DNA from: Lanius collurio
Lineage: Eukaryota; Chordata; Aves; Passeriformes; Laniidae
Assembly (NCBI GenBank): GCA_020086605.1
Contig: JACBWW010000003.1
Coordinates: 57,142,849-57,206,848 of the forward strand
Direction: 5' to 3'
DNA: 64,000 nt
Below, one piece after another: positions 1-64,000 of the stretch. The position numbers and the translations under genes were made by a program. Within the stretch, counting starts at the first letter, position 1. The number at the start of each line of letters is the position of its first letter. The notes under the pieces were generated by a model that worked only from the letters and a program-made list of their open reading frames with translations, searched no databases and was not told the origin of the DNA.

Positions 1-328
1 AAATAACAAGACATCTCGCTGTGGAGAAAACCTGAGTCCTTTCTGTAGGTGTGGCTTTGCTCTCTCCAGAGCTGGGGTGTGGCTTGGGCCCTCCCCGAAC
101 ACAGTGTAAGGCCTCCTGGTGATCTTCTGGTGTTGCTGAACAGTCCAGAAGAAAAGAAGAAGAAGCCAAAAACCTTTCTTGCCTCCACTAGCTGGCTAGC
201 TAAAAAGCAAAGAAGTTTAACTCTCTGTTTCTCTCCTGAGAAGAGGCGCCAAAGGCTGGGGAAAAGCGGGAAAGTTCTTTCCTCTGCTCTGCCACGGTGA
301 GTTATCTGTGTTTTTGAGCACAGGCCGA

Positions 329-441
329 TGAAAGAATTCCACCAGCTTCCCCCGCCTCTCTCTTAAAGGTACAGAACAGCGCAGGATTCGTGTCTGGGCA
401 TAGAGCAGGCGATCGGGGACACAGCATCCTAAAGTCACCCC
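329..441. repeat. Direct repeat copy A flanking the ERV pol block
   Basis: This segment matches 3782-3893 in the same orientation at about 85% identity by eye. Shared stretches include tgtctgggcatagagcagg and ctctcttaaaggta. Its minus-strand reading holds a purine-rich run (AAGAGAGAGGCGGGGGAAG) that could be a polypurine tract just before an LTR. I cannot tell whether the repeat is an LTR-edge segment or an internal segment duplicated by recombination. Confidence 0.75.
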
Positions 442-639
442 GACACATTCCACCACTTATTGCTGGCTCAATGCCACAGTAATACATTCTAACTCTACAC
501 ACAGACATAATTACATAGACACACGTATATATACATATATACAGCTATATACAAACAGTGACAGTGACACACAGCAAGCAGTGGTTTACAGGCATTTCAC
601 ATTACAAGTGGTTTTCACCCAACCACTAGATCTCACTGT

Positions 640-1345
640 GGCACACAACATGTCCCATCTCTCTTCATCACCCACCATGTATAACCAGGTCCCTGAGCAA
701 AGACAACTCCATGGATGGTTTGTCTATTCTCAAGGCAGAGTTAATCCAAACAGTCTTTCCTAACAGACCTCTGACATGCACTGCTGGGGCCTTATCTCCA
801 TCTACTGTATGCAGGGGCTCAGACTGGGCCACCTCCATTGGTGGAGCCTCGGGTGTTAACTAACCAGGTAGCCTTTCCTAAATGCTGCTCCCAATTTTTT
901 AAAGTTTCCCCACCCAGTACCTTCAAGGTGGTTTTCAACAATCCATTGCACCATTCCACTTTTCCAGCAGCTGGTGCAGGGTAAGGGATATGGTACGCCC
1001 ACTCAATGCCATGCTCCCTAGCCCAGGTGTTGATAAGGCTGTTTTGAAGTGAGTCCCACTGTCAGACTCAGGTCTCTCAGGGGTACCATGCCTCCAAAGG
1101 ACTTGCTTTTCCAGACCTAGGATGGTGTTCCGGGCTGTGGCATGAGGCACAGGGTAGGTCTCCAGCCACCCAGTGGTGGCTTCTACCATGGTGAGCACAT
1201 AACGCTTGCCTTGGCGGGTCTGAGGCAGTGTGATGTAATCAATCTGCCAGGCCTCCCCGTACTTGTATTTGGACCATCGTCCACCATATCACAGGGGCTT
1301 CACCCGCTTGGCCTGTTTGATGGCAGCACATGTCTCACAATCATG
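640..1345 (-). pseudogene. ERV integrase remnant
   Basis: Minus-strand pieces in several frames cover integrase. Around 1300-1345 the sequence reads HDCETCAAIKQAK, the CxxC half of the N-terminal zinc-binding HHCC domain. The longest frame (935-1198) has VEATTGWLETYPVPHATA and a core motif, ESDSGTHF, with the second catalytic Asp; Ser replaces the usual Asn. The last catalytic Glu region is shifted out of frame near LLEKWNG. Fragments such as WLVNTRGS (about 870) and AQGPGYTWWVM (about 660) show that the C-terminal part runs to about 640. The protein would have inserted viral DNA into the host genome. It is disrupted by several frameshifts and stops. Confidence 0.85.
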
Positions 1346-1691
1346 GATCACCTGGGAGATGCTATCCATGGTTAGATCCACCGCTCGGTCTCGTGCCCAC
1401 TTATAGGTGGCATCTCTGATGGTCAGAGGCGTCATGGGCTCATCAAGCTAGGAACAACTCTCCCTTGTGTTTCCAATCTAAGTCTATCTGTTACACCTCT
1501 ATTTTCACAACCTGATCTACCTGCTTGTTGTTTCGATGTTCCTCATTAACCCTACTCTTGGGGACATGAGCATCTACATGGCAGACTTTCACAGGTAGCT
1601 TTCCTACCTGGGCAGCAATGTCTTTCCACTCTTCAGCAGCCCAGATTGGTTTTCCCCTATGCTGTCAATTCGCCTTTTCCCACCTTTCCAG

Positions 1692-1889
1692 CTATCCCCA
1701 TAGAGCATTGGCTACCGTCCATGAATCAGTGTAGAGGTAGAGATTTGGCCACTTCTCTCTTTCAGCAATGGCCAGGGCCAGCTGAATGACTTTGAGTTCA
1801 GTGAGTTGGCTTGATCCACCTTCTCCTTCAGTAGCTTCTGCAGCCTGCTCTGTGGGGCTCTGTACAGCTGCTTTCCACTTTTGTTTCAT
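1692..1889 (-). pseudogene. ERV RNase H remnant
   Basis: A 65-codon frame shows the middle of a retroviral RNase H domain. LTELKVIQLALAIAEREKW supplies the helix with the catalytic Glu, and LYLYTDSWTVANALWG contains the TDS catalytic Asp. The frame ends in TAG directly after ALWG. The first catalytic Asp of the domain should lie upstream (above 1889), but I could not find a clean frame there. It sits in order between RT (2565-3370) and integrase (640-1345), which supports one ancestral pol gene. Confidence 0.85.
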
Positions 1890-2564
1890 CCTTCAATGCC
1901 ACAGGAACCGTCAGTGAAGGGAGCATAGCGTGTCTTCTGATGGCAATTGGTTGTATGGTGGAGCTTCTTCAGCACATGTCACTTGTTCTTGCTCTTCTTT
2001 GTCAGTGAGACCAGTTTTCACCTTCGGGCCAATTTGTGACTATTTCCAAGATCTCAGGGTGATTAAGTTTTCTGATACAGGCGCGCTGTGTGATGAGAGC
2101 AATCCACTTGTTCCATGTGGCATTGGTGGTGTGGTGGGTAGAGGGAACCTTTGCTTTGAACATCGACCCCAGCACCAGTAGTCAGGGTGCCAGGAGGAGC
2201 TGTGCTTCAGTGCTGATTAACTCTGAGCTGGCTGCCAAGATTTCCTCCTCTGTTGGGGTGTAGTTGGCTTCAGACCCTCTGTAGCTTTGACTTCAAAATC
2301 CCAGTGATCAACCTCAAGTCTCACCAGGCACTTTCTGCCAAAGGCTCCAGGACAGACTATGGCTTCTGGCTGCAGAGTAGAGCATGTTCACTTCTGGTCC
2401 TGTCCTGACTGGACCAAGGGCTAGCGCATGAGCGATCTCCTGCTTGATCTCAGCAACGGTTTGTTGCTGTTCAGGGCCCCAGTGGAAATTTTTCTTTTTG
2501 CAGGTAACCAGGTAACCAGATAGAGAGGGCTCACAATCTGGCTGTACTTAGGAATATGCATCCT

Positions 2565-3370
2565 CTAAAAGCCTATGGCACTTAAGATAGCTTGTGTTTC
2601 CTTCTTGTTGGTTGGTGGAGACATTGCTGTGATCTTATTGACGATCTCAGTAGGAATCTGATGCCGTCCATCTTGCCACTTCACTCCCAGGAGCTGGATC
2701 TCCCTTGAGTGTGTTCTTCTTGATGGCAAAACTGGCTTCCAGGAGAATCTGGATGATTTTCTCTTCTTTCTCAAACACTTTTGCTGCAGTGCTGCCCCAC
2801 ACAGTGATGTTCATCAATGTACGGCAGATCTTCTGGAGCCTCACCCTTTTCCAGTGCAGCTTGGATCAGTCCATGGCAGATGGTGGGACTGTGCTTCCAC
2901 CCCTGGGGCAGTCGGTTCCAGGTGTACTGCACGCCCCTCCAGGTGAAGGCAAACTGAGGCCTGCACTCTGGTGCCAAAGGAATGGAGAAGAATGCATTTG
3001 CAATGTCAATGGTGGCATACCACTTTGCTGCTTTGGACTCCAGCTCGTACTGGAGCTCCAGCATGTCCAGCACAGCAGTGTTCAGTGGTGGAGTCACTTC
3101 ATTCAATGCACGATAGTCCACGGTCAGTCTCCATTCCCCGTCAGACTTGTGCACAGGCCAGATGGGGCTGTTGAAGGGTGAATGGGTCTTGCTGACCACC
3201 CCTTGGCTCTCCAGCTCATGGATCATCTTGTGGATGGGGATCACAGCATCTCGAGTTGTCCAGTACTGTCGGTGATGCACTATCGAGGTGGCAATTGGCA
3301 CTCTTTGTTCTTCTACCTTCAGAAGGCCTACTGCAGATGGGTTCTCTGATAGTGTGGGCAAGGTGTTCAA
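2565..3370 (-). pseudogene. ERV reverse transcriptase remnant, frameshifted at the active site
   Basis: The first frame (2771-3370) has clear RT signatures: a primer-grip-side stretch with PIWPVHKSDGEWRLTVDYRALN, shown here only as an identifying motif in parts (PVHKSDGEWRLTVDYRALN), then YATIDIANAFFSIPL with the first catalytic Asp, and LPQGWKHSPTICH. At the YxDD motif it reads YIDEHHC: one extra base after GATGA (near 2815) moves the second catalytic Asp out of frame. Matching RT sequence resumes in another frame (ITVWG, then AKVFEKEEKI), and the thumb/connection part lies at 2565-2774 (LLGVKWQDGR, PPTNKKETQA). The enzyme would have copied viral RNA into DNA. This copy is non-functional. 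Confidence 0.92.
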
Positions 3371-3700
3371 TTACTTTATGCCCTCTGCCTCCACAGCAGC
3401 TATTTCAAAAGCCCACTTGAGTCCCTTTGGGTCTCTGAAATACCCGCCTTGGAGGAAGTCTATGCCCAAAATGCACAGGGCCTCTGGGCCAGTCACAATG
3501 AGATGTTTCTTCCATTCATTTCCAGTCAGGCTCACCTCAGCTTCCACCAGGGTCAAATCTTGTGATCCACCTGTTATACCAGCAATAGAAACAGAATCTG
3601 CCCCCACATGTTGCAATGGGATTACTGTGCACTGTGCACCAGCATCAACCAAGACATCGTATTTTTGTGGTTCTGATGTGCCAGGCCAACAAATCCACAC
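3371..3700 (-). pseudogene. ERV aspartic protease remnant
   Basis: This 109-codon frame carries a retropepsin-like core. The active-site region reads VLVDAGAQCTVIP, so Ala stands where the D-T/S-G triad has Thr or Ser. A second conserved patch, CILGIDFL, matches the usual I-L-G-x-D/N motif near the C-terminus of retroviral proteases. In an intact virus the enzyme would cleave Gag-Pol as a homodimer. The frame ends in TAA at 3371-3373 and continues in the same frame straight into the RT segment, so protease and RT were one reading frame now split by a nonsense codon. The altered triad and the stop mark it as dead. Confidence 0.85.
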
Positions 3701-3781
3701 AGTCTAAAAGACATGGTTTTCCCTGGCCTCACCTGGCTAGAGGCAGGGCCCCTCTAGTTCTGGTTATCATTCCCTCCCTGC

Positions 3782-3893
3782 TGAAAGAACTCCACTTATT
3801 TCCTCCTGTCTCTCTTAAAGGTAGAGAACAGCACAGGATTCATGTCTGGGCATAGAGCAGGTGATAGGGAATACAGCATCATAAAGTCACCCC
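3782..3893. repeat. Direct repeat copy B flanking the ERV pol block
   Basis: This is the partner of 329-441. The similarity begins at tgaaagaa and ends at aaagtcacccc. It lies 80 bp upstream (minus-strand sense) of the protease frame, where gag would be expected. Either gag was lost in a rearrangement using this repeat, or this is the tail of a second related element. Confidence 0.75.
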
Positions 3894-5994
3894 AAGACAC
3901 ATGCCTATGCCAAATACACAGGGCATTTCAGAACCCATTTACCTGTACTACAAAGTCACAGCAGTTTCCTAAGGCAGAAAATTGTTCTGGTGGCATAGTA
4001 GTCAATGCATCATCCCTTCATCTTCCTCAAAAGAGATCTCTCCCTAGAAGTTCTAACCAAATAGGTTTAAACGTAAGGCCCAGTTTTAGTTTCTGCTTCT
4101 TGTTTTATGGTACTGAAAAACTAAAATGTAATACTGGAGACATGGTCCAGGCTCTCTTTATTCTGCTGAAACAGAAGTCTGGGCAAGCATCCCTCCATCA
4201 CTTGTGCTGCCTCCCATGTCGCACCCACATGCTTTGATAGAGCTTGGTGCTGATAAAATTGCAGTTAGCAGAAGCAATATCCCTGTCCCTTTCTCTGTGA
4301 TTTCAGCTTCCCAAGGATTAAAGTGGTTTCTCTGAAGGAACCTCAGTACATATCGCAACACCAAAGCTGAGCAAGGACAGAAACTTCCTTTGTTGTGCAA
4401 AGTTATGACAGGAAATAACACTGGGTTGGACTGATAAGCCTTTCACATTCACCTGCTGCGTATCAAATGTTTGGGAAAGGTGTGTAGCACGACATTCGAA
4501 GTCAGCTATTCACTGCCAAGGCTTTATAGCAGCTTTGTAGATGGCAGGCTTCTGGATGCAAATAAACTTATATCTCTTCCACAAAGAAAGTTTGAAAAGC
4601 GTATTGATAATGCCTCTGTAACATGACTGCCTGACTCGCGTTAGCATTACAACTGCTTCCATTGCTGCCAAAAACAAGCTTATGATGAAACAAACACCAC
4701 TTTATTTATAATACCATTGCAGTTCTGTGTTGAAATATTTTTTTCAGATTGCCAGACACCAGCTCTTGTGATCAGATCCTGTTGGATCACAGAGGTTTCT
4801 AAGTTGCCTGTCAGTGTTTATATAGTGTGAGCGTCTGTTGTATTTCATATGGGATTAAATATAATCAAAATTCATGTTACCCTTTGCAAGCTAGCATCAG
4901 AGGAAGGCATGCATATTTCAGCTAATTAATTAACAGGATGAATGTGTTAACGTGAGCCTCTTGAGACTCAGGTTAATAACCCACTAAGGGTCGTATTTGC
5001 AAGCAGCAAAGCTTCTGTGGCTATATAGTGAGCCATAAATTATGGGTGAGGCCATTTTCCTTTCCAGTCCTGATGATCTAGATTCAGGGGGTTGCTGTGA
5101 CTCTGTTTTCACAGAAGGGCGAGGTTTGGTTTTGTTTTTTTGCCTTGTTTTGCTCCTAACTCTTTCTGTGTAACTCATTAAAACCCTCTGAATGACACTG
5201 ATCACAGTGTGAGGAAGCACAAGGTTCTCTTCTTCACCCACCCTCAGGAGGCATGGAGGCTGTGTTGCCTTCATTATCTAATGCTTCCCTGGTGTTTTTA
5301 AGACAGAGAATTAAATTAATTTGCAACCATCACACCACTCATGGCTATGTCACTGCAAGGAAACAGCAAAATGATGCACCGTGTAGAGCCATTCCCTTTG
5401 CAGAGGCCTGTTGGCAGCTGAAGACCAACCCTGTTGGAGGTCACCTTCCTACTCTGCTACAGTGAGTCTGTGAGCACGTTAATCTACAGAGAACAGAACA
5501 GACTGACCTTTTGCTTAATGAAGGTCTCTTCTCACATCTCCTGCAAGATAAGCTGTGGAACTGGGAACATGCTGAGCTGAAGGGACCCACCTTAGCATTT
5601 CTGGACCCACTTTCCAGATAGGCACACTGAACCTAAAGCCAAAAACTAGGTTCAGCTACAAAATTCAGATGAGAAGCTGAGAATTGCTGTATCACCTTTC
5701 CACACTCTCTGTTCTATAGAACATTTCACAGATATTCAAGATTTTGTAAAGTCCCTGCTAACCAAAATTTTGTGTCTCTAGAGAGAAGCTGGTGAAAGCC
5801 AAGCATGAGATCACACCAGAGTCCACTCTGCTTTCCTTCACACAGCCCACAGCATGAATACATGGAAAAAAGCCAAGTTCTTCTGCAAAAAGCCTGCACA
5901 TCCTTTCTAACACATCTTAATTACAAATGTAGTGCAAAATAAATCCTGAAAGGGCAACAGGCAGCTGACAGAGATGGGGAGATGGCTTTCATTG
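3894..5994. other. Non-coding, no gene recognised
   Basis: I see no supported gene or family-level repeat. Small open frames here lack any recognisable domain. The first few hundred bases may still be degraded retroviral sequence adjoining copy B, but I found no Gag motif on the minus strand. Confidence 0.5.
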
Positions 5995-6064
5995 TCAGTG
6001 CTAGGTTAGCAGTTGGACTCAATGACCTTGGAGGTCTTTCCAACCTTGATGATTCCATGATTTT
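5995..6064 (+). mobile_element. CR1 LINE 3' end fragment
   Basis: This is the last 70 bp of an avian CR1: agttggactcaatgacctt, then ggtctttccaaccttgatga and a final attccatgat. It is heavily 5'-truncated, as most CR1 copies are. Confidence 0.85.
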
Positions 6065-8298
6065 ATTATCCTGCCCCTATGTTCTTGGGGGTGTCTGCCA
6101 CAGGTGAGGTGCACAGGTTGCCCACAGAGCTATGGGCCCCACTCAAGGTCAGAGGGTGAGGGTAGGCCAGAGCAGGTGGGAGAAGGTTGTCAGGACCTTT
6201 TTAGGGAATCTGGCTCATCAGTTGTCTTCAAGGAAGAGAAAGGCTGAAAAATGGAAGAAATAGAAAATCTTGTGTGGAGACTGCAGTGATGCCTTCCTCT
6301 CCCCAAAGAGCCTGGTAGGCATAGAGCAGAGCCATGAGCTTGAGCCACATCCCTCTCTGGACTATTGGGTTTGAGGTTACAGCTGCACTGGCAGTTTGTC
6401 CTGCAGTGGGGTTGGAAGGGCCAGGCGTGTTCCCCACTGAGCTGGCCCATGGGCAGAGATCTCGGGCTGGGATCAGTGAAACTATCTGCTGAAGGAATCC
6501 CGCAGCTCCATGCCGGCTGGGCTGTGAAACAGGACTGCCTTATCACCACCTCTCTCTGCAGAAATCATCCAGGCTCGCACACACCCTGGATGTGTGGGAG
6601 ATGGAGTATTTGGGATGTCGAATTTCTCAGGCTTCTCACTCCTCCACCCCAGGTCTTTCTACCAGAAAGTCCTCATTATTTGGGGAAGTTGCAAATCCAT
6701 GGTGTAACCTCTTCAAGGACAGCACAGGGGGAGGGAATAGCCTCTAATGAAACAGGAAGCTCCAACATATAATCTAAGGTGTTCATTTCAATTAGGGATG
6801 ACCTTCATTACTCCTCAAGTTTTATAGCTACTGTAGTTCTCACTCCTATGAAGGGTGAGACTCCACAGGAGATGTCTGAAAAGTCTGATGGGAAGAGTGG
6901 GTGAAATTGCACAATGCGTTCACCAATGAAGTGCCCAGGGTCAGGGTTTATTTAACAGGTCTCTGGCTACAACCAAGAGGCCTATGGATCTTGCCCTGAG
7001 GAACAGAGCAAGTTAAAATGCCACTGAATACATCTTTCCCACAGCATTTAATTCTTTCTTAGTCCTGTTTGGAGTTGGTGAGTTAATGACCTAATCACTT
7101 GTAACAAAATGTCCCAGGTTAAGCACCAGGAAGAGTGGGAAATCATAATGCTCATCACTGCTGAGCTGGCATTTATCTGTGTAAATAGAAACATGCTAGG
7201 TTACAAAGACATGCCTGAGTTGAAAATTGAGGAAAATCAGAGCTTAGAACTCTCATTTTCCCACTTTTTTGAGGTAGAAGAACAAAGATGTTAATCTGCC
7301 GCTCAGTGGCACACAGATGCACATTGGCCCTGAGAGGTGTGTTACATGGGTCACACATAACTCCTCACCCTTCTCTAGGAGACTGAGGAGTCTGAAGTTG
7401 CAGGGCAGAGGTAAGCAAACTAATTCAAATATTGTAATTAAATCCCATCATTACTGTTCTTCCCTTTCATGCTCACCTTCACTTTTGGAGCAGTTCATAT
7501 TTGCAGTTCATTGGATCAGCTGTCCACCAAGCCACTCAGACCTGGCGTGGGGACAGGGCCCAGGCAGGACCCAGCAGTAGCTGCATTTCTTCATCCCACC
7601 AGAATCCCATCAGAGTCAAAGAAACAGTCACTGTTGAGGCACTCCTCCAATGAAGCATGCTCAAGAGCTTTAGCCAAACAACTTCACATGCTTCCAAATG
7701 CAGATTGAATTTCCAGCTGCAGCCTGGAGAAGCTACAAACCCCTGACTAGTTTCTCAAAATCTGCATTTAGTGGTCTACCTCACGGAACGCTTTAATAAG
7801 TTGCTGGGCATCCAGAAGCCTTAGCAGGGGGGTCATTAACTCATCATCAGTCTCTTCCTTTATCCCGAAGTTGCCACCTGTTCAGATCTAGCAGTGGAAC
7901 TGTACAAGAGTTGCTCCCTACAGCTCCCAGGGTTGCCTCATCTGCTCACACCTGTAGGCATGTGCTGTCAGCATGTGGTTGTACCCCATTGTGTCTGCCC
8001 CAACTGCACAGTCCAGTCCTTTCCTTCACCAGTTCTAGTGCTCACTTAACCCTTCTGTAGAGCTGAGTTGGCTCATTCAATTAGCAAAAGGTTCATGCAT
8101 GGATATGATCAACACCTGAGCCTAGCACAAGAGAAATTGCAGGAGTGTCTGGCCATGTTAGTGGTGAAAGGGGATCTGTCTTCACTTGGGAATGGTAAAT
8201 TGGTGTAATCCCTCTCACCAATCCACTCATATAGACCAGCTTTAAACTTCCCCTTCCAAAAACACATCATTCAGAAAATCAATCATTCAATCAATAGC

Positions 8299-8316
8299 TA
8301 AATAAATAAATAAATG
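8299..8316. repeat. (TAAA)n microsatellite
   Basis: Four tandem TAAA units ending in TAAATG. Confidence 0.9.
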
Positions 8317-9619
8317 TTGCTTACATTACTAAGTTTAAACGCTCTCATCATTTGGTGGGGAGGGAAGCTCAGGGTAGGAAGGGACCGTACAAGCAGTTAT
8401 TTCAGGAGGTATAGGGATGGGAGTACCTGGACTAGTAAGGAGAATCACGACAAGCAGACAGGGACAATTACCTCTTACCCTGTCTGAATTCTATCTGGAA
8501 TAACATGTCTGATGACAGCCTGAGACCACAAATGAAGAGCTAGAGGTATGAGTTTACCTGCCCCACACATCAGTCATCATGCCCAGCCGCACTCTGCTGC
8601 AAGAACACCTTTGAGAAACCATTCTAACCATGCTGCAGCTGTGGTTTTGTAGGCTTGAATTTGTAATTGCAGGCTCAGCATTCACTCTGAAAGTGGCCTG
8701 TTGTATCTAATTTCAAATAGTGCCCTGCCTAACAGTCACAAGCGAGGTGCCAGCCAAAGCTACGCAGTGAGGTTATTGTTAGAGTGGAGAACAAGGGGCA
8801 AAGAAAAGACCTTGGCAGCCCCGATGGAGGGCTACAGAGGCACACACAGGCATACACAGGCTGCAAATAATCACACTTACTACAACAGCCCAGCTTCACT
8901 GAGCTGCCACTGCAGTGGCAGAGGCTTGACAAGTGAGTCAGACCTTTGCCATACTTGCAAGTCGGCATGGGAAATACATTCCTCTTTCTGCTATATTTTT
9001 CCACTTGTTGCTGTGACGAGGAAGAGTCTCAGATTTCCACCACCAAATGATTAAAGAGAGTGCGAGGATGGTTCCCACCTCCTCTGCCTGTCAGTTAATT
9101 AGCACACAGGAGTGTGCTGTCAGTAAAGGGTTTTCTTCCCTTTGATTGGGCTCTCCAAAGCAGGTTCTGAACACAGATTTCTTACCTGAAAGAAATTAGA
9201 AAGTACAGCCACACATGTCCCATGTCACAGAGTACCTGTTTGCCTGGGACTGGGGAATAATCTCTGCCTCACTTGAATTTCAAGACACATGGATGATGAA
9301 GAAGGCCAGAAAAAAAGAACCTTCCATCTATTTCATAACTGGCTGTGAAAAGTGATCACCATGCTAATGACCAGTACAGCTTTAATGGTACAAGGTTCCA
9401 AAGATCCCAACTGCTTTTAGAAAGAGCCAAGCATGTGATTCAGTAGCACTGGCAAAACTCCAAGCACATAATTTCCATCTGACCCTCCACTATCTTAGTG
9501 CCATCGGCTTGATAAGACACTCAAAGCTGTCTTGAAGTGACACAGCACAATGTGTGAAAGCTGTTTTCTTTCAACCTGGAAATAAAACATTTTTTGCAAC
9601 TAGTGATGGCACTTTATTA

Positions 9620-9670
9620 GTAAATAAATGAATAAATAAATAAATGAATAAATAAATAAATAAATAAATG
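9620..9670. repeat. (TAAA)n microsatellite with TGAA interruptions
   Basis: About 50 bp of TAAA units broken twice by a G (AAATGAATAAA). It may be a polymorphic microsatellite. Confidence 0.95.
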
Positions 9671-10234
9671 CACCACTACCCTCTACCTAGACGCCTGCAT
9701 GTCCTGCTGCCTGGAAGGGCCCTTGCTGTCACTAATAGAATTCTGTGCACCCATGAAAGGCTTCCCACACAGATAGGATTCCTTGACAAGAGCCTAAATG
9801 TAACATTAACTCTGTGCAGATACAGGAGTCACAATTTGTAAAGCTGTCTGAAAGGGCAGTGCATCCTACTACAGTCTAATTCTGTTTGTTCTCTCTACCA
9901 GTGCACTTTCATTAATCTCACTGGAGTTAAATCACTGTGAATAAGTTCAGCTTTTTTTTTTCACCTAGTTGAACCTGACCAACAGATTTGGGCGTCCATC
10001 ACTGAACTTAATGGGAGTTTTTATGCTCCCAAAAGATGCAAGAGTACCCAGTTGTGTATGTGTATACGTGTTGTTGAGCTCTAACCCTAGCCAGCAACTA
10101 AGTACTACACAGACACTCACACCTACCCCCTCCTCCCATACCCAGTGGGATAGGGAGGAGAATCAGAAAGAGGTAAGATCCAGGGCTTGGGATAAGAACA
10201 CTTTAACAAGTGAAATAAAGTTGTCAATAACAGT

Positions 10235-10265
10235 AATGATGATGATGATAAGAAGAAGAAGAATT
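10235..10265. repeat. (GAT)n(AAG)n trinucleotide tract
   Basis: Consecutive GAT units pass into AAG units within about 30 bp. Confidence 0.9.
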
Positions 10266-11599
10266 TTAAATAAAAGTAAAGGAGAGAGGAAGAAATAGAG
10301 GTGATACGCAACAAAATTGTTCATTACTCATTGACTGATGTTCAACCCAACCCTGAGCAGTGATCAACCCCTCCTGAACAATTCCCTCCATTTTATATAT
10401 GGAGCATGACATTCTAGGGTGTGGAAAAACCCTTTGGCCAGTTCAGGTCACCTGTCCTGGCCATTCTCCCTCCAGGCTTCTGGTGCACCTCCTCACTGGC
10501 AGAGCAAGGGACACTGAGAAGTGCTTGACTCGGGGTAAGCTCTGCCTAGCAACAACCAAAACATCAGCATGTTATTGACTTTACTCTCATACAGAACTCA
10601 CAACACACCAGCTACTAAGAATAAAATTAACTCTATCCCAGCTGAAACCGGGACACATGCCATGAAATGTAAGCTTGGTTATTATCAAGGTAACATCTGC
10701 AGGTGATGTTACCAGAGTCCTCTTAAGCTACGTAAGGCACAACTGAGAATCAGTTCCCACACTGAACAGCTAATGCAATATAAATTTTAAATGGATAGAG
10801 GACAGATTCATCAGATATAGAAAATACCAAGGGACAATTAAACAAATAGTGGTGTGAGGGACAGGAGACCTAGTGCACCAGCTGCTTAATACTCCCATGA
10901 TGCACAAACCCAAAAAAATTAATGTCTTCAGAGGCATAGTTGTCCCCCCCTACATATAGTGTGTACATCCATAAGTAAGTAAAGTCATACATAAGTCAAA
11001 CATAGGATCAATGGTGCTTAATGGCAGGTGCCACCTGCTAAGTCAGAGAAAATCCAGGTGGGCATGGCCAGAGCTGCAAGAAGAGCTACAGCTGCACAAA
11101 CAGTTGGTCAGGTGGAGCCTGCAGATCACTGCAGCATTATGCAATGTTGCTGCAAATGTTTTGGAAACACTGTTCATTCTTTTTTCTGTTCACTCAGCAA
11201 GGATTACAAGCATAGTAACTTCATCTATCATTTGCACAATGAGATAAGAGCGAGGAAGGTGTAGGGCAGATCAAGCATCTCTCCTTTCCCTGTTCTCACA
11301 CTTCCTCCACTGGAGATTTAAAAGGTGTACAGTACAGCTAATGTGAGCACCTCTTATCTAGTTAATATGAGGTAAGAGAATGTTGAACTAGTTTATTGCT
11401 TCCTGCAGCTGTGCCACCTGAGGCTCTGATCTATCTCATCAAATATCATAAATGGCTGTAACGATGGACAGACATGGTCCTGCCTTGCAGAAAGGGACAT
11501 CTAGAGAACATAAAACAAGCATGGGGGTTTCTATGGTTGGGGGTCTCTGTAGATGGAGGCATTTTGTTGCTGCCTTTCAGATGTCACAACATTAAACAT

Positions 11600-12201
11600 C
11601 CAACAAGGACATTGGGCTCATATCCTGGGTTTCATCAAAAGAAGTGTGTCCAGCAGCTTGAGGGAGGTGTTTCTCCCCTGCTGCTTTGCACTTGTGAGAC
11701 CCCATCTGGAGTACTGTGGCCAGCTCTGGGGCCACCAGCATGGGAAGAACATGGAGCAGTTGGAGTGAACCCAGAGGAGGCCACACAGGTGATCAGAGCC
11801 CTGGAACATCTCTCTTAAAGAGTCTGGAAGAGCTGGGACTGTTCAGCCTGGAGAAGAGAAGGATAAGGGGAATCCCCATTGTGGCTTTCCAGTACCTACA
11901 GGGGGCTACAAGAGAACTGAAGAAGATCTGTAATGATAAGATAAGGGGGAATGGCTTCACTTTGAGAGAGGAAAGATATAGATTAGATATAAGGAAGAAA
12001 TTCCTTCCTGCGAGGGTGGTGGCAGGAGCAGGCTGCCCAGAGAAGCTCTGGATGCTTCATCCCTGGAAATATTCAAGGCCAGGCTGAATGAGGCTTTGAG
12101 CAACGTGGTTTAGTGGAAGGTGTCCCTGCCCATGGCAGGGGAGTAGGAATTAGATGGTCTTTAAGGTCCCTTCCAACCCAAACCATTTTATGATTCTATG
12201 A
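11600..12201 (+). mobile_element. CR1 LINE 3' fragment, about 600 bp
   Basis: This is the 3' part of a CR1 retrotransposon in plus orientation. It includes the end of the ORF2 reverse-transcriptase-like protein: a frame at 11553-11768 reads CCFALVRPHLEYCGQLWG, typical of the CR1 ORF2 C-terminus. The 3' UTR follows, with gttcagcctggagaagagaa, aggaagaaattccttcctg and the terminal ccaacccaaaccatttt and atgattctatga. ORF2 is truncated at the 5' side and interrupted, so the copy is inactive. Open frames on either strand here (for example 11474-11818 and 11716-12087) are fragments or shadows of this element, not genes. Confidence 0.95.
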
Positions 12202-15200
12202 CTTAAGCAGACTACTCATTTACAAGAATGCTTTAGTGAGTTTGGACCATATATCACTGACCAAGGTGTGGAAGATTTTCACATATATTCCAGAAACATT
12301 TTGCAGAAACATTTATCAAGCCTTTGCATGTCTTCACCTGGCCTGATAAATGTTTAATTCTTAGTTGGATAGAGCAAAGAGGAGACCTGCAACGTACATT
12401 AGGACCCTAACTTTACCTAATTTTCAATTACCTAATTAACCAATTCCTAAATTCACTATACAGTAAAGGAAGAGAAGGGCTCTAGATGGAGATGCTGCTA
12501 AACAAAGTTTCCCACTTGGCTTTGTGCCCTGATGTAATTTGATTAAAGTAACATCTTCCCCAGTCTCTGAGACATGAGGGGCCTTTGCCTTGGAGAAGGT
12601 GACTCTGTACATCTCAAATTTCTGATTTGTGATGTTACATGCCATACAAGTGTAAATTATTATAAATGCAAAGTATGATTAGTTCTCTAATTGCTTATTG
12701 GGAAACCTCTAAACCTTCCACAGTGATGATAAAAAGCATATGGTGAATAGCATTTTCAAAAAGCTCAGCTATATTTTCTTGACTAGCACTTTGTTTTCAC
12801 ATGATTTGGTTGACTCCCTCCCCCATCCCCAGAGGCTCTTCTTTGAGGGTGTTAAGGAACCCATAGTGTACAAACCACTGACAATATTTACTGAGTCTGG
12901 TAGCAATCAAGCAACCTATATGTCTGATTCTCGTTATTAAATATTCCAAACTTTTATTGAGATTATTAGAACCTATTTAATGGCTCATTGAACTTAGAAA
13001 CCATACAATTTTCCTATTAGCCATTTCCATCTAAATATTTATGATAGCAGTTCATATGAGAAATAACAAAAGACAGAAAAAATGAGGAAGAGGGAGGCAT
13101 TTCCTCAGATGCCTGGGAGCAAGATCTCTCCTTAACTCTAGTATAAACCAGTGGTGCAACTTAAAGGAAGCTAACTGAGAGACACAAAGCAAATCTGATG
13201 ATGATGAAAGGAGAATCTGGTCATGTCTTTAAGGGAATCTGCATAAATTTGGATACAAGGCTCTTTTCCATGATTAAAGAGAATATTTGTAATTACTTAT
13301 TTCATTTCTTTTGGGTGTGGTAAAGAGTCTTTCAGTCGAATCACTGCTTGGTATAAACTGATCTGTTTCAAGCTAGAATATAAGTCAAAAGTCCAACACA
13401 TTTTCCATCAGCTGTGAAAGAGGGAAAAAATCATTATGATTTCTTCTTTGGATGGAGTATTCATGGAATTTGGAGGCAGACATAAGTTGTGATACCTTGG
13501 GAACAAGTCGATGTGGTCTGTATCTTCAGATCCTCTAAACCCCATATTTCTACATACTCTGGGGTCTGAGTTATCAACAGAGCAGAAAAGAAGACGACAG
13601 TACTGTTCTTTTTATTTTATTATCAGAAAGGACAATCCTACTGCCAGAATTCTTCAATCCAGGTTGTTGGGATGCAATTCTGTACCAGTCAGAAAGCACA
13701 AGCAAAGTCAGTGCAGGGCAGAACCCTCAGAAGTGAAGGCAGTCACAGGCAGTCAGGGCAGACATCCTGCATCTGCTCTGTGTGTGTTCCATGAAAACAG
13801 ACGTGTTCAAGTCCAGTTTCAACAATGTGGCACTGAGCCTGAGTTAGATGCCTTGTCACTAGAGAGGAATTTTTGGCCCAGGCTAATACTACGATGCACA
13901 GCTTCTAGACAGGATCTGGCTTGCATCCAGATGGCTTGCAGTACTGGGAAAAAGGACATGAAAACTTTCTGACCCATCCACAAAGAAGCACTGACATTCA
14001 AGGGCATAATCTTCAAAATTGCTGCCTCATTGTACAAATACCTCTGATTTTCAGCTTAAGGTTGTGTAGGCTTCTAATGTTCTGCTTGAGGGCTCAGTAG
14101 GAGTGTTGCATAATACCAAGAAGAGCGAAACTTGGCACCTAGCTGACTCCTAAACCTGATCAGGAATGTCAAAAGCCAGCTGGTTTTCATTTTGGAAGAG
14201 AGACAAGGTGATAGCATGCACAACCTACCACTATCAGAAAGGTGAATCAACAGCAAATAAAAATAATGTGAGTATCAGTGTCCTCCTGTCTTGTTTTTTG
14301 TTTTTTTTTTTCTTCAAGGATAAAAGACTTGAGCAGAATAGAGAGTAATTCCACCCAGACTGCTGTGAAAGCTGATGTGGGACTGGTTTTGTGCAATATA
14401 CATGAGTATGACTGGGAATCTAAATATAGGAGTGACAAATCACTAGGCCTGGAATTCTCCACTGACGTAGTCATTGTAATGCTAAGGAAGAGCATGGCTC
14501 CAGCTAAATTAGGTCATGAGATATTAGCACCTTTCTCTTTATGTTCCTTTTCATAAGGAAATAAAATAACACAGGACCTACAGATAATAAGATTATAAAG
14601 CCAGTAATTCGAAACACAAATAATGGAAGAACTGAAGTCATGTAAGTGCCTCCTCATACCATCCACATATATATATATATTAAAGGACACTCCTTTTCCA
14701 GGAAGTTCCAAAATTATTTCTGAGGAATCCTGTCATGGCAATGCAAGAAATAAAGAATATCCAACTGTCTTTTCCTTCCTTCTGATGGAGTTTTCTAGTC
14801 CCATAGTAAAACCACAGGAAAATGCACTTGTTCACATGTAAAACATAGCAGCCTTGATGGGAGCTGTTCTAAGCCAAAATGCCAAGTCTTGCAGAAAAAT
14901 GGCAGGAAATGAGCACTTATTTACTGGTGCTAATTCTCACTAAGATAGGGAGGTGTAGAGGTGTCTAGTGGCAGTCTGCAGGATAAGTGACTCTGGGGCA
15001 CACATGGGTAACTCATGTGCACTTGTCTGAGTGCCCCAAGTGAGTAAGATAAGGGGCATGAGGAAAAATGATCTTTTCAGAGAACAGCCTCAGGCAGGGG
15101 AAGGTGGACCAGCAACCAGCCTAAGCTAGAGTGTGTTCCTTGACCTACAATCTGCATTAATATTGCCAGCTAAAGAACATCAGCAATTAGCTGCCTAAAA

Positions 15201-16049
15201 GCTCTGAAATTATTCGCTACATGCATGCAACTGTGGAAGAAAGAAGCTCATCCCACTTCCCCACTTGGTGTATGCTCATTGATATTACAGAATGGCACTC
15301 TGGTAGCTCAGCTGAGCCAGCATCACCCAGCTATTCCCCCTGTAGGCAAGTATCCCAGAGTCTGTAGGAGGGTATTGGCTTCAAACTTGAGTGTGGAACT
15401 CGATCTGTGCTCCAAAGGAGGCATATAGATCCTGCACTGACCTCAGAAGAAAGATTGCGATATCAGAAAACAAAGCCTCTCTCTTTGGAATAAGTTCTCT
15501 TTTACACCAAAAAATCTCAATTCCACAATCAGGATGATATCACACTAACTCAGGATAGGCCCTGCTTCTGTAAGGCTCTCCTCTGTCCATCATGTGTTGC
15601 CTAATTGCCATTTTTCTCAGTCAACTCAATAATGAAGAATTTGCCATCATCTGCTTTATTTTTAAAATACAGCAAAGCTGAAGCAAGAACTTTATCTTTC
15701 CTTTTTTGTCTATGACAAATGACAAGCTTGAGTGGTAAGCTATAGTATAAATAAAAGCAGGGAGTCATAAGCAGCATACTGAATAACTACTGTTTTTTAG
15801 GCTACCCCTTTATCACATAGTAAATTAGATATAAAGCCATTTAGTTGAGAGATAATAAGGTTTATGCAACTAGCAAGTCTTGTAAGGAATATTTCTGACT
15901 TCATTGTCTGTGTTAAGTCAATCTCTACTTGTTAAACCTCTGACCCTCCCCTGGGTCTCCTGCTGTTACCTGGGAAGAAAGACCCGACTTTAAAGTACCT
16001 CCTGCTCTCCAGTACATTTTGAAAATAGAGGGAGTTAACACAACAAAAC
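12202..16049. other. Non-coding, no gene recognised
   Basis: The region is AT-rich, with an (AT)7 run at 14667-14680. A 153-codon ATG-started frame at 13511-13972 has no domain I recognise and is within chance length for a 64-kb window. Confidence 0.5.
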
Positions 16050-16131
16050 ACAAGAACATAAGAACAGCTACTCTAGGTCAGACCAGGAGTCCATGGAGGC
16101 CTAGATCCAGTTCCCGGCAGGGGCTAAGAAC
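16050..16131. repeat. Ancient amniote interspersed repeat fragment
   Basis: The run caagaacataagaacagcta, followed by ctaggtcagaccaggagtcc, resembles a repeat widespread in turtles, crocodilians and birds. I do not assign a family name, and only about 80 bp is recognisable. Confidence 0.5.
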
Positions 16132-19100
16132 GGGTAGAAGAAAAAAGAGAAGATAAGCTGGGTATATGGGAATGCCTACCCAGAGCAGCCCTGCTGCTGG
16201 AGGGTTTTGCCTCAGAAATTTCCAGACTGAAAAGAATGACATATTGTTCAGAACTGGCCTGCTCCAGCACTTCTGGTCCTCATATCTTTGTTATGGTGGC
16301 ATTGCCCTGCCATGCTCCAGACCATCTTTGCTTGGTTTTGCACATACATATGACAAGACAACAGAAAACTGAGCACCTAACCAGATGAGAGATTAGAGAT
16401 GAGAAGATAACCAGGATGACCTGGAGGCCTGGAAGGAGAACATCTCCTAACTCCCATGACAGCACAGTCCTTCCCAGCACCCTCATTCTCTCCATGCTTT
16501 TGCAGGAGCTTCTCAGCCAACACACATGCTCATTTTCTCTTCTAAAATCTCTCTGCTATTTGACACCTTCAAGACAAACACAATTAATCTCTACTGACAG
16601 ATACAGTGAGCAGTGCTTATTCCTTGTACAGTTCCACTGAAATCTAAGCAAAGCATTATTGACATTGATGGAATTTCCCCTTCTGCTTGCTGAGTGCAGG
16701 AACATACAGAGCCCAGCTTTTCTACAATAGGTTGATTTCTTGACACCTAACTCCCACTGCTTTCTGAGGACAGAAGAGAAGAGGAAAACACATCTGTCAC
16801 AAGAAAGGAAAGACAGGGATAATTTGCAGCACTCTTTTATGAACACAAGTGCAGTAGCAGAAAAACAGGGGACAGCCAGAGATACAAGTGCCTGAAGCCC
16901 TCCAAATACCACATTCCATGACATGCACCTGCATAGGGTTGTACATGTTTGTGTCAAAATCCAAACAGTGACCACAGCTTAAACTATTGTACTTTTGCCC
17001 CTACCACACATTGATATTCAAGTCATGGTTGTTCCAGGCCTTTTCCCTCTCTGACAACTCTGGAAACTGCCAGAGATTGCGTCGTGCCACAGTAGTGTTC
17101 CTTCGTGGGTTGGAGCAACAGCACTCTGACTTCAGATGTGGTTGGGCTTTCAAATGTGGTATAGACTTTGAGAATTTGGGGCCTATACATTACAATGGGA
17201 AACCAGAAAGTACCTTCTCTACCTCTTTTCTAGTTCTTCCTCCTGAAGTAAGATTTTTCCAGGTATTTTATGATCCATTTGGAAGTACAGTGGTCAGTGT
17301 GATTTCTGCTATTTTCCTTTTTCTTTCTTTTCTAGGACATGCTATATAGACTACTACTAATAATAATAATAATAATATAATTTTATAGCATAACACAGCA
17401 TCATATGAGAGGGAACTGAAAATCATGGGAAGCATAAACACACAGCAGTGATAGTCATTGCATGATGTTTCAGTGTACAGCAGAGAGCACTGTTTGTATC
17501 TGTTAGATTCGGTTTCCTTTCTGCCATTGAGGAGTTTGCTTAATAGTATCAGTTAAGACCCCAGCTTTGAAATCTCTGTTTTCATTTGCAGAAGAAGGAG
17601 AACAGGAGGAAGATCAACATAGAGCTTAAGTGAAAGGCATGTGTATAAGTTCTCTGGAATGTAATTTTTAGTGGTGTCAAAACTGCTGGAAAGATAAAGG
17701 AACTTAAAGGAAAATACATACATCTGCAAATGAGTTCCATCTTTTCAGTTGACAAGCATCAGAATTAGGAAGGAATGAAGGAAAGCAAAACAGACAATGG
17801 GACACTCACCCATCTTTTCCTACCTTTTCAGAAAACAGACCATGTGAGAAAAAATTGTCACACACAGTAGACAGCTTCTGTCTCTGAGCAGGGTGGCTGT
17901 GATGAGACAAGCCATGGTGTCACTTGCCTGAGTGCACAAACCCGCCCAGAGCCCTCTCACAGGGATCCTTGATGGTAAATCAGGACCTCACAGCACATTC
18001 TGCACCCTGGCATGTCATTATGTTATTATTACCAGTTATTTGTACTGGGGTAGGTTCCCAAAGGTCTGCCTTTCCAGGTGAAGGACCTTGTTGTGTTTGG
18101 CATAGCAGAGAGAGAAAATCTGTTCCTGAAGAGTTGGCACTTTAAACAGAAAGTGCTAGCAGCAGTGAGAACCCAAACTGAAATTCAGGAGATATTTGAT
18201 TTCTTCATCAAATCACTTGACTATGAGAAAAACAGAACTGAAAAAAGAAAATATGCTCAGAGATATACTATAACTAATTTAATTCATAATTAAATTTTGT
18301 GTGTCAGCTATCCTTAGATGTGGGTCTTTCAGCAATGACTGAAAACAGGAGTCTACTTTAAAAACAAATCTGTAAACACCTGATGTCTGTAATCTGCACT
18401 AATGTAATCACTTCAATTGGTAACATTTTTCATTTCATTGTGTACGTTTATATTCTTTTTTTGGAGCTAAATTGGCCATAAATGATGAAGATATTGTAAT
18501 TTGATTTCATACCAGAGGTAATTGGGCCAACAGGGCATCATTCTGTTTGTCACTGTAAACAGTGCAGAAATGAAATAATAGGAGGGTACTAGGATTTTTA
18601 AGCTTGAGAAAATGCTGAGCTGAGAAGTGCATGTCTGTGTAAATCCTGGAGCTCAAGAGAGGCTTCTGTCCAGTGTGGCATTTCATGTGCACCACTAAAG
18701 CAGGCTCCTTACTACTAACTGGATAAAATCTATTCAAATGCATCAACTTCACAAATGTTTTTATTAAAGCTCAGGCATGAACAAACTCAAAGGTTAACTC
18801 TGTCCTCTGGGCGTAGGGGGACAGGGAACAGCATCATCTAATCATGCTGCAATTCCTGGGGATCAGGCAGTTCAGCTGTTTCAGAAAATGTAACATCTCT
18901 ACTGAAAATTCAGAGATGCTTAAAGGGACACCCTTAAAGATGTAGAGTCCAGTATTTCATATTGAAATATTAGTTGGTCCAGCTTGAATAGAGCTGCATT
19001 ACATATACTTCTTCCTTTTCTCTACAATTGCCTCACCAGATTCCTAACTTGTGGCTTCCATGCCATGAGGATCACCAGAGTGAACAAAAGCCTGCCATGG

Positions 19101-22100
19101 CAGTAAGAGTCTCCAGCTAACATGTATCTACCAGAAGTAGACCCACCTTTTTTATTTTTAAGATTTGCAATGCATCACTGACATGCTAAGAGCTACTGTG
19201 CCACAATGTTTCCAATATTTTCAAAAATAATTTTGAGCAAGAATACTCTGGATATTGTGAGAGAGACTTTCGAAGTCTCAGTATCTTCAAGCACTGCTAA
19301 ATCCACTAAAGGATGTGGAATTACCAAGGAAGGACAATGGTACTTCCTTCTTCAGTAAACAGCATTGAGATCTTGTGATGAAAAGCACTAGATAAGTGAG
19401 GTACTATCTGTGCCACCAGTCAAATCAGACAGCCTTGTGCACAGTCTGTTTACTTTTATAGTGAAGTATATTATACTGTCAAAAGGACACTTCATCATCT
19501 ATAATAAATATTCATGTACATGAATCGTGCACTTGAGCTGCATGAAAGTTGAATTCAGAGTACAGAAATGAATGAGAAACTTGTAAGATAAATGTCACCT
19601 TTCAGTTCTATTCTTGTGGATAAATTGCAAATGGATATAAACAAAGTCAATTATTTCATACAAGTGTTCCTTGACTCACCATGTGTTCCTTATGCCTAGG
19701 CTAAAATCCTAAACCTCATCATTTACCTTTTGTCAGAGAATGACAAGAAGAAACAGTATGAAGTTCCACTAACTGAGGATAATTAAGTACGGTAAATCAC
19801 AAACATTACCAGATATATTTTCCCAGAAACAAAGGTCACATGCTATGGTGTTAAACAAATTCTCACCTGTGCTTACTAAACAACTCCATTAACTACTAAA
19901 GAAATATTTTTATTAACACTAGCAGAAAAGGGAGCATATAAATTGAATTTCCACATGCAGTTATCACACAGCAATGACTCTGAAGTGTAGCAAAACATCA
20001 TTTCCATGACCTCAATCACAGAAGGGAAAGCAAATTTAAAGTAATCTTTGCTGTGCTTTGAGTTTGGATTTGCTAGTTTTTTAATATATGAACATATGTT
20101 CTAATTACTGTTATCCTTCATTTTCTTAGGAAGTAAAATATTTTTCCTGGAATAGCCTTCTATTTGGATTTAAACTGTAAAACTAGTCCATAATTATGCA
20201 CCAACTGCCTTCCATGAGCAACAGAAAGAACAGTAAATGCAAGAATTGTATTTTGTGATATATTCAAAGAAGCAAAGTTACACAGTGGGAAAGGCCCTGT
20301 TTCCTATGTTCTGTCATCTGCAGATAAAACAAACCAAAACAAAATTCTTCTGAAGGAGTAGTTTTACAATTCAATAACTTGTGAGTGTTAATTCAGAAAA
20401 TGTGTTTTATGCTAATAGGAAGCTATGGACGGTGGTGTTATGGCACTGTCACCTCCATTACAAGACATTGCATTTAAAAGTTGTGTTTAATCATTCAGGT
20501 CATAATTTGGATTTTTTTTCCTTCCTATTAGAAGTTTGATGTGATTCTAACATTAAAGCCTGGGCAGCATCTGAAGGTTCAGTTGTATGGCTGAATGCAA
20601 TCATATGGTGGCTGTTCAGCAAGCTGTGACTGCCCTGCTGCCCAACCAGAGACAACCACCTATACATCACACTTGGTCCACACAGCCCCAGTCACGAGGC
20701 CACACACATTAATTCACCTCAGGTAAGGCAGCTCAATTTAATTCATCTCACAGCCAAGGCAGCATTAAAACAGGGCAGGGTCACTGTTTGACCACCTCCA
20801 GCTCCACACTTGCCCATCTGCCCAAAAATTTCTTTTTCCTTCTGTGTCTGACAGCATAACCCAAAAATCCAGCAAACCCAACTATATGACAGGGGTTTGG
20901 GCTTTAAATTTTCCTTGCTTTCCAAGTATGCAAGGAGCCTGTTCTGCCAACATTTACTGACTCCAGTGGTAAATGTTTTGCTTGTTCTGCCTTGGGGGCT
21001 GCAGGCTGCTGCTCTGTGAGTGTTTGCAAAGAGATCTGACCCTTGGCCATCTGACTTGTGCCTCTGGAGCAAGAGCCAGCCAGCTCCACCTGCACTTTCA
21101 GTGAATTGTGTCTTAATGAAATATAGGAAAATAAACAGAGGTGCTGTTCCCTTGAAAGCCTCTACATCTGAAAACTGTCAGGCTGCAGTACATTATACCA
21201 CCAACCACACGGTCATAATATCTAAATACATTGTATATAGACAATAGTTACCAAAAAGTAAGTGTAGTCAGCATTTGTAATAAATAATAGCTAATAAATA
21301 GTTACAGAATTACATTCTAGGATGTAGGATCCTATGTCCTCCACTATTTAGTAATTTATCATGTGGAATCCACTGACCTTTCCAAGCTTTCCTTTTTCCC
21401 TTTCTTTTTTGGTGAAGCAGGAGTGTTAATTATGCTTTCACTTTTTTTATTGAGCAACATTAGCATACAAATAGGCCATCAATAAGCAATTACAATCTCC
21501 ATCTCAGAAAGAAGAGAACTACAATATTAAGTGTGGCTACTCACGCAAACACACAAGTCCTTTTTAAAAAAGACAGAGCAACTCACAATTGAATAAAACA
21601 GGAATGCACAGGAAAAACAGACAATGATAGATGGATAAATATCAGACTAGCTCTCAGGCAAAGAATACAAAAATGTCCTTTTTATTCATCAGGCAAACAT
21701 AAGACTCAAAATAACCCTAGTTTTCCCTGGACTGCCCTGCCACTGACTCCAGAGATTAAAAATCTGTTCAGATCTCATGCTGGTAACATTTATGAATTTT
21801 ACTGAAGTGGAAACTATCAGTTGTGTCAAATGGCACTGACTTATGTCTTAAGCAACATTTGACTTATTGCCAGTGAAACACTAAATCTGCTTCTTTTTTA
21901 TAGTGAGAGACCTATACGGGAGAAAGGATTAATTTCTTATATTTGACACTCTAAGGGTAGGTTTGTGCTAAAGATGAATAATAAAACAATCACCACAATA
22001 TTTTTTCTGTAAGTACAAGATATTGCTGCTGTGCCTTTCATCTAAGGCCTGGTTTAAACCTGAACCTACGCTGATTTAAGTATATATGTTATTTTGAACC

Positions 22101-23609
22101 TTTTTAGTTGAATCATTTTCACTTCATACTAATGGCCTAAAATATTCTTCAAATGCAAATAGAGGGTAAATTAATTTTTAAGTGTCCACACAAGATGTCT
22201 CCACATTTTTACCTAGGATTTCAGACTATTTGATCTTAAAATCAGTTATGTCTAATGTCAATCAGCCAATGCAATTATAGAAGTCACTGACCTTCAGCTA
22301 AGATGCTGTAAATAACTAGATTTCGATTCACAGACCATTGGGGAAAATGTAACTAGCTTACTTTAAAACCATCGTTGACTGAAGGATGCCCTCTTACTCC
22401 CCCACGTCTTGGTCTGTTGCAAGCTTCATGTCTGAAGCAGTTTGCACACATTCTGTTTGGGGAGTGCATGCTCTATGGTAAAATGTAAACACCTTGAATT
22501 AATGAAACCAAAGCCTACTAAAAAAAAAGCTGCTTACAGCTTTATGCGAGTGATCTTGACCTCCTGCCCTATGTTTTTTTCCCACTAAAATTATAAATAA
22601 ATCTTTGAAAACTACATAAATGCTGGTTGTCTAGGAGGTCTTCTTTTGTTTAGGACCTCAGCAGACAAGTTCAGCCAAATCCTACCTTGCCTTGGAGACA
22701 ATTCCCTTGGCTTCTCACCTTTCCTGTCAGCAGCACCTGCCATCTCCAGCACAGACACAGAACCACTCAGCAGACACCACGGTTTTCAACCCACTGTCTC
22801 AGTTTAACCAAATACAGATTAAGTTGTGAATTTCAGCTGTCAACCTTGCCGATGCTCACTCCAAATTTCCATCTCCCTTGTGAGGGTGTTATCTTCTCAG
22901 CTGCCCAGGAGGATTCAAAGATATTCATTACCAACAGCATTTCCTTAACACAGTTTAACAATCCCCGTCTTCTCCAGGTTTCCTCCCATGCAGGCAGGAT
23001 ACGAGATGCTAAAATCCAAGCTGCTGTTGGATGATTTCTCTGGTTATAAAATACAACTAGAGACTGACAAATACATTTTGACTCCACTGTTCTCTTCATC
23101 TCTTGTAAAATCTCATTTTCTTTTCCTCTGGAATTTTAGTGCTTTATCACTGAAACTTTGCATGACATTTCCTGATGTCTTTTTCTGGTGGTGCTAGTAC
23201 ATGGGATTGATTTGGTCGAGAACCACACAGAAAAGAAAAATTTATACTTTGATATGAGCACTGAAAAGAGCAAGGAAAAGACTTGAGGGCAAATGTTCAG
23301 AGGAGCGGGTTTTAGGGGGCAGTGCCATGAGTTGGAGTGAGCCAACCTAACAACTCACTGTCAACACCTTGGCATGACACTGTGGTTGTCCCCATCTTCC
23401 CTCTCCTCCCTGTGCCATTCGTCCTCCTCCTGTTCTTATCTTAGTTTGGCTCTGATGTCTTTGAGCCACTCCTTTCACCAATTCACTTCACCAACCCAGC
23501 ACAAACTGTGCTGTAGGTTGGGAGTTAAAAATCAGATAGCAGTTTCTGTCGGCTTGGTGAGCTCAGAGGAAGGAGACTCAAGGACCAAAGTCAGTGAGAG
23601 AGAGGAGTT
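16132..23609. other. Non-coding, no gene recognised
   Basis: The region is AT-rich with a (TAA)n tract at 17351-17380. Parts such as 18370-18500 and 22080-22330 are AT-rich and lack obvious repeats, so they could include conserved non-coding elements. That cannot be judged without alignments. Confidence 0.45.
17351..17380. repeat. (TAA)n microsatellite
   Basis: CTA units followed by about seven TAA units. Confidence 0.9.
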
Positions 23610-23690
23610 TCAGAATATTAGGTTGCAGAGGAACTTTGAGATCATCAAGTCCAAACATTAATCTTGAGGTTGTATAACCAAGAGAAGGGG
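23610..23690 (-). mobile_element. Possible old CR1 fragment
   Basis: The phrase gagatcatcaagtccaaaca resembles the reverse complement of the CR1 3' end. The similarity is short and the flanks do not clearly continue it, so this is a weak call. Confidence 0.3.
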
Positions 23691-26193
23691 GGTGACACCC
23701 ATCCTTCAAGGAAACAACAAGGCACCTGAAACCAAAATTTAACCCAATTTCATCGAACATGGTAGGACATTTCCAGCCATCCTCAAGGAGTTCGCTGACC
23801 TGTTCACAGGATCCTTGCTCTTGATTCAATTGTCCAAGTGGTTCTGTCCACAGAATGGGACAGAATCTGCCATTGGAAAGCAACATTTCATACGTAGAAT
23901 TCCCTGATGGTTACCTTCATGATTTCACAAAGTACCTAGAGAGTAAAACTGTAAAATACAAAAGGGTTTCAAATTCTCAACAAGGCAGCAATCTATTCCA
24001 TTAGTTGATTATCAATGTGCTAACAGATTCTCTTTCCACAATTAATAGCACAGGACTAGTATTACTAAAAGGAAGGACACTTTTCAAGCCCAAGTCTCCA
24101 ATGTCTTATTTTGGATCTCTGAGCACTAAACATGTTGTAACCTGAAGAGTGAAATTTCATTTTTATATGTTTTGACTTTGTCCATTTAAAAATAAGTCTA
24201 CTTCCTTGAATCTTTTCTATATTTAAAATAGAAAATATAATCAAAATAATATTTTTCTGAAAAAGAAATTGGCAGAAAATATTTTTCTAGAAAATGTGGG
24301 ATCTCCCTCTAATTAGATGCATTTTAATGCTCTTGTTATAATTCTCTTTATAACACTGCAGAAGCATATGCCAAGAGGAAGCTTTTAAATGATAATTTTG
24401 CTAGGTAATATTGCAACTCATTTTCAAGACATTTCAAATCAGCAGCCCAGCCCAAAGATATCCATTCCAGTTGTTCTCTAATTCTAGGATTGCTGAACGT
24501 TCACACTTAATCATAAACACAGACTGTAGAACCACAACTGTTATTAAAATGGAGATAAGATAAATCTTAATTAACTGATTGTACATCTGTAAATAAATAA
24601 ACTACTCCTATCTCCCTGAATTACAAGTGACCGCTTTGCGTCAACCTGAGGAGAAGAGATTTCTTTTTTTGTTTTTTTAAATATCTTACTGGTTACAAAT
24701 TATAGTAATAGAAAATATACAGTTTGAAAACATTAGATTTAACAGTTCTTTCAAATTTATTTCAATTATTTAATCCGAGAATGAGGGGAATTAATGCACA
24801 TTCTTTTGCCTATCTTCCTAAAACTGAGACATAAGTTGGAATAATAAGTGACAATTCATTCAGGTCTTGTGCTCTTGTGTAGTAAATCCATCACTGGGGC
24901 AGGTCCACTAACTTTAACATTCCTGCCATTCCTCTGAGAAATAAAGTAAAATGAAAAAGTTAAGTTCACAGCTCTGATGCTGTCTTGGCTTTGCTGATGA
25001 CCACTTTCAGATATCTGGCACAAGCATCATTATTTTGTCACAGTTGGATGTTCTGACATGATCTATGTCTATGGTTCAAAATCTTCCCTATCTTCAATAA
25101 ATGTCTACATATTACACCTCTATAAATATAGAATTCCACATCAATATTGCTAGCAGGCCATCCTAGGGTTATTTCAATGACATTTTTATGCCTCTTATTG
25201 CTAAGTCAGTAAGGGGAAAAAATATTCCTTTAATTTACTTTTAAGTTGATTAAAACTTACAGGTTCTGTGGTATCTCAGCAACTTCACTAAAATTACCAT
25301 TTCATTTTACACAAGCATCTTAAAAAAACAGCTGATGATGTCAACTTCTTGGTCTTGTGTTTGGTCCAGATGCAGTTGACCATGCTAAGTCAAGAGGTTA
25401 CAACTTATTGCTCATTCTCATACAAGTCAAGAACTGGAAGTGTGGATTCTATTTCATTAATTCCCTGGTCCTTCTGAGATGACTAATGATTACTCACCAA
25501 ACCAAAAAAAATGCATTACCAGATCATTTTTGATGCTGTTATCTGCAATGGAGAAAGAATTGGGGCCATTTCTAGATGCAATGGAATTTCATTCAGCCTC
25601 GAAGTGAGGCTCACCAATCTGTAGCTAAGATAGAAACAGGGAAAGAAGAGAGGAAGACTTTCAGGATAAGCTTAACATTTCAACAGTTAAGAAATTTTAC
25701 AGTTTTTATTTCACCAAAATTTTGCAACAGAGAAACCTATCATTCCTCATGCTATGTCTTTAAATGTGAAGTAGAAATTTAAACAAAGGTAATCTGATAT
25801 TCCCTAAAACATCAAAATGTTGATATAAATAGGCTTTTCCAGGAAAGATAAAAGTACTGGCCAAGTGTTAACCACAATATTGAAACTAGATTAGACAGCA
25901 GTGAATATTTGCATTTTTTAAGAGGTAAGGTTCTAATTTTACACCGATAATTTCACTCAGTATTCTTTAATTGCTAAAGTGAAAGGCTGAGGTGCAATTT
26001 TGGCTTTTTAACTCACTGCCTGTTTAATGACAGCAAGGAAAGAAAAGTTGCCAAGATTTCCATTGAGACGCAGTTAAAAGTATCTGTCTTTATTATAAGC
26101 TTAATCATAATCTTTACAATTTCTATAAAATAGTGAATTGATTCCACAAATTAACAAAATGATAACATGATGGAGAGAGAAGGGAGAGGGTGT

Positions 26194-26220
26194 ACATTAG
26201 TAAAAAATTCTTACTAATGT
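26194..26220. other. Perfect 10-bp inverted repeat
   Basis: acattagtaa and ttactaatgt are exact reverse complements separated by a 7-base spacer. No function is assigned. Confidence 0.6.
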
Positions 26221-27720
26221 GATATTCAGACACCTATATTTGTCATATATACATGTACAGGGGAATAATTTTCCTAGATTAAGTCTGAAAAATCTACTAC
26301 AATATTTCCAGGGAAAAAATTAGCTTACTCTGCCCAAATCAGGAAAAATAATCCTGAATTGAACATCTCTCCCTCTCTTCCACTAACAAAAGAGATACTA
26401 GAATAAAACTGAGATGGGAAAAAAGTGAACTATCAAATAAAACCAAAGGAGATATATTGTGGAAAAAAAAAAAAATCCAAATGTATATTTTAAAGAGCTA
26501 TTTGGATGAAAGACTTGAGATAAATCTACTTATTCCTTCTCACTTTCTCCCCTTTTCCTGTTTGGCTCCACTATAAAGCAATAAACACCATCTGGTTTTG
26601 GAATTTTCTGCTGCTTTGCCCATGGTTCTTCTTCTATGAAATTTCCCTTGGGCCAGAATTTGCTGAGCAATCTTATCTTCCCAGAAGTTAGTGGTTTTAG
26701 GAGGGATTCAGCACTTCAAAATCTCAAATTCCTATCAAGTCTTTCTGCCTGTTGATGTGTGCCTGGATGTCATTGACTTGCCCTTCTCTCAGAGGGCTAC
26801 ACAAAGGATCTCATTTGTTTCACATCATGTTAGACCAAGGACAAGCACCTCCAGAGGATTTCAGACCAAGGAGAAGCTCCTCCAGAGCTTGGGTCTGCGC
26901 CCACCATTTCTTGCCTTTCTCTTCCCCTCCTCTCGTTTCCCAAATGAGGTAGGAAGGGCTGGATTTCCCAGGTTTTCCCCCACCATGAGAAGGGGACTTG
27001 CTTTTCCGGAGTCCTCACAAATCGCTGCCCGCAGCGCCTGGCTGAGACACAGGCACAGAGCTGAACCTCTGTGGCCAGCAGTGTACCTGACACCAAACCC
27101 TCTTGGAACACAGGATGCCATGTCCCCACTTCCAAGTGACAACATCTTCCTGCCATCCACCTGCAGCACACCCAGAGAAACCGAGGCTGCAAGGAGAGAC
27201 ACTTTGCCTTGCTGATCCCATGAAAAATGTCCCCTGGATGTCTGAACTGTGATCTGAGCTTGCTCACCCAGGAGCTACAAGTACCTGATAACAGATACAG
27301 TGTGAGCAGAAGGGAAGCATACAGCTGGAGGCATCAGAAGCAGGACATCTCTTTTTAGGAGAATGTAGCTAATTTGATAATATATAATACAGAATTTTAC
27401 TGTAGGTAGTGTGTTCTCTGCAAAATATTTTCTGGGAGACAGCATATGCCAGAAATACTTTGTAGGATATCATCTAACAGGAGATTTTCCTTCTATATTA
27501 ACTTCAATAGAGCATGTTCACAGTAAAATGTGCTTGAGCTACCCTCCCCACAGGGTAACACAGACCCCCCTCGGTCCTGGAATAAATGTAGAGGAGTATC
27601 TGTGTTGCCTTTATCTAATACATGAATTAACTCAAATGATCTGGCAATCAGTTAATTTTGGAAGAAAAAATTTCATCTGCACATGCCCTCAGCAAAGATC
27701 AGGTTTCTTTTTTTGTCTGA

Positions 27721-27735
27721 TCTCTCTCTCTCTCT
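27721..27735. repeat. (TC)n microsatellite
   Basis: Seven TC units following a T-rich run. Confidence 0.85.
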
Positions 27736-30700
27736 GCTCTTTAAACTCCTCCATGAGAAAGTGTATCACCCTTTAGCTGTTCCCCATACACAGCCTGCTG
27801 CTGGCACACAACCAGCAAAACTCCAACCCATAACAACATCAAGAAACAATTGCTGCTCCAGTTATCACAAGAATCCTGTTCAACTTTTGGGGTGGGTGGC
27901 TCAAGTACAACTTTAAAACAGATCACCCAGGCCAATGAAAAATTCACTTTGGGAACTACAGATGAAGAAACCATAGAGGGATGAAAAATGCCACCCAAAC
28001 ACCTCTGAGGAATTATTTTCATTATGTGGAGATTTACTTGTAATATTGTTAAAGAAATTACTGTTTACAAGTGGCCTTATATCTTTAAAACATTTCTAAC
28101 TAATGCATATTGAAGGCTTTCTCACATGCACACCACGATTGTCTCTTGGGTTTAAAACATTATCAGATGTGGAAAACTATGGGGATACTCAGAACATCAG
28201 ACAAGGTATTCATTTTGGGATTATGAAAATAAGTAGATTGTAGCTTGTTTCCTGGAACAGCTTCTCCTGGGGAAGCTGAACACAGTGCTTGGAAAATGTT
28301 TGAAAAATAGAAAACAATTAAAATAAACAAAACAAGAAAACCAAATAACAAAAACAAACAAACCCACAAATTGTTATTCACTGAGTGACCAAAACAAAAA
28401 GTCCCTAATTATCACACCAGACATCTAAATATGCACAGAACAGACAAAAATATTTTTTAAAATCCACAAACAGAAACAAAAAAAATGAACAAAACAAAAC
28501 TCTGGAACTAGAATTCACAAAAGCTGATGTGTATCTACCAAAGTATATGTCTATATCTGGGCAGGTCACCTGAAGATGTCTTTACATGCAGCAAAGCATT
28601 AGACAAACACATTAATGAAGATGGTGACACAATTTACCTCATTAGTTTCCTACATTCTTAATTGCATCTTTCCAGTTCTATTAACTGCTTTGACTCGATC
28701 TTCCTTGGCTATATTAGATGTTCATGATATGGAGATCAAAAAATCATGGACCTCACCCTGATCTGCAAGATGTTCTTACCTCTCCAACACTAGAGAACCT
28801 TCACTGTGGTCCAAACATAATAAAGTTCACTTTCACAGCTTTATTTAATCTGAACCTTTAGCACACTGGAAATTTTTATTTAGATCCTCAGTTGAGGGCC
28901 CTTCTAATACATGCCTAACCATTTGAGAACCAGTGTGCAAAAATCTTCAGATATTATTCATGTCAATGTGCCCAAATAAGATTCATGTGCCTGAGAATTC
29001 TTTATTAAAATTGTGATTTAGGGGTACCTGACACATAGGGACATGCAAGCTCATCCACTACTAATCCAACTACTCATAAATTACCTCTTCGAAAGTGAAC
29101 CAGAAGAGCACAGGAGGAGTTTACTTTCAAATACCCAGTGGCTCAAGAAATACAAACTCCATGCTGGCAGAGGATGGGTACATTTAAGAGATTAAATTAT
29201 TTGCCTCTATCCCATAGTTTAAGTACAAAACAGCTGAAAAAAACAAAAACAAACATACTAACAAAAGAACCCAAACCACCCTTATGATGCCATGCGTATA
29301 TCAAAAAGATGATTGTCCAGAAACCTTCCTGCTGTCCTCATCTCTGGGCCTGTCCAGCTGATCCTGGCAAAAGGACAATGGCCATTCCACCTCAATCAGC
29401 CTGTGAATGAGCTCCGAATTCCACAGAGAACCCAAACAGGAACTATCAGAGAGCTGGGCTATCTGTACAGGGATCAATCTCCTTACCTCCTCACCTCTGC
29501 CTCCTACTTTTGGTTGAATACAAACTTTGTCTCCCTTCTCAGGGCATAAGCTGTGCCTTTCTTTATCAGCATGATGTTAGTGACCTCCATGAGCAATTCC
29601 CTTGATGGTGCACACTAAACATTGCATAAGAAAGCAATAAATCACGGTGCTGTTTAACGGTGACCACAAGTCTCCCCTCCATACTTACCAGAAGCAGAGG
29701 TGCAGGAAAAAATAACAACACAAATAGACACAAATAAAACTGAAAATTCAGAAGTTGGATATTCAGGACTTGCCATCTGGGTCAAATGAAGTCTTTCCAC
29801 AAACTTCCTATTCCCATTTGGGTGTGTGGCCAAGCCTCTGTACCTTATCCTCCTCTTCTCGCCAGCAAAGCAGAGCAGCACTTCCCTGTCTAAGGCTGCT
29901 TACATCAAAGATTGTGATATTCCCACATATTTTGGCAATAAAGTTGTAGCATTATCTCAGGTAGATAAAATCTCCTGCAAACAAAATACTGGATTCTTTT
30001 AAAAGAATAACTTTTTTTTCAGTTCAGTCAAGCTAAAAGAACAATGTTCATTATACAAACAGGTTTTCTGATGTAATTACCAGGGTTTCAAAGTCCCCTC
30101 CTGTACTTAACACTCAGGGTTATGGAACTTGTTGCCAAGCAATTACCCCTTAGATTTGCTTTAATCCATGCCGATCATTTCCCAGAGTTGATCATTACTG
30201 CAGACTTTAATTGCCTTTGTTGGCTTGTATGTTGCTGGAGCTCAAACAGAGCAGATTAACAGGAGGCTGCCAGCCACAAAACCCTTTGAAAAAAAAGGCA
30301 GGAAGATGGCTTAAGAACCTCACAGTGTACTTTATTTCAAGGACGTCCCAGAAATTGCAGTTCACACCTATATTAACCTCAGAGAAAGTCTGCAGGAGTT
30401 ATATCCTGATCTCGCTGCCATCCGTTTTACAGTGGTACCAGCCATCTGTGTTGCTTGGAGTTGCAGGCAGGAAAGCCAGTAAAGAACTGGAAAAACAATG
30501 ACTGAATTAAGCAGAAAGAAGGATAAGAACATTATCTGTGGCTAGAGCAGTATGCAAGGCAACCGAGTTACCCAGTGCATGTAAATCTCAAGCCCATGCC
30601 AATAGGACAGAGCGCCTCACACCATCACTCCTGTGTGGTTTGGGTTTGCAGGTCACTGGAAAGAAGGGCACTCTCATTCCTACTCCAAACACGCAACCTG

Positions 30701-31630
30701 GTTCCCATCCCTCCAGATCATGTCATTTATCTAAAAGAAGATGCCAGGTGCAGCAGGAAGCTGGATTGAGTCTGTGATAAAAGAGATCTTTTCCTCCAAT
30801 AATATGGAGGAAATTAAGTGAAGCTGCTTTTAGAAGAGGCTCAGTACGTTTGCAACATCCCCCCTGGTAATGAGGTTAATGAACTCGATACAGCTGATAC
30901 TGTGGAGCATTCATCAGGACCATCTTAATTTAAACACCAAATATACTTGTAGCTATTCAGTACTTTGCCATCTAACCCAAACTCACAAAAATTTCTGGTT
31001 TTCACTTTCCCACATGAGTATGAGCATAAAAACTCTTTCTACATTTGCTACTTTTAACACAGATTCAGGCTAATATAAAAGAGAGGGAAATTTTGTTCAC
31101 ACCATACATTTTTCTTCCTCCCACACCATCATTATCTCTTTTCCTTTCTCACTCAGTATCACCTAGAAGCTTTGGCAGCACAGCAGGGGTTGCACCAGCT
31201 CTCAACATTGTACAGCAAGGCAGGCTCAATGAGGGTGGTATCACAAACCCAAAGAAAAGCAGGGACAGTGCATATGTATGCTTGGAAATTAGGAAAATAT
31301 GGGAAGGAGGAAGTGAAGGAAACCAAATATCATATAAAAATATGATGAGCAATAGTTGGATTTATGGAAAGTTAGTGGTGATAGAGCATTGGAGGGTGAC
31401 GAGGTTATGTCTGTGTAGTCTATGTGGCAGGAACACATTGCTACAGCCACCGAACAATTATCAGACATAGTGCACGTTTACACACACCTGTGCCATGACA
31501 AGAACAGAATTTATAGGAAAAGGAATAAAAAGAGTTAATTTCATGGGAATTTGATATTGCAGTGCATGACCAACATATTGTGATCCCAGTATGCAGTGAT
31601 AATCTTTAGATGTTTGGGAACAAAATTTTT

Positions 31631-31747
31631 AGCAGGGCCAGTTGTGGAAGGACAACGAGTAGTGGTTTAAACTGCAGGAGGGTCAATTTAGACTAGCTAT
31701 AAGGGGTTTTTTTCTTTACAATGAGGGTGTTAAAGAACTGGAACAGG
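31631..31747 (+). mobile_element. CR1 LINE fragment, left part (split)
   Basis: CR1 3' UTR sequence includes agtggtttaaactgcaggag and tctttacaatgagggtg, ending at gaactggaacagg. It continues after a solo LTR insertion at 32042. Confidence 0.88.
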
Positions 31748-32041
31748 TGTCGCCCTGTTTTTTAGAAATCTTTTAGCCTTCTGATATTTACATTCTAGTT
31801 ACATGTTTTCCCATGCTTTGTTCTGTAAACACTCAGTTGTTTTGCATTCCTTCATAGAGGTGGAGAGAAGCTGATGGATTGGTCATATGTCCAGTGTCAT
31901 TGGAGAGATGGCTCTTCCACTCTCCAATCCCCTGTCTCTTTTGTAAAACTATAAATAGTGGAGTCAGAAAATAAACTTCCTCTTTTCACCCTCACCTTTA
32001 GCCGTGTGAACATGCGTGTGCTTTCGTGTCCTACAGCGACA
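31748..32041 (+). mobile_element. Solo LTR inserted in a CR1
   Basis: A 294-bp insertion starts with TGTCGC and ends with GCGACA, a perfect 6-bp terminal inverted repeat with TG...CA ends. It carries a TATA-like box (ctataaat, 31949-31956) and a polyadenylation signal (AATAAA, 31970-31975) in LTR order, which sets the plus orientation. The flanks read gaacagg on the left and ggacagg on the right, a likely target-site duplication with one mismatch. The CR1 sequence resumes without loss on the right. No internal retroviral sequence remains, so this is the product of LTR-LTR recombination. Confidence 0.85.
31949..31975 (+). promoter_or_regulatory. LTR TATA-like box and poly(A) signal
   Basis: Within the solo LTR, ctataaat is followed 14 bp later by AATAAA. 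This is the U3 promoter and polyadenylation arrangement of a compact avian LTR. Confidence 0.6.
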
Positions 32042-32186
32042 GGACAGGTTGCCCAGAAAGGTGGTAAATACCCCATCCTTGGACCAATCAGACTGGATGG
32101 GGCTCCAAGCAATCTGATGGCAGGGATGTTGGACTAGATGATCTCTAAAGGTCCCTTACACATCAAATTATTTTATGATTCTATGG
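32042..32186 (+). mobile_element. CR1 LINE fragment, right part (split)
   Basis: This continues the CR1 left part: aggttgcccagaaaggtggt, then ttggactagatgatctctaa and the terminal atgattctatgg. The two parts together read as one CR1 tail. Confidence 0.92.
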
Positions 32187-34460
32187 TCTGAATCCATGGA
32201 GAATAGTTTCTTAAGAATCCTAATAGAGGTATCTACCACAATGTCAGGATAAAGGCCTGGAGTGGGAGGCATGTTCTTACAGTCCCTTTGAAAGCAGCCT
32301 GATGTGCTCTGCATGGGGAGAGGCTGTAAGAGCCGGTGCTCCAAAGTCCTTCTCTTTCTTCCTTCCTTGTCCAGATAAATAGATATTCCCTATCTATGAG
32401 AACAAACGGGCTTGTTCAACAAGAAGGTGCAACTGTGCTGTGATACTTTCCAGAACAACAGACAACATTTAGCATGTAGCTGCTACCTTGAAAATGTTTT
32501 AAACTGAGCAAAATGGGAAATGAAAAAATAAGGGTTTGCACACCTTCAATTGCTCTTTTAGAAGAAAAACAAAAAGACTATGACAAAAAGGAAATTTGAG
32601 AAATGCAAATAAATTGGAGTGGAGAGCATTACCCCCAGACAGAAAATTTTAACTGTTGATTCTTGATGTGGAGATAGAAGGCACTGCTTATGCTGCATGG
32701 TATAATAAAAGGAGAACAAGAGAACCTGGAATAATAGAGATGGACTGGAATGCAACAGTATAAATGCAAGGTCCCACAGCTGGGAATAAACACTACTAAT
32801 ATTTGTCACAACTAGAGGCTAAGGAAAGAGACAAAAAATATTTTGTGTACACGGTCGACAGAGAACTATAGGCAACCAATATGTTACAACTGTGAAAAAG
32901 GATAATGCATTCCTAAACTATTATGGGATGTGATATTTCAAGGGAAAAAATGAAGACTGATTAAAGCCACTATACCAAAACACAAGAATATGGGTGCAAT
33001 GCCAGCCACACATTTTCAAAGCAAATGAAAATGGGAATGGACAGGAAAACAGATACTTTTTTTGCTCATTCCAATAAAAGAGATGGTCAGAAATACTACT
33101 TTTTTTCCTTATAACTGTAGGTCTAAACTATGGAGTGAAAAAAGACATTTAAGCTGAAGGACTTTGTTGACTCAAGAGGAAATCACGAATGCACCAGCCA
33201 TGAATGTAGTCAGCTTGGAAATGGAAAGGAAAAAAATCTATCTATCAGAGAAATTAATGTCTAGAAATTTCCATAGGAAAAACCCCAAAGCATAAGCATA
33301 TTGTGGAACTTGATAAATTTACTAAAAACATTTTTATGGCATATTTGCCTCCAACACAATGGGAACAGACTTAGTGAGACAGGAGGTGACTTACCAAACT
33401 ATGTCTGAAACAAAATCCATCCTTTGCAGAAGAAGCAAAATTCAAAATATAAATATTCTCGAGTCTACAGTTTGAATATTTACAAGAGTTTTAAATAGTT
33501 TTAAAATTCTAAAATTTCATCCATGGCTCATAACTTGTATATCACACATCTGTTTAGCTCTTAGGTTTTTATACGTAGTTTAAAGACACATTTTTTCCTT
33601 TTGTGGGATTAGTTCCTTTTTGTTTGGGGGATCTTCCAAACACCAGATTAAAAGCATCTGCATCAAACCCATCTGAGACATCACTGCCAGCATTTAATCA
33701 TTCCTTTGCCATAGAACAGGGTTTTGTCAGATTCCCTTTCCTCAGCTTGACAGCATTTTTACATCTGGGACTACAAACCAAGAAAAGCTTAGGGAAAATA
33801 TAACAAGAAATAATAATACTCATTCTGGCTGAAGGAAAGTGCCAGAACTTGCTGCAGAAAATGACTGGTTTGGTTCTCATGTTGGCTTTTCCTGCCCAAT
33901 TTAGAAGGACAACCCTTAGAAATATTTGCTATGAGAAATATTTCCATAGAAATAAGGCTACAAGTTAAGGGAGTAGGAAAGAGAGGCAACTGTTCTGCAG
34001 GGCACAAGTCAGATTTTCTCTTCAATCAGTATGCATTAATAAGTTGGAAGTAAATTGGTGAAACTGTGCTAGCCAGGATGCACACAGCTCAGGGGCTCAC
34101 CCATGTGTGAGGCTTGCCCTGATCCTGTGTTGATCCAGTGCTACCTAAGGTTGTTTCAGTGGAATTAAAGTCAAGGTGAGCACACATTCACAGGAAGATG
34201 GAAAAATTCACATTTGGATTGGACCCCTCCAGCTCAACTTCACTTGCTGTATTTTTAAACCCAGATCTTCTCAGAAGACCTAACCTGCAGCTCCTGATGC
34301 ATATGGTCATACTCAAGGATGGGAGACAGAGATGTTATGTATCTTGCTTTGCTCCAAAGCGTACCAACATGAACACCAGTACTCCTGAGAGCTGATTTCT
34401 GAGGCATCTGCACGTTGTGGCTGGGTCTCATTGCTGACCATGACACAAGCTGTGTGTTGC
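32187..34460. other. Non-coding, no gene recognised
   Basis: AT-rich sequence with no supported gene or recognised repeat. It forms the left flank of the 2.5-kb LTR element. Confidence 0.5.
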
Positions 34461-34743
34461 TGTAATGGGGAATCCTAACAACAAGTGTAAGACAGCCATG
34501 AACTTAGAAGGAAAGATGAAGTGATATTTTTGTAGATATTCAGAGATGATTTATTCCTCCAGCTGCATGGCTGGAGTTCCCAGGCAGCTCCCAGTCATGG
34601 GACCCTGTTCTCTTCCTGGGCCCGGGCACCCCAAACCAACCAACCAGGAACAGGTGTGGGGCACACGGGACATGGGGACAGGGACAGACCCGTACCCTGC
34701 AGGGTCCCTCCTGCCAGGATTTCAGGGGAGAGGCACCTCCACA
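34461..34743 (-). repeat. 3' LTR of the Y-box element
   Basis: This LTR is about 91% identical to 36676-36960 (about 24 differences counted by eye, plus a small indel). The minus-strand polyadenylation signal is at 34550-34555. The palindromic GGGCCCGGGC-type and CCAACCAACC motifs occur in both copies. Confidence 0.9.
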
Positions 34744-34762
34744 ATTCACTCTTTCTTTTTAA
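34744..34762 (-). promoter_or_regulatory. Probable polypurine tract
   Basis: The minus strand reads AAAAAGAAAGAGTGAAT immediately before the 3' LTR, where a retroviral plus-strand primer should be. A second, longer purine run lies at 34957-34978 just after the tail stop codon and is an alternative. Confidence 0.55.
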
Positions 34763-34976
34763 ATAAAGAACATTGGAAACTGTTGGATAAACAACAAAAC
34801 AATTTCAGAAGAAAGGAAGCCACTATCTTGAGTCCCCAAATGTCCAAACAGATTTTCTTTGGAGCATCAGAAGGAAGACAGGACTTGAGCACGCTTCAGA
34901 TGGAAACTGAGTCAGGAGAGGGTTTTTCCTTTCTGTACCCATTGGAATGACACTTAATTTCTTCCCTCCCTCCTTT

Positions 34977-35627
34977 TCATCCCCCCATCGACATTGCAAA
35001 GGGGTTCATGGCAAATGGAAAAGCCTGGTTTTGTGAGGGGAACCAGAAAGGGAAATTTAGGCTGGGCATATATGGGGGATAAAGGCGCATGGGATAAAAG
35101 GGGAAGGTGGGATAGGGGAAAGGATAGAGATTATGGGGATATTGTCTCGCATATCAACTACCTTTGACAGGAACACCTCCAGAGCCTGTAACACATGGGT
35201 CCTGTGGGCCCTGTCCTCCTTGTAAAATTTTAAATTCTACTCTTTCTCCTTCTAAGCTTGGAACATCACTTTTGGGGTTATTTTTCACAAAATCAGATTT
35301 ATGAACAAAACTACTTTCTCCTGTATCATTTTGCAATAAGAAACCGTAATTTTTCTTTACATTATACCATTTTACAGTTCCAAAAACCTTAGGTGCAATA
35401 ATCTTTTCTTTCTTCCACGTTACTTTTATTCTTGCTTTCCCTTTCGTTTCTTCTTGCTCTTGCGCTGGAGCTGCCGCAGTGGGGACCGCCAGGGCCGGGG
35501 CCACCAGCTCGTTCCTGTCACAGGGTTCCGACCACTTGGGATCGCGTTTGGGGCCACGTGGGTCCGGTCTGGCTGTGCTGCTGCACGCCGCCACTGCTGG
35601 CTGCTCCGCCTTCAGCCCCCTCTGCAC
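34977..35627 (-). pseudogene. Y-box-like cold-shock domain frame with Tyr/Pro-rich tail
   Basis: The frame gives 157 residues to a TGA at 35154-35156, then 58 more sense codons in the same frame to a TGA at 34977-34979. Residues about 41-75 are Ala/Pro-rich then charged, like the N-terminus of Y-box proteins. Residues 78-157 are a cold-shock domain: KVFGTVKWYNV, then the RNP1-like KKNYGFLLQN, the RNP2-like SFVHKS, KNNP, EGERVEF and VTGSGGVPVKGS. In YBX proteins a basic residue follows the final GS; here TGA sits at that place, which fits a CGA-to-TGA change. The tail is rich in Tyr, Pro, Phe and Met with almost no charge, unlike the basic/acidic YBX C-terminus. The frame opens at GTG, with a TGA seven codons upstream and no in-frame ATG. 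Y-box proteins bind single-stranded RNA and DNA. This copy is probably dead, but its ancestor was likely coding. Confidence 0.8.
35157..35396 (-). other. Cold-shock domain (YBX type)
   Basis: About 80 residues align along the full length of the Y-box cold-shock fold, with roughly half identical to vertebrate YBX proteins by eye. The conserved Trp of the first strand, the Y-G-F of RNP1 and the F-V-H of RNP2 are present, so the nucleic-acid-binding face is largely kept. Lin28-type cold-shock domains fit less well, because the end VTGxGGVPVxGS is the YBX form. Confidence 0.88.
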
Positions 35628-36240
35628 CGCCGTTTGGCCCTGTGCTCACTTCTCCTCTGGAGCTCCGCGCAGCTGTTCCGTGCTTTCCAGGCTTTAGCGT
35701 GGCTGCACGGCTGTGCCCTGTGAGGCGTTCGCATGTACACGGCATTGCACCGCTGGCACTGCTGCCGCTGCTGCTCTCAGCTGTGTCGCTGTCGGCTGTG
35801 TCGCTGCTGGGTGCTAGCGTGGTTCCCTTCTCGCTCCTACGCTGCTCGGGCTCTGCTCAGTGTGGCTCACCGCGGTCGCCATAGCAACTGCCACAATCGC
35901 CACTGCCTTCCTCGGTGCAAAGCTTGGGCCCAGATCGTCGCTTGCTATGCAGCACGGGGCGGCCATCACCAGGATGCTCCTCTGCCACCGCCACCCTTGC
36001 CACTGCACCAGGGCAAACACCGCCAGGCCTGCACTGCCGCGCCGCTCCTGGCTCCCCTCCCGCTGCCAACATTCTCAACACCAGCTCTGCTCCCACCATG
36101 CCTGGCCTCACTGGCTCTCCCACAAGTGGGAGCTCCCTCGCCACCACCCGCAATGCACTGGGCGCCCGCAGCCGGGGCCGCGCAGTCTCCGGGCAATGGA
36201 GGAGCCCACTGCAACGCTTGCGCTGCTTGACCACGTGCTC
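35440..36240. other. GC- and CpG-rich internal segment of the LTR element
   Basis: This 0.8-kb block is strikingly GC-rich compared with its surroundings and has many CpGs. It contains short tandem units such as ctgtgtcgctg repeated near 35770-35800. On the minus strand it lies between the Gag-like frame and the cold-shock frame. Open frames exist on both strands (for example 35857-36264 minus and 35733-36230 plus), but they are low-complexity Ala/Gly/Pro/Arg strings expected from composition. It may be the 5' UTR and first-exon sequence of the captured host gene, or a Gly/Pro-rich Gag spacer. I cannot decide between these. Confidence 0.6.
35518..35745 (-). pseudogene. ATG-started frame overlapping the Y-box N-terminus
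   Basis: A 75-codon frame starts at a true ATG and overlaps the 5' end of the cold-shock frame in another register. It contains Gly/Ala/Ser-rich sequence (GGAEGAEGGAASSGG) that would suit a Y-box N-terminus. It could be the original start of the captured gene, now separated from the cold-shock domain by a frameshift. Low-complexity composition makes this uncertain. Confidence 0.3.
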
Positions 36241-36292
36241 ACTGCTAAAACAGCAGCGAGACACAACTGATATTGCTCAACAGTCTCTGAAA

Positions 36293-36564
36293 TCAGAGAT
36301 ATTCACGGAAATAGTCTTGCATCGGCACATTTTTTAATTCAGAAATTAACTGTGTCCAAACATTTTCCCAGAAGTCTTTGGTAAGAATCAAATCCCAAGA
36401 AACATAAAAGAAGTTTTTAAACAGCCATGCCAAAAAGTGTCTTAGTTCTTTCTGAGCTTGAATTAAGCTAAAATCTACATATTGCTGTTAAGAACCTTTT
36501 TGAGTTTAAAGTAAATGTCTCTTTGTGGTTCAGACAGCCATGAGACTTTCCATGAGTCCTCCAT
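36293..36564 (-). pseudogene. Gag matrix-like frame, frameshifted
   Basis: An ATG at 36562-36564 opens 29 codons ending in TAG (36475-36477), with SEPQRDIYFKLKKVL. A second register is then open for 63 codons (36293-36484) with QKELRHFLAWLFKNF, then DFWENVWTQLISELK. Together they are the size of a retroviral matrix domain, predicted largely helical, with the HFLxWLF and FWExVW aromatic pattern seen in Gag matrix proteins of several genera. The location, about 110 bp inside the 5' LTR, is where gag begins. I see no capsid or zinc-knuckle motif after it. The matrix assignment rests on pattern and position, not on an alignment. Confidence 0.6.
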
Positions 36565-36652
36565 CGTTCAGAGATGGGGCAGCAAAACGAAAGCAACGAG
36601 ATATCCAGAGTTTACTCACAAATCACCAAATTACCTTCTCCAGGGATCATTT

Positions 36653-36670
36653 GCCTGCATTTCTCCACCA
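36653..36670 (-). promoter_or_regulatory. Candidate primer-binding site
   Basis: Five bases inside the 5' LTR end the minus strand reads TGGTGGAGAAATGCAGGC. Retroviral primer sites begin with TGG, complementary to the tRNA CCA end. I could not match it to a particular tRNA. Confidence 0.35.
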
Positions 36671-36675
36671 TTTGT

Positions 36676-36960
36676 TGTAATGGGGAATCCTTACAACAAG
36701 TTTAAGACAGCAATGAACTTGGAAGGAAAGATGAAGCGATATTTTTGTAGATATTCAGAGATGATTTATTCCTCCAGCCGCATGGCTGGAGTTCCCTGGC
36801 AGACTGTCCAGTCACGGGACCCTCCTCTCTTCCTGGGCCCGGGCACACCAAACCAACCAACCAGGAACAGGTATGGGGCACACGTGACATAGAGATAGGG
36901 ACAGACCCCTACCCTGCAGGGTCCCTCCCCCCGGGACTTCAGGGGAGAGGCACCTCCACA
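36676..36960 (-). repeat. 5' LTR of the Y-box element
   Basis: Partner of 34461-34743 in the same orientation. The minus-strand AATAAA is at 36765-36770, followed by about 85 bp of U5-like sequence to the TTACA end. No clear TATA box is seen in the GC-rich U3. Confidence 0.9.
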
Positions 36961-39900
36961 GTGGGTGGAGCTTTCCCATGTCTGAGGTGTCTACAGAAGC
37001 CCTCTCCAGAGTGAATTCTCTACATCTCCCACAGATAAGTGCATGAACAGGATATGTTTTTTTAATCTAACCAACAATTTGCAGTACACTTAGAAGAACC
37101 TAGTAATGTTTACAGTTTTCAACTATGACCAGAGTCAGCAAACAGGTCCAAACATATCAGCATAAGACATGCATTTAAGCAGTGCATTGTAGTATATCCT
37201 TCTTTTTCTTTGAAAACAAGGCTAGGAAGCATGTTCTAAAACCTAGAAAATAAGTTAAAGTACACAAGAGTATTTTCTTTTCTTTTCAAGACTTGGGATA
37301 CAAAGAGCTTTCCCTTCAACTTTGTGGACTTCTCAGCTCTCTCATGGACACAGGATTAATAACTGCACTTACAAAAGCAGCAAGGTTTGGATTCATCCCC
37401 TCTCATGCAGGCTGAAGAGTTGGTCTATACTTAGTGGAGACATAAAAAGTCAGAATTGCCTCCCCATGACATGCTGGTGGCAGAGAAACCCCAGAATTAT
37501 TTTGTTCCTCATAACTTCAAGGGCGGACTCTGGCTGGAGAACTGTGTTCATCCCACCACAGCATTTCCACTGACACAAATTGTTCTGGAATTGCTGCAAA
37601 AGCCTCTGAGAAAAAACTTAATGTGGGCCCCATGGCTGCAGCAGAGAACCCTGGATATCTGAAATATAGGAGGATGGTGAAAACGTTTGTGTTTCAGGAA
37701 CTCTAAACAAGGGTGGCAACTGCATCATTTGTGCTGATGGTAACAGTTTGCCTCCTTTACAGCCATTGCATAAGGAAAATATCTACTACCCACTTTGCAG
37801 TGATTTGCCATTTTTACTGTGCCAAAGCGAGGTTTTATAAGTGTCTCTGTCTTTGCACATTAAATCCAGGGTGTGTAAGACAAAAAGAATGTGGGACTGG
37901 TGAAAAAAAATACACACAGGATTTCTTAAGGAAATTTTTCTTTGTGTGGCAGAGAAAAGAGAACCAAAAGGTATTTCATCTGTAAAAGGACAGAATTTGA
38001 GAAGCAAATTTTAGGCAGAAAAGTCTAATGTTTTTTTTTCTACTTCCTTTGGCCTCAGGAAATGGAGAATCACTTTAAAGATTAATTGTGAGAGAACCCT
38101 TGAATTTCTTTTCCCATTTCAATTAAAATGGGTAGTCACTCATAGATATGTGAAATAAAAGCAATACTTTTGAGCAGCATTCAGTCAGAGAAATCAAGGG
38201 TTGGCTCAAAGAGGAAGGTTAATCAGTAGAGTGTTAGCACAGAATTTACAAAACCTATTACAGAACAGGGAGTTGAATACAAGCCTCCTATATGACCTTA
38301 GGTTACATTACCTCTCTCTACCTTGCCTTTGCTTTTCACACATACTTGAGGTGTTCCCACAGTCCAGTAAAAGCAAGCATTGGTCAGCAGGGATTAAACA
38401 AAGCAAACTTCAAAACCAAGTGCAAAACCAGCTTGGTCGAGATGAGGAATAATAAAGAAATATAAGTGCATTATTACAATTTTCAGGTCCTGCTATAAAT
38501 ACTGTGCACCAGTCTTTGAATGAGTACCTTGCCTAGCTCATTGAAAACATTTGTGGGGCCGGGCATCATCTAAGAGGATAAGGTAGATGAGGTCCTCTTC
38601 AGTGAGGAAAATTTCGTGGGGAAAATGAAGCCAAGGGTATAAAGTCAGAAGAAAAAAATCCAAGGTGTCTTGCCAGATTGCAACTCTGTCAGGTTTGAAG
38701 CTGAACTAGTGCATATGCAAAGACCTGTGCAGCTCTGCACCATCAAAGCCTACTTAATCAAATTTGCCACCTTTGCATTTCACAAATACTTTAATCCAAC
38801 AGATGTCATACTTGATTGCATGTGCCTGTAGCCTTCTCTAGGTAGAAATCTGTGACTTGGTTCCAGTTAAGCTATCTATCATTTTCCTTCCTCACATTGG
38901 TGTTACCTAGATGTTAGCTACAAAATCCCCTTCCTGGCACAATTCTGTGTGTTTTAGTCCTATGTTCCAGTATGAATGACATGTTTGATATGTAAGTCAT
39001 AAAATAACTATCCCTCCAGAAAAAATATCATTATCTGCACTGCACAAAGTGCATGTCAAATTGCTCTTAAGTTTCAGTCATTTAAGGCTTTTAATTTCTG
39101 AAGGCAATTGTAAAAATGAAAGCTTTGCTCCCATCTCAAGCTTTGATAATCACATGGTTAAAAATGCAACAAACACCATCAACAAACATAGCTCCAACTG
39201 ATCATGATTTCCACCTTCATCCAGTGACTGAACAGGTTTCTTCATTTCCACAGGACACAAGAATGGAAATTCTTTGAAAATGTTATAAATAGCTTTTCTA
39301 CTTAACCTGTCCTAATCTTGCTTTATTTTAGTAATCTATTGTTTATTCCTCTTTGCACTGGCAAATCAGGGGACCAAAATATATGTAACTATTTACATTA
39401 TTTTAAAATAGCTCAGATAAAAAAGCTTCTCCTCCCTTAATATACATTTAATAAATCCATTTTTCCATCAACAGCTTCTGCTTTGACCTCTGTTTGAGAC
39501 ACCACCCTGTCTCTGATGTAATACACTGCATTCACATGTTCATTTCCAGCCCAACTCAGGCAATGGCAGTGAATGCGTTAGGAAGACAGACAGGTGGGTC
39601 CCTTAATTTGAGCTCATTTTCTGATTTCTTGCTATCAGTATTCCATAATCCTTCTTCATTTCCTGCTTTTGCTACCCATTGCTAATCATAGCTAATTTCA
39701 GGGCCTGACCATAAAACCTCATCTGTCCAGATAGATTCCTGCACCTCTGTGGAGTCTGAAACCTCTGCTTGGCTCCCTTCTGGTGTGAAGAGTTTTTTAC
39801 AGCCATGCAAAAACCAGATTAGGGCTGATGAGGATGAACTCCACAAGGTATTCTGTTCAACAGTAAAACCTCAGGCATGTTCACTAATACTCTGAAACAG

Positions 39901-42900
39901 CAAATTCATTTTCCAAAATAATATTCTTAAGTCTGCAGATTGCACTGGTGCCACCAATACTTTCATCACTGAGTATTAAGATTTCTTTTTCTTTCCTTTA
40001 ATCTTCGAAGATACAACTTTCCACCTGATAAAAATCAGCAAAGTATGTTGATAAGCACATCACCAGCTACGCCTTTAGATTAGGTTATATTTGATTTAAC
40101 ATTATTAATTATTCTGCTTTCCAATGAGTAATTAGCTAAGTGATTGCCTACCCAAGCCATAGCAGAACATCCACACATATTGTGTAACCTGCAACTGTGG
40201 TAACCTGAAGGATTCCTCACAGTATAAAGATCTGGATAGAAAACTTGATGAGCTACGTAGGAATTTCTTCAACAGCTGCAGACATCTGTAAGCCAACATC
40301 TGGACACCATGCACAGGTTTAGGATGTACAAGAACCAAAGTAGAAAGAAGATTATATTGTCTTCTTTCAGTAGCCTTCATCCCTTCTGGGCAATAAAATG
40401 GTTGAGTTGAAGTACAGAGTAGGGCAGAAGAAGAACCTAAAGATGAGCACAAAAAGACAGAATCCCTGCTAATATAAAGAGATTCATCGAAGCAAAAGGA
40501 CAAGAAACTGTGGTCAAAGGATTTACAAAACTATGTGCCTCAGTCAGGAGAGTCTTATAAGCACACAAAGACACCAAATTTTCTTCATAAATTTAAAGCC
40601 AGACAGGCCCATTAAAAGATTAAGCCTAGTCTCTTGCATGACAATTTCCATTAAACCACATACTACATTCTTGGGTTCAGTGTAGGAGTTTAGGTTTGAC
40701 TAAAGCTCATCTTGCAAAAATGCATACAGGCCTGATTTGAAAACATCAAGAAATGCAAGATCCAGTACTTTCCTTAAAGACTCTACCCTAGACTAAAAAA
40801 AAAAAAAAAAAAAAAATTAAAGATAAAAAAATCCAACCTAAATAGAACCCAAACCAAAACAAATAAATTATTTTAGTGGCAAAAATTTCGTTTAGTTTAG
40901 AGCCCTTGTTTTTGATTAAGTCTTTCTGTGCTAGACTGAACAGAGTTCAACAACCAGTATTTTCTCTACTGAAAATATTTCTATTTCACAGTGAAGTCAT
41001 CCCTGTATCTTTCTTGGTAGGCAGACAAGTATCCTTAGGTTTCTCTCTGTTATTTCTGCTTGAAAGAAAGAGTTTGCTAATGAGATTGAAATTACGGTTT
41101 GCCTCTAAATGTGAGTAAATTAAACAAGTTAATCAGTAAAACTGATAACTTTTTAAAGATGAAAAGGGGTGAAAATAGACAAATTCTGACAAAAACATCA
41201 ACCAAGAAATACAATTGGAAATTTCCTTGTGGTTTGTTAATCAACCATTAGATGTCCCCATGTGCCATCAGGAAGGACACTGGCCGGGCAAACAAAAGGG
41301 ACTAAACAACCACATAAGCCTGTGGGTTTGTAGCATTCACTGTGTGTGTGTGTTTCATCCACATTTACTGCTTGAGAGCAACAATGATTTTCTGACTTAT
41401 GGTAATAACTGAATGGTTCCAGAGGGAAGATTCCAAAGCTGCAGTGACTAAGAAAAAGCTCACTTGGGGTCTTATTCAAACAGCCACAGGCTGAACCCTA
41501 GTTATTAAAGTCAGTGGTCTCTGTGCAAAGAGACAAGGTTGGAGTAGACAACAGAGGCCAAGTTATTGATGGATATTTATTCACCTACAGATCAGATCTA
41601 ATCATTTGGTTCTCCCACACTCGTGGCAAAATTGCATCTCTCCACCAGAACCACACATGACTTTAGAAAGCAAACAAGGTAAGACCACATCTTCAGCTGC
41701 TGTAAATTAAAATTAGTCAATTAACACCTTCATCTCAAACACTAGTGAGATGGCTGGAGCAGCTACCACTCACAGACATTGCCAGTTTTGCCACTGGGGC
41801 AGCCCAACAAAATGACCCACAGGCACTGAAGTCTGCAGAAAGGCACATTAAACTCCATGTAGTTGAGCACTGAGCATTGTAGTTCAAGATCAGCGTCACC
41901 AGCATTTCAGCAAGACACTGACCACCAGGAGAGAAATGGGGATGACAGCTAGATGCAATAACTGCCTCAGTCATCTCAGTTCAACCTACCTGTGCTCATG
42001 AGTGACCTCCTCCCTTCAGTGACAAGCACAAATATCTTCAATGACATTTTTAGATGAAGAGCAGGTGCTTGAGAACCATTGTTTAACCTTTATTTATCTA
42101 TTATTTTAGTTAGTTGAATGCTGAACTTGCAAGCCTTCTTCATCTCCTCTGAATAACCCAACTTTGTGCTTATTATGAGCAAAGAGCTGTAGTGTTCTAA
42201 CCAATATTTATTCTTTTGTTCATTTCATTTACTAAAACAAGAACAAGAATGTGGTGTCTTTTTCAGCCCTACTATCAATATTTCCTGTACTTCAACAAAT
42301 AATCACACACACACGCACCAAAAAAAAAATAAAAATCATTAAGGAATGTAGTGATAGCCAAAGGATCATTTCTAGATTTACTTAGTCAACACACAGGAAC
42401 ATGGAGACACTCCCCTTTTCATTAACTGAGGAGCCAGCTTGGAGATGGCACAGGGAGTTTCACAACACTTCCTTTCTGACAGATGAAAGGCTGCAGATTA
42501 TTCAGTAGTGAAGGTGAGCCAGGGGAAGACAGGAACATCCAGGATGACAAGGCTGTCCACACCCACTAGCAATTTTTAACCAAAGGGCTGAAGTAAAAGC
42601 AAATATGTGCTAGCTACATGTGTAGAACTATTTCTTTTAGGTGTTCAAGGACAAGACTGCAAAGGCTGCAGAGAATTTGCTAGGGGCACATTTGAAAAGC
42701 CACCACTGATGGGCTGACGTTTCAATAGAGATGTGGATGGGGCTGGCCCAAATACCTTCAGGTGGAGTGGAGTCAAGACCCTGCACACTTAAGGAACCAG
42801 TTTCCTGAGGTATTTGAGGACATTGAGTTTTTCTATATCTTTTGTGCTGTGCAAGATATTAGACACTATGTGCTTTACTTGGAAAAAACATTCATTTCAT

Positions 42901-44250
42901 GGCAATCATGAATGTACAGTCAAAAATGCTTTCACTCCACCACACACATGCCTCCCACTCCCTCATGCTAACCAGCAGGACTACAAGCAGGAACATATGC
43001 TCTTCCTTTCTCCCCCATCCTTCTTTCCCTCCTTACTGACAGAAGGTACTTACACAGGCGGCTCTAGAGCAGTAAGTTTCACAGACATGCTTGGCTCATA
43101 CCACAAGTGGTTAACCAAGACATCAATAAACTACTCAGCAGAGGACTCCAGGGACTTACCTCTGCCGAGTTCTCCCTTGCAGCTGGATTCCAGCACTGTG
43201 AAGCCAGCTGCTGGCTCCAGGTCTGCTAAGAGATGGCTGCAGCCCTGCACCCACTCCCTGGCTCCCTGCAGGCTGCACACAGAGGTTTTGGTTCTTGGGC
43301 CTCAGCACACCCTGCCTCCTCCTCGTTTGCTTTGGCCACTCTCAGACAGCTGGCCTGAATCTTCCCTTGTTGCCGCTGCAATAATGGTTTGAGGAGCAGG
43401 GTCAAGGCAGGCCAGGAGACCTGGATGGATCTGGCTGGAATAATAAGGGATTTGTTCAGCCCACAACAGGCAGCAGGTTTGACTCTTTTTCCCAGGACTG
43501 GGGACATAGTAGAAAATGTCTGAGGTTTTGACTACAGGGCTACAGCAGGCAATTCAAAACTTCTTCCTGTAGATGCACTTTTTATGGGCCAAAACAAGTC
43601 CATTTAAAAGGGGTTACTGCCAGGAGCATTTCTTCCAGGTCTCCAAGCAGAATAAACAAAGCACTTCTGTGAGGGGACAAGGACATGCTCACAAGACTTT
43701 GGGTCAGTATTGCAGCATTGCCTGGGATCCCAGAGCCCTGCAGGGGTTTGGTACACAGCAAAAGCTCTTTGCGTGAACTTGGCCACCAGTCAGCCCAAAA
43801 GGAGCAAGGCAGGGGTTGTGCAGTGGTGGGGTCCATATCACATCATGGAACCAGGACAGCCCCAACCCTCTTGGTTGCACTCCAGTGTGAATCCAGTCCC
43901 TTTGGAGACCTATGAGCAGGGATGACTGATATACCAGAACACAGCACGCTGAGCTGACTGGGGAGGCAAACTCTCCTGTTTGCCTCCCTGTAAGCATGAC
44001 TACTGACTCCCAGAGATGAAGGAACTCTCTTCTCTCCCTCCTGGCTGGTGTGTCCACAGCCTCCTCCCAGTTTGACAGCATCTTAGACACAATGCAGAGG
44101 TCACTTCACTGAACTGAAGTGCTGGGCATCTCACAACAGAGAGCTAACCCAGCTCCAAGGGGAGCCTCCTCCTTGAAAGTCAAGAGATGTTTCAGTAGCT
44201 GGAGTGAAAATGTGATAAACTTGACCTTGAAACAAGATGCCATTTCCTGG
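36961..44250. other. Non-coding, no gene recognised
   Basis: AT-rich sequence with a poly(A) run at 40795-40816 and a (TG)n run at 41341-41353. A 192-codon frame at 42814-43392 starts at TTG, is Ser/Pro/Leu-rich, and has no recognisable domain. Confidence 0.45.
40795..40816. repeat. Poly(A) tract
   Basis: 22 consecutive A residues. No recognisable retrotransposed sequence lies immediately upstream. Confidence 0.95.
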
Positions 44251-44375
44251 GGGTAAGAATGATTAAACACTGGGACAGTTTGCCAAGTGAGAGGAGGATT
44301 CACTTAGATCCTTTACAACGAGATTAGATCTCTTTATCAAACCTATGACTTAATCCCATTTCTGGGGAGATGTTC
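44251..44375 (+). mobile_element. Ancient CR1-like LINE fragment
   Basis: The order gattaaacactgggacagtt, tgccaag, ggaggattcac and tagatctcttt resembles the 3' region of old amniote CR1 families, in which a no-longer-complete protein tail is followed by a tgccaa...ggtggattc phrase. It is strongly diverged. Confidence 0.45.
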
Positions 44376-45364
44376 TAGTCTAAGTGAGCCAGAGGGGAAA
44401 GGGGGGTGAAATTTGCTAATCACTGCCTCCTTTTTAACCTGGAGTCCATGTGTCTCTGAACATACCATAATGACAGTCGTTGGTGCAACAAGGTCAGAAA
44501 TATTTACTCCTTCCTACAGCACACCCTGCTTTAAAAAAAATGGTGGGAAGAATGTTAGACGACCTATGGATTTCTGATTTCTCTTACCATACATGTGAGA
44601 TTTCAGAAGTCAGATAATTTGACTAGCAGCACTGCAAGACTCCCTTCCCCCGAGTCTCCTATGGATGTGAGGTCATCCTTGAGTGCACCTCATCTGCTTT
44701 CCAAGCACTGCATCTCCTAATCCTGGTACAACTGGTAGCTTTCCCCAGTAAAATAAACTGGCCCTCGAGGTCCCACTGCAGGAATGAGGTCAGGTCCCTG
44801 CCTCATCACTGCTGCCAGTGTCTGGGATGAGCAGTGGTCACTGCTGCCAGTGCAGCAGTGCCACTGCTGGGATGAGACATGAGGTGAGCAAGTGACTCTC
44901 CCAGATAATTCATGAGACTTGACAAGTCTAAATGTAGCCAAGTAGGTTTTAGGCCTTCCAGCAATTCCCTTCCAGCAAGTTGATTTCCATCAGAGGTGAC
45001 ACAGCTAATCTCTTCTCCCCTATGCCCTTCAGGGAAGAGAAGTAGAAATAGAGCTTGGTCTACAGAGTAGTTCATGTCACGCCTAACAGCTCCTACCGCT
45101 TTTGGCCTCTGTCCTATGCCTGGCCTTCATGATCTTCTTTGCCAGAAACACATCAGCTTATCCACCAAACAAGACTGAAAATTAAGACAGAAGAGGCAAA
45201 TTAGAAATTTTCTAGTCAGCAATGCCTGCAAGAATTATTCTTTTTCAGGCAGTGTAAAATATTCTAAAACTCTAAATCTTGTAATATATCAGACCAATAG
45301 TTGTTTATGTTTGTGGCTTTGCTACAGCATCCATACCAGCACCAATCTTGCTATGTATGGTTCA
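44376..45364. other. Non-coding with a small local duplication
   Basis: No gene is supported. At 44806-44876 the phrase tcactgctgccagtg occurs twice about 32 bp apart, each followed by a copy of ctgggatgag, indicating a small tandem duplication. Confidence 0.5.
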
Positions 45365-45510
45365 CAGATTTAAAGGTCAGATGTTTGGGATCATCTAGTC
45401 AGTATGACACAAACCACTGAATTTCAGCCAGAATAGCACCCACATCAATCTCATACATTCACTTGAGCAGATTGCTTGGGAAACACCTTCTTTCAACTCA
45501 GTGAGATCTT
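45365..45510 (-). mobile_element. Ancient CR1-like LINE fragment
   Basis: The plus strand reads aaggtcagatgtttgggatc, then atctagtcagtatgacacaa and ctgaatttcagccagaatag. This matches the reverse complement of the widespread old amniote CR1 3' end. It is diverged but collinear over about 100 bp. Confidence 0.55.
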
Positions 45511-46230
45511 TGATTTACATACAGATGGTTCTTTTCTATTTCCTTTGAGAATGATGGCTAGGGTTAGAGGAAAACAGGACACAACAGCAACAAAACCATC
45601 TCCCTCAATGCAACTCCTCACCCCAGAAAGTTAGTGAGGAATTCTGAGTAATGTGCACCAAAGACACTCACATTTTCTGCAAATTGCCATAAAGTGGAAA
45701 ATAACAGGTGACAGCTCCATACTGGAGTTGCTTCAGCACTCTGTGGGCTTATATAAAAAGCCATAATACATATAAAAGTCTAATGTGCCTTCAAAATGAC
45801 CTCATCTTTTATTTAGAGGTTATTTCACCCTTGTCTTCCTTTATCGTTCTTTATATGAGTGAAGTGGGGAGGCTGGACAAAATTGAGGAAGTTTAGGTTA
45901 CTAAGTGGAACTAGAATTTATGGTCAAAGTTAAGCTCTGGAGGAAGGATTCCTTGTCACTCCCCCCACAGCCAAACCCCCTCTGCTTTGCAGTCAGCTTT
46001 AGGTGCTTCTTCCCAGCTCCAGCCCCCACCCTCTGCTTGGTGATAAGGCTGTCTAGTAAAAGAGGAAAACACAAACAGAAAGCTGTGGAGGGCACCTGGA
46101 TGAGGGATAAAAATAGCAGCGGGGCTTTTGGAGTGGCATCCTTTGTACCATTAGAATGAAAATTCTGGTAGCATTTCTGTTTAATGGGATTGGTATCTCC
46201 AAGAGGGAGAAACACCTATGTGCCTTTCTC

Positions 46231-46277
46231 AAAAAAAAAAAAAAAAACAAAACAAAAAAACACACACCAAAAAAAAA
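46231..46277. repeat. A-rich tract
   Basis: 17 A residues followed by CAAAAC and CACACACC units and another A run. Confidence 0.9.
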
Positions 46278-47108
46278 GGCAATAGGTTGAATTTTGGTCA
46301 TGTCAGTGACATGAGTTAGAAATCAGCTAGAACTGTTGAAATACAACACTCAGGAAAACAGTGAAAAACCTCTCCTGGAGCAGCCTGAACTCACACTGCT
46401 GTCCCTATCTTTTTGCTGTCCCCCTTCCACTCCTTACCTATTTTGAGGCTCTTTGGAGCCGGCTGCCTCTACCTCTGTAGCACCTGGAAGACCAGTTATG
46501 ATCTCTGGGCTCTACTGTAACATAAATAGTGAGACCCCAGTTGGCTCCAAGGTCCACATAACTCATTAACTACTAAAAAGTAGAAGTTCTTATTCAGGGA
46601 AAAAAAATAAAAAGGAGCTATTAATTTTAAAAATCAGTAGCAGTAGCAGATCTGCACTTTATATTTTCCCATTTAAAACAGAAATAGTGCTGAAGAGCAA
46701 GATGGAGTATTCAAGGAAAGAAATGCCAATACTACTTTTCTTCCTCTCCAGAAAATTCTTGGTATGTCTCCTATTCTTTCTGGAATAAATTATCCCTAAA
46801 CTTATTTGGATAGAGATAACATTCACACTGAGATTTATTGTCTCCTAATGGTTTGCCACAGCCTTCTGGTGAAGTTGCTAACATTGGGTATCTTCCAAGA
46901 CCAGATCCCAGACCCTTGTCTGCAACTCTCACTTTGCTCCAGCATCTCTATTGTGCTCTGTTCCTCTGAAGGTCCTTTCCAACAACTGTCAGAATGTATT
47001 CTGTCAGTGATATCATTGATGCTCCCCTCCTCATCCGGCCAGATTTGGAAAACTTTCTGCAAGCTGCTGAGCAAGCAGGCTTTGCTGGCTCCTGTCTCCT
47101 AAATTACC

Positions 47109-47187
47109 AAAAAAAAAAAAAAAAAAAAAACAAACCAAACCAAACAAAACAAAAACCAAAAAAAAAAACAACAACAACAAAAAAAAA
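47109..47187. repeat. A-rich tract
   Basis: 22 A residues followed by CAAAC and CAA units, about 79 bp in all. Confidence 0.9.
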
Positions 47188-50107
47188 TCTAGATCCAGAC
47201 ATCCTCCAAGCTCTGACTTTCAGGAGAAGTGAATTATGCAGTGAATTCAACCCCCAAAATTTCAAATGGGATGTAATTTAAATGCAAACATTTGGCTTTC
47301 ATGCTTATGATATTCCTTAGTGGCACCAAATCAAATGTTTTCTAAAACTGACTGATAATTGAAATGGTCCCTTCAGGTAGATGTTCTTCTGTTTACTTTA
47401 GAAGATGACACTGACATAGCTTTACTCAGTAACTAATCAATAATTTAATTTTGATCCCTAACTAAATGAAGCTCGATAAATATCAGACACTTTTAAATTG
47501 GGTTTAATTAGTGTTTATGCCTGTATTCCAGGGTTCTGATTCACAAACTGTGGCAACCCCACAATGAATCTTGTCTTTCTGCTAGAAGATTCTTGCCCAT
47601 GCCCATGTTGGAAGCAGCAGATGGTCCTGAGACATGCAGGGTTTGGGTGCCCTCGTCCTAACGGGAAGTAATTTCATAAACCTTATCATGACGTCGGTGT
47701 TCAAAGGGAGCGATGTAGGTGATGTGGAGGGGGAGAAAGGGACATCAAAGAGACAGCTGGGGATGGGCTCAGCTTTGAATTTCCAACTGTGGGTTAGAGG
47801 CAGCTCAGGAACAGCTGATGAGAGTGATGCGGAGCGCAGAAAGACGTCAGCACAGGGAGAGATGGAAGAGATTGCATCTGTTTCCTTCAGAGACTATGCA
47901 AACAGGGAGTGACATACTGCCAGCGTGTAAAAAAATTAATGGTCTAGAGAAGTTATGTCTACCAACACACAAGAGCTCCTAGCACACCAGAGGTAATTGC
48001 AGATCAGCAGAAGGATATTTTAAAGAGTAAAACCACACGATGGACATTTTAAAGAGCAAAACCACCAGCAGATCTCATTCTTACCATTGGTCGACACCAG
48101 AACAGAAGAAAAGAAGCTGAGCCATGGTATACCAGCTTCCAACTGGTCTTGTAGAGAAGAGTGCCCTGCTCTGTGGAGAAGGAAGTCTTCATTCCCTAAG
48201 CAAAAGCCATGCCAAGCCTCTCACCCTCTGGGCTGGAGCAGGTCCTGGCCTGCTTCATGTGCCAGCACAGGCACAGCCAGTCAGGTGAAGAAATCAGTTG
48301 GAATCCAAAAGGTGCAAGATCCTCATCAGAACCCAGCACAGAGCTCAAGGGGAAAGGAAAACACAACAGCAGAAGCCAACCACGTGTTGGGAGAGATTAT
48401 ATAGAAACACACTTTAGGGATTTGTTATTCCTGACCCTTCCCTACTCTTCTTCCAAAGACACTGGTACCAAGGTTTGGCAAATCATTGGGCTGTCACTGT
48501 GGTTCTCAGGCTTTGGTACCCCAAAACTGTTAACAACAACCACCACCTCTCAATGGAAATCATCACAACTCCACCAGCTAAAGGGCTCTGTCACCTTACA
48601 GCTTTGCTAGATGTAAACACACATACATAGCACACACTGGACTGGTCTGGGAAAACCACATCCCATGGGCAAAGGAAGATGCACTCCTAAACATGCAGCT
48701 TTGCCAGCATAACCACATTGGCCCTTAGGATGTCTCCCTGGAAAGTTGTGGTGCTGGAAGTCCATGCTTCTTCATGCCCTGACATAATGAGGGTATGCAT
48801 TTATCTATCATACTTAATTTTAAATAAATATCAATATTTTTTCCCCTGGGCTCTCCTTTCTTGTTTTGTCAAGAGCAATGATTGTATCATAGCCAACATT
48901 ATGATGCAAAATTAGAGGGAAGAAAATGGCTTAGAAAGGTGGCATCATCTGAATAGATGTGATGGCTGCTTGCATTAGCTCAAATATCTTTCTCCCTGAA
49001 GTCTGACCCTAGGTGTAAATCGGAAAAGCCTGACAGAACATAAAAAGAAGTACTATCCTGTTGACCCAGTTTTCATAGAGAGCAGTGTGTATAATTATTT
49101 TGGCCACCTGCAGCTGATAAACCAATCCCGTGTGAGGTTAAAAATTATCCAGGCATTTACTGGTGACACAGCAGTATGCTAGAAACCTGCACAGCAAACC
49201 TGCTCAGCCACACTCTGCTGGAGGGAGGTGTGGTGAGGTATGAGCCAGGACTGAGATAGCTCTGCTGGCAGATGTCCTCAGCACAGAGAAAGCCCTACAG
49301 AATTCTGCTTAGGTAGTTTATTTTATTCAGGAATGGTAAAAATAAGTGATATCACAAATACCTTATTTTGTGAGAAGATAGGAGCTGCACAAAGGATGTG
49401 TGTATGGTGCTCCAGCCTGCAGGAATATCACTAGTTTTCAGCAGTTAATAAAGCACTCTCAGAACTACTGCATTGCTGCAGGAAAACCACTCCCTGTGGG
49501 AAAAGTTATGCTTCTAAAAGTGCAATTCTTTATTCTATAAATAGCATCAGTGTAAATGTTTTCTGCCAGAAAAGCTGTGACAGTGAGAGTGCCCCTTCCT
49601 CAGGCCCCAGCAGATGCCGGTGTGCTGGCAGAAGTCCTCAGCAGGGACTGGGAGGAATTTGCTGAGAGAGCATCCTCCGTGTCTGTGCTGATGACGCCAC
49701 TCCTGGACATTGCCAGGCGATGATCAGGGACTGCAGTGATGAGCTGCAGCAGTTTAGGCTCACACTGTGTGTTTTCCCTGGAGATGAGGCTGGTGCTCCA
49801 GGCAGCAGAGCAGCACAGGTTAGGCACTCAGGTGGCAACATGACCTCCAGATGCTCAGTGGGTCTTGAAGCCCTGGGGGAAATGTTCCTGAAAAATCCAG
49901 CATGGAGCAAATCTAGCCCCTCACAAACCACTTACTCATCACCCCATTTTGAGAAGAGCTAGAAGAATTATTTATAAATATAAAAACAATTTTGGGTTTT
50001 TGGGTAGGGTGCATAACCTTCTTAGATTACCCACCTGGGATGTGAGAGACAAGGGTTTGTATGCTTTCATTTTTCACAACTAAGACATATTTCTTTTTTT
50101 CCTTTTC

Positions 50108-50130
50108 TTTTTTTTTTTTTTTTTTTTTTT
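50108..50130. repeat. Poly(T) tract
   Basis: 23 consecutive T residues preceded by a T/C-rich run. Confidence 0.95.
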
Positions 50131-51930
50131 GCATTTGATGTGTTACAGAGCCTCAGTGAATATCCAGAAAAAATATAGCTGTTATTAATTGTTCTAAAAT
50201 TAAGTGACCTACTTGGGAAAGCATTTTCCCTGTAACTTAATGCAGGAGTGCAAATGGATATAATTATATAGGCATAACTTCCTTTTCTGTCTTGGTTTTG
50301 TTTATGTCATTTGGGAAGGGATTTAAATTCAGCCCAAACATTCCTATTTCTATGGGAAAAATAGGTAAAATTGTTAAACTCTAGTTATACTACACAGTCT
50401 AAAACATTGGTATGAATGGTAATTGCATAATGCACCATATAAAAAAAAACTAATTCCCATATTTTCCATTATGGTTTATATCCCGATTTCATGCAAAATT
50501 AGAGTAAGCTATTAATAGCAGTGGACTTCCTAAAGATTTACTCTAGATTAGAAGATTCTCATCTGCTCTTAGCATGGAAACTGTAAATATTACTTGAATA
50601 CCAACACAACTGAACTGTAAACCAGCTCATTACATCTCAGGTATTTACTAAGTAATGATTATTCTCTGTTAAAAACATCAGTACAGGCAAGTTTTTCCTT
50701 TAACAAGATTCCCTCAAGACTGGTCAGATAATGAACAGGGTTTAATGATTATACTGAGACATTTTTGAGGAATTATTGAGATTTGTACTCAAGTACAGGA
50801 AATGGACATCAGGCAAAAGTCCCATGTGTCCCCACAGTTCACCAGGTCTGCCTGATCCATATCCCCATGAGATACCACATTTATAACACATCTATTATAG
50901 TCACATCTGCTGGGGAAGCCTAAAGAGGGCTTCCTTTGACAGATGAGTGACAACAAATGTTGTCATAAGGACACTTCTGCCTAGCAAGCCAAGCACAGCA
51001 CAAGTCCTCTGCTGAGAAGATGAACTTTCCCTACCTCCAAAGCCAACCAGAAATGATACTGTGGCCCCTGTTTGCTCAGTGCCTGTCTGCCACAGAGGCC
51101 AGGCCCTAATACAACCCAAATCAAGTCCTCGGTGATGGCTGAAGCAATGCCACAAGGTCCAATAGCTGCACTGCTGGGATGGCTCTGCTCTGGTGGCACT
51201 CAGATGGCAGCCATGGCCAGCTTACTGCTGACAGCCATCCTGTGCAGAGTGCTGTGGGTGTGAGAGGCAGGTCCAGCTCCTCCTTGGCTTCTGCTTCCAT
51301 CCTTCAGATTGTGCTTTTCACAGCTCAGTTATCAAGGCAGATGGCTGCCTGCAGAGCCCCAGGCAAATGGACAGATGGGCTCTCCTCCGCTCAGAACTAA
51401 GAGCAAGACTTTGCTGACCTTGCCTGTTTGCTTGGCTAGAATCAGTCAAAAAAACTTTTCTGTAGCTTCAATTCCTGCTTCCACTTGAAGTAAAGTGGAA
51501 CCAATGCAAATCTCAGTTTTCCTCATCTGCCTGCAGTTGCAACACCAGGTTGGGTCTTTGCACTCCAAGGTGAGCCTGAACTATTCCTAAATTTAATGGT
51601 GCTTCATCTCCTCCTGAACTCAGATTGCTCCCCTGCTGCCTTTGTTCTAGATCTGATCAGGCAAGGAAATATTCAGGACATTATCTCTACATACTCCAAG
51701 CAGCACATTACCTTTGTTCATATTCATGATTACATGCATTTATGATACCGTAAATGCTTGGAAGAGCCTTCAGCATCCATGTCACTTGGGAGGAGGAAAG
51801 AAGAGATAGTAGGGAATATAAAAAAAATTTATATGGGAACATGCTGACCTCAGAACTAATTTAAAGTGATGTTGGTACTAACTATCACATCACTAGGTAA
51901 CTACCTTCATCTGACACTGCTACCCTTGAG

Positions 51931-52105
51931 GCAGAGGTGAGGGTGGTGAGGCACTGGAACAGGTTGTCCAATGAAGTTGTGGATGTCCCACTGGAGCCCT
52001 GAGCAACCTGATCTACTTGGTGGTATCCCTGCCCATGGCATGGGGATTGGAACTAGATGATCTTTAAGGTCCCTTCCAATTAAAACTATTCTATAATTCT
52101 ATGAG
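51931..52105 (+). mobile_element. CR1 LINE 3' end fragment
   Basis: The last 175 bp of a CR1: gaggtgagggtggtgaggca, cactggaacaggttgtcca, ccctgcccatggcatgggga, tagatgatctttaaggtccc and the terminal ataattctatgag. It is 5'-truncated. Confidence 0.93.
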
Positions 52106-55100
52106 AAACCATAAAGGGAGGAAAAAATAGAAATAACTGAGCCCTAAGACATTCCAACTCTCACCCTCCAAAGGGTAGCCTGTGTGGCAAAACAATACAG
52201 AGGTTTGGGAAGTACTTGATTAATTTAGGCAACCCTTTCTGATGTAAACTTCCATATTCAACTCATAAATTCAACCCATAAAAGTAGGACGGGAGAGAAA
52301 ATCCCAAAATGTACTTCATTGTAAGAGATAAAAAAATCTATTTGGACCATTTGCAATCTATACAATCCCTTCTCCAGCACAATTTCAGATATCAATGCTG
52401 TGGGAGCACAGAGAGCAAGAAGATGAGCAGGTACTTGGTGGGACATTTAGGCCTTTGCATTTGGTCTAGGAAGTGTTGCAACAATCAAAAAATTTCACCG
52501 GGGTTGCTGAAAACAAGCCTGCAGAAACTGAACATACAGAGCTGCCCCTAAAGCTTTGAGCTTTAGCAAACCTTTCAAAAGCCTGGTTTGAGGAAGGAAT
52601 TTGAGAGAAAATTCCAAGTCAAGAGCTTTACTGTAAATATTTTACTCTGAAGTTGATCTGCTTTCCCTCCTGCCTTTATAATAATGTTGCCTCATGTTTT
52701 CTCCTTCTCCAAAATATCTGCTTTGCTGTCCTTCAAACTTCCATTCAATCCACCTAAAAAGCAAGGAATATTGCATGGAGAGTAACTGCCCACCAGTACA
52801 TTTTGATGCCATGAAGCTGGTTATAATTTCTCAGTAATAGCATCACAAACCTGCTGAACTGAAGAGGAAAACTGTTGGCTTTTAGCTCACAGAGCTCTTG
52901 ACTCCCTGCTCGGCAAAAAACCCTCACCTACTTGCCGAGGTCAGTCCTGCAGCACTCCATCTGCAGGAATCACACAGTGGCCCATTACTGAGTGAAAGCT
53001 CTTCTCCCACCACCTGTTTGGCCCCTACATCAGGAGCTCATAGGTGAAAATGGAACACAGCCTTGTCTACAGGGCTTACTCTACAAAGGGAATTGCTCAG
53101 GGAGAGGAAATACAGCAGAGAGACTGGGAATTTAAGAGCCCCTCTAACTCTCCATCAAAATTGGAACCCACAGTGACATCACTGTTCTTGCAGAGCTTGC
53201 AAGCACCTCCAGGCTTGTCTCTGAGTTCCCAGCTACCTGCAGTTCTATCTTATCTCCTCTTTTATTTACTCTGCCTAAGGCAATGAGGGTCTCCAACATT
53301 CATCCTCAGGAAGACTATCTATTTCCATGTCCCAGATTTTTCCCTCCCCACTCTCCTTTGCATACTAGCACCCTACAACATTTTTTCATCTTCCCTCCAG
53401 AGGAAGCAGCATTTACACCAGCCCAAACCCTCCAGCTGACTCGTGTACAGGCTACTGGCCTCTACTTATGCATCACCTCCAAAGCTTTCATTTGGCAGGC
53501 AGTTTCAAAACTGCCTGCATGCTACATTAACCTGCATTTCTCTCTTCATTCACCATTCTTAATTAGTGTTTAGGAATGTATTAACATGGGACTAAGCCAC
53601 AAAGTTTGCATCTGGGCTTGCCTCATGTTGGAGAAGCTGAGCTAGCACTAGAGCCCGGTGAAGAGTCACCCATTCCTCACGTAGCAGCTGAAAGCAAGAG
53701 CATAGCAGTGACTCCCCAACACAGAACTCCCTCTTCTGCTTGAATATACAATCACTGTGATTTTTTTGCCCTGCTTTCATAACTCTAAGTCACTGAACAG
53801 TCATTTCATGCAGTAACTGAAGCTGTTCAGAAGCTACCAGCATTTCTAGCTTGACCAAAGTCTTTGCCTTCAGGCAAGGATGTAACAAAAAGTGATCAGT
53901 GATAGCGGATGAGTTAAGCAACACCAAATCTCTCTGTAGCCACTTTAGGAATGCATATATGAGCTAGTTATTACTGAGTTTCATGTATATGTGTGATAGA
54001 TAAGTCTAAGTTTGTAGAAAGATAGTTACTCTGATATCACAGGCTCTGAAATAGTGGCAAGGTCAAAGAGAGGTGGCAGAGGAGACAAGAAGGTCTTTTC
54101 TGCTCTTCCTCCAGTGGCCCACCTCACCATCAAGGTGCTAGAAGGCAAGTTGAGGTCTGAATTTCCTCAGTGCATGCTTCCATGGTGCAGCCTCTCCTAC
54201 ACACTGCTATGCTTGGGACTTCATGAACCTCTGTGGTTATGGAGGTCTGAAGGGGTCCTGAGGTTCCCAAAGCAGCTGGAAGGGACACTGAGAAATCTGC
54301 CCTCACTGCTGTCCTCTCCCAGGGTCTTTGTGTGATGACCAAAACCCTGCTCCCTGCTTCTCCTTGATGGTGTAGGGATACCTGTAAGTAAAAATCAGCA
54401 TTGCCAAGGAAATGGCCCTGCTAAGGATAACAACCAGAGGTAGCACCGTGCCAGGGACAGTTGTTGAGACAAACTACGAGTCCACACCTGAAGGAGACCA
54501 TCCTTTTTCCTGCCCCAGATCCCTCCCTTAGATTTCCAGCAGCACCAACCCTTTTGGCAGTAGGAGCAGGTCTGCACTGCAAACAGTAATGAGGTGATGC
54601 ACTGATGTACCTGAGACATCTCAGAGCCACCCACCTTACAGTACAGGCCCTTCTCCACCAACTGCTGATCTCAGAAGAGGCTGTAAAACCTGTATGGACA
54701 AAGTGAGGCAAGTGAATTTTGTCTAAGCTCTGAGCTGCTCTGGGACTCCAGGTACTGAGGCTGGCTGATTTAAAGTTGCTTGGTATCTGTTTTAATCATA
54801 ATATTGCAGGCATGTAACACACCTGCACTCCATATGCTGCATCATTTTAACTAAGTGACCTACAAATGGGCTCTCCAATTTTCCATGTACAGAAAAGCTA
54901 AAGGTGGTTGGGAATCTTCATCACACAAAATAATCCAGGAAATTTCCCATTTCAGGACTCCTCAAGGACCCCATCTACTCAGTGTTTACCAGACAGAAGC
55001 TTCTGGGACTCTGAGGAAGGGAGTATGACAACTCTCACATTAACTGCAGTGCAGGAGAAAACAACCAAGCATGTAAATGTAAGGATGTAAGAATGACCTT

Positions 55101-58100
55101 GAACCTTCCAATTAGCAGTATCATGACTAAATTCCACAGCACACACACACACAGCCTTTGGCTTCCTAGACATAATATAATTTTCTGTCTGTTTAGGAGA
55201 GAAAATAACAAGGGAAGCTGAGAAGAACATGAGCTGAAGGCAGAGATACCTTCTGGTTAAATATCAGAGCACTAACGACGTAGTAGCTGTAGATATTAGC
55301 ACGTTGTTTGTGGGGGCTGGCATATGTACCTATTCAGCCTTCTCATTACACATGTAGACAGAACATGGTGTTCTGAAGCACACAGTAGTCTCAACTCTAA
55401 CTCATAAATTATTTTAATTATGCATTTTAAAAAATGAAGAAAAAAATGCCCAGTCCTTAGTAAGGAGCAGAGCTAGATCATCCTAAAGTACATACTCTAA
55501 TTTTTTATCTCTCTTCTCACCAAATGTGAGATGCATCTCTCAGTGCCCTTTCCCATGACACTAACAGGAGGGTACATGTGCTCTAGACCTGGACTGAAAC
55601 TATAATGGTACAGGAGGGTTACTCTACATCCATTGAATAATATGGTTTGGGTCTGCAGATAAGTCCTAATGGAAGTGAACAGGGAGAAGAGATGTTCCCT
55701 GCTCCCCAAACACACCGACTGCAATTGGTGAGAGAAAATCCCAGATTCCCTTGATCTATACCTGTATGAAGTGTATGACCATGCACTTTGGTCCCCTGGC
55801 CTTCCCTCCCCCATCCCTGCTGCACATCTCTTCCAGCCCTTTCAGAGCTAAGGCAGGCAGTACAGTCACCACAACATACTTGGCCCCACAAGATGGGGTC
55901 TGAGCAGTGGTGAAGTGCCTTTGCCATGCAAATGATAACAGGAACAATAATGGTTGTAGCTCACTGACAACCTCTCCTTTCTAAGACTGGGTGTAAATAA
56001 TGTTCTTATCTTCTAAGAAATACCTCTGGCATCCCTGACAAAGTGATAAGTAGAAAGAAGAGAGACACTCAACTGCTGATCAAGAGGGAGGAGAGTGATT
56101 AACATCCTCTGGGGAACACCTTGTTGATGATGGCTGCTTTGCATTGTTGAGGCTGTAAGAAGCACCTAAATTCCTCCTCCACAGAACTCTCAGCTGCTGA
56201 TAAAGTCAGTTCTACATTAATCCCTCAGCACACTCCTTGTCAGGCCCATTTTTGATCAAAGCTTTTCTTGCCACTCTGTCATAATTGCAACCCTCTGCTC
56301 CCATTTGAGAAAAAGGACAGAGTCTGAATGTCAGTAGAAGGAAGGACTGGACCTAGGCAACACTAAGAATCATATAAGTAAGAAAATAAAACAAAAAACT
56401 ATCTGCAGATGAAACAGTTCAGCAAGGCTGAATCAATTTTTGGGGTTTCCACATTAGGAATTGTGGCTCCATGTCCCCAGTAGCTGGGTTTGATATGCTG
56501 GGTCTCAGCAGTCCCCTGGAATTGTCCATCAGTACACTGTACACAGCCATTTTTGGAGATTCAGACCAGTTTCTGCCATGCACAAACTTAACCAAAGCAA
56601 GCATAAACAAGCCCACTGAAACAGCTTTCCTCCAACAAGGTCAAAGTCTGGACTAGGACACAAGTGTCCTGAAGCTTAGACTTAATCTTGAAGAGTGGAT
56701 CCATGCAGAAGCGTGGGTACAACCCACTGCACTGATTTGCATTGGTGAGTACCAACAGACAGAGGCTTTCTCTGTCCTCATCTCCCTCAGCAGTGGAAAT
56801 CAAGGCATTAGTGGCTCTGCACCCACACTGGCATCCTGTAGGACAGCCTGGCTCTGCAGCCAGACACATTGTGCTGGAATGCATCCTGACATCTTTTTGC
56901 TGAGGCCTCCCCAGCCTGGGAAACAAACCACAGATAAAAGCATATGTGCATTTAGGCTCCATCTGTACTTTAAACACCTCAGGAAACAGCTATAACAGGA
57001 AGTCCCTCCATCCCAGACATGCTTGATCTCCTGGCAAAGGTGGGCCCCAATGCTGTATTGGATCCATGTGCACAATGTGAAAAAAAAAAGCCAACCAGAT
57101 CAGAAATACACCTATACCTAACAACAACCCATACTTGGATAGTGTAGGAAGAAAATAGAGCCTCACTTTCAATTACAGACCACCTCTCAAACTGGGCAAT
57201 CCTAGCCCATAACATCAGTGTCCTTTCTCCCTTCTTTTTACACTTTTCATCTCCCCATATTAATGCTTACATGAAACACCCATTTTCAAGCATGATATTT
57301 ACCTTTCTAACAAAATGCAGCAGGAGGTTCCACAGGTTAATTATAAATTGATTTTTAAAGCATTTACCAAGAAGTTATTTAAATCTATTTCCCTTAATTT
57401 CATTTGATGCAGCATATGTCTTGCAGTGCAAAGGGGAGATGCAGCTTTATTGCCACTATCTGCCAGATGAACATGTTCATCATCAACAGTGCAGGGAGTG
57501 ATAAGTCACTTATCTGATACAGAGAGACAAAACACTCCCTCTTTCTTATCAACAAATTGAGTTATCAGCCAAGTGAAGTAGTTTTTCGGTAGCCTCTCTG
57601 ACTGCTTTTGCTTTTAAATCCATACTGGCAGCAAATGTTCATGGATGTATTTGCCTCACTTATGCTCATTTCAAAATGCAGCAGCAGCCACCACAGATAA
57701 GAAAGCTTCATCTCCCAAAGATGTCAAGCCTGAGTACAGTTAAACAGTTCCGAATTTACTCTGATTGCTGGAAAGCTGAACTAAACTACACCAAAAGTAT
57801 CCAAAGTGATGCTAAAACAGTCATACAAAGAGCTTAGAGGAATACAGGGCACATCCAAAGCCTGCTGACACAGCCGCCACTGATGGCTTAACCCACATTT
57901 CCCAGTGCTGTCCCTTATACCTGGGTGCCTGACCTGAGACAACTAGGACCCAGAATCTGGGAAGTGAAAGCCCTGATCTAGCCAAGGTAACACTTTTGCT
58001 ACACTTGGCTATATAACGCCCAAATCTATTCAGAATTAACTGCACTGCATAACAAAGCTGGAGAGAAGTTAGGGCTATCAGCCAGGTAATATTATTAGAA

Positions 58101-59037
58101 GGTTGTAACTGAATGCATAGAAAGGTTTTTGGTGTGAAGAGGTAGAAACTGATCTCTTTTAAGGACTCAGTTTGGTGGTGAGAAGTTGCTCTAAAAGGCT
58201 TTGTGCAGAGTGCTACTCATGAGAAGGGTGTCAGCATCACACTGACTTGAGCAGAGGGTGACTGCACTGAGTTGTTGTCAGAAAGTTCTCAATGCTGGAA
58301 TTAGCATAATTTTAACTGAGTGTGGCTGGAAAGTAAACTGTTGGGATAGAACTGAAAAGGATTTGTCCTTGACTGCAGAGGCCAAATGTGATCATTCACC
58401 GGTAAAATTTTTAAGTGTGACTGTTCTCTTCCATAAACCAGTCCAAAGAAAACATGACTTGATAAACAGAAACCCACGGAGGACAGACATGTTAAGTCAG
58501 GAAAGTTTCTTGTAAATACTTACAAACTCACGGCTACAAGCTCATCTTCCTCCTTCCCATAAAGACATAATCAAACAGGACCTCCAAGATTAATATAAAG
58601 AATGCGGATGAGAAAATCATTATTTCACCTGCTAAACAAGACAAGCAAAACCTGTGAGCATTTCTGATCTTGCTCATCATGGAGCCAGCTCATCGGGGAG
58701 CTCTGATGATCTTCACCAGAACTTTGAAGAAAGCATGGACTTTGCATTGGCTCAGATAAGAAGACTGCATGAACCTTTCCAGCTACCCACAAACTCAGAT
58801 CCAACCACCTGAGCTGTAACAAGACCAGTAACACCTCCAATCTCCAGTGTTTTCTAAAGGCCACATATATCTACTTTTCCAGACATTCTCCTTCTATAGG
58901 GCCACTTTCTTTCTTGGAATGTGTTCCCATGGCTGAATCTGTTAATTTGATAGCAATCAGATACCTCACCTCTAAAGCAACCAGCTGCATAATTCCTGGA
59001 AGGGTCCTTTACTCTCACCTGTTTGTAGATGGGACAG

Positions 59038-59068
59038 GATTGTTGGATATTAGTTATATCCAACAATC
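59038..59068. other. Perfect 12-bp hairpin
   Basis: gattgttggata and tatccaacaatc are exact reverse complements around a 7-base loop (ttagtta). The stem is too short for a microRNA precursor and no surrounding structure is evident. Confidence 0.65.
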
Positions 59069-60666
59069 TCAAAGAGACAAGAGATAGCTGGAAGAATAGC
59101 CAGCTGACAATTGTTTCAATAGTTTCCAGCCTTGCTGCCAGCTGGCACATTCCTTCCTCCAGATAACATCTGATGCACTCAGATGTTTCTGAAGCTGTGC
59201 CCTCACAGGACATGTGGCAAGAATGACAGCAAGCTCTTTGCTCCTCTGCTTTCATACCAAACCTGCAAGGAAGTTGCTACAGGAGGTTCTATTTCTTTTT
59301 CTTGAGCATTGATAAGAAACCTGCATGATAAATTTCAATCCTTCTCTCCTTTCCAGCTGCAATGTTGCAAACCCCCTCGGTGTTGTGACAAGAGGAGGGG
59401 GACTCTCTGCACTTGCATGTGCATCATGGAAGTGGCTTCACATGCATGGGGAGGCAGAAAAACTCATTCCTGCTGCCTCACAGCTGATAGTGACTCCTGT
59501 ACAGGGGAGCACGAATTTTAAAGGGCTGGAGCAATGGAAGAGGCTCTTATCCCATTACAGCTCTAAAGATCAGGGCTTGACAGTGGTGGTACCTAAATGG
59601 ATCATTAAGTAGTTGCAAACGACCTTAATACTTTAAAGAGGACTTAATCAAGCAGAGCTGGGATGTCTTGACAATCTGATAACTGCAGCATAAAATTCAG
59701 AGAATGCAGAGACCAGGGATGTGTGACTGGCCTTTGGGACTGATTGTTCTGAAACAGCTCTGCTTTTTCTTTTTGAAGAGAAATTTAAATTACCCAGCCT
59801 TTCAAAAATAACTGTTTATCTTCCACAGGAACCTTGAAAATCATCTGATTTATCACACAATTAAATCAGTGCAGATTTCCTGTAATTTACCCTTAATCCA
59901 CAGCTGGACAAAACTTCTATCAAGGAATGCTGAAACTACTGGTGTTAGCTAGGTCCGTTCCAGTTATCCATGTCAAAAGGTGCTAATTAGTGTAGGAAGG
60001 TTAATTCAAACTGCTTGTATTTCTGGCGTTGTTTCTATGAGACTTAGCTCAGTTTACAGGTAATGTACTTAAGCATCAAAAATAGCTAGGAAATAAAAAG
60101 TTTATTTGTGATTTAAAGTTAGTTGTATACACAGATAAATAGTTTCATTTTATATAACTAAGAATAAACTAATCAAGGCCTGCCCTGTTTGAAAACAAAC
60201 TAAAATTTGATAGCAAAGGTACTGTGATGGTTTGAATAAACTGTAAAGTCAAACTGTCTGTAAACAAAGTTAAATTAACATCTGTGATAATTTTACTCCA
60301 AAGCAAAAAAAGGTAAAGACTGCACACCATGGAATGACCAAAGCTGTTATAAAAGATTTTATTTACTGTATTCAAAAATGTTAGTTACATTACTGTCTTC
60401 AAATCTGATGTCTTCTTCAATTTCAAGATCCCAGGCAATAGGACAAAGCAAGACAAATATATACCAATACATACATGTCTAGTCCCAGACCACCTTCAAA
60501 ACTTGCTCGTGCTTTTTTCACTGAAGACTTGATTTCATACACAGTCAGTTCAAAAACCAACATCTGAAATACTTGGTTTTAACTATTATAAATAATTTCA
60601 AAGTCCTATTTTATATACACTGTCAGATTGAAATTTTAAAATCTAAAATGTTTGGTTTTAACAATT

Positions 60667-60686
60667 AAAAAAAAAAAAAAAAAAAA
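60667..60686. repeat. Poly(A) tract
   Basis: 20 consecutive A residues. Confidence 0.95.
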
Positions 60687-62042
60687 GTCCTAACTCAGGA
60701 TGATGAGAAGTATCATTTTGAATATCCTTTGGGTTGCCCAAGCTAGAGGAGCACTTCAAGTTCTCTCCTGATTCTCTTGGTGATAAAACTTACTTTTCTG
60801 GGACTTCCATGAGGGAGGTGGTATTCACTGTAGTTCTGGGAGAGTAAGTTAATATCAATGTAACACTTTCTTTACTCAGCACTCTCCCCATTCAGTGTTC
60901 ATCACTTTCCTTCTCTACATTTCCCTTTTCTTGTTGGTAATAAACAACTTGAATTTTTCCATAGTGAGGATCACAGGTTGGCATGATGCTGAGGAAGAAG
61001 CTGCCATGCTTGCTGCAAACACTTTAGGGCACATAGATGAGAGGATGAGATAGAGTCAAATAAATAAATTACACTAGATACCACTTTCACTGACCCCATG
61101 ACATCTCTGCCTGAAGACAGACATCCACAGGGTGAGGATAAAAACAGCGGACAAGACCTAAGTATGTGATATGTGTCATATGTACCATGTCTGGTTTCAA
61201 ACTAGCTTATTTTTTAAAAAAAATTATTTTATTTTACATTTTATTTTATTTTTTGATACTGCAGTGATTCTCTGATTCATGCTTAGTGATAACACATCAG
61301 CCATAAAACCCACTGATTTCTTCTGCACATTTTATGATCATTCTGAAGACCCATGGACCATGGCTGCTATACTGAGTTAGCTGGATGGAAACTTCAGTGG
61401 TGTGTCCTGTCCATCTTTGACAGGAGGTGTATTTTGGTCTGTTTTTCACCACAGTAAACAGACAAGGACAGTGGCCCTCCCAGCTGTCTGCCTTTCTCCC
61501 CTGTGCTGGGGAAGTCCACTGAGAAAGTACTCATTAGCACAGCATATGAGTCTCTCTGAGCCTGGAGGAGGGGGGTAGGAAGATGTTATTAATTTAGTCA
61601 GTGCTGTGCAGCTTGCAGAAACACTGTCAGATTCTGCCTGCACATATCTCACCTCCTATTGTTAAAGAAATTACAGTTGCTGAAAGAGATGAAAAAGTAA
61701 CTCATTTATTTTCTGGCTTTCATAGTAATAATGCAAATCTGATTCTCCTTGACTCTGTAGCATGTGTCTGCTTTTTGGACTGGGGTCCTTTGGGGTAGTA
61801 GTGGGGACATGATTCTCTGCACATATGCTATCAGCAAAAGTGTGCCAGCTTATTTTAGTGGCTCTGACTGCACTGACCACATTTGTTTGGATGTATCACT
61901 CATTCAAGGACTTAGGACCTTCCAAGACTAATTAGTATCTAGATAGTGCTTTCCTGTTTCTCACTGGTGGAAGGCCAGAAACCTGCAAAACTGTAGAGTT
62001 TGAGCAAAACTTTCAGCAGAAGTTTCTGAAAATAGCTATGAG

Positions 62043-62530
62043 TTCACAGACACAAGGAATGGTTTGGGTTGGAAGGGACCTTAAGGATCATTTAGTTCCA
62101 ATCCCCTGCCATGGGCAGGGACACCTTTCATGAGAAGTTATTCAAAGGCCCATCCAATCTGACCTTCTAGGAATAAGGCAGCTACAACTTCTCTGAGCAA
62201 CCTGTCCCAGTGTCTCACAACATTCAAAGTGAAGAATTTCCTCCTGGTCTCTAATATGGACTTACTCTCTTTCAGTTTAAAGCCATTTCCCCTCTTCTTA
62301 TCAATACATCCCCTTGTCGAAAGTCCCTCCCTCTCCTGCTTTCTTGTAGGCCCTTGTTAGCTACTGAAAGGTGCTGGAAGGTCTTCTCCAGGCTGAACAA
62401 TTCTTTCAGTCTTTCCTCACAGCAGAGGTGCTCCAGTCCTCTGATCATCTTCATGGCCTCCTCTGGACTTGCTCTGGCAGGTCCGTGTCCTTATTTTAGG
62501 GGCCCCAGAGCTGGACCCTGTACAGTGTTC
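62043..62530 (-). mobile_element. CR1 LINE 3' fragment, reversed
   Basis: The plus strand reads ggaatggtttgggttggaag, agggaccttaaggatcattt, cccctgccatgggcaggg, aatttcctcctggtctctaa and ctccaggctgaacaattct, the reverse complement of an avian CR1 tail. About 490 bp remain, and the 5' portion is lost near 62530. Small minus-strand frames here (62272-62454) are pieces of this element. Confidence 0.95.
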
Positions 62531-63653
62531 ATATAATACAACCATTAGACAGATTATCGTCCTCTGAAAAAGAAATTGCAGATGTCTCCTGAAAACAAAA
62601 CATGCAGCAGGTGGCACAGGCACACAGCACATTATGATATGTCTCAGGGGTTTCCAGACAGGGGGTGCAAGAGCTTTTCCCACCATTTCGACTTCTCTCT
62701 CAGGTTTTGCTTTCATTTCTGCTTCTCACAGGTTCACACCCTGCCATCACACATAAATTCCACCCAGGGTACCAGCTCAGTCCCCTCACATTTCCTATTG
62801 ATCACTAAACCCCCCTCCATGTCACTTTAATGTTATACTTGTGCATTTATTCTTTCCATATAACAGCTATTTTGTCAAAATGGCCTTTTTACTAGAAACA
62901 GATACTTACTGGTTTCACACATTGCCTCTGTTCTGGCTGGGGTTGAACATAAAAAAAAAATCAGAGCAAAATCCCTTTTTTTATTTACACTAAAACTGCC
63001 ATATAAGAGCCATGCTGGTGCAACTCAGAGTTGGCTCCTCAACAAAAAAATGAACTCACAGTCTGCATGAGCCTGGAGAAATCCTGTAGAATATTTTAAA
63101 GACTGTTTCCCCTGAAGGCTGTATTGTTTCAACAGCATATTTCTCCCAGTCTTCCTTTCCTGTTTTTCCATTCTTGTGAACACAGGGTATTTTAAGAGTC
63201 CATCTGCTCATGTTACTTACTCCTCTCCCCTTTAAGTCACAATCCTCCATGATATTACAGTTAATTGCTCCACCTGTGATTCTATTGCAACCATGAATGG
63301 GATCATGATTTTCAACTCTATCTGTACTGGAGTAATTTCAAAATATTTCTCTTATTACCAGCTCCATCTGAACTTTAACAGCTTTTACAATTTTGAGGAC
63401 ATTTACAGTGTGTCTGGCAATACTGATGGTATTTCTAAATAGAGAAGTGCCCATATCACATTTTACACTAGTTGTAACTAGAGGAATTTGGATCTTGCAC
63501 CTTTCTGGCCTGCCTCTGGTCTTGTTACTTCCATTTACAGCAGCAAGGTTTTCTATAGGCAGAGTGGGATATCATTTAAAAATAGTACAATGTATTTTAA
63601 GCCATTTCTCAGCAAGGGTATGTATATCCCATTCTGGAAATGTCACTAGGTGA
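62531..63653. other. Non-coding, no gene recognised
   Basis: No supported feature. It separates the reversed CR1 from the CpG-rich right edge. Confidence 0.5.
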
Positions 63654-64000
63654 AGCATCCACACCATGCCTATGCCACGGCTCTTGTTTTATCACCCTCT
63701 CTGCGCAAAACAAACTGTCCTTCTTTTATCAACAGGACGTGGGACAGAAGATGGTCCGAGTTTTCTTCTCAAACCAGGACATGGCCCTTTTCTCCGTGAG
63801 GGCCGTGATGTTCGCATACACTCTGCTTGGCGAAACGCTCCTCATCAGACACGATCGGAAAAAAAACCAGATGGGTGGGATACTCTTGTTTTGTTTTGGA
63901 TGGGTTTGGTTTTCCTGGGGGGCGGCGGTGCAGCCCAGGGCGCGGCGGGGCCGGGGGTCGCGGCTGCCGCAGGTGGCGCGGCGGGGGCTGCGCGTCCCGC
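63654..64000 (+). other. Open frame running off the window edge
   Basis: After a TGA at about 63651 one plus-strand frame stays open for about 115 codons to the window end. It contains an ATG at 63751 preceded by a good splice-acceptor-like run (tgtccttcttttatcaacag, ending at 63735). No protein family is recognised. In the GC-rich last 100 bp stops are rare by composition, so this may be chance. Confidence 0.2.
63731..64000. promoter_or_regulatory. Edge of a CpG island
   Basis: CpG dinucleotides, scarce in the preceding tens of kilobases, become frequent from about 63731. About fifteen fall in the last 80 bp (ggcgcggcgggg-type sequence). In bird genomes such islands usually mark promoters and first exons. 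The gene and its strand cannot be told from this window. Confidence 0.65.

What the first reader, a model, noticed from the sequence alone, without database searches (positions are those of the whole stretch)
34461..36960. LTR element that appears to have captured a host Y-box (cold-shock) gene
The sequence directly shows a pair of TG...CA direct repeats with minus-strand AATAAA enclosing only 1.9 kb, with a YBX-type cold-shock domain inside and no pol or env. Established knowledge: acute transforming retroviruses replace much of gag-pol-env with a host cDNA next to the start of gag. Inference: this is an endogenous, non-autonomous retrovirus that transduced a Y-box sequence and spread or was inherited as a unit. 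A cold-shock domain binds single-stranded RNA/DNA, so it could have served packaging, translation or stability of the element RNA, perhaps in place of the lost nucleocapsid. I know of no described avian element of this layout, but I could not search.
Basis: partly seen in the sequence, partly recalled or inferred. Interest (0 to 1): 0.9.

Follow-up and report, generated by a model that had tools for sequence, protein, structure and literature searches.

The report
Retrovirus family carrying captured RNA-binding domain
The stretch is one decayed copy of a large family of short, retrovirus-like elements that fused the front end of a Gag-like protein to an RNA-binding domain resembling that of cellular Y-box proteins, and the domain shows signs of having been kept by selection while the family spread.

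Summary
Window 34458-36960 is a minus-strand two-LTR element (5' LTR 36673-36960, 3' LTR 34458-34743) with a one-mismatch 6-bp target duplication and a Y-box-type cold-shock domain (CSD); no pol or env was seen. It is one copy of a large family: first looks gave 1050 (DNA) and 1288 (protein) CSD candidates in the same genome, and the 40 and 150 that were scored all match. Of 14 regions fetched from an LTR search, 12 have two LTRs and the CSD. Nine of 150 scored CSD copies lie in open frames of 499-509 codons; in the one whose front I fetched, the frame starts with the family's Gag-matrix-like N-terminus, 354 codons before the CSD and in phase. CSD variants private to one copy look neutral (31 synonymous: 130 other); those in nine or more of 53 copies do not (15:7, p 6e-6). 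Best reading: a helper-dependent class II element encoding a truncated Gag-CSD fusion whose CSD serves its RNA, perhaps in place of nucleocapsid. Function, host parent gene and helper are not shown.

The parts
34452..34457 (.). left copy of the target-site duplication, GTGTGT
   Evidence: read against the 6-bp duplications of other copies; 5 of 6 bases match the right copy
34458..34743 (-). 3' LTR
34744..34760 (-). purine-rich stretch next to the 3' LTR (polypurine-tract-like)
   Evidence: a similar stretch in the 11 other copies whose junction was printed
34977..35153 (-). Phe/Pro/Tyr-rich tail frame that in several other copies continues the CSD frame without a stop; here preceded by a TGA
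35154..35156 (-). premature TGA of this copy
35157..35444 (-). Y-box-type cold-shock domain (Pfam match 35202-35381)
35445..36250 (-). GC-rich linker; approximate limits; Ala/Arg/Pro/Ser-rich where copies are open
36251..36564 (-). Gag-matrix-like N-terminal frame, ATG at 36562-36564, frame-shifted in this copy (open piece 36293-36487); the far limit is approximate
36653..36670 (-). primer-binding-site-like stretch starting TGG, 2 nt inside the 5' LTR; tRNA not identified
36673..36960 (-). 5' LTR
36961..36966 (.). right copy of the target-site duplication, GTGGGT
   Evidence: read

Best explanation
A non-autonomous endogenous retrovirus family, class II by its 6-bp target duplication. Its gag was cut short after the matrix region and joined, through a GC-rich linker, to a captured Y-box cold-shock domain plus a short aromatic tail: one protein of about 505 residues. 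Shown: the LTR layout, the copy number, the two parts in phase in one long-frame copy, and a selection signal on the CSD in the spreading lineage. Inferred: the fused protein binds the element's own RNA, stabilises it and brings it into particles made by a helper that supplies capsid, reverse transcriptase and integrase, so that the CSD does part of the job of the missing nucleocapsid.
For: Family. Target duplications of 6 bp: exact in 9 of 13 two-LTR copies by my reading of the flanks, and in 6 of the 13 solo LTRs with full ends. Matrix identity: two leader classes, 33-37% identical, share an ATG start and 22 invariant positions among 11 open copies; both match the front of an ATG frame 1.1 kb upstream of a Gag_p24 match (37.4 and 38.5 bits; control maxima 21.2 in shuffled regions and 20.8 in 14 solo-LTR loci). 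Fusion: at C71 a CSD lies in a reported 507-codon open frame, and the matrix ATG is exactly 354 codons before it; eight more scored copies have 499-509-codon frames whose fronts I did not fetch. No Met precedes the CSD in the 163-codon window frame. Selection. RNA-contact residues (positions recalled from YB-1) kept: W 41/42, F 42/42, F 39/42, H 39/42, against a mean of 90% over the domain. YB-1 is reported to regulate MLV-vector and MMTV production in an RNA-dependent manner (passages of PMC6040738).
Against: Among 41 copies the matrix and CSD frames are in phase in 17 (11 and 13 in the other two phases), not clearly more than chance; I put this down to indels in the linker. Only 1 of 9 regions upstream of Gag_p24 matched the matrix; Pfam, a PDB profile search and a low-confidence fold model gave no matrix hit. 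Selection on the class A matrix is not significant (p 0.35), and the start of the class C linker holds shared stop variants. No helper sharing these LTRs was found. The step from RNA binding to packaging is untested.
Confidence: 0.6

Rival explanations
1. Same element and fusion, but the CSD protein acts in the germ cell rather than in the particle: it sits on host or element mRNA like a Y-box protein, tunes translation or shields the RNA from silencing, and so raises the element's expression.
For: The CSD keeps its RNA-contact residues; YB-1 is a major mRNP component (PMC6040738 passages); the parent may be YBX2, which is germline-specific (recalled), as the end of the domain reads VPVKGSRYA-like in several copies, as in YBX2 and unlike YBX1.
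Against: The fusion to a matrix-like Gag front suggests assembly; nothing tested here separates the two.
Confidence: 0.25
2. The CSD is a passenger: captured once and carried by LTRs that spread for other reasons, with no use to the element.
For: Most examined copies are broken, and private variants look neutral.
Against: Variants shared by nine or more copies are mostly synonymous (15:7 in the CSD against 31:130 private, p 6e-6); 9 of 150 scored copies lie in frames of about 505 codons.
Confidence: 0.08
3. A YBX retrocopy (poly-A cDNA) landed inside an ordinary ERV at this locus.
For: The CSD is intronless and Y-box-like.
Against: The same CSD sits at the same place between LTRs at dozens of places; the 14 fetched regions have unrelated ends; in one copy it is in phase with the Gag front.
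Confidence: 0.01
4. The CSD belongs to the host: some copies were domesticated, and the selection signal comes from a host gene copied again and again.
For: Purifying selection alone cannot tell who benefits.
Against: The signal is in variants shared among LTR-flanked copies, and the long open frames lie on nine different contigs.
Confidence: 0.06

Closest known systems
Gene capture by crocodilian ERVs: KIT-ligand in CrocERV29 and nectin3 in CrocERV31 (PMC4299795; passages and section 15 seen)
   Same: A host mRNA captured inside an endogenous retrovirus, multi-copy, with purifying selection reported by the authors
   Different: There the captured genes are a cytokine and a cell-surface protein; KIT-ligand lies between pol and env, nectin3 replaces env. 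Here an RNA-binding domain is fused to a truncated Gag in an element in which no pol was seen
Acute transforming retroviruses with a gag-oncogene fusion (recalled, no call)
   Same: Front of gag joined in frame to a captured cellular coding sequence; pol and env lost; helper needed
   Different: Those are recent infectious agents carrying growth-control genes; this is an old germline family with about a thousand first-look candidates and an RNA-binding domain that shows selection
Maize Bs1, an LTR element carrying part of a host ATPase gene (recalled; the paper search for it failed)
   Same: Non-autonomous LTR element with a transduced host segment
   Different: Plant element with another host gene
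Y-box-binding proteins YBX1, YBX2, YBX3
   Same: Cold-shock domain with the same RNA-contact residues; 56-74% identity to the YB-1 CSD among 150 scored copies
   Different: The basic/acidic repeat C-terminus (described for YB-1 in PMC6040738) is not there; instead a short Phe/Pro/Tyr-rich tail, and a Gag-like front at the N-terminus

Membership tests
LTR retrotransposon / endogenous retrovirus | paired LTRs starting TG and ending CA with a target-site duplication | tested here: met
   window duplication 5 of 6
LTR retrotransposon / endogenous retrovirus | primer-binding site and polypurine tract next to the LTRs | tested here: inconclusive
   a purine tract and a TGG-starting stretch recur across copies; no tRNA was matched to the latter
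Class II (beta/alpha-like) ERV | 6-bp target duplication (association recalled) | tested here: met
   exact in 9 of 13 two-LTR copies by reading and 6 of 13 solo LTRs by script
Class II (beta/alpha-like) ERV | pol phylogeny | not testable with these tools
   no pol was seen in the element, and no helper with the same LTR was found
Class II (beta/alpha-like) ERV | gag begins with a matrix domain | tested here: inconclusive
   matches 1 of 9 regions upstream of Gag_p24, 37-38 bits against a control maximum of 21.2; no Pfam or PDB profile hit; fold model mean pLDDT 60 with no convincing match
Transducing, gag-fusion retrovirus | front of gag in frame with a host-type coding sequence | tested here: met
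   C71 copy: ATG to CSD 1062 nt, inside a reported 507-codon open frame; front checked in this one copy only, and its being gag rests on the row above
Transducing, gag-fusion retrovirus | captured sequence derived from an identified host mRNA, introns lost | tested here: inconclusive
   single intronless matches covering 74-85 of 85 residues in 150 scored copies; host YBX exons were not retrieved
Transducing, gag-fusion retrovirus | helper dependence | not testable with these tools
   inferred from the lack of pol
Y-box protein family | CSD with Y-box-type sequence and RNA-contact aromatic residues | tested here: met
Y-box protein family | basic/acidic repeat C-terminal domain | tested here: not met
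   tail is Phe/Pro/Tyr-rich where the frame is open; so it has a Y-box CSD but is not filed as a Y-box protein

The most novel reading that the evidence does not exclude
A retrovirus-like parasite replaced everything after its Gag matrix with a germline Y-box RNA-binding domain and used it as a substitute nucleocapsid: a matrix-CSD protein that picks its own RNA and loads it into particles made by other ERVs, letting a 2.5-kb element outbreed its helpers.
Probability: 0.35. Interest if true: 0.92.

Novelty: new variant of a known kind. Interest (0 to 1): 0.82.

Why it matters
Captured host genes in endogenous retroviruses are called uncommon in the paper I read (PMC4299795), and those it names (Src, cyclin homologues, KIT-ligand, nectin3) are thought to act on the host cell. 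Here the captured part is an RNA-binding domain, fused to a Gag-like front, in an element without the viral enzymes, and selection on it while the family spread can be read from the copies. It makes testable whether a cellular RNA chaperone can take over genome selection from nucleocapsid, and it gives a natural record of such a swap, including exchange of gag leaders among copies with similar CSDs.

Full report
What is there. Window 34458-36960 is a two-LTR element on the minus strand. Reading its edges against other copies moves the left edge 3 bp outward, giving LTRs at 34458-34743 (3') and 36673-36960 (5') and a 6-bp target duplication with one mismatch. The LTR pair differs by K2P 0.093 over 286 sites. 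Between them lie, in the element's own direction, a primer-binding-site-like stretch, an ATG-started matrix-like frame, a GC-rich linker, a Y-box-type cold-shock domain, an aromatic tail and a purine tract. This copy is broken: the matrix frame is shifted and a TGA follows the CSD.

It is a family. An LTR search had 3261 first-look candidates, of which 40 were scored and listed as matches, the window's own two among them. A search with the CSD region had 1050 candidates, 40 scored and matching, one of them the window. A protein search with the YB-1 CSD had 1288 candidates, 150 scored and matching, each as a single match covering 74-85 of the 85 residues, at 56-74% identity. Of the 30 loci cut out by the LTR search, 14 had only the LTR within 1.5 kb. 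Around 14 of the others I fetched longer regions: 12 had two LTRs and CSD DNA, L035 had one LTR match and the CSD, L044 had two LTRs without the CSD. Of 29 further loci from the CSD search (L046-L074), 26 had LTR matches on both sides, one of these (L052) with only a 49-bp LTR piece on one side; L056, L066 and L068 did not. That second set was found by its CSD, so only the first set shows independently that copies with these LTRs carry the CSD. Places do not overlap, and the ends of the 14 fetched regions do not match each other. Target duplications are 6 bp: exact in 9 of 13 two-LTR copies by my reading (L043 has 5 of 6; L033, L034 and L044 could not be read), and exact in 6 of 13 solo LTRs, with L025 left out as incomplete.

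Age. LTR pairs of 13 other copies differ by K2P 0.06-0.14. At a bird rate of roughly 2e-9 per site per year (recalled) that is of the order of 15-35 million years. The CSD-region tree of 40 copies is star-like, with a median end branch of 0.056 and 31 of 37 inner branches weak.

Three leader arrangements. Class A has the window's full leader; class B lacks about 520 bp around the linker and has about 260 bp of other sequence there; class C has another leader that matches at the DNA level only in the matrix core. As proteins the A and C leaders are 33-37% identical and both start with ATG. On the CSD-region tree the classes are neither separate nor random: 13 changes where 2 would do, shuffled mean 18.4, as low in 1 of 200 shuffles; one well-supported pair joins an A and a C copy; the bootstrap had not settled. 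I infer some exchange of leaders by recombination, as expected of co-packaged retroviral RNAs.

The first frame is probably the front of gag. Pfam and PDB searches with the leader protein found nothing, and a weak model (mean pLDDT 60, six helices) had no convincing structural match. But 150 Gag_p24 matches were scored in this genome, and the region upstream of one of them (L085) begins with an ATG frame whose front matches both leader classes at 32-33% identity and 37.4 and 38.5 bits; for the two matrix queries the best score was 21.2 in 20 base shuffles of each region and 20.8 in 14 solo-LTR loci. The starts agree to within 5 residues. By coordinates the p24 match lies in another frame, so that provirus is itself broken. 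Eight further p24-upstream regions gave no match, so the identification rests on one case and on position.

The fusion. In the 163-codon window frame no Met precedes the CSD. One search reports 9 of 150 scored CSD matches inside open frames of 499-509 codons, a uniform length. For one (C71) I fetched 421 bases of the front: it holds a class A matrix at 92% identity whose ATG is 1062 nt, exactly 354 codons, before the CSD, with an in-frame stop just upstream and no stop in the 122 codons seen. 354 + 85 + about 68 codons of tail adds up to the reported 507. The other eight fronts were not seen. Among 41 mostly broken copies the phase is not clearly preserved: 17, 11 and 13 in phases 0, 1 and 2, and 16, 10 and 15 in a second count. 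That fits frequent indels in the linker but by itself gives no support.

Selection. In 53 of 54 copies (window included; one fell under the length floor), CSD codon variants found in a single copy are 31 synonymous, 121 amino-acid-changing and 9 stops; variants in nine or more copies are 15, 7 and 0 (Fisher p 6.2e-6). With the tail included: 63/206/12 against 17/10/0 (p 2.3e-5). In 42 copies (L035 and L044 dropped), the neutral expectation drawn from the 3' non-coding stretch is 3.08 changes per synonymous one; private variants give 3.13 and those in nine or more copies 0.53; 15 of 23 of the latter fall on third positions, against 1 of 4 in the non-coding stretch read in an arbitrary frame. 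In the tail alone there are only four such variants, too few to judge. For the matrix the result is mixed: class C (18 copies) 29/75/4 private against 6/2/0 in five or more copies (p 0.009), but 41/120/4 against 9/6/3 (p 0.047), with three shared stop variants, when 56 linker codons are added; class A (22 copies) 32/90/9 against 5/9/0 (p 0.35). Most copies were chosen for likeness to the window, so the sample is not random, and Fisher's test takes no account of shared descent. The four RNA-contact residues (positions recalled from YB-1) are kept in 41, 42, 39 and 39 of 42 copies, against a mean of 90% over the domain, so they do not stand out strongly.

How it most likely works. Shown: a Gag-like front and a Y-box CSD in phase in a long open frame of one copy, in a multi-copy LTR family in which no pol was seen, with a selection signal on the CSD. 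Inferred: reverse transcriptase, integrase and capsid came from other class II elements, of which gag remains are plentiful here; the fused protein joined helper particles through its Gag front and held the element's RNA through the CSD. PMC6040738 reports that YB-1 supports HIV replication and cites work in which it stabilises HIV RNA and regulates MLV-vector and MMTV production in an RNA-dependent manner (abstract and passages), so a CSD on retroviral RNA is useful in principle. Action on germ-cell mRNPs rather than in particles remains open.

Parent. The closest solved relatives are YBX1 and YBX2, with similar scores. The end of the domain reads as in YBX2 rather than YBX1 in several copies, a hint only. 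The 56-74% range of identity suggests subfamilies at different distances from the parent.

Place among known things. Host-gene capture by ERVs is known; the closest described case that I saw is crocodilian (PMC4299795, passages and section 15). I found no description of a Y-box or cold-shock capture in the paper searches that were answered. I therefore call it a new variant of a known kind.

Noticed in passing
window 938-3703, minus strand: Pieces of another ERV's pol: frames that look like protease (3374-3703), reverse transcriptase (2774-3370) and integrase (938-1288); named by eye from the translations, no family search was run.
   Followed up: no
own genome: Some CSD copies are 70-74% identical to YB-1 while copies of the window's kind (for example C17:18799014) are near 58%, which suggests several subfamilies and a long history of CSD divergence inside the element.
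   Followed up: no
P0001, P0002, P0003: Short proteins on small ENA contigs match the Gag-matrix-like front (P0001 at 75%, P0002 at 34%, P0003 at 50% over 57% of the query); their source is not named.
   Followed up: partly
upstream of the CSD in several copies, e.g. L034, L037, L042, L043: Just before the CSD a second frame is also open and ends soon inside the domain; an out-of-frame ATG lies there.
   Followed up: partly
own genome: At least 150 Gag_p24 matches, many in long open frames, so potential helpers may have been plentiful.
   Followed up: partly
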